DNA of 64,000 nt from Struthio camelus (Eukaryota; Chordata; Aves; Struthioniformes; Struthionidae): assembly GCF_040807025.1 (NCBI RefSeq), contig NC_090967.1, forward strand, positions 4,338,001-4,402,000, read 5' to 3'. The notes under the pieces are model-generated. The model ran no database searches. It saw only the letters and a list, made by a program, of their open reading frames with translations, and was not told the origin of the DNA. Positions 1-64,000 of this stretch are shown in pieces (position 1 is the stretch's first letter; each line of letters starts with the position of its first letter). Both the position numbers and the translations under genes were made by a program.

Positions 1-3000
1 ATTCAAGGCCTGTATGTGCATTGAGCCTCCACGCGCATGTGGATTTACTTTTGTACTAAAACCTCTCTGTCACCCACACCGCTGCGTGGCCACGGGCTTT
101 CCCAGCAGAGGTTCTCAGATATGGGATGCACAGTCCTGAGCCAAGCTGGTGCGGTCTCCAGGCTGGGACTGTCACCTGACAGCAGGGCTCTGCACCGACA
201 GCCACGGAGTAATCCAAACGTCCTCACCCTGGGAAGAGATGAGCCAACACCTACCACTGAGGCTGACGATCGCCCGGTCAACCTGGGGTCCCGCTGGAGA
301 CCTGGCTTTGCTCCGACCGCGGAGCGGGGACACTTCAGCGAAGCTGCAGTTACCTCGGGCTTACGAATTACTCCCAGGCCTCCCTCTTCCCTTCGGCTCT
401 TTGAGCTACGCAGCCCACCTACACCACCTGCAGCCTCGGGAAAATTTCGGTGCGCGGTTTATGGGGTCGGCAAGGGCAGCCACCCTCGCGTTAATGGAAA
501 GCGCTTGTTTTGCTGCTGAATCAAACTCTTCCAAAGCCAAGCCCCAATGTGCCCACATGCCTGTTGCTGCAGCCCTCTAACAGCTTCTCTCCCACATAGC
601 TCTGCTGTTGCCATATAGCAACAGATCAGCTCCCTGCAAAACCACAGCAGGGTTTTCGAGAGATCCTGCAGAATACCAAACTCGCCGTATTCAGCCCCTA
701 GTTCTCCTAAATGCTTTTGAAAGCCTCAGAAGTTACACGCGAAGGGAAAAAAACAAAACATGAAACTACGTTCGTTTCGATCCTGCTTTAAAGAACTACT
801 CTTTGCTTTGGAAGCTCAGCGTATCCGGAAGAGGAAGACTTCTTTTTAAAACCTGAAAGTTTCATAAAACCTAGAGGCAAGCAAGTTCTATGAAGAAACA
901 AGCTGCCAGTATCTCAAAAAAAGCAACATAATGCCCCTTTGCCAAATGAAGCAACCGAAAACTCAACACTAAAAACCGAAACAGCCTCCAGCATTAACCC
1001 ACTACTCAGCAAAACATAAACAAAGGAGTCACCCGGCAGGCCACCGCAGAGGGACGCCAGCCCATTTTGAAGAGGAAAAGCCAGGCAGTGCGTTCCAGTC
1101 ACTCAAAAACAGACGAAAACGAGAGCCTCTGTGGGTCACGTTTTCACTCCCTCCCCTTCAAAGGCAAGGCATGAACACAGACCAGCAAGAGGCCAAATCT
1201 TGCCCTCCCTACTCGGGCAAGGACACTTCCTTTCCCCACCCCGCGTCACCACCAGCCTTTTCTCTGAGGAAGGCCTACAGGATCGGCACCTTAAGGCTAG
1301 GCACCCTCCCCCTAGATCCACTCAGATTTCCATCTCATAAACCAATAAAACACTAAGAATTACTCCAATCCCAACGCCTCCTCCCCATGTCATACCCTTT
1401 CCAGGGCTCCTCCCGGCTCCGCTGCACCTCCCAACGCCCCATGTGCGCCCAGCTCTCCAGAGCTGCTCCGACACCTGGCTCCCCCCAGCCCCGAAGTCAA
1501 ACCTGGACCCTCTTCAATACTGTAGCAATTTTACAGATTCCCCTGTAATTTCACAGTCCCAGCACCCTCCGCCCCACCAAAACCCTTCCTCCAACAAGCA
1601 TGACATTTCCTGTCCTGCTCCCCCCTTGCCTTCAGCATTTTGATGACTGCGGTCTAGCATTAGCGTAATTGCCTCAAATGGCACCTTGAAGACCAGCAAT
1701 CTTTTCCACACCGGGAAGGAGGGGGGGGAAAAAAAAAGAAACGAAAAAAAAAAAAAAAGAAGATTGGAGTTTACTGACAAAGCAGAGCATACCAGGCAGG
1801 GCAGTCACTTATGTAATTCCTAGTTTGTGGATAAACAGATAGCTCTTGTCTTGCTGTTCCCGACTCCGCACTACAAGTAAAAGTGAATCCCAAGAGTAAG
1901 TGTGCCATACAATTCATTCCTGGGAACGCTGTCCTGCCATGACATTTTTTTCCCTTCCCTCCTCGGCGCACAACCTGATAGCATGGGTACGAAGGGAGGG
2001 AGCGCTGAACCGGTACTGTGCGTGCTCTGCCTGTCGAGGCAGGAGGCTCCAGTAAGCGGAGAGCGGCGACCTGTAGCTACAAGTCTACACGAGACACTCG
2101 CCCAGCTCCACGACGGGTAGGCACTCAAACAAACAAACCAAAAAATTAAAAAAAAAAAAAAGCAATCTATTTATTGGTTTCCAGTTTGTCAGTGGGAAAT
2201 AAGTAGGTGCACGAATCAGGAAGGAAATGAAACACCCCACAACAGAAAGCACAAAGTTTAAGCGCAGTCAAACGAGAGGGAGTTTAAAGGGGCTGTTTGG
2301 GGGGCATCATCTGCTGGGAAAACCAGGGCACCAGTCCTTCCTGAGGAGGAGGGAGGATTTCATGCGGTTTCAGATGGGCATTACAGAACAGCAGGGGTGG
2401 AAAGCAGAACGAAAACAGTCCTGAAGGTGCTAAACATTCACAGGCAAGGAAACCACCCACCAGGCGCCAGAGCGGTGCCTTTCAATCTGGGTCCCTGCAC
2501 CCTGGCGGGTGGCAGGGAGAACAAGGGGGATCTGCGGGCGACTTCTAAGCCATCGGTGAAAAGTATTCGAGAAAGCGAGGCTGTTGTCAGGGAGATTACA
2601 CTCGTGACGCTCAGACAGGACTGTGCACCCGTACACGTTTTTAAAGGGGTCTGCAAAAGCAAAGGCGGCTGAAAGCCGCTGTGCCAGGGGATCTGCAGTT
2701 CATCTCACCAACGTGGCCTTGGCTCCCACCTGCAGCCACTGGGCAGCTCACACCAGTTTCCAGTTTCTCACACCTTGTCACATTAAGAGAGGACACTGAT
2801 CCCTATAGTTTCCTTCCACGCACAGCCAGGGCCACCGCCTGGTATCTCGGAGGAAGATTTACAAGTCTCCGAACACAGCAGGGCCCTTAGAGGAAGAGTC
2901 GGAGGGTCGCTTTGGAGCCTGCTACAACCCAAGGCAGAGGAGAGACGTAGCTCCGTTCGCATAGCGAAAAAAAAAAGCGTGCCCCGGCTTCGCTCCAGGA

Positions 3001-5400
3001 GCCAGCAGTGACGCCAAGGTGGCACGGAAACCGAAACTGTGCATAGAGGGAAGGTGATATGGCCAGGGAGGCTGACGAGAAACAATCGTCCCTGGATACT
3101 CGTGGAGGATCCCAGTGCTTGTCTGACCTCATTTACTCCCACTCTGACGTCCTACTGGAGCTCCTCCAGGGTTAGCAGGACGCTCCAGGCGCAGGTACCG
3201 AGGACGGACACACCGCTGACTGCCTCGGCCCGCGCCAACCAGAAGGGAGCACCAAACACAAAAATGTGCCAGTTTGGATCAAAGGGTCATGGGACTTGGT
3301 ACAAATGCTTCTCTTCATCCTAGATACTGATTTCTCTCTCCCGTTCTCTGGATTTTGCTCATCAAAAGGCTTTTAATTACAGATTGAAGCTAGCCTCTTC
3401 AAAGCTGAGGTTAAGGCTGCTTGAGAATGTAGTTAAGAGCAACTGTTTATTGCTCTGACCAAGGGAGATAACAAGTAGGAGTCTAATTGTTTGTCACAGA
3501 AGTCTTCTCTTTCAATAAACGCAACATCCTGAGACTGGGAAAAAACCCTCAAGTGTCAGTTTTAATCAAGATTAAACCACAACTCTCAAGCATTTCAGCT
3601 CTGTCTCAAGCGCGGACATGGAATTTCATGGACACCTATGGCGGGGAACTTGATTTTACAGATTCAAAACCTGGCTCAGACAGCACTTTATTCACTAAAC
3701 GAGGTTTTGAGGAAGCCGGGCAGTTCAACCAAAGTATCACAGCATCTTGATGTAAGCGCAACGTTCTTAACTCCTTTACGTCCCTTGCTGAAACCCAGTT
3801 TCCCACGCCTGGGAAACAACTGTAATTTTCAATCCTACTTCGGGAGTCATGAAACACAAGTGAACCCACTGCATTCACTGCACCAAATGAATTCCGCGCA
3901 GCAGTGGCTCGCCAGCACCTCTACAAAGCAAACCTTCTCGTTAAGCATATGATAGGGCTAAAGATCATCAGACTAGTACCACAATATGCAACAAGGTGCA
4001 TCGGGGAGCAAAAAAATTAAAAAAAAAAAAAAGAAAAATTAAAGGTGTAAGAGAAGAGTTGCAGATCAGGAGAAAATGAAGAACTACTTTTATTCACCAC
4101 CAAATTTATTAAGAACTCTTGCCTTGCAAAACCCTCCCCCGAGTTACTAACGCAATTAAGGCTTGGTGGAAAAATCCCACCGTCTCATCCGTGTTTGGGT
4201 TGTGCCTCTTCACTCCCTCTTTCCCCAGGACAAGCCTAAACAGGGGCTAGAATGAATATTAAACAAGAGCGGCTCCTCTCTAATAAAGTGCCTTTTTTTA
4301 AGTTGCTTAAAGACAACATCTCCAGCAAACCATGAGAATTCTTAAGCCAGCCTGTCTCTTCCTGATCAGCCCTCAGAGGTGCCCATATGCTGCAATTTTC
4401 AACCAGAACCAGCAGAAACATTCAGGAACAGAACAAGATTTCCCTTTTTAAAAAAAACAACAACAAGACTTCAAAAAATCACGGGATGACCTCTTAGCTC
4501 TGCAGCTATGCTGCACGCAACTTCAACCCTGGTTAGATTGTAAATTCTTCCAGGCAGAGACCTTCTCTACAGATGCCCATAAAGTACTTTTTATATAAGC
4601 AACGCTCTCAATAGCCAAGACCATTAACAACACAGGGATCGTGGCTAATCTTGAACGCAGACCAGCAGCAAACTCCTACCAAGGGGCCATTATAAGCAGA
4701 GAGAAACTCTTGCTCTCTGGCCTCCTACAGCTCGGCAAGTAACAGGACCTCCAGGGAGAGGCCAGGAGGCTTGCTAAGAATATCAGATAGCAAAAGGAGA
4801 TATAAGCAGTCGTATCGATCACCGGCATGACGTGACCATAACTGGTAGTTTAAACATATCAACTCAGGGATTTAAGAGTTCTGGTAACAGGAAGTCCCCG
4901 TATGCTGGGAGTCCTGCGCTACGTGCGGGTCCAATACGTTAGTCAACCTTCTCCACGCTACTGAAACAACACGAGCCTCTTCCTCCAGTTAGCTGCCAGC
5001 TCGCCTCCAGTTTCAAACTATGGTCACCACAACAATTTGCTCACGACACTATATCTCCTGCGATCAGCCTTCACAAACGCAGCACTCCTGGAGAAGCTCG
5101 CAGTAACCTTCAGCTCTATCTCCGGGGCTCGGCAAGGGAGCTTTGGATACTGACTCAAGGCCTGGAGCACAGGCTCGATGCACGACCCACCACCTCAAAC
5201 CTCGAAGAATTCATCGAGATCAGCGGGACAGAGGAGACAGGGAAGCGTCAAAACGCTGGACAAGGAGCCAGGTGTGCCCCTGCGCTCTCGGCAAAGGCGA
5301 GCTGCCCCTTCGGTTGTCGGCTGGGTCTCCACGTGCCAGCCTCCGCCGCCACTTGCCTGCCTGTGCCGCCGCGCAGGTCCAGCGGCCAGGGAGAGAGGCT
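1..5400. other. Non-coding stretch, presumed ZBTB7A intron 1
   Basis: I find no exon with family similarity here on either strand. Base composition is near-balanced and much less CpG-rich than the following 3 kb. Short A-runs occur (about 1729-1760, 2148-2161, 4013-4032). In mammals ZBTB7A lies next to MAP2K2 on the same strand, with a non-coding first exon and a long first intron. By synteny this stretch is most simply that intron, with the coding exons left of the window. This is inference; no ZBTB7A coding sequence is visible. Confidence 0.35.
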
Positions 5401-6397
5401 TATCCTACACGGCTCTTCCATGGCTCCTCTCTAGGCAGAGCCGAGCTGACGGCCTTCAAGGCCCAACAAGCGCGGGTGGATTATCGCTGGAAACTGCCGC
5501 TTGCTTTCTGATCGCCCTCTACCCCTGCGCACCGCAGGGCGTGTGTTGGGGGGGGGGGAGGAAGAAGAGGAAGGAGTGGAAAAACCCCACAAAACAAAAC
5601 TCGGCGACGACACCCGGCGAGCAGGAGCCGGCCTCCCCCCACCACCACCGGCCTCCGCGCCCGGCAGCAGGGGAGCCCGGCCGGCAACCAAACCCGCAGC
5701 AGCCACCTCGGGGTGGGGGACGGAAACCCCCCGGGAAAGGGGCCCACGGAACAGGGGGGGGGGGGGGGGGACGAGAAAGCCGCCTGCCCAGCCCAGCCCG
5801 CCGCCGCCCCCGGGCCCGCTCCCCGCCGCGCCGCGGCCTGGCAGGACGCAGGCCCCGGGGGACCCCACCCAGCGGCCGGGCCCCCCCGCCCGGGGTCGGC
5901 CCAGCCCCGCGGCCCCCCCCCGCGCTGGGGCCCACAGGGAGCCTTGGCCGGGCGCCACGACCCCACCCCTTCCCCCGGGCGGGCCGCCACCAATGGAGGC
6001 CGAAAGGAGGAGGGGGGGGGGAAGAGGAGGAGGGCGGGGAGGGGCCGGGGGGGGGGCGCGCGCGGAGGCGAGGCGAGGCCCCGGCCCCGCGGCCGCCACC
6101 CGCGCCCTCCCCCGAGTAGGCCGCGCCGAAGCCTCGGCCTCGCCTGGCCGCGCTGCCCGCCGCCCCGCCTCAGCCCCCGGGCAGCGGCGCCCCCGGGCCG
6201 GGGGGAGGAGGGGGGGGCCGCAGGGAAGGCGGAAGCGCGAGCGCGCGGGGGGAGGAGGAGGAGGAGGGGGGGGGGCCGTGCGGTGGAGCCGGCCGCGCAA
6301 GGCGCCCGCAGGCCGCCCGCCCGCCCGGCGCCCCCCCCCCTCCTCCCCGCCGCGCTTGTCCTCGTCCACCCCCCCCACACCCCGCGCGCCGCCCGCC

Positions 6398-6580
6398 ATT
6401 GGGCCAGGCGGCGGCGGGCGGGCGCGCGGGGCGGAGGGCGCGCCCCGATTGGCCCCGCCCGCTGCCCATCAACACGCCTCCCGGCGGCGGCGGCCGCGGG
6501 GCGGCGCGGGAGCCGTAGTCCGCGCCCCCGTTGCACCTGCAGGGCGACGCGCGGCGGCTGGACTACGACTCCCAGGAGCC
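6398..6580. promoter_or_regulatory. CCAAT pair and inverted ZNF143-like sites
   Basis: Inverted CCAAT boxes (ATTGG) lie at 6398-6402 and 6448-6452, the latter followed by GGCCCCGCCC, a GC box. A ZNF143/SBS-like motif, ACTACGACTCCCAGGAG, starts at 6562 on the plus strand. A weaker copy, ACTACGGCTCCCG, lies in the opposite orientation within 6505-6521. The cluster looks like a core promoter, possibly bidirectional. The motif calls are by eye and binding is inferred. Confidence 0.45.
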
Positions 6581-7223
6581 CCCGCGCCGCGCGCCCCCCC
6601 CTCCCTCCCCGCAGGGCCCTTCCTCCCCCTCCCCGCTCTGAGAGCCCCCCCAGCGCGGCCCGGCCAAGTACAACGTATGCAGGCGGGGGGGGGGGGGGGG
6701 AAGAGGAGGAGGAGGGGGGGCTGGGGGGGGGAGGGCAGCGGCCGCGGGCTCCGCCGCGCCCCCCCCCCCGGACTCACCCCCCCCCAGGACTCCCCCCCCT
6801 CACGCTGTGCCCCCCCCCCGCCTCAGCGATCACGGCCTCCCACCGGGGGGGGGGTGTCTACCGCCCCCCCCAGGCCTTCACCCCCCCCCACTCCGCACTG
6901 CCCCCCCCCCCGCCCCAAGGGACCCCCCCAACATACACCAACCCCAGCCCCCCCCCCCCCCCACCCCGCGGCGCGGGCCGTACCCGGGCGGGGGCCGAGC
7001 GGGCCGAGGCGAGCGGGCCGTGCCGTGCCGAGCCGTGCCGGGCCGGGCCGGGCCGAGCCGTGCCGTGCGGGCGGAGCAGGCTCTGGCCGCCCCGCGGGAA
7101 CTGCTCGCCGAGGCCCGTATGCGGCTCCTTCCTGCTCCGGCCGGGGCCGCCCCGCTCTTAAAGGGGCCGCACCGCCGCCTCGCCCCCCCCCCTCCCTTCC
7201 CCCCCCCCCTTTCCACCTCTCTC

Positions 7224-7240
7224 CGCGCGCGCGCGCGCGC
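7224..7240. repeat. (CG)n dinucleotide run
   Basis: An uninterrupted CG alternation of about 17 bases inside the CpG island. Such runs readily adopt Z-DNA and are rare in methylated vertebrate DNA, which suggests this island stays unmethylated in the germ line. Confidence 0.85.
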
Positions 7241-7420
7241 CACCCCTGCGCCGAGCGCGTCCGGGCTCAGCGCTCACCGCGGGGACGTCGGGCGGCGGGA
7301 TGCCCCCTCCTCAACGCGCTCACTTCCCCCCCCCCCCCGCCCCACACACACACACACCCGCCACGGCCCATGTGGCCAGGAGGGGGGCTCCGGCCCTGCC
7401 TGCTTGCGCTGGGTGCCCCC

Positions 7421-7750
7421 CCTTCCCCGTCACCCCCCTCCACGCGTCACCTCCGCGCCCCTGGGTCACGTCCCCCCCCCGCCCCTTCCCCGTCACCCCC
7501 CTCCACGCGTCACCTCCGCGCCCCTGGGTCACGTCCCCCCCCGTCCCTTCCCCGTCACCCCCCTCCACGCGTCACCTCCGCGCCCCTGGGTCACGTCCCC
7601 CCCCCGCCCCTTCCCCGTCACCCCCCTCCACGCGTCACCTCCGCGCCCCTGGGTCACGTCCCCCCCCGCCCCTTCCCCGTCACCCCCCTCCACGCGTCAC
7701 CTCTGCGCCCCTGGGTCGCGTCCCCCCTCCCCGCTTTCCCCGTCACCCCT
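7421..7750. repeat. Five-unit 62-bp tandem array in CpG island
   Basis: Units begin with CTTCCCCGTCAC at 7422, 7485, 7547, 7610 and 7672, with a partial sixth (CTTTCCCCGTCAC) at about 7733. Spacing is 62-63 bp, varying only in C-run length. Each unit carries CACGCGTCACC and a GGGTCACGTCC-type element (GGGTCGCGTCC in the last), so the array multiplies ACGCGT and GACGTG-like cores. Units are nearly identical, indicating recent expansion or homogenisation. Confidence 0.9.
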
Positions 7751-8605
7751 CCGTGCCCACCGCGCCCCACCTTTGCCCGCCCCGTCCCCCCTCACCCCGT
7801 GCCACCCCGGGAAGGGGAAAGGAAGGGCTGGGTTTGCCCAAGGTCGCCGGCAGCCCGGAGCCCGCCCAGCCGGGGCCAGGGGAGAGGGAAGAGGACGAAC
7901 CTACCTGCAGGAAACACCGCCTCGCAGACCTGCCCCAGCCCGGGGAATAAGGCAGGTGGCTCCCCCGCGGCTCCCACGGCCCCCAGTCGTCGTCCCCCTC
8001 GCCCCAAGGGACCGGAGCTATGGATCCCTTCGAGTTGCCCACCCAGATGCCCACCATTACACTCCAGAGTGAACAGCTCCCTCTGGCCCCTTTTCTGCAG
8101 GCTGCTGGGTTTAGGCACAGGAAACACCCATGTCACGAGACACCCGGCCCAGGCGAAATTTAAGGGGAGAATTTGTCTAAAAAACAGTTAAAGGGAGGAG
8201 GAGAGGAGGAAAAAAAAAAGAAAAAGAAAAGCTTTGATCAAACACGGCTGAGCCTGGTCGGGTCCTACAGCGGGAGCCCGGCGGGGTCGGGAGGCCGTGG
8301 CGGGGATGGGGGCTGAGCCCCTGCCCCGTCTGCCGCAGCCCCGGGGAGACCCCCGCCGCGGCGGTGCCGCACCCCAGCCTCAGCCCCCCGCCGATTTTAC
8401 CGTTTCACCCCCAAACCAGCACGGGGATTTCACCGTTTCTCCCCTTTGTCATGACGCTCGACTCCTCGCGGGGGGACGTGAGGCCTCCGCCCCCGCGCCC
8501 CGCCGGGCCCTGCGGCCTCACGCGCGCTCACGCCGTCCGGCACCGGCCCGCCGAGAGCCCTGGGAATTCCCAGGAGGCTTTTAAAGACATTCAGTGTCGT
8601 CAGTC

Positions 8606-8633
8606 CCATTTTGCAGATGGGGAAACTGAGGCA
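8606..8633 (+). repeat. MIR/CORE-SINE-like fragment
   Basis: The string CAGATGGGGAAACTGAGGCA matches the well-known central part of MIR-type SINEs as I remember it. Shorter related fragments with the core GGGAAACTGAGGCA or a variant occur at about 25708-25722 (+), 41151-41165 (-, as TGCCTCGGTTTCCCC), 45939-45953 (+), 50931-50946 (+), 51399-51413 (+) and 54901-54914 (+). Each is only 14-30 bp of recognisable sequence, so they are either very decayed SINE copies or a conserved remnant motif. Confidence 0.55.
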
Positions 8634-9892
8634 GCGAAGGGAGGACAAACAGGCTGCGAGCCGAGCTGCGGCGCGGGGGGGGGGCCCTGTGCGCGCGGGG
8701 GGAAGGAAGCGCTGGGGCTGCGGTGGCAGTGGGTGCCCCAAAGGTGCCTCCGGGGGTGATGCCTGGGAGAGGCGGGGGGGGGGGCAGCACCTCGGGGGGC
8801 CCCCGGCACCCCCCGCCACGCGCTCGCCCGCTCGCTTTCGCTTTCCACCGCCGCTTGCCCCTGCGCTGACGTGGGCCCCCGGCGAGCGCCCGAAACACCC
8901 CCCCGCGCCCGACAGACGAGGCCCTGGGGCGGCCCCAGCCGGAAAGCCGCTTCCCAGCCCTCCCCGCGGCCCCAAAACGGCCCCAGAGCCTTCGTGAGAC
9001 AGATACGGAGCTCATCCGGCCCTGGCCCCGTGGCGGCCAAACCCCTTCGCGCACCCCCTGATGCCGCCGCATCTCCCACGGGGGCGATTGAAAAGAAAAA
9101 GAAAAAAAAAAAGTGTGCGGTTCCCACATGTGAAATGAGTTTGTTCCAGTCTCTGCCAGGCAGCCCCGATCCCCATGGCTGGGGACACTTACTTGTCTGC
9201 ACGGCCAGCGATGTGGGGCTCCCCCCGGCCCCCGCAGGACGCTCTCGGATGCCGGCAGCCCCTTCCAGCGCTGCCCGTCCGCGTCGCGGACCACGGCCAT
9301 CACCCTGCACCCTGGAGCTGGACCCGCAGCCACGGAGGGGACTTCTTGCACGGGGCCGGCGCCAGCAAGCGAGCGGAGACGGGCGTCAAACGCCGCTTCC
9401 CCACCGTCCCTGCCGCCAAAGGTTTGCAAAACAAAAATTATTTTTGATGTATTTAAATTTGGACCCCCCCCCGAAGACCCCCGAGAAGCCCCTCCAATTC
9501 CTTCCAGCGACCTACCCCGAGTATTTAAGAGCCGTCGCCCAGGAGGAGGCAGAGCCCGCGCGCCGCGACTCCCAGGGTTCGGGGCAACGCGCCTTCGTCG
9601 GCCGCCGCGTCCCTCGCCGCCGAGGCGGGAGCCGCACGCGGTAATTCAATTAGCTCCTGCTTCCGCTGGAGGCGGACGACGGACGCCGCCGCAAAAGCCC
9701 TCGGCTCGTCCCGCCGGGAGCCTCGCCGGGAACCGTCCCGGAGGCTCCAGCCTTCGCCCCCTGCCCGGCACATCGCCGGGGTTCGTTTGCGCCCCGAAGC
9801 ACCTGCGTTACGTTTCAGGTTTCGGTTCAGCAAGGGTTAAGCCCGCTTACGATAGAAACGAGGAGAGCAAAGGCCTGAAAATGTAAAGTGCC

Positions 9893-9917
9893 GTTTATTT
9901 ATTTATTTATTTATTTT
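9893..9917. repeat. (TTTA)n microsatellite with minus-strand AATAAA signals
   Basis: Tandem TTTA units. Read on the minus strand the tract contains several overlapping AATAAA hexamers, which could serve as polyadenylation signals for a minus-strand transcript, for example a long MAP2K2 3' UTR of about 3 kb. I saw no canonical minus-strand AATAAA between here and the MAP2K2 stop. An ATTAAA lies near 10039-10044. Confidence 0.7.
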
Positions 9918-11289
9918 TCTCCATGATGAAAATATCGAGTTAAAAAAAATTGCACCAACAAAACACTCTTATAATACACTTCTCTCCTCCTCCAAAACCC
10001 AAGCGCCAAAGCAAAACAAACCGAAAACATCCTAAAGCTTTTTAATCGTCCAACTCCCTACCTTTTACTTAAACAAGAGGCAAAAATAGAACAACGGCCG
10101 CCGCGGAGCCTCCCGAATCCCACGCGACCGACCCAGCCCAGCCGCCCGCGACCCATCGCGCCGCCGGCTCGGCTCGCCCGACGCTTCGGAGCGGGACGTT
10201 CATCCCGACTCCCCGGCGCGCGAGGAGCGCTCCGGCAGGAGAAAACGGGCTTCGGGGCAGAGACCGAGCCCGCAAACGCCGCCGTGCGTTCGACGTCTCC
10301 AACCTGTATGGGCCGTCGCAGGCAACGACTTTGCTCGGGCTGTTAAACCCTACCTGCTTTCCTCCTCCTCCTCCGGGATTACAGGCTGCCGGAGCAGGTG
10401 GACGCTGCCTCCGTTTCTACTTTCCTGCCCGCGGACGCCAGCGCGCGGTCCCCTTCGCCCCGGCCGGCGGGCGGAAAGGGCCGCGGAGCCCCCCGGCCGG
10501 CGGCCCCGTCGCACCGGCTCTCCGGGACCTGCGAAAGGAAAACCCTTTATCATCCGCATCAACGCGGGTAACGCCGGAGTTCAACCGAAGGTTTTGCAAA
10601 CCGTAGGAGCATCGGCGCTGCAGGCACCGGCGCAGGTTGAGAAAATAAGCACGATCCACTCGGATTTTGGCTTTTTTCTGTCCCCCCTCCCGCCCCGTTT
10701 TGTTGTCGAAACGGGCAGAGCATCCGGACGCTGCCTCCCCTCGCTCGCGCCAGGCTCCGGCTCGACGCGCGGTTTCCAACCCGCCGGGGCGAAAACCCGT
10801 TCGAAAGCAGCAGCGACCCGAAAAAAAAAAAGAAAAGAGGGAAAAACGCAACAAAAAGCGGCGAGCTTCGCAAATCCTCTCTCCGATCGCCCCTTCACCC
10901 CCGCGGCTCGGGGATTTCGCTGGCCGGGGGCCGTGACGCGACGCCGCAGCACGGAGGCCGAAGCAACGAGTCGCTCCTGCGGCTCATTTCTACATCGAAA
11001 GCAAAAAGAAGGGGGCTTGACCCCCGCCGCGAGATCCTCGCGCCCGCCCCACGGCGAGGTCCGACGCCGGAGCCGGCCTCCCCGCGCGCCCGGCGGCCGC
11101 TAAGGTACGTACCGAATCTCGCGCTGCGCTAGAGGTAGCTCAAGAGAAGCAGGATTCGGTAAGAAGCGAGCAGCCTGCTTTACATTATTTAAGCTTTGAT
11201 TCCTTTCCCTTAAGGAAATAAGAACCAGATCTGCCCTAACAGAGAGAAACAGCTGATATATTCACTTGGCAAACTCCAAAAAGGAAAAT

Positions 11290-11311
11290 TATATATATAT
11301 ATATATATATA
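11290..11311. repeat. (TA)n microsatellite
   Basis: About eleven uninterrupted TA repeats, followed by AAAATATAT. It sits between two CpG-dense blocks. Confidence 0.9.
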
Positions 11312-12870
11312 AAATATATGGCTGAGAATCACAAGACAAACCCAGCTCGGGACAGCTCTGCGGGGAGACGCTGTCCAGCTCCGCAGCTGGATCGGCTCGC
11401 AGGCTGCCCCCGCGACGGCAGCGAACGGCTACCCCATCCGCGCGACCGCCGGGGCCGTCCCCGCGGGCAGAGACGCCCCGCCGCAGCGCGAGACCCGAGC
11501 GAGCAGCAGCTCAGCACCGCGGCCGGTCCCTCCGCTCGGGTTCGGGCGCCCGCCAACGCGGCGTCGCGGAGGAAGAGTTTTGCAAAGGCGAAGAGGGACC
11601 CGAAAACACCGTCAGTCCAGCTTAGAGACCCCCGTTGGCCTTTGGAAAACCGCCCTTCCCCGAAGCGAAGGGAGTCTTGCTGGGTGGGTTTCACTCGCCT
11701 CCCAGCGGACTGCAACGCGCCGCTGAGCTCAGCCGCGTCTCCCCGCTTCCCTGCCCCTCCTAGAGCTCACGCAAGCCTCCGCTGAACGCCCGCACCGAGC
11801 GCCGAAAACCTGCCGCGGCCGAGCGGCGGGACGCGCTCCCGGGCTCCGCCGAGCGGGGAGGCGCAGTCGAGACTCGGCGGAGAGCACCGGGAGCTCCGCG
11901 CCGCTCCGGGGACCAGCTGGGATCGCCAAGCCCCTTACGGGGCAGCTTATTCCTTATTTCCCTTCCGCAACGAGCCGAGGGCTCGGCTTGAAGTCCAACA
12001 GATCAAGACAATTCACTAAATATCCAGTGCATGACAAGAACAGGCTTTAAAAACAATTATTATTATTATTTTTTTTTTAAACACACAAATCTCTTCCTCT
12101 CTTCCACCCCGCAGACTGACCGCCAGCCCTCCCGGGCCCAGCACACGCGGCTCCGGCGCAGCCAGGCACCCGGCTGGAAGAGGGTGGGAGAGAATTCCCT
12201 GCTACGCTCTTCTCCAGCTAAGCTAAAAATAATACCCCAGACCTCCTCCCCGGGTTCGCAGTGCACCTGCCAACGTCCCCCAGCGAGCTCTCGGCGAGGC
12301 CCACGGCCTCCCCTGCTCTCTGCCAGTACACGCGAGACGGCGGCACCGTTTGGGGCTCGGACGAGCCCCTCGGCTGGCTGTGCCGACCTGGGAGGTTTCT
12401 CCCTTCCCAGCGGCAGATTTCTCTGCTAACCACCTTCGAGCCCACGCGAAAACCAAGAAGGAGATGAAACATCTGAACTCCGGTCCCTCGTCCCCATACC
12501 CCTGACACCTTCTCGCACATACATGCAAGCGCGCACACGTGATTTTTTTTTTTTTTAAACCCAAGTGAACATGTTTCCAAGAGAAAAATTAACATAAGCA
12601 GCAGCACCACGTTTCCCAAGTGTCAGGAGCTCCAGAGACTGATCGGAGCTGGAGCGGAGGCCTGGAGCACCCCAAACCAAAAGAAGTGAAGCCCGTTTTC
12701 GCTCTCGGGGGTCAGCTGGCAGACATTTCCGAGTGATGGTGCTTTGCCGTTTGGACACGAGGTGAGAAGGGGCCGGGGACGAGGAAGAAGGGCGGTTCTG
12801 TCATTTACTGAAGGGCAGGAAATGGTGACAGATAGGCAGATGTACTGACACCAGGCGGTCGGCTCGGTGG

Positions 12871-23958
<11,088 letters not shown>

Positions 23959-26489
23959 GGCCGCGCCGGGCCGTGCGGGGCCTAGCGGGGGCGCGGCCGC
24001 ATGGCCGCGGGGGCGCGCCAACGAGCGCGCGCGGGAGGGGATGGGGGCGGGGCCGAGCCGCGGGGGCGGGGCCGAGCCGCGGGCGGCGGCGGGAGGGGCG
24101 GGGCGGCGGCGTCTCGCGAGAGCGCGGGGCGGGTCTCGCGGGAGCGCGCGCCGGCGGGAGCGCGCGCGGGGGGGGGAGGTGGAGGAGGGGAGGGAAAGGG
24201 CGAGGGCGGAGGGAGGAGATGGCGGCGCGGGGTGAGGGAAGGAGGACGGAGGAGAGGGAGGGACGGGGAGAAGGCGGCGAAGGCCCGGGCAGGGGGACGG
24301 AGGGGGCTCCGGGAGGGCGACGGCGGCGGGGACGGACAACCCCAGCCGAAGGGACAAAGGCTGCAGAGCCAGGCAGAAGGGGGCCGTCGGGCAGCGGGCG
24401 TCACAGGGAAGGAGCGGGCGTCAGGCGTCGGGTCCTTCCCAGGCCTGCCCCGCCGGCCGCCCCGGCCCCCTCGGTCGCTCTCGGCGGCCCCGCGCGCCCA
24501 GCAAAGGCCGAGGGTAACGGTCGAGGGCCTTAACGAAGCGGGGCGGTTAGCAGCCTCGGCCGCTGCGGGCCGGCCTCGCCCTCACGCCTCCCGCCGCCGA
24601 GGAGCCGGCCGGCCTCGCCCGGCCGCGGCCCCGGGAGGCCGAAGAGAGGCCGGCGCCGGGGCCGGGATGGCGGCGGCTCCAGGCCGAGCCGCGCGCCCTT
24701 TGCTCGGGCGCCAGGGGGTTCCCGTCTCCGGCAGCAGGGCAATAAACGCGCGCGGCGGGGCCGGGAGCGGCGGCGTCACCGCGGGGGCGGAGGGGTAAAA
24801 CCGCGGCCTCGCGCCCGGCCCGGCTCCCGTCGCCGCCAGGCCCCCGTTTTCCGCCCGGCTCTCCCCCTCCTCGCTGAGGGCGAAGGCTCTCGGCGTGGTG
24901 CCCGGGCTTCCAGGGACCCGCTGTGACACCTCCATCCCGGGGACGGGCACGGGGACGAGCCGCCTGGCCCCTGCTCGAGGGTCCCGCCGCGGCCGAGCCG
25001 GGCCGGCGCTGGGTGCCCCACCGGATCGGGCCGCCGTGCCTGATCAGAGGGCGTCGCGCAGCGAGATAACGGCCGCGGGCAGCGGGCGGGTGCCAGGCGC
25101 ACGGCCTTGTCCTCGCCGTCCCGCTTGCCACACCTCGGTCACACGCTTTCTTACTCACCGGGGCTCCCGGTTCGCCGCTGGGCTGCCACACGGGGAGCTG
25201 CAAGAGGCCAAACCCTTCCCTTCCCCGCGCCGTGGCCCAGCTGCACTGCCTGGCCCAGCTCAGGCCGTGGCTGGCTCTTCCCTCCTCAAAGGTGTTTCTC
25301 CCCATGGAGAGGGGTCTCGGGGTGGGGTTATACCTACCGACGGAGAGCAGGATCGGACCATGAGTCTCCAAAATGCTGGTCTGGCAAGGCAATGAGGGAG
25401 CTCTGTGGCACAAAGGAGCTCTGGTGGCATCTAGGTGGGGGTCTGGAGGCCAAGTGGACCCAGTCTGGGTAAGGAAGGAGGATGCCCAGGCCCGTGTAAA
25501 TCTGTGTCATGATGTTAAATCCCCCAAGGGGGCTGTCCGAGCGCAGGTGCCTTTCCGGGACGTCAGGCCCGGGGTTTTTTCCATCCCACTGGAGTTTGGG
25601 GTCATGGCGTGGAGGGTGCTGTGGCTGACGTGCCTCCGGGCTGACGCCCTCACCACAGGGAGAGGGAAACGTGGGAAAGCAGCAGCCAACAAACTCCAAC
25701 CCTTAGCAGGGAAACTGAGGCACGGAGGGCAGGGGCTAGCCCTCGTGGGAGCACCGGCCTGGGTGGCAGCACCCAGGCGTCCAGCCCAGCAGCTCTCACC
25801 CTGGTCCCCGGGACCAGAAGGGGTCAACATTTGTTGAGCACAAGATAAGTAGCAGAGTCCAAGTCAACATTTTCCCCGGATGTTGTTCTCAACACCTATA
25901 TAACGCAATTAATGCTGATACGCTGATCTAAAAAAAGGGAAATTGGGCCCGAAATGGGTGAAAGTTCATTGGCAGCTGCGGCAGCCGGGACTTTGCCCCA
26001 CCAGCCCTGGCCCCTCCTGCCCCCCCTTAGCGGAGGAGGACAAAAACATTTAGCTAATGAATTACGGAGCGGCGCAGGTCCTTCCTGGCAGCCCGGCCAT
26101 CACTCAGCGCTGATCCCCAATCAGGGCCCGGGTGATTTTGCAATCCTTGATGCTATTTCTGTGTGGTTGGAGTTTAAACTTTGCCACTTGGGTCAGGGCA
26201 CCGCAGAGGAGGAGGAGGCTGGCTTCGGTGTCCGGCCCGCTCCCTCTGCGTGCCAAGGGGGTTCGAAGGACGGGACGGACCCACAGACCCTGCTCCGCTA
26301 GAGCTGGGATCTAGCACAGGTAGGTCCTGGCTGCCAGCACTCACCGCTGGGCACTCGAGCCGCTCCGTCAGCCCCGGGGCCGATGGGGCTTGCTGGCAGG
26401 AGAGAGCGAGCGTGACGAGGAGCGATGAACCCCCGTCCTGGGGACGGCTGGGCAAATGTCATGTTCCCAAACTGGGCTTGAAGGGCTCT

Positions 26490-26820
26490 TTGGGTGGGTG
26501 GTCAATAGGTTGGGAGGGTCAGAGGGGTGGTGGATTGGGTGGTTGGGTGGTAGTTTGATAATCGATTGGGTGGCCGGTTGGTCATTCGATCAGTCAGTTG
26601 GGCAGTTGGTTGGTCGGTCAGTCGGTCAGTAGGTTGGTTGATTGGTCAGTCAGTTAGTCAATCAATTGGCTGGCTGGCTGATTGGCCATTTGGTCTGTTG
26701 GTTGGTCAGTTGATTGATTCGGCTGGTTGACTAGTTGGGTGGGGTTGGTCAACTAGTTGGCCAGTTGGTCAGCCAGCTGGTTGGTCACCTGGTCCGTTGG
26801 CCAGCTGGTTGGGTCTGGGG
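26490..26820. repeat. Degenerate GGTT/GTCA tetranucleotide tract
   Basis: About 330 bp built almost only from GGTT, GGTC, AGTC, AGTT and TGAT-type tetramers in irregular order, for example TTGGTTGGTCGGTCAGTCGG. It looks like an old tetranucleotide microsatellite diverged by point mutation and slippage. It is strand-asymmetric (G and T rich on the plus strand). Confidence 0.8.
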
Positions 26821-27179
26821 TATCAAACCGTCCCTGATAACTGGCGCGTTCCTGGTAGACCAGGGCTGAGTCCCCTTCTCGGGGCCGGCCAACAGTAGCT
26901 GCCCCTGCCCCCACCATGTTAACCACCCAAAATGATTAACCTGATCTTCCCGAGCACGTCGCGCGTGGCGGATGGGTCTGTTGGGGAAGCTGAGCAGCAC
27001 CCAGGCCTGGGTGCCCCTCGTCCTCCTGTTCCAGGGGTGCCGGGGCAAGTGTGTGCCCGTGGGGAGGGTCAGCCCTGGCTTTGCAGTTCTCTTGGGGGAA
27101 AAAACATAGGGAGTGGGAGTTTCAGCCACTGGAAGGGGGCAGAGGGAGGGACCCAGCTTCAGCAGAGCTACCCCTGGGC

Positions 27180-27530
27180 CCCCAAGTCTGTGCATGCACA
27201 TGTGTGCCCGGCCATATACGTGCTCTGCCTCCCACACGTGCACATGCGGAGACCTGGGCTTGCCTGGATGCGCTCGCACACTCACAAATACGTGGGTACG
27301 TCTGTCCAGATATGCCCACAAGCACGCAGCTGCATGGCCGTGCACCGGCACATGGTCACACGCTTGCAGGTATGCACACATGCACGTGGCCCCACACACA
27401 CACGTGTCAGCATGGTCACAGCCACCTACCTACACATCTGCCTGCTCCTACGCACGTGTCCACATAGTCACAACTGTGCGCACGTGTGTAGAGACATGTC
27501 CCCACAGTCTCACACACGTGTCCCTTGCAC
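27180..27530. repeat. Cryptically simple alternating purine-pyrimidine tract
   Basis: The tract is rich in CACATG, CACGTG, GCACAC and ACACGT words without a fixed period. It is Z-DNA-prone and dense in E-box cores (CACGTG occurs more than once). It ends about 170 bp before the CREB3L3 start codon. Confidence 0.7.
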
Positions 27531-27697
27531 CAGCCCTGTGCCCATCCCACAATTCGGGGTGTCCTCGGGCGCCCCAGCCCTGGGGTCATGCCGTTCAGGG
27601 GAGGTGGCTGGGCCCTGGGGAGGAGGGCAGAGGCCAGCGGTGACCATGGGGCAGGGGGGACCGGGGCCGGTGGCCTGACCCTGCCGCCTCCCCAGCC

Positions 27698-30900
<3,203 letters not shown>

Positions 30901-31218
30901 GCAGCACCTAGGACCATGGGGGACAGTGGGGTGGCTTAGCACCTCATCCCCTATGGGACAGGCCCTCAAAGCGGCCCTGCTGGCGTCCCCACTCCAGGCG
31001 TGGGCAGAGGCTGGACCCATTTGGCTTTGCTCTTATCTGTGAGCTGGGAAGGGGCAACTGGTTCCCACTGGCCTTGCTGGGAGGGAAGGGGCTGTCCTCA
31101 GCCCCCCTGGGGGCAGCAGCAGTTGTGGGAGATGCAGGGTCCCCCAGGATGGGGACAAGGGGACATCAACATTGCAAGTTGTTAGTTTTGTTCTTTTTTT
31201 AGCTTCATTTTCATCTCT

Positions 31219-31224
31219 AAATAA
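31219..31224 (+). terminator. CREB3L3 polyadenylation signal
   Basis: A canonical AATAAA lies 319 bp after the stop codon, followed within 20 bp by another (AAAAATAAAAAAG). It gives a 3' UTR of about 340 nt. Confidence 0.85.
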
Positions 31225-31249
31225 AAGTTATTTTGGAAAAAATAAAAAA

Positions 31250-32040
31250 GAAAAGAAAAACTGCCTTAGCTGAGTAGAGGGTGAGCCACGGGGGAAATCA
31301 AGGGCCAGGGCCTCCTCCTGCCCTGCTAGGACGCAGATGGCCAGATCCTGCCCAGGGCTGAGCAGGGAGCACCGCTGCAAGCGCAGCAGAGAGACCATCT
31401 CACAGCTGCCAGCCTCACCGCTGGGCCAGGATCTGGAGAAAGCCCTTCACTGGGCCGCCAGGATCTCCAGGATGATGAGGGAGGTCTGGCCACACCACAG
31501 TCTCTCCCTTGGTCTCTAACCCGAGTTCAAGGGCTGGAAAGAGGAAAGAAGGGATAGACAGTTACCTTCATCCAGAATAAGGCAGGACAAGGAATTAGTT
31601 CCCAAGTGCAGATACCAGCCACAGCTGCACCTGGAAGCATTCACACCCTGCACGTGTCCTCACCTAAAGTGGGAATAAGTGTCTCAAAGTCCAAGAGACC
31701 CCATGAGAGGGGGAGGAACAAACCCCTGCAGGCACGAGGCTCAGAGGAGAGCTACCAGGCCAGGCAGGGGCTCTGCGGGAGCCCAGCACCAGCGCAGAGC
31801 ACAGGGCATGCAAGGAATCCCTCAGATCTCTGCTCCTGCAGACCACGTCCTGCTCCGCATTTGAGCAAACCTCCTTGTGCTGCTCCAGGTTTGGGTCCTG
31901 CGCCCCAGCAGCCCCAGCTCTCTGGCCCCTCAGAGGCTGCAGGGCGCAGCTAGGCCTCTCTCAGGGAAGAAATTGGGTCCTGCTCAGCTCATTTCAAGCA
32001 GGGGATGGATCACCCTTCCCAGGCTGGTGGGTGCAGCTGC
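31250..32040. other. Tail-to-tail spacer between CREB3L3 and SIRT6
   Basis: About 800 bp of moderately GC-rich DNA between the converging poly(A) sites. I see no exon, repeat array or RNA gene in it. Confidence 0.6.
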
Positions 32041-32064
32041 ACAGACACACACGATTCAAGTGTA

Positions 32065-32070
32065 TTTAAT
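32065..32070 (-). terminator. SIRT6 polyadenylation signal (ATTAAA)
   Basis: Plus-strand TTTAAT reads ATTAAA on the SIRT6 strand, 97 bp beyond the stop. It is the second most common poly(A) hexamer. No AATAAA is seen nearer. Confidence 0.65.
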
Positions 32071-32166
32071 ACTTACATAAAAAATGGACAATATTTAAGG
32101 GTATAAAAAAAGTCGGTAGGAAAAGTGGCACAGACTAGCGTCTAGACAGCCAGGAAACAGTCTGGG

Positions 32167-35100
32167 TCAGGTGAGGAGAGACTCCACCTTCATCTTCTTT
32201 GCCGTTGTTGGCCCCGTGTCCAGGCTGGGACAGTCCTGCTTCAGACTGTCACGGTGCTCTGTGAGCGTGGTCCCAAGGTCAGAGTGCACCCCAGTAGTGC
32301 CATTGTGCTGGGAGATGGGGTCTTCTTTGAGTGGTCGGCGAGCCCCAAGGTCAAATTTGAAGAGCTGTTCAGGCTTGATGAGCTCGGCACTCTCTACCAC
32401 CACCGGCCCCGTCCACTCCGGCACCTCCAGCCCCAGGTGCTTCATCAGCTTTGTCATGACGTCGTCAACGTAGGCGTGGATGCGCAGGTCAGCCTGTCTG
32501 TCCTGGGGCAAGTGAGGGCAAGAGCAGCGTTAGGGGACAAATGTCTGTTCCTGGAGAGCGCCTGGGGACACCGAGTCCAGGGCTTCTGTCCCTGAGATGT
32601 CATCCCTGGAGGAACATGAACCAGGACCCTGACACCATGGGACTGTCTGGCACCACTCCCTGGCTACGCTGCAGGCAGACAGGGCTTTAAACACAGCCCA
32701 GAAAAGGGGCCAGTGGTGCAGAGCTGGGCAAGTGGGCCCAGGTCACAGCGGGACAAGGATGAGGGATACGGAGCATACACCAGGCTTTGGGGCGGGTTTT
32801 TATTCCACTCTTAACATTTACCTTCCATTTCTAGGCGTTTAAGCAGAGTTGCAGGTTTAATCCCTGCAACTACAGAAGTCCAGCCCCATTCGCTTGCTAA
32901 GCAAGGTCCCTCTCCTCCAGCTGGTTGCTCCAGAGGTGACGAGGTGCAAGGACTAACCCGCACCGGGGTCGAAGCAAATAATGCAAGGGAAAAGGGGCAG
33001 AACAGAGCAAACTGCTGCGAATGCAGCGAGCTGGCCAGGATACCCTCACTCACGTGCTTGGTTGCCTGTAGGTTGACTATGACCAGCTTCCCTCCCCTCT
33101 TCTTCGTGATCAGCGGGAGGTTGCCGCTGGGTTTGATCTGCAGAGAGGTCCCCAGCGTGACAGAGAGATCAGCTTTCCTGCAAGAGGGAGATAAAACATC
33201 CAGGGCAGAGAAAAAAACGTGGCTGCTTCTCTCACCCTGCCCCAGTCTGGAGCCTATGAGCTTCCCATTCGGGAAAGCAAAGCTGTGGCCAGAATTTGCA
33301 GCATTTTTTCTTGGCCACTGTCTGGGCTGAGGGCTGGGCATTGCTGTCCAGCCCCAGAGATGCTCCCTGCCAGAGCTGCGAGGCACAAAACATGTCGAAC
33401 AAAGCCAGGCAGGGGCAGCACAAGGTCTGCTGCAGTCCCAGCGGCGGGCAGGGAGCACGGGCAGCCTTCCAGGAGCACCTGGAAGCTGCAGGCATCAGCT
33501 CCTGCGCTGCCCCAACAGAGAGAAGGGCCCAAACACGGTACCTGCAGGCTTCATCCGCCAGCGTGAGGTCGCGGTCGGGCAGGGAATCTTCCCAGTCCAA
33601 AATGGTGTCTCTTAACTTCCCTCTAGAAAAGACACAGACCACAGTTACCCCTGCCAGGTGGGAAGAGGCAGCAGAGCTGCTCTGGGAGAGATGGGATGGC
33701 TCGAGTGGCCCAGACCCTCATCGCACCCTCCTTGGCCCCGCACTGCAGAGGGACAGGAAAGAGCCTAGGACAGCCGCAGGCCCCAGCAATAACAACCCCA
33801 CAGATGAGGGAAATGCAGAATTTGCCTGCAAGAGGCATTTTGTGGCTGGTACTGTAATGCTACCAAAAGTCACCAACGCGGCAGCTGTTTTGCTGGCCCA
33901 GCTCAGAGCAGGGGTGTGTCTTTAACTCCCCAGCATCAGAGGTGGATCAGTACAGCTCTGCCCCATGGCCTGTGTTCCCGGCTCTGCCGCACCGACACTG
34001 CAGCCAGGCTGGATGCAGAGAGGAAAAACCAGCTGGGCTGGGCGCACGTCCCGGTCAGCCTGGGTGCACAAGCAGGCGAGGGGCACGCGGAACGGGTCGG
34101 GGTGCCAGATCATACTAGGACACCGCCAGCTTTGGAGCGGCAGAGCTGGAAACACCACCTACGTTCCCCTACTGAAGGTAAGTGGCAGCAGGACAAAGCA
34201 GTGGCCGTATGCTGCTGCAGGGGAAGGGGTGTCTAGGGCTCTAATCCTACAGCAGAGCGTTCTCCGGCATGGGGACACGCTCAGGTATCAGCGAGGGAAG
34301 GTGCCCAAAAGGAGGCTGCGTGGCTAGTAGCTGGGACTACTCAAGAGACTCAGGCGCTGGCCTCCTACCTGGGCCTTTGAAGATCTCCCCTACAGCTGCT
34401 GCTTATTCACCTGAACTGGAGGGACTATGGGACCAATCCTGCAAAGTGAAGTCTGAGCACCAGCATCACTCGCTCCTCCCTGCCCAGGTGCTCAGCCTGC
34501 GGCCGGGCAGTGCAGGGCCCAGCAGGCTACCAGGGCACGTGCCCAGGGGGGCCGCCGGCCAGCAGCCCCCGTCGCGGAGGCGCCCCGGCGGAGACATACC
34601 TGCAGGCCCGCAGCCCTCGGGCTTTGGTGACGCTGCACAGCCTGCCCGTCGGCTTCAGCCCCATGCTGCCCACGACCGTGTCCCGCACGTACTGCCTGCA
34701 CACGCAAGAGAGCCGGTGCCATTTGGGGCCGAAGACGCAGAGCGGTTCACGGCCACCGCGCGCTGAGGTGGCACAGCTGTGGAACAGCCCCGCACGGCAC
34801 GGCTCACACTGCAGACACCCCACACTAGAGGAAGCAGGGGATGGCTCAGAGCCACCAAGAATAAGAGTTCGGTCTCTCAGTCCTGTGCCAATCTGGGCCT
34901 TCGCCTGTACCTACGGCGACTTCCCAGTCAGGGAGCTCTGACCAACAACTCCAGAGCCACAGAGGTCTGCTACAAACCGGGATGGAAAATCCAGCTTGTA
35001 GCAACCTCCTCTTCTCTCTCTGGCTATCAGGCACCCTGCCGCAAGCAGCCCTGTCGGCACCTCAGCCTCACCACGGCAAGCAGGATTTGAGGAGCGGCTC

Positions 35101-38100
35101 CCAGACGACGGAGACCTCCTCAAACGCTCGTTTCCCACTACTTGACGGGGATTAGGATTCAGACAGGACAGACCTGTCAGTGACCCCGACACGCTCTGCA
35201 TTAGAGCGCTGCCAGACAGACATCCCTGCGGCACGTGCAGGGCCTCCAGCCTTCGCCGGGGAGAGCAGCGAAGCCCCCACGGCGCTGACGCCCTCCCCGG
35301 GCTTGGGACTCAACGTACTTGCCACATTTCACGCACTCTTCCACAAACATGTTCCCGTGCAGCTCGGCCAACTTGTCCCTGCAGAAGAAACAGCAGAGGT
35401 GAGCCGGGGAAAGGGGGGGCCCGGGAGCACCGGGGAAGCTGCCCAAACGCCTCTCCTCTTGGGGCGTGGGGGACGCTCGTGTCTGCGCCTCGGGGGCCTC
35501 CCCACTTGCCAGCTCTGCCAGACTAGGACATCAGGAGACGCAAGGGTGGCTGGGACCCCGTGCTACGGCCCCGGGACAGTGCCCTAGGATGGGGTCAACA
35601 CTGAAGGAAATCACATTACTTTAACCCATCTGCTAGTGGCACCTTCAAATTAGGCCGATTTACCTCCCTGTGACAGGGTGTACAAAACACCCTGGGGAGG
35701 GACAGCACGTCCTGGCTTTTTAATTTTAAATATTTCCAGCCACAGCACCAGTTCCAGCCCCTGTTCTGACCGAAGCCTCAAGCCTTGTTCACGTCCAGTA
35801 ACTACCTGGGCTTTTGCTTTCCCCAACATGCAACGTTTTTCTCTCCGTCCTTCCACGGTTCCAGGCCTTGGCCAATAATCAACTCAATTCACCAACTTGG
35901 CAAGGGCAGCTGTCATCCATGAGAGCTACCAAGCACCCTGGAAAGCACCTTCACTGCTTTCACAAGATTCAACTCTCCTAGCAGAGCCCTTTGCTACAGA
36001 AAGGACGCTGCACGTTTTGACTAAAGCTTCCCCTTGCGCTCAGTGCCAGCCTCAAAGTGCTGAAGCTAGCGGAAAACAAGGCCACGCTCTTCCTGCGAGT
36101 CCCAGGATGACTAGGAACCTCCTCCAGGAGGAACAGAGACAGGATTGACTTGATTTCCACAATGCTGAACGACTTTAACCCCATTTCAGGACCAGTTACT
36201 TAAGCACGTGCTTTACTTGGGCAGAAGAGCTTGGGCTAAACCAGAGTGCAAGCCAGTGGCACTAGGCTGATAGGGGCACAGCTGAGTTCTGGGCCCATGA
36301 TTATTTCCTATTCCTTATGCTATGGTTGTTCAATTTGAAAGGGCAAGTGTGGTATTAGGAGCTCAGGGCTAATGAACAATGGGAAATATCTCCTCGAGGT
36401 GGCTCTCTGCTTAGCCAGTGCTGGCTGAAGCCATCTGCAAGATGCATCTTCTCTGAGGTCCCATTCACACGCCTCATTCTCATCCCAACTCCCCTCATTT
36501 CATTTTCTTACTTGAATTCAGCTGCTCTCCCCTTCCCTTCCAGGCAGCTCCAAGCAGTTTGGCTCACAAGACAATTACTGGTCTTAAGTGCTGGAAATGG
36601 GTTTTATTGTGGGCTGAAGTTCCTTGAAGGGAGAAGAGTCTATCGCAGCTAGCGCTAATGGAAAGGCAGGTTCCTTTGAGGACATCTTTGAAACGGCTGC
36701 TGTGCAGCTAAATGCACTTCAGTCTCCACCCACGCGGGGAGCAGAGATCTCGTACCCTCAGCTCCTGCACGTCGCAGCTCCCAGCGGTGGGAACACCGCT
36801 GGGCTGGATCCCTGACCCCACCGCAGCTGGCGAGGAAATCGGAGACCACGGCCGGTAAGTCAGATCAGTTCTAACTGCGGGACTCTCTCTGCCCTGCCGC
36901 CCTCCCAGAGAAGTCTGGCAAATTTATTTAGAGACAAAGTACCTTTTAAGGCTATCTTGGACCCAGGCATGGCTTCACCACTGGGGCAGCACCGCCTTTA
37001 ATAATTTTCTCTCAAGAAACTCAGTTTAAGCAAATCCTAAAATAGTACGAAATGCAGTGCTCTGGGACAGCTCTAGCAGTGCTGGTAGAACAGGGTGATA
37101 TAAGTCTCTGCGAACAACTGGAGCAGTTTCGGATGCTCCTGCCCACTCTCCCGTGCCTTCACCCCCATGCTGACGGGTGCTGCTGCCAGGGAGCAGAGGC
37201 AGTGGAAAGGACCCGTGTGCCCTGACCCCAGCCCCGAGCCCTGTCCCTGGCCTCTGCCACCAGGAGCACATGCCTTATGCGAAGCTGCTGTTTCCCTCTG
37301 CAGCAGGGCAGGCTACGATCCCCAGGCAGTTGGGTAACACAGCTTGGCTGCGCAGTCTGCTGCTGCAGCTCAGCTGACAGGCGGTAGGTAACCTGCTACA
37401 GCCCAACAGCACTGTCTGCCTGTTCTGCTTGTGAGCACCCTTGGCACCTGGCTGGGTGCACTACTGAAAAGCATCACCTGAGGCTGATTTCATTTCATTA
37501 CCCCTCAGATTATTGCCACAACCTCTCTTCTCTGAATTCAAGCTGGTTTACATCCCCTTCCCCCACCAATGCATTCCGGTTTCCCCGCTTGTATCAGTGG
37601 GCAGACAGCTTCCAAGCTGGACATTTCTTGGAAGCAGAGCATTCAGGCCCCAGCATCAAGAGAAAATTAGCTGGCCCATTTTGTTAGGAGCATTGGCAAG
37701 AGTTTGCACATGCGACCACCCTAACTGGGCAGCAAGAACAGCCACACAACAGTGGCTGGGGCTGGGGCAGGCACAGGGGACCCAGAAGCAAGGCGGGAGA
37801 AGCAGTACCGTGGGAATCCCGAACGGACGTGAAGGCCGTCCACGTTCTGGCTGACCAGGAACTTGAGGATGCCGACTCTCTGCAGCCCCAGCAGTGCCAT
37901 GTGAGTCTTGGAGGGCCTGGCATTCTCAAAGGTGGTGTCAAATTTTGGGGAGAGCCCCTTCTCTTCCATAGTCCAGACACCATTTGGCCCCCTGTGGCAG
38001 AGCAGACAGAAAAGTGATGATCACAGACTCTAAGATGCTTGTGAATGCATCACGAGCACTATCAACAGAGTAAGAGCAAGACTCTGCTAAATGAAGGTCA

Positions 38101-39853
38101 CCCGTTACCAGGGATCTCTGACCTTGATGAAGGAGAACACACATGGGGCTTCTGCAGGTACAGCTTAATGTCAAGCAGCGACTTGCAAGAGGGAAAGGGT
38201 AGTGTCTGCTGAGTGGTGGCTGGTTACAGGACCAGGTCTTGCTGCAGGCAGGAAGGGGCGGCAGGGAGCACAGTCCAGAGCTTTGCGAGAAGTGCAATGG
38301 CCCACGAGGAGGTGCTACTCCTTCCACCCCTCACTTGCTGTCCTGCTCCCTTACCCACCATCCTTACCTGAAGTCGGGAATCCCTGAGGCAGTACTGATT
38401 CCAGCCCCTGTGTGAAACACCACGTTCGAGGAACTCCTTATCAAATCTGCCAGTTCACGCACTTTCCTCTCCAGCTCCTCCGGAGGATCAAAAATCTGAG
38501 AAGAAACAAACCACAGCAGGAACTGAGAGACCCAGTGGTGGGTGCTACGCACCCCCGCAGCAGGCACACACACCCAGTAAACTGTTCTTTCTTATCCACA
38601 ATGAAAACTGCAGGTGGGAAATAAGATTTCTCATTGCTTAACGATAAAAGCATCTAACTGGAGAGAAACAGCATTGTACAAACTGTCCCCATGTAGTATA
38701 GGGGCTTAAAAAAGCCTTATGCAGAAGAGGGTATTTAATGCTCTTGCCAACGGGTACCTGATACCCACAGAAGCATCTTGGATCAAGGGCACAGTGGAGC
38801 AGCAGGAGGAAGGGAGCGACCCCGGGGCCAGCCCAGGTGCACTGATCCCCGGCACCGTTCCCCAGCAGAGCCGCGGGCTCGACAGGGCTCGGGGCCAGCG
38901 AGCCACAGCGGAAGAAGAGGGTGGCCATGGAGATGGAAGAGGCAGAGCCACTGTAGCTGGATGGGTTTGCGGGACCATCCTGCCTTCTGGCACGGGCGAC
39001 CGTTACGGACGCAGAGTTGCATTTCTGCGGGCTGCTCCTCCAGCCTGGTCCCCTGAGGACACGGGCTGAGGAGGACGTCCCGTCCCCGCGCTCCAAGGCG
39101 GGCTCAGGACGCCCCTGCGCGTCCCCGTCCCCCTAGACCTCTTCTAAGCTTCTCGAGCGCTGCTGTGCCCTGTTGGGCCGCGAGGTTGGGATCCCCCCCC
39201 CCCCAGCTATGCCTGGGACAGGCCCCACAGCGGGCGAGGGCCTGCCCTGAAAAAGGGGGGACCCTGAGGGGGCACTGGGGTCTCTGCTGGGAGGGGGGGG
39301 GTCACGGATTGGGCTCGGGGGAGGCACAAGGGCAGCACTATGGCACTGGGAGAGTCTCTGCTGGGGGTGGGGGGCAACACAAATGGGGTCCGGTTGAGGG
39401 GGAACATGGGGCAGGGGGGGTGCAATCCCTGCTAAGGGACACATAGGCTTGGGGATCCCTGCTGGGGGGGCAAAAAGAGGGGCGCGGGGCTGGGCTTGGG
39501 GGGGGGGTACAAAGGGGAGCCACAGGGCTGGGCCGGGGGGCAAAAGGGGGTCCGTGGGGCTGGGCCTGGAGGGCGGGGGGAGAGCCATAGGGCTGGAAGA
39601 CCATGGAGCTGGGGGGGGGGGAGCCACGGAGGGGGCCCGTGGGGCTGGGGGGACGGACACGGCTGGGCCGGGGCCGCCGCTGGGGGGCACCGGGGGGAGC
39701 GTGGAGGCCCCACCCGGGAGACAGGGGGGGACAAGGGGTGGGGTGGGCCGGGGCCGGGCCAGGCAGGCCCCGCGGCGCCTCGCTCACCTCGGGGAGGCCG
39801 CACTTGCCCTTGTCCGAGTACGGCGAGAGCCCGGCCGCGTAGTTCACCGCCAT
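32167..39853 (-). CDS. SIRT6: SIRT6, NAD+-dependent protein deacylase/ADP-ribosyltransferase, complete
   Basis: SIRT6 is a nuclear, chromatin-bound class IV sirtuin removing acetyl and long-chain acyl groups from histone H3 (K9, K18, K56) in DNA repair and metabolic control. Coding exons in transcript order: 39853-39788, 38495-38368, 37991-37809, 35378-35319, 34695-34600, 33622-33542, 33177-33054, 32502-32167 (TGA). Phases agree, giving 357 aa (human 355). Landmarks: NAD-binding [15 protein letters not shown] (about 51-66); QNVDGLH (111-117); catalytic His133 in ELHGNMF; zinc cysteines at 141, 144, 166 and 177 (CVKC and RLC...RAC); [14 protein letters not shown]. The C-terminal tail diverges but keeps a short basic AKKMK string near the end, in place of the human PKRVKAK nuclear signal. 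The ATG is chosen by match to family [12 protein letters not shown]; the frame stays open upstream only because the promoter is GC-rich. Exon 4 uses a GTACGT donor. Confidence 0.97.
39190..39760. repeat. SIRT6 intron 1 G-rich degenerate tandem tract
   Basis: Loose repeats of GGGGCTGGGCC, GAGCCACAGGGCTGG and GGGGGGCAAAAGG with many G-runs of 4-9 on the plus strand, so C-rich in the SIRT6 RNA sense. G-quadruplex potential is high on the template strand. It ends at the exon 1 donor. Confidence 0.65.
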
Positions 39854-40720
39854 GGCCCGGCCCGGCCGCGCCGCCCGCCGCGCACCAATAAAGTTTTCAT
39901 TGTTGTCAATGCCCGCGGAAGGGCGGAAGCGCGCAATGAAGCCGCGGGGCGCGGGGCGCATGCGCAAGGCAGGGCCGGTGGGGAGGGAAGGCGAGGGCGG
40001 CGCCGCCATATTGGTGCCTGGCAGGGAAAGCACCTGCCCTTCCCTTGCCCTTCCTCTGCTCCAGCCTAATTCCTGCCCCCCCCCCCAAAACCCGGCCCGG
40101 ACACAGGCGCTGGGCGGGGGGTGCCAGGCAGGGACGAGGCCTGGGCCCAGCCCTGCCCCACACCGCCCCCAACCCTTGGGGAGGGATGTGGGGTCCCAGC
40201 CCTGCAGGGCTCCATCCACCCCCCCCAGGCCCCCTCTGCCTCGGGTCACGCCGCCACCGCCTTCCCCGGGGCGTTTCGGGGGCTGCCCCACATCACCCCA
40301 CGGGTGGCAAAAGGGGGCACCCGCTGCCGCCCTCAGGGAGGCCCCGAACGGGCTCGGGGGGCCCCGCTCGGCGCGGGCAGGTGTAACCGGAGCCGCCGTA
40401 ACCCAACTCCCCCGCGGCGCCTGGGTCCCCCCCGGCGCCCGCCGGCCGGCCACGAAGCGCCGGGGTGGCTCAGCGGCGGGGCGGCCGCGGGGTGAGGAAG
40501 GGTCTGCGGGCGCCGGTGGGAGACGGTGGGGGGGGGCGGCCGGCGGGACCCCACGCGGGCCTGGTTTTGGGGGGCGGCTGCTGGGGGGGGGAGCAGGGCG
40601 TCGAGGAGGCGCACGCACGTGTCCCCCCCCCCCCCCCGCCACCACCTCTGGGGTGACGGGGACCCTCACGGCGCCGCCGTCTCCCTCGTCTAGGCACGGC
40701 GGGCCGGAGGGTCGAGCCGC
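39854..40720. promoter_or_regulatory. Bidirectional SIRT6/ANKRD24 promoter
   Basis: The two start codons are 869 bp apart and head to head. Motifs seen: CCAAT at about 39886; two CGGAAG ETS cores at about 39915-39930; a perfect NRF1-type palindrome GCGCATGCGCA at 39956-39966; and GCCGCCATATTGG at 40002-40014, which combines YY1 and an inverted CCAAT. All lie within 160 bp of the SIRT6 start, as in a TATA-less housekeeping promoter. Further right, TCGTCTAG at 40686-40693 looks like an acceptor, so ANKRD24 may have a non-coding exon upstream between 40.0 and 40.5 kb. Binding is inferred from sequence only. Confidence 0.6.
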
Positions 40721-40721
40721 C

Positions 40722-50113
<9,392 letters not shown>

Positions 50114-50345
50114 GCTCCGGCTGCCCAGCCAGCGCCGCGGGGGCCGGGGACACGGCCGGCAGCAGCAGCCGGGAGCCAGGCTGTGCTTCACCCCGCGCGG
50201 CCGCGCCGCCCCTTCGCTTCCGTGACGCTGGCAGGCGCCCGCCGGCCGCACGCGTCCCCCACGCTCACCCGGCCCCGCGGCCGGCATCGGGGTCCGGGAC
50301 ACCGCGGCGGTGTCCCCACGGCTCTACGCACCCCAGCACAGCAGC

Positions 50346-50351
50346 AATAAA
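50346..50351 (+). terminator. ANKRD24 polyadenylation signal
   Basis: AATAAA in the context CAGCAATAAAGTA, 233 bp after the stop codon. Confidence 0.85.
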
Positions 50352-50369
50352 GTATTTATACTCACGCCA

Positions 50370-51600
50370 ACGGGGCCGCTCGTCCCTGGGGGGAGACAAG
50401 GACGGGGATGGGGACAGCTGGCATCAGGCCACGTGTGCCAGGGGTGTTGGGGGAGGCTGGGGCACTGGGGTTTGGACACGTCTCCCATGGTGTCCCCAGC
50501 TATGCTGGCGCCCCTAGGAGGGGACCGGGTCAGCTGAGACAGAAACGTGCCCTTTGCAGGGCGATGGGATGGGAAAGGTTGGAAACCATCCTGGCCAGAG
50601 CTGAAAGCGTGTCCGCACGGGGGTCCCGCTCCATTGTGGGGCTGCTCGCGGGGCCAGGCGGTGGCAGGTCCCGCGGCGAGGACAGCGTTTCCTGCGCAAG
50701 GAAGTGGGCTGTGGCCGGGCTGGGGCCACAGCTTCCCGAGCCTTTGGTGGTGACAAAGCCTCCAGCTCCCAGCCTGGACGCCTGGCCGTGCTGCGGTGAG
50801 CGCTGGGGGGGGGGTCTAAGGGCACCCTGCGGGGCTGGGAGGCACGGGAGGGACCTGGTGCCACTGGGGTTGGGGACATCCCCACGGTGCCCGGCTAGGG
50901 GACACCACGGGGAACCTTTCATTCTAGACATGGGGAAACTGAGGCATGACCCCTGCAGCAGGGCCGGTAGCTGGCGCTGGGGCTGAGCCAGGCCCATGCT
51001 CAGGGTGGGCGATGCTAAGGGCAGGATACGGCCCGGCGGTGCTGGGCACGGTCACGGCAGGGAACCCAGCTCAGCTCCCCCCAAGCTGGGATTTGGGAAG
51101 TCTCTAGGGACCCCCAAACTGGGGATGGTTCCCCCTTAGCCACCCTGGGAAGGCGATGGCCATCTGGGTGGCGCTGGCCCCTTCCCCAGCCCCATCGCCA
51201 CATCCGAGGTCTGGAATCGCCCGAAACCTCAATTCCGGGCACGAGACCGCAGGGGCGGCTGCAGGCCCCCGCGGGAAACCCCGGCCACGCACAGCGCTTT
51301 CGCTCCCGCCTCCGCTCCCTCCTCTTTCCCGGCAGCAGGATCAGGCTATTGTGGGGAGAAACCAGACCCCGTCCCCAAGGGATGCAGCGAGGCCAGAGGG
51401 GAAACTGAGGCACGGCAGCGTGGGGTGGCCCTGTGGCAGGGCAGAAGGGTTTGAAGTCCCGGCTTGGGAGCGAGTGCCCACGGGAGGGTGCTGGGGACAC
51501 CGCGGTCACGGTGTCTCTGCTGTCCTCTACCCTGGGGGTGACCGACCCACTGTCCCCGCAGGTCCCCAGCCCCAGGCACCGGGCAGCTCTGCTGGGTCAC
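50370..51600. other. ANKRD24-EBI3 spacer with EBI3 promoter
   Basis: GC-rich unique DNA of 1.2 kb. No exon of another gene is seen. It holds two MIR-like GGGGAAACTGAGGCA fragments (about 50931 and 51399). The EBI3 transcription start must lie in or near its right end; I see no TATA box close to the start codon. Confidence 0.5.
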
Positions 51601-51606
51601 CCTGAC

Positions 51607-54600
51607 ATGAAGTGGCTTTGGGTGGTGGCTTTCGTGGCACCTGCCTGCACCGCTCCCAGCAACGGCACGGCTGGGGGCGCCGGGGACGGAGGTATGGGGG
51701 GCATGGGGACCGGGCATGGGGACGCCAGGGACGGAGGTATGGGGGGCATGGGGACCGGGCATGGGGGTGCTGGGGATGGAGGTGTTGGGAGAAGGGCACC
51801 AGGCATTGGAGTGCCGGGGATGGGAGGTGCAGGGGGAGATCGGGGGAACTGGGATGGAGGGACTGGAGGTGCTGGGAATGGAGGTATGGAGGGAGCTGGG
51901 GGGGACCGGGGAGAGTAGGACTGGGGTGTACTGGGAGGATCTGGGATGGAGGTATGGGATCTGGGGGGATCCAGGATGGTGATATGGGAGCTGCGGGGAT
52001 CTGGTATGGAGATATGGGATCTGGGAGGATCTGGCATGGAGGTATGCGATCTGGGGGGATCCGGGATGGAGGCGTGCAAGCTGGGGGGATCTGGGATGGA
52101 GGTGTGGGAGCTGGGGGGACCTGAGATGGAGGTGTGGGAGCTGGGGGGATCTAGGATGGAGGTGTGGGAGCTGGGGGGACCTGAGATGGAGGTATGGGAG
52201 CTGGGGGGATCTAGGATGGAGGTGTAGGAGCTGGGGGGATCTGGGATGGAGGTGTGGGAGCTGGGGGGATATGGGATGGAAATGTGGGAGCTGCAGGGAT
52301 CCGGGATGGAGGTGTGGGAGCTGGGGGGATCTAGGATGGAGGTATGGGATCTGGGGGGATCTGGGATGGAGGTGTGGGAGCTGGGGGATCTAGGATGGAG
52401 GTGTGGGATCTGGGGGGATATGGGATGGAGGTGTGGGAGCTGGAGGGATCTGGGATGGAGGTATGGGATCTGGGGGGATCCGGGATGGAGGCGTGCAAGC
52501 TGGGGGGATCCAGGATGGAGGTATGGGATCTGGGGGGATCCGGGATGGAGGTGTGGGAGCTGGGGGGATCCAGGATGGAGGTATGGGATCTGGGGGGATC
52601 TAGGACGGAGGTGTGGGATCTGGGGGGATCTGGGATGGAGGTATGGGATCTGGGGAGATCTGGGATGGAGGAGTGGGAGCTGGGGGGATATGGGATGGAA
52701 GTGTGGGATCTGGGGGGATCCGGGATGGAGGTGTGGGAGCTGGGGGGATCTGGGATGGAGGTGTGGGATCTGGGGGGACCCAGGATGGTGATATGGGAGC
52801 TGCGGGGATCTGGTATGGAGATATGGGATCTGGGAGGATCTGGCATGGAGGTATGGGATCTGGGGGGATCCGGGATGGAGGCGTGCAAGCTGGGGGGATC
52901 TGGGATGGAGGTATGGGATCTGGGGGTATGTGGGATGGAGGTATGGGATCTGGGGGGATCTGGGATGGAGGTGTGGGAGCTGGGGGGATCTAGGATGGAG
53001 GTATGGGAGCTGGGGGGATCCGGGATGGAGGTATGGGAGCTGGGGGGATCCGGGATGGAGGTGTGGGAGCTGGGGGGATATGGGATGGAGGTGTGGGAGC
53101 TGGGGGGATCTAGGATGGAGGTGTGGGAGCTGGGGGATCTAGGATAGAGGTGTGGGATCTGGGGGGATCCGGGATGGAGGTATGGGGAACACTAGGGGGA
53201 AATGGGTGGACTGAGGATGGAGGGAGGAGGGATGGGGGAACTAGGAATGAAGGTCTAGGGATACTGGGGGGACTGGGAACATGGCAGAGACTGTAGATGG
53301 AGGGATGGGGGACCGGGAGAGCAGGGCACGGGAGGAAAGCAGGGGTCAGGGGTGCAGCGATGGAGGAACAGGGGATGGAGGGTGCAGGCGGCACCCTCCG
53401 AGGGCCGTGGGCCCGTGGGGACCCTGAAGTCTGGGATGGGGGCTGTGGGGGCAGGGGGGGACAGGGACCTTCCCGTCCCAGCTCCCAGCTGGGGACAGCA
53501 CCTCGGAAAGTCCCTGCTGGGCAAGGAGGCTGTAGGAAACGACGACGGGGTGGGGGAGAAGACCAAGGAGACCAAGGACCATCTTGGACACCGCGTCCTC
53601 CCCCTCGGGGAGGGGACAGGGACCGGGTTGGGGTGGGGGGGGTCCAGCCTGCGCCCACCACCGCCGCTTCCCCCAGGCGGCTGCACCCTGCAGCACGGCG
53701 TGCTGGGCACCGAGGTGCTGCTGCGGTGCCCGGCGGCGCCGGGGGGGGCCGCGGCCGCCTGGCGCCGGGGGGACACGGCCCTGGGGACGCACCCGCCGCC
53801 GGGGCTAGCCCTGCCCAACGCCAGCCTGGCCCACGAGGGCCACTACAGCTGCCACCACCCCGCCACCGGCGAGACCTGGGCCACCGTCTGCCTGCGCCTG
53901 GGCTGTGAGTGACCCCAACACCCCGCCGGGCTCGTGGTCCCCTGCCGCTGGCCTTGGTGGCGGGGGGGGGGGGACCCAGCGGCAGCGGGGTGACCGTGGG
54001 CATCACCCTGCCCTAGATCCGCCCGCGCCGCCGGCCGTCGAGTGCTGGGCCATCAGCTACCCGCAGGCGGTGAACTGCTCCTGGGCCGCCGAGCCCGAGC
54101 CGCTGCTGGAGACCCACTACGTGGCCACGTACAGGTGAAGCGAGCGCCCGGCTGAGACCGGCCGCCGTCGTGTCGCAAGTGGGGCGGCGGGCCAGGCCCC
54201 CTCCCCTCCCTCCCCCCCCCAGCCCCAGCTCCCTCTTTCCCCCTTTCCTCCATCCTCCCCGCCGCCCTCCCCAAACCAGGCACGGCGTGTGGGGGGCCGC
54301 GGGGAGCGGCGAGTGCGTCCGCACGGGGCCCCGCAGCTGCTCCTTCGGCGACGTCCAGATGTTCTCCCTCAGCCCCTACGTGCTGAACGTGACGGCCGTG
54401 AGCCCCCTGGGCAGCGCCTCGCGCCTCCTCCCCTTCCTCGTGGAAGACATCAGTGAGTGCCGGACGCCTGGCTCCGCTCGGGTTTAATCCGCCCCCCCCC
54501 CCCGGGGTGGTGGGGTTGGGGTGGGGGTCCTTTCGGAAAAGGGGTTGCCGGGCGTTTTCAGCTCGGGAGGTGGAAACGTCAGCGTCACGAGTTTGCTGGG

Positions 54601-55124
54601 TCTCAGCCCGGCTCCGCGTCCCGCCGTTCCGCCGTCCCCACCGGCCAGGGACTCTCCTCACGCCGGTCATTATTTCCCTGCTTCGTTAGTAAAGCCAGAC
54701 CCCCCCGAGGACCTGCGGGTCTCGCCCATCCCCGGGGAGACGAAGAAGCTGCTGCTGGAGTGGAGCCCGCCGGCGTCCTGGCCCTTCCCCGAATACTTCC
54801 CGCTCAAGTATCACGTCCGCTACGCGCGGGACGAGGTCTCCAGCCCCAAAACGGTACTGCCCGGCCCCCGCTGCTGCCGTGCCGGTGTCCTCGCACGCCG
54901 GGTAAACTGAGGCACGGCCGAGGGACCGTCCCGCTCGGTCCCCCCCAACCCCGGCTCTGTCCCGTCCCCAGATCGGACCCTACGAGCAGACGTCCGTCAC
55001 CCTGACGGGGTTGCGCCCCGGCACCCTGCACCATGTCCAAGTGGCCGCGAAGGACTTCACAGACTACGGGGAGTTCAGCGCCTGGAGCCAGCCGGCCTCG
55101 GGGACGCCCTGGACGGAGCCGTGA
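51607..55124 (+). CDS. EBI3: EBI3, IL-27/IL-35 beta subunit, with an extra Ig-like domain
   Basis: EBI3 is a secreted soluble class I cytokine-receptor-like chain that pairs with p28 (IL-27) or p35 (IL-35). Coding exons: 51607-51691, 53677-53904, 54017-54134, 54280-54452, 54690-54853, 54972-55124 (TGA). Phases agree, giving 306 aa; human has 229. [16 protein letters not shown] is a plausible signal peptide. Exon 2 (76 codons) is an Ig-like domain with two cysteines (LLRC and YSC), a Trp (AAWRRG) and NAS sequon; mammalian EBI3 lacks it. Then cytokine-receptor D1 ([35 protein letters not shown]) and D2 ([50 protein letters not shown]). FSAWS is a degenerate WSxWS box, as in human EBI3. Identity rests on D1/D2 and position before YJU2. 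Exon 1 is the least certain part, since it is short and its donor lies in a repeat. Confidence 0.9.
51680..53260. repeat. EBI3 intron 1 minisatellite, about 30-bp unit
   Basis: Roughly fifty tandem copies of a 30-bp unit, typified by GGATGGAGGTGTGGGAGCTG followed by GGGGGATCTG. Variants are ATATGG, ATCCAGG and CTGCGGGG. The left end (51683-51790) has a longer 45-bp unit duplicated once. Units contain GGAGGTATGG or GGAGGTGTGG, matching the exon 1 donor. Because 30 is divisible by three, long stop-free frames run through it; they are not genes. Confidence 0.95.
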
Positions 55125-55295
55125 CGGCGGTGCAGCGGGACCCCGCGTGCCCCGGCGCCTCTGTCCCCCATGTCCCCACCAGCGCCAGCAGCATCCTCCT
55201 CCCCGCGCCGCCGGGTCCGGCCCTGCTGAACCCCTCGAGAGCTGAGCCGCGTCCGCGCTCCGCGCCAGGACGCTGCGTCGTGGACAGAATTGGGC

Positions 55296-55301
55296 AATAA
55301 A
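55296..55301 (+). terminator. EBI3 polyadenylation signal
   Basis: AATAAA in GGGCAATAAACAGG, 172 bp after the stop codon. Confidence 0.85.
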
Positions 55302-55599
55302 CAGGATGCTTTGGGGCAAGAAACAGCTTGAGGCTCCTGTCCCCGTCCTGAATTTGTTACGTTCTCCATGAAACGACCAGCAGGCGCCAGAGCCGAGCGG
55401 CTGTGCTATGGGATGGGGCCGGGGATGGTCCACAGCCGCCGCTGCGGGAGCCGGTCGCGAGCCCGAGCCAGGACGCACCCTGGGGTCGGCCCCGTCGCTG
55501 GACGCGGGGCCAGGACGAGCAAACCCCACTGGGCACTGGGTCAGCCCAGCATGTGGGGCAGGGAGAGGGTACCCACTGCGTGGACCTGGCCCCTATGGC

Positions 55600-56040
55600 T
55601 CCTATGGCCCGGGCTGGTCTCTGTGGCTCCCCAGAGCCTGGACCGGTCCCTATAGTCTGGTACTGGCCCCTATGGCTCAGACTGGTCCCTATGGCTTGGA
55701 CTGGTCCCTATGTTCTGAACTGGTCCCTATGGCTCAGACTGGTCCCTGTGGTCTGGTCCTGGCCCTGATGGCTCAGACTGGTCCCTATGGTCTGAACTGG
55801 TCCCTATGGCTCAGTCTGGTCCCTATGGTCTGGACTGGTCCCAGTAGTCCAGACTGGTCCCTATGACCTAGATTAGTCCTGATGGCCCAGACTGGCCCTA
55901 ATGGCCCAGAGCAGCTGCTATGGCTGGGACAAGCCCCTATAGCCTGGACTGATCCCTAGGGCCTGTCCTGGTCCTTATGGCCCAGACTGATTCCTATGAC
56001 CTGGACTGGCCCTTAAAGGCCCAGACCGGTCTCTATAGCT
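55600..56040. repeat. 19-bp minisatellite downstream of EBI3
   Basis: CTGGTCCCTATGGCTCAGA-type units at an exact 19-bp spacing near 55682, 55701, 55720 and 55739, becoming more diverged (CTGGCCC, CTGATGG) to the right. Confidence 0.85.
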
Positions 56041-56059
56041 GAGATTGGCCCCTATAGTC

Positions 56060-57300
56060 TATGGCATGTATTGGCCTCGCGCCAGGCTCTATGGGCTCGT
56101 GTGTGCCCATGATGGGCCCTACAGGCTCGTACAGTCCTGTGCCAGGCTCTACAGGCTCATATGTGCCCATGCCAGGCTCCACAAGCTCGTATGGGCTCGC
56201 GCCAGGCTCCACAGGATGGTACAGCCCCGCGCCGGGCTCTACGGCTGTGTATGGGCTCGGGCCGCCCTCTACAGGCGCGTATGGGCCGGCCACGGGCTCT
56301 ACAGAGTCCGGTGGGCTGTCACCAGGCTCTGCAGGCTCCTGTGGCCTCGTGCCTGGCTCTATGGACCCATACGTGCCCCTGCTTGGCCCTATGGGTGTAC
56401 ACGTGCCCTTGCCTGACCCTATGGGCTCATACGCGCCTGTGCTGGTCCCTATGGGCGTGCACATGCCCTTGCCTGACTCTACGGGCTCCTACACGCCTGT
56501 GCTGGTCTCTATGGGTGTGTACATGCCCTTGCCTGACCCTATGGGCTCCTACATGCCTGTGCTGGTTTCTATGGGTGTGTACATGCCCTTGCCTGACCCT
56601 ATGGGCTCATACGCGCCTGTGCTGGTCCCTATGGGTGTGGACGCACCCCTGTCTAGTCCTATGGGCTCGTATGGGCCCTGTCGGTCCCTATGGGTGTGCA
56701 CATGCTCTTGCCTGACCCTATGGGCTCGTACACACCCCTGTCTGGTCCTATGGGCTCGTACGGGCCCCTGCCAGTCTTTAAGGGTGTGCACGTGCCCTTG
56801 CCTGACCCTATGGGCTCCTACATGCCTCTGCCAGTCCCTATGGGCTCGTACGCACCACTGTCTGGTCCTATGGGCTCGTACGCGCCCCTGCCAGTCCCTA
56901 TGGGTGTGTACGTGCCCTTGCCTGACCCTATGGGCTCCTACGGGCCCCTGCCGGTCCCTATGGGTGTGCACGTGCCCTTGCCTGCCTCTATGGGCTCATA
57001 CGTGCCCCTGCCAGTCCCTATGGGTTTGTACGTGCCCCTGCCAGTCTCTATGGGCTTGTATGGGCCCCTGCCAGTCCCTATGGGTGTGTACAAGCTCTTG
57101 CCTGACCCTATGGCTCATACGTGCCCCTGCCGGTCCCTATGGGTTTGTACGTGCCCTTGCCTGACCCTATGGGCTCCTACAGGCCCGTGCCAGTCCCTAT
57201 GGGCTCGCATAGGCTTATTCCGGCCCCTACGCGTGTGCCCCTACAGGCTCATGCCTGGACTGGTCCCTCTGGCCCATGCTGGTCCCTGCGGCCCGCACTG
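56060..57300. repeat. 60-bp (2 x 30) minisatellite upstream of YJU2
   Basis: The higher-order unit is 60 bp, made of two related 30-bp halves: CCTTGCCTGACCCTATGGGC and CCAGTCCCTATGGGTGTGCA types. Phase is kept exactly over many units from about 56401 to 57060. The CCCTATGG core is shared with the neighbouring 19-bp array, so the two probably have a common origin. Stop-free frames of several hundred codons result from the period. Confidence 0.95.
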
Positions 57301-57625
57301 GTCCCCACGGCCCCTGCCCTGTCCGGACCGGCCGCCCCCACCCCCCCGGGGCCCCGGCCGCCCCCCCACTCCCTCCCCCGCCCGGAACGCTCCTCTCCGG
57401 CCGCCGCGCGTGCACGGGCACTTGGCACCGAGCGCAGGGGCCGCAGCGCGGTGGGCGGGGCTAGCTGACAGGCAGCCAGTAGAATCCCTCAGCCATCGGC
57501 GTTCCCTCCAATGAGTGGAGGCGGGGGGCGGGAGCTCTCTCCCGGAAGTTGCGGGGCTGCGCGGGGGGGGCGGTTGCCGAGGAGCACCGGGCCGGGTCGG
57601 GCAGGGTTGGGAGGGGGGCGCAGAC
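57300..57625 (+). promoter_or_regulatory. YJU2 promoter
   Basis: A CpG-rich, TATA-less segment directly right of the minisatellite. A CCAAT box lies at 57508-57512 and an ETS/GABP site CCGGAAGT at 57542-57549, 114 and 77 bp upstream of the start codon. This is a usual housekeeping arrangement. Confidence 0.65.
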
Positions 57626-60600
57626 ATGTCGGAGCGGAAGGTTTTGAACGTGAGTTGGGGGGGGCGAGGCTGAGTGGAGGTCCTGGGCTAGGGGGTCTCT
57701 GGTCAATGCGGGGGCCCTCGGGGTTGGGGGTCTTTAGGGCTCCCCAGTTTATGGGTCCTGGGGGGGTTCCTGATCGGTGGGGGGGGCCTCGGGGTTAGGG
57801 TCTTTAGGGGTCCCCAGTTTATGGGTCCTGGGGGGGTTCCTGATCGGTGGGGGGGCCCTGGGGGTTAGGGGTCTTTGGGGGTCCCCAGTTTATGGGTCCT
57901 GGGGGGGGTTCCTGATCAGTGGGGGGGCCCTGGGGGTTAGGGGTCTTTGGGGGTCCCCAGTTTATGGGTCCGGGGGGGGGTTCCTGATCGGTGGGGGGGG
58001 CCTCGGGGTTAGGGTCTTTAGGGGTCCCCAGTTTATGGGTCCTGGGGGGGTTCCTGATCGGTGGGGGGGCCCTGGGGGGTTAGGGGTCTTTGGGGGTCCC
58101 CAGTTTATGTGTTCTGGGGGGGTTCCTGATCAGTGGGGGGGGGCTCTGGGGGTTAGGGGTCCTTGGGGGACCCCAGTTTATGGGTCCTGGGGGGGGTCCC
58201 TGATCAGTGGGGGACCCTCGGGGTTGGAGGTCTTTAGGGGTCCCCAGCCTGGGGGTCTTGGAGAAGGTCCTTGATCGATGGCGTGGGGGGGGGGGCTCAG
58301 GCTGAAAGGGGTCCATGGGGGGAATCTCAGGCTGATCGTGGTTCCCTGGCTGGGCGGGGGGTGGTTGTTGTGGGGGGATTCTCTGGCTGGGGGTTTCTGG
58401 CAGCATCTGGGGGGGCTGCTTGGGGAAAGGGAGATGGGGGAGTCTGGAAGGGAGGTTGTGGCAGGGCTGGCCGTGGTCAGGGATCTGTGTGACTGTGGCA
58501 AGCATGGGCGAAGGGTTGGGGATTTTGGAGGGTGGGGAGGGCAAGCAAGGGTTGGGGGGAGCAGGGCTAAAGGCTCGGAGACAGGCGGACGGACAGACGC
58601 TGGTGCCTGGACTCCAGCTGGGGTTAGATATTGGTGTGTTTGTCCCTTGCTACCATACCTGGCTGGTAGGGGCAGGCTGGCTCCTGCTGTGTGCGGGGAG
58701 GGGAGCCTTGAGCTGATCCTGGGGCCTGAAACGGCGAGTGGGAGCCTCCCTGCCGCAGTTCTCACCCCTTTGGGTATGTCAGCACCCAGCACACGCACAT
58801 CTCTGCTCTGTTCCCATAGAAATACTACCCGCCAGACTTCGATCCTGCTAAGATCCCAAAACTCAAACTCCCGAAGGACCGGCAGTATGTGGTGCGGCTC
58901 ATGGCTCCCTTCAACATGCGGTAAGAGGGGCCGGGGTAGTAGGAAGGGAGCAGCTGTAGAAGAAAGGAGTTTGCTTGGGGATCATTTAGCTTCCACACAG
59001 AGCAGAGGAGCCGCTGCCACTAGAAGAGGCATGGATCACAAGAAAAGGGAGGCGGGAGAGGGAAACGATGCTGGGGGTGATTTGAGTAGGTGTTGAATTT
59101 ACAAAGTTAAAAATAACCATTGCTCAGAACCTGGGCGGATGCGGCCTGAAAATCACTTGGACTTTTCTCGGTCTTCTCGTTCTCTTCTTTCAATGTGTTA
59201 TGGACTTCTCTTTCTCTTTTTTTAGATGCAAGACATGCGGTGAATACATCTATAAGGGGAAGAAGTTCAATGCCCGTAAGGAGACTGTTCAGAATGAGGT
59301 GTACTTGGGACTTCCCATCTTCCGCTTCTACATCAAGTGCACACGTTGCCTGGCAGAGATCACTTTCAAGGTGAAGTTTCTTGGGGTGGTTCTGTATTTT
59401 CTGGGCTCTCAGTTTCCGGGCAGACAGTATGGTCTGTGGGCTGAGCCCTGGAAATGAGGGATAGCTAGCTCCATGGGGAGGGGAGGTTTCAGCAAGTACA
59501 GAGTCGGAGCATGTGCTGTTTGATGTCTTTTCCCTTTTCATAGAAGTTTGGAGCCCTGAAGTGTCTTGTCTATCACATGGGCAGGGCACAGTAGCAAGTC
59601 ACCTGTAGGAGAGCACAGGGGTGTAGGTGATTGCCTGCCTGTAATGTGAATGAAACAGCATAGAGGGATCAGGAAAACATTTGCGTGTGGCTCTGGAAGT
59701 AGCGCTTGGATGTTTGCAGACAGCAGAATGCCTGGCCCCAGGCAGGATACTGGGAGCAGGAGTCCCCCAATACAATGATTTCACTTCTTCTGTAGACAGA
59801 TCCTGAGAACACGGACTACACCATGGAGCATGGGGCCACTCGCAACTTTCAAGCTGAGAAGCTCTTGGAAGAAGAAGAGAAGAGAATGCAGAAGGAGAGG
59901 GAAGACGAAGAGCTAAACAATCCCATGAAGGTACTGGAACGTGCCCTTCTCTGCAGAACAGAAACCTTCTACCTGCTCCAACTGGCTTTCCCTCACAGAG
60001 CAGGTGACTTTGTAGCTATTGGTTTAGTTTTCCAGGCTCCTGAGATAGTCTCGTGCTCTAGAGCAGCCCTTAGAACTGCTACAGATAGGAGCCAGTTATT
60101 GGCTCCTGGGAGGTTTTCTCCCATGCTGGGACTTGTGACAGAGTGCAGTTTACCCCTATCATGCATACTAAGGCACGAAAGTTAGGCCGATGACCCTCCT
60201 AGTGCTTTCTGCACTGTACTTGGTGTAGAGGCTGTGTCAGACCTTGCTGGTGGACCCTGCTACCTCACATAAGCTTGGCTTCCTCCTCCTCTTCCTCCCC
60301 CAGGTCCTGGAGAACCGAACCAAGGACTCCAAGCTGGAGATGGAGGTTCTGGAGAACCTGCAGGAACTGAAAGAGCTCAACCAGCGTCAGGCGAATGTGG
60401 ACTTCGAGGCCATGCTGCAGCAGTACAAGGAGTATGAGGAGGAGCAGAAGCGCAAGGAGCAGGAGGAGGATGAGCAAGAGATGAAGTGAGTGGGCTGGAA
60501 GTGTTCCTAGGTGTGTGAAACCAGCCGAGCTGGCCCTGGCCAGGCAGGGCTGTGTCTTGCCCTCTCCTTAGCTTCTCAAGCGGCCTGGTGTGAGGGCTAA

Positions 60601-63593
60601 GGGAGACACTGCTTGAGGTGTCTGAGTTCATAGAAGCTGGATAGGTGGGATGTTGTTCTGATTGGGCTGTGAGGAGATTGGGGACAGTTTGTCATGGCTA
60701 AGTGTTTGGAGAGGGGAGAGAAGCGCGTATGATGGAGGTGGTGATGGTTAAACATCACCGTCTCATCTGGTGGGGAGATCAGGGCTGCTGCAGGGGCCTA
60801 TTTCCTCTCGAGGAGCATCTTCATGAGAAGAGATCTCTGTGCTATCAACCTTCAGGTGCTGCTTTGTAAAGGTGACTTCTTAAAAAGCACCTGAGAAGCT
60901 GGATCCTGCCTGAGCTGCTGAATTCCAGCTCTCCTTACACCAAAGAGTGCAGGCACTGATCTCAGCTGGTGCTGCTGCTTGCATGGTGGTGTGGAGCTGT
61001 CTCTAACCCTCTTCGCGGGGCTTCTCTCCTTGCAGAGCTATGCTGGAGGAGGCCCAGAATCGGCGGCTGCTGGTCGACTCTGACTCTGATGAAGAGCCTG
61101 CCAAAGTCCGCACAAAGCCAGAGGCAAAAATGAAACCTACGGACATCCTTCAGGAGGTGAGGAGGAGACAGAGCCTTTTCTACCTGCCACATCTCCTCCC
61201 CCAGCTCAGAACTGCTGTCCTGGGTGGCTGTGTGTTGTCCTTTCTGTCCCTGCTCTGTGCAGAGGCTGGAGTCCTAATGCTTGTCACGCATGAGCAGCTT
61301 ACAAAGCTCATGTCCCTGTGTGCCGGGTTGAAATGAGACAGGGATCAGTTGGTGATTTTAGTCTGTATCTGCTGACAAAGGAGATGGTCTTGGCTGGGAG
61401 GGAGCTGCCCGCTGCCCTTGCTGGGGACATGGCTCCCCTTCCCTTACGGCTCAGAAAGGACGGGCTCGCCAATTCTTTGGTCATCTCTCGGACGTGATTT
61501 CACCCCTCTGGAAAGTTAGCAGCAAAGAAGTGCCTGGGACAGCCTCTCCTTCAGTTCTGTTCTGCTCTGTGTTGGAGATAGGCAGGACAAAAGAGCTTTC
61601 AGTGCTCGGCTCCCAGGGAGGGATTATCCCCACAGACAGGCCCCCTAGCACTGTCCTTTTTTGATGTCGATCCGTGTCTGCTGGGACCTCTGTCTATTCG
61701 GACAAATCAAAGCTGCCTTGTTTCTAAGCTGGGCTGGGGTTAATCTGAGCGATGTTCCCTGGCCCAGCACTAATCTGCAGCCCCGGGGAGTTTGATTCAG
61801 TGACCGGACCACCTGCAGGCATGTAGTCCTGGCTGCACAGCCCTGTGACATGCATCAGGCTCCTCATCGTCCCAGGGCCGGCCTGTGGCTGCGCTAGCCT
61901 AGATTTGATTGTCCCAGGCACTGGGACATTCATCTCTAACAGCTATTTTACCAGCTATCCCTGTAGTTTGTCTAACTTGTGCTGGTCACCCTGGGAGAGG
62001 ATGCGTCCCTTGGCTGTTCCGAGAGGCTCTCCCCATGTCTCTTGCTCTTTGTGCTGCTGTCTTCAGCAGTCCCCCTTTTCCCCCATCCCCCTAATGCCCC
62101 TGTTCCCCTCCGCAGGACCCCCAGCCCCAGGCTAAGAAGCTGAAGACTGAAAGCTGGGAGCGGAGCGTGGGCACGTTGAACAGCAAGTCCCAGCTGGCTG
62201 GGCTGGTCACAGTGAGGAAGCCGAAGCCGGGTGCCACCCTGGCTAACGGGACAGAGAAGCAAGGCGCCACGGCCAGCACTGGTAACTGCCGACGTGGGGA
62301 TCGGGTTGGCTTGTCTGAGCTGAGCGACTGGGAAGGGATTTGGCAACACCAAAGTGGCATTTAGTGCTGCGTTGTTTTCAGAGCCTGAACTCTCTCAGAT
62401 TGCGTCTATGTTGTGGGACAGATGTGACCATGGTGATGTAAGAAGGGGGTTGTCCTTGCTTTGAGGAGACATTGTAGCACCTGATGTACTGGAGAGAGGA
62501 GAGGTTCCTTCCTGGCCTTTGGCAGCAAGCCAGGACCTTGGAGACGCTGGCTGGCAGGGTCATAAGCTTCAAAACAGCTTCTTAGTGCTCAGATATGATG
62601 CTGGGAGCCATCACAATAGTGAGATATGATTGTAACAGCAAGAAAATCACTTTGGGTTTGGGCCCTCTTGTAAAACCTGCCAAGCTTTGGGAATTCAGCA
62701 CCTCCAAAGAAGTGAAAACAAGCAGAAGGGCTTTCTAACACCTCGTAGTTCACTGCCCCAGGAGGGCAGAGGGCCCGTGGGTTTGACAGAGCAGCAGGTC
62801 AGTTCAACTGTGAGCTGATGCAGTCATTGGCTTAGGAAATCTCTGACCTGAGGGGATCCCTGGGGAAGGACAGCTCTGTGTTTGCCCCCTTTTTCACATG
62901 CTGTCTGCAACCACCTGCTTCTGGCTGCTGTCAGGGTCCGTTCAGCCCAGATTGTGCTGGGGAAACTGCCCATCCTTCAAGGACTTGGCTCAGAGCTGGC
63001 ACGGGGCTCTCCGCGCATGACGGTGCCACATGCTTGCAGCTGGCAGCTTGTGTAGCCAAAGCCGAGAGCTGGCGTCTCTCTTCCTCTCCAATGGCTGAAA
63101 TCTCCCCGGTGGCGCAGTGGGGAGAAGAGTGCCTGAGCACGCCCCTCTCCCAGCGCCGCTCGTTGCGGGAGAGAGGGTTTTGCAGACCTTGTGCCAACCT
63201 TGCTGCTTCCTCCGCGCTGCCGCGGGGCGCAGACAAGAGGCCCCAGCTGAGGAGGTCGGGGGGAGGGTGCGGGGTCTCCTTGTCTGCCCGGTTTAACCTT
63301 GTCATGCTCATCGAGATTCAGGCCAAGGGATGAGGCGCTGCTTGGACTCCCGCTCCCAGCGCCTCGGCTCCAGCCGTGCGCAGCTGCCTGCGGCTAGCGG
63401 AGCAAGGCAGGCTTGGGTTTCTGTGCGGGTGGTTGTGCTGAGCCCATGGGGTTTGCCGGCAGCAGGGAGGGCTGTACCTGACAGTTTGCTCTCTGCTTGG
63501 CTTGCAGGCTCGTTTCCCACAGCAACGGGCAGCACGTCCTCCCTCGGCTTGTTGGGGGCGTATTCGGACAGCGAGGACAGCACGAGTGACTGA
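57626..63593 (+). CDS. YJU2: YJU2 (CCDC94), spliceosome step-one factor, complete
   Basis: YJU2 joins the catalytic spliceosome and helps branching, the first splicing step, in the nucleus. Coding exons: 57626-57649, 58820-58920, 59226-59370, 59796-59930, 60304-60485, 61036-61156, 62116-62281, 63508-63593 (TGA). Phases agree, giving 319 aa (human 323). The N-terminus [17 protein letters not shown] is almost invariant in the family and fixes the start. A zinc-binding core has CKTC in exon 3 and IKCTRC before [11 protein letters not shown]. Charged coiled coil follows ([18 protein letters not shown], then exons 5-6). Exon 6 holds an acidic DSDSDEE stretch, and the tail ends in [11 protein letters not shown], like the Ser/Asp-rich human end. 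The C-terminal third is the most diverged. Intron 1 carries a G-rich tandem array. Confidence 0.97.
57690..58265. repeat. YJU2 intron 1 G-rich 71-bp tandem array
   Basis: Eight units, each marked by GTCCCCAGTTTATGGGTCCT or close variant; the CCCCAG mark falls at 57742, 57812, 57883, 57955, 58026, 58098, 58171 and 58242 (spacing 70-73 bp, varying with G-run length). Each unit has GGGGTTAGGG-type and long G-run elements on the coding strand, so nascent YJU2 RNA could form G-quadruplexes. Confidence 0.92.
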
Positions 63594-64000
63594 CGTGCCA
63601 CCGAGCCAGGGCCGACAGTGGGGATCGCGGGCTGTTCTTCCCCTCCCACTTCACAGCCAGCCCGGCACAGAGCTGGCTTCGCTGCGTTCAGGCCCCAGCG
63701 GGGTTTCCAAGCCGCCTGCACACAGGCCGGCCATCTGGAGCCCCAACGTCTTCATGCAGGGAACGCCGGGGTGCGTAGCCATCCTCAGAGGGGAACGCTG
63801 TGCCTAGGACAATGCTGCCCTCGCCCCAAGCTCTGTCTTGCCAGACCCTGGCAGCTGGCACCGTTTAACAGCGCCAGCAAGCTGAACCTGGGGTGAATTG
63901 GATAAACGGTTTCCTATTATGAGGATATCGCTGCTTGGTTGCAGCGTGTGGAAAGCCCTGATGCTGTTCGTGCCCAGACTCAGCTTCCAGCCAGCCCCAG
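63594..64000 (+). other. YJU2 3' UTR or downstream flank to window end
   Basis: No AATAAA or ATTAAA is seen in the plus strand here. GATAAA (GGATAAACGG) near 63900 is the only near-hexamer. The transcript end is therefore either weakly signalled or beyond the window. Confidence 0.45.

Follow-up and report, generated by a model that had tools for sequence, protein, structure and literature searches.

Evidence for an N-terminal Ig-type exon in an EBI3 gene

The window, the whole 64-kb stretch of DNA analysed here, lies on an 8.0-Mb contig (C26) of a 1.45-Gb, bird-like genome and carries a six-exon gene on the plus strand (51607-55124) that is EBI3. Between the exon for the signal peptide and those for the two FN3 domains lies an exon whose product resembles the Ig domains of CNTFR, IL11RA and IL6R (Table 1). 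We think it probable that this exon truly codes for part of EBI3, that the protein would be secreted with an Ig-FN3-FN3 architecture, and that the exon is ancestral. It would have been inherited from the common ancestor of the EBI3, CNTFR, IL11RA and IL6R genes and then lost en route to human and mouse EBI3, both of which begin with FN3 domain 1.

Table 1. Exons of the EBI3 gene and the tandem array in its first intron, with positions in the window.
Feature	Position	Strand	Basis
EBI3 exon 1, coding part	51607..51691	+	ATG, open frame, GT donor; end phase 1; signal peptide judged by eye from residues
30-bp minisatellite, about 42 copies, EBI3 intron 1	51931..53186	+	Tandem Repeats Finder
EBI3 exon 2, N-terminal Ig domain, residues about 29-105	53677..53904	+	Splice sites, phase 1/1; homology to CNTFR/IL11RA/IL6R; model
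EBI3 exon 3, FN3 domain 1, first half	54017..54134	+	Gene model; FN3_IL27B_N match
EBI3 exon 4, FN3 domain 1, second half	54280..54452	+	Gene model; Pfam
EBI3 exon 5, FN3 domain 2, first half	54690..54853	+	Gene model; Pfam
EBI3 exon 6, FN3 domain 2, second half, and stop codon	54972..55124	+	Gene model; Pfam

All introns of the gene model are GT-AG, and the product has 306 residues. Pfam places PF24031, the IL27B N-terminal FN3 family, at residues 109-195 (126 bits against a cut-off of 42) and an fn3 match at residues 204-294; these numbers refer to a 305-aa query and are one lower than in the gene model. A PDB sequence search with the whole protein returned human and mouse EBI3 as the best matches, followed by IL11RA, CNTFR, CRLF1 and IL6R, with 194 bits for human EBI3, 140 for IL11RA, 130 for CNTFR and 76 for IL6R. 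Over the FN3 domains, identity is 0.51 (97/191) to human EBI3 and 0.31-0.38 to IL11RA and CNTFR, and a six-sequence FN3 tree groups the gene with human EBI3 with a support of 1.000. The model contains no transmembrane segment or anchor, ending 11 residues past the fn3 match (294 of 305) with a stop codon at 55122-55124. Exons of YJU2 follow downstream. Upstream are an exon of an ankyrin-repeat gene, which we take to be ANKRD24, an exon of SIRT6 identified through a PDB sequence match, and a bZIP gene; neither the frame that contains SIRT6 nor the one at 48985-49689, which also lies upstream of EBI3, matched a Pfam family. The neighborhood agrees with what we assume to be the human order, SIRT6, ANKRD24, EBI3, YJU2, in which EBI3 is flanked by ANKRD24 and YJU2. 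The Pfam family, the closeness to human EBI3, the FN3 tree and the neighborhood thus all agree with the name EBI3 given in the preliminary description.

The minisatellite of Table 1 occupies more than half of intron 1, between the signal-peptide and Ig exons, and could make this locus difficult to assemble, to map reads to and to annotate with gene predictions. Tandem Repeats Finder also detected arrays downstream of EBI3, with 19/38-bp units at 55638-56055, a 30-bp unit in about 29 copies at 56350-57207 and a 72-bp unit at 57710-58247.

Exon 2 is 228 nt long, preceded by AG at 53675-53676 and followed by GT at 53905-53906, and is in phase 1 at both ends. Frame 1 of the exon taken alone contains a stop, while the frame that joins exon 1 (last base 51691) to exon 3 (54017) through it is open. 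These splice sites and phases fit the earlier proposal of a 228-nt exon in the correct phase between the signal-peptide exon and the first FN3 domain, and we infer that it would be spliced into the mRNA. The proposed Cys...Trp...Tyr-x-Cys pattern is likewise present in the encoded residues, as C46...W57...Y85-S-C87, the last part reading H-E-G-H-Y-S-C. The residue before Tyr-x-Cys is His, where Asp is usual; human CNTFR has His here as well in the alignment. Two further cysteines, residues 31 and 100, lie close to either end of the Ig domain and might be linked by a second disulfide.

The pattern by itself was dropped as proof of an Ig exon, as its loose, stop-free form, C-x(9-17)-W-x(24-48)-Y-x-C, occurs five times in the window on both strands, including the exon. 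The form ending in G-x-Y-x-C occurs twice, again including the exon, whereas 60 first-order Markov simulations gave an expectation of 0.18 per 64 kb. A stricter form that requires Asp, Glu or Asn misses the exon, so its simulated rate of 0.03 is uninformative. The open frame is also weak evidence: it extends well beyond the exon (53259-53909), and with a third-position GC of 0.99, so GC-rich a stretch is expected to be open.

It is homology to CNTFR and IL11RA, rather than the residue pattern, that argues against chance. Searched together with 28 neighboring residues, mostly of FN3 domain 1, the exon matched human CNTFR at 5.8e-10, IL11RA at 1.5e-9 and IL6R at 0.0011; searched alone, it matched contactin-2 (3.2e-5) ahead of CNTFR (0.0041). 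Its alignment score against IL11RA or CNTFR was reached by none of 2000 shuffles for either. No Pfam Ig model reached its curated cut-off with the exon alone (Ig_2, 22.9 against 27 bits; Ig_5, 22.8 against 27.3 bits), and with the whole protein these two models scored 19.9 and 18.7 bits. When human IL11RA and CNTFR were compared with the window by tblastn, they matched the FN3 exons (four and three, respectively) and 53688-53948, with E values of at least 0.036 elsewhere. The matches to CNTFR, IL11RA and IL6R support a domain of the Ig type found in these three receptors, and the N-terminal Ig-like domain of the preliminary description is borne out by this homology.

The closest known systems share different parts of this architecture. 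Both FN3 domains of mammalian EBI3 are found here (97/191 identical to human), and the product is secreted and anchor-free in the gene model. However, the human and mouse PDB chains match the FN3 domains only, and the two-domain architecture typical of mammalian EBI3 is here extended by an Ig exon in front. IL11RA has the Ig-FN3-FN3 order, aligns end to end and has the closest Ig domain, but in this genome an intron interrupts its Ig domain, its FN3 domains are 38% alike, and it is a membrane receptor, unlike EBI3. CNTFR, a GPI-anchored receptor, has the same order, a single phase-1/1 Ig exon and, in human, the His before Tyr-x-Cys, but its FN3 domains are 31% alike. Similarity to IL6R is lower (22/70 over the Ig domain of the human protein), and IL-12 p40 matches EBI3 in the FN3 part only. 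In its layout, a three-domain EBI3 would resemble the soluble ectodomain of CNTFR, IL11RA or IL6R.

Next, we compared the exon with its relatives in the same genome. CNTFR (C40, L019), 55% identical to its human counterpart, encodes its Ig domain in one 231-nt exon of phase 1/1, as does the best match to human IL6R (C30, L030, E 3.7e-5). In IL11RA (C40, L009, minus strand, 2304-2245 and 2026-1862), an intron divides the Ig domain into two exons. The single 228-nt, phase-1/1 exon of EBI3 therefore has a layout common to three of these four genes, the exception being IL11RA. No near copy of the Ig exon was found genome-wide among the 20 candidates scored. A search with the Ig exon returned 13 matches at E up to 10; the first was the exon itself, the second had an E of 0.56, and the CNTFR Ig exon ranked third and fourth, on two contigs. 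The IL11RA-CNTFR region is in fact present on two large contigs, C40 and C41 (L002-L011, L019, L020), which are 98.6-99.6% identical over the four stretches compared and may be either two haplotypes or a pair of sex chromosomes that share a long homologous part.

Identity of the EBI3 Ig domain is highest to IL11RA of the same genome (34/68), followed by human IL11RA (26/71), human CNTFR (24/69), human IL6R and the CNTFR of the same genome (19/69). The IL11RA Ig domain of this genome is less identical to its own human counterpart (34/73). For the FN3 domains, identity is 72/190 between EBI3 and IL11RA of this genome and 122/192 between the two IL11RA proteins. EBI3 therefore resembles IL11RA more closely in its Ig domain than in the remainder of the protein. 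Part of this identity is compositional: the identity expected by chance is 0.098 for the pair of EBI3 and IL11RA of this genome and 0.058-0.079 when EBI3 is paired with the four remaining Ig domains compared. With residue pairs within the group Gly/Ala/Arg/Pro removed, 17/45 positions agree between EBI3 and IL11RA of this genome and 22/56 between the two IL11RA domains. The high Ig identity is unlike plain ancient paralogy, unless two GC-rich exons converged. Compared with human genes only, the three Ig domains are about equally distant (EBI3-IL11RA 27/71, EBI3-CNTFR 25/72, IL11RA-CNTFR 24/73).

Four topologies of the Ig domains were compared by the AU test, with six sequences under four models and seven sequences under two models. 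Placing EBI3 as sister to IL11RA or within IL11RA gave equal likelihoods with both sequence sets. Topologies that join it to CNTFR or IL6R were worse by 2.1-2.7 log units (six sequences) and 4.1-4.8 (seven sequences), with one of 12 AU values below 0.05 (0.0452, seven-sequence set). In free trees, the IL11RA of this genome sits on a short branch and is not joined with human IL11RA; as the trees fail to unite these two sequences, the Ig domain is too short to decide between retention and regain.

What remains is to weigh how such an exon could have arisen. That a GC-rich intron is open by accident and mimics the Ig pattern is barely credible: the loose pattern recurs, the frame is open beyond the exon and the Pfam Ig models stay below cut-off, but the match to CNTFR over Ig and linker, the shuffles, and the fit of splice boundaries and phases all speak against it. 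It also seems improbable, though less extremely so, that exon 2 is a relic or a minor alternative exon, with most mRNA encoding a mammal-like, two-domain EBI3. Skipping it is frame-neutral and leaves 230 aa, so a two-domain isoform is compatible with the sequence, and its donor is moderate: it scores 5.9 on an approximate consensus, rank 50 among the 541 GT sites between 50000 and 60000. However, on the same approximate consensus, the EBI3 donors at 54452 (5.43) and 54853 (1.62) are weaker still. Moreover, the frame is open, the splice sites and Ig core residues are intact, and homology extends across the whole domain.

The preliminary description had left open whether the domain is ancestral or regained. 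Regain in the bird/reptile line, by an exon taken from or converted by IL11RA and inserted into a two-domain EBI3 between signal peptide and first FN3 domain, is the more serious alternative, yet we consider it unlikely. The high Ig identity to IL11RA of the same genome, well above that to human IL11RA or to CNTFR, speaks mildly for such a later acquisition, and a position inside IL11RA has the same likelihood as the ancestral topology. On the other side, that identity is partly compositional, the IL11RA branch is short, and the donor gene's Ig domain is split by an intron where that of EBI3 is unsplit. An ancestral origin is favored because EBI3, CNTFR and IL6R all have single phase-1/1 Ig exons and no near copy turned up among the candidates scored. 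Giving gene structure more weight than Ig identity, we place retention ahead of regain as most likely, though without certainty.

In the pertinent sections of PMC10022904, solved complexes have the cytokine bound where the two FN3 domains form an elbow, at a distance from the alpha-receptor Ig domain. For the CNTF complex, the same sections describe the CNTFR Ig domain as fitted as a rigid body and lying outside the interaction core that was refined. By analogy, the elbow between the two FN3 domains of EBI3 would bind a four-helix cytokine for presentation to receptors of the gp130 type. At the N-terminus, the Ig domain would be remote from the cytokine interface, so a strong effect on pairing would not be expected. 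The suggestion that the extra domain could change pairing with p28/p35 is weakened by this geometry. We infer that the Ig domain probably helps the protein to fold, to be secreted and to remain stable, or contributes side contacts. The p35 family is represented in this genome by an exon with PF03039. A search with human p28 protein gave no credible match in this genome: of 11 candidates scored, four reached an E of 10 or lower, and the best (E 0.014) has six stops inside. The cytokine p28 is too divergent for a failed search to prove absence. The passages of a survey that concern it call p28 almost exclusively mammalian (PMC12162339), whereas the corresponding part of a review states that all chains, including p28, are known in fish (PMC4929537). 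A broader scheme, in which bird/reptile EBI3 is a three-domain soluble alpha receptor without p28 whose Ig domain was re-acquired from IL11RA, perhaps presenting another four-helix cytokine to gp130-type receptors, appears more doubtful than regain itself.

Our comparison of EBI3 sequences covered the human and mouse chains of PDB. For other vertebrate EBI3, viral_contigs gave no pattern match and genome_contigs gave 15, none of which was confirmed, as expected of such collections. In its relevant passages, the survey of 405 species places EBI3, CNTFR, IL11RA and IL6R in one group with FN3 domains, "occasionally with Ig-like domains". It reports EBI3 homologs resembling CNTFR, IL11RA and IL6R mostly from fish, birds and reptiles, nearly absent in mammals, and suggests that the CNTFR-like ones "may be ancient forms of EBI3 homologs" (PMC12162339). 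Those passages come close to the ancestral reading, and an Ig exon in the EBI3 gene is not described in them. EBI3, ANKRD24, SIRT6 and IL27 are all absent from the main text of a paper on genes missing in birds (PMC4290089). Our literature search, outside which lay most subscription journals and deposited gene predictions, found no published description of the exon. It is apparently undescribed, though deposited gene predictions may already show it.

EBI3 is the subunit common to IL-27 and IL-35. If true, a three-domain EBI3 would reveal the form from which the soluble and membrane alpha receptors descend, help to establish when mammals lost the Ig domain, and allow the role of that domain to be studied by a natural comparison. 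Non-mammalian EBI3 gene models that skip the exon may then be wrong.
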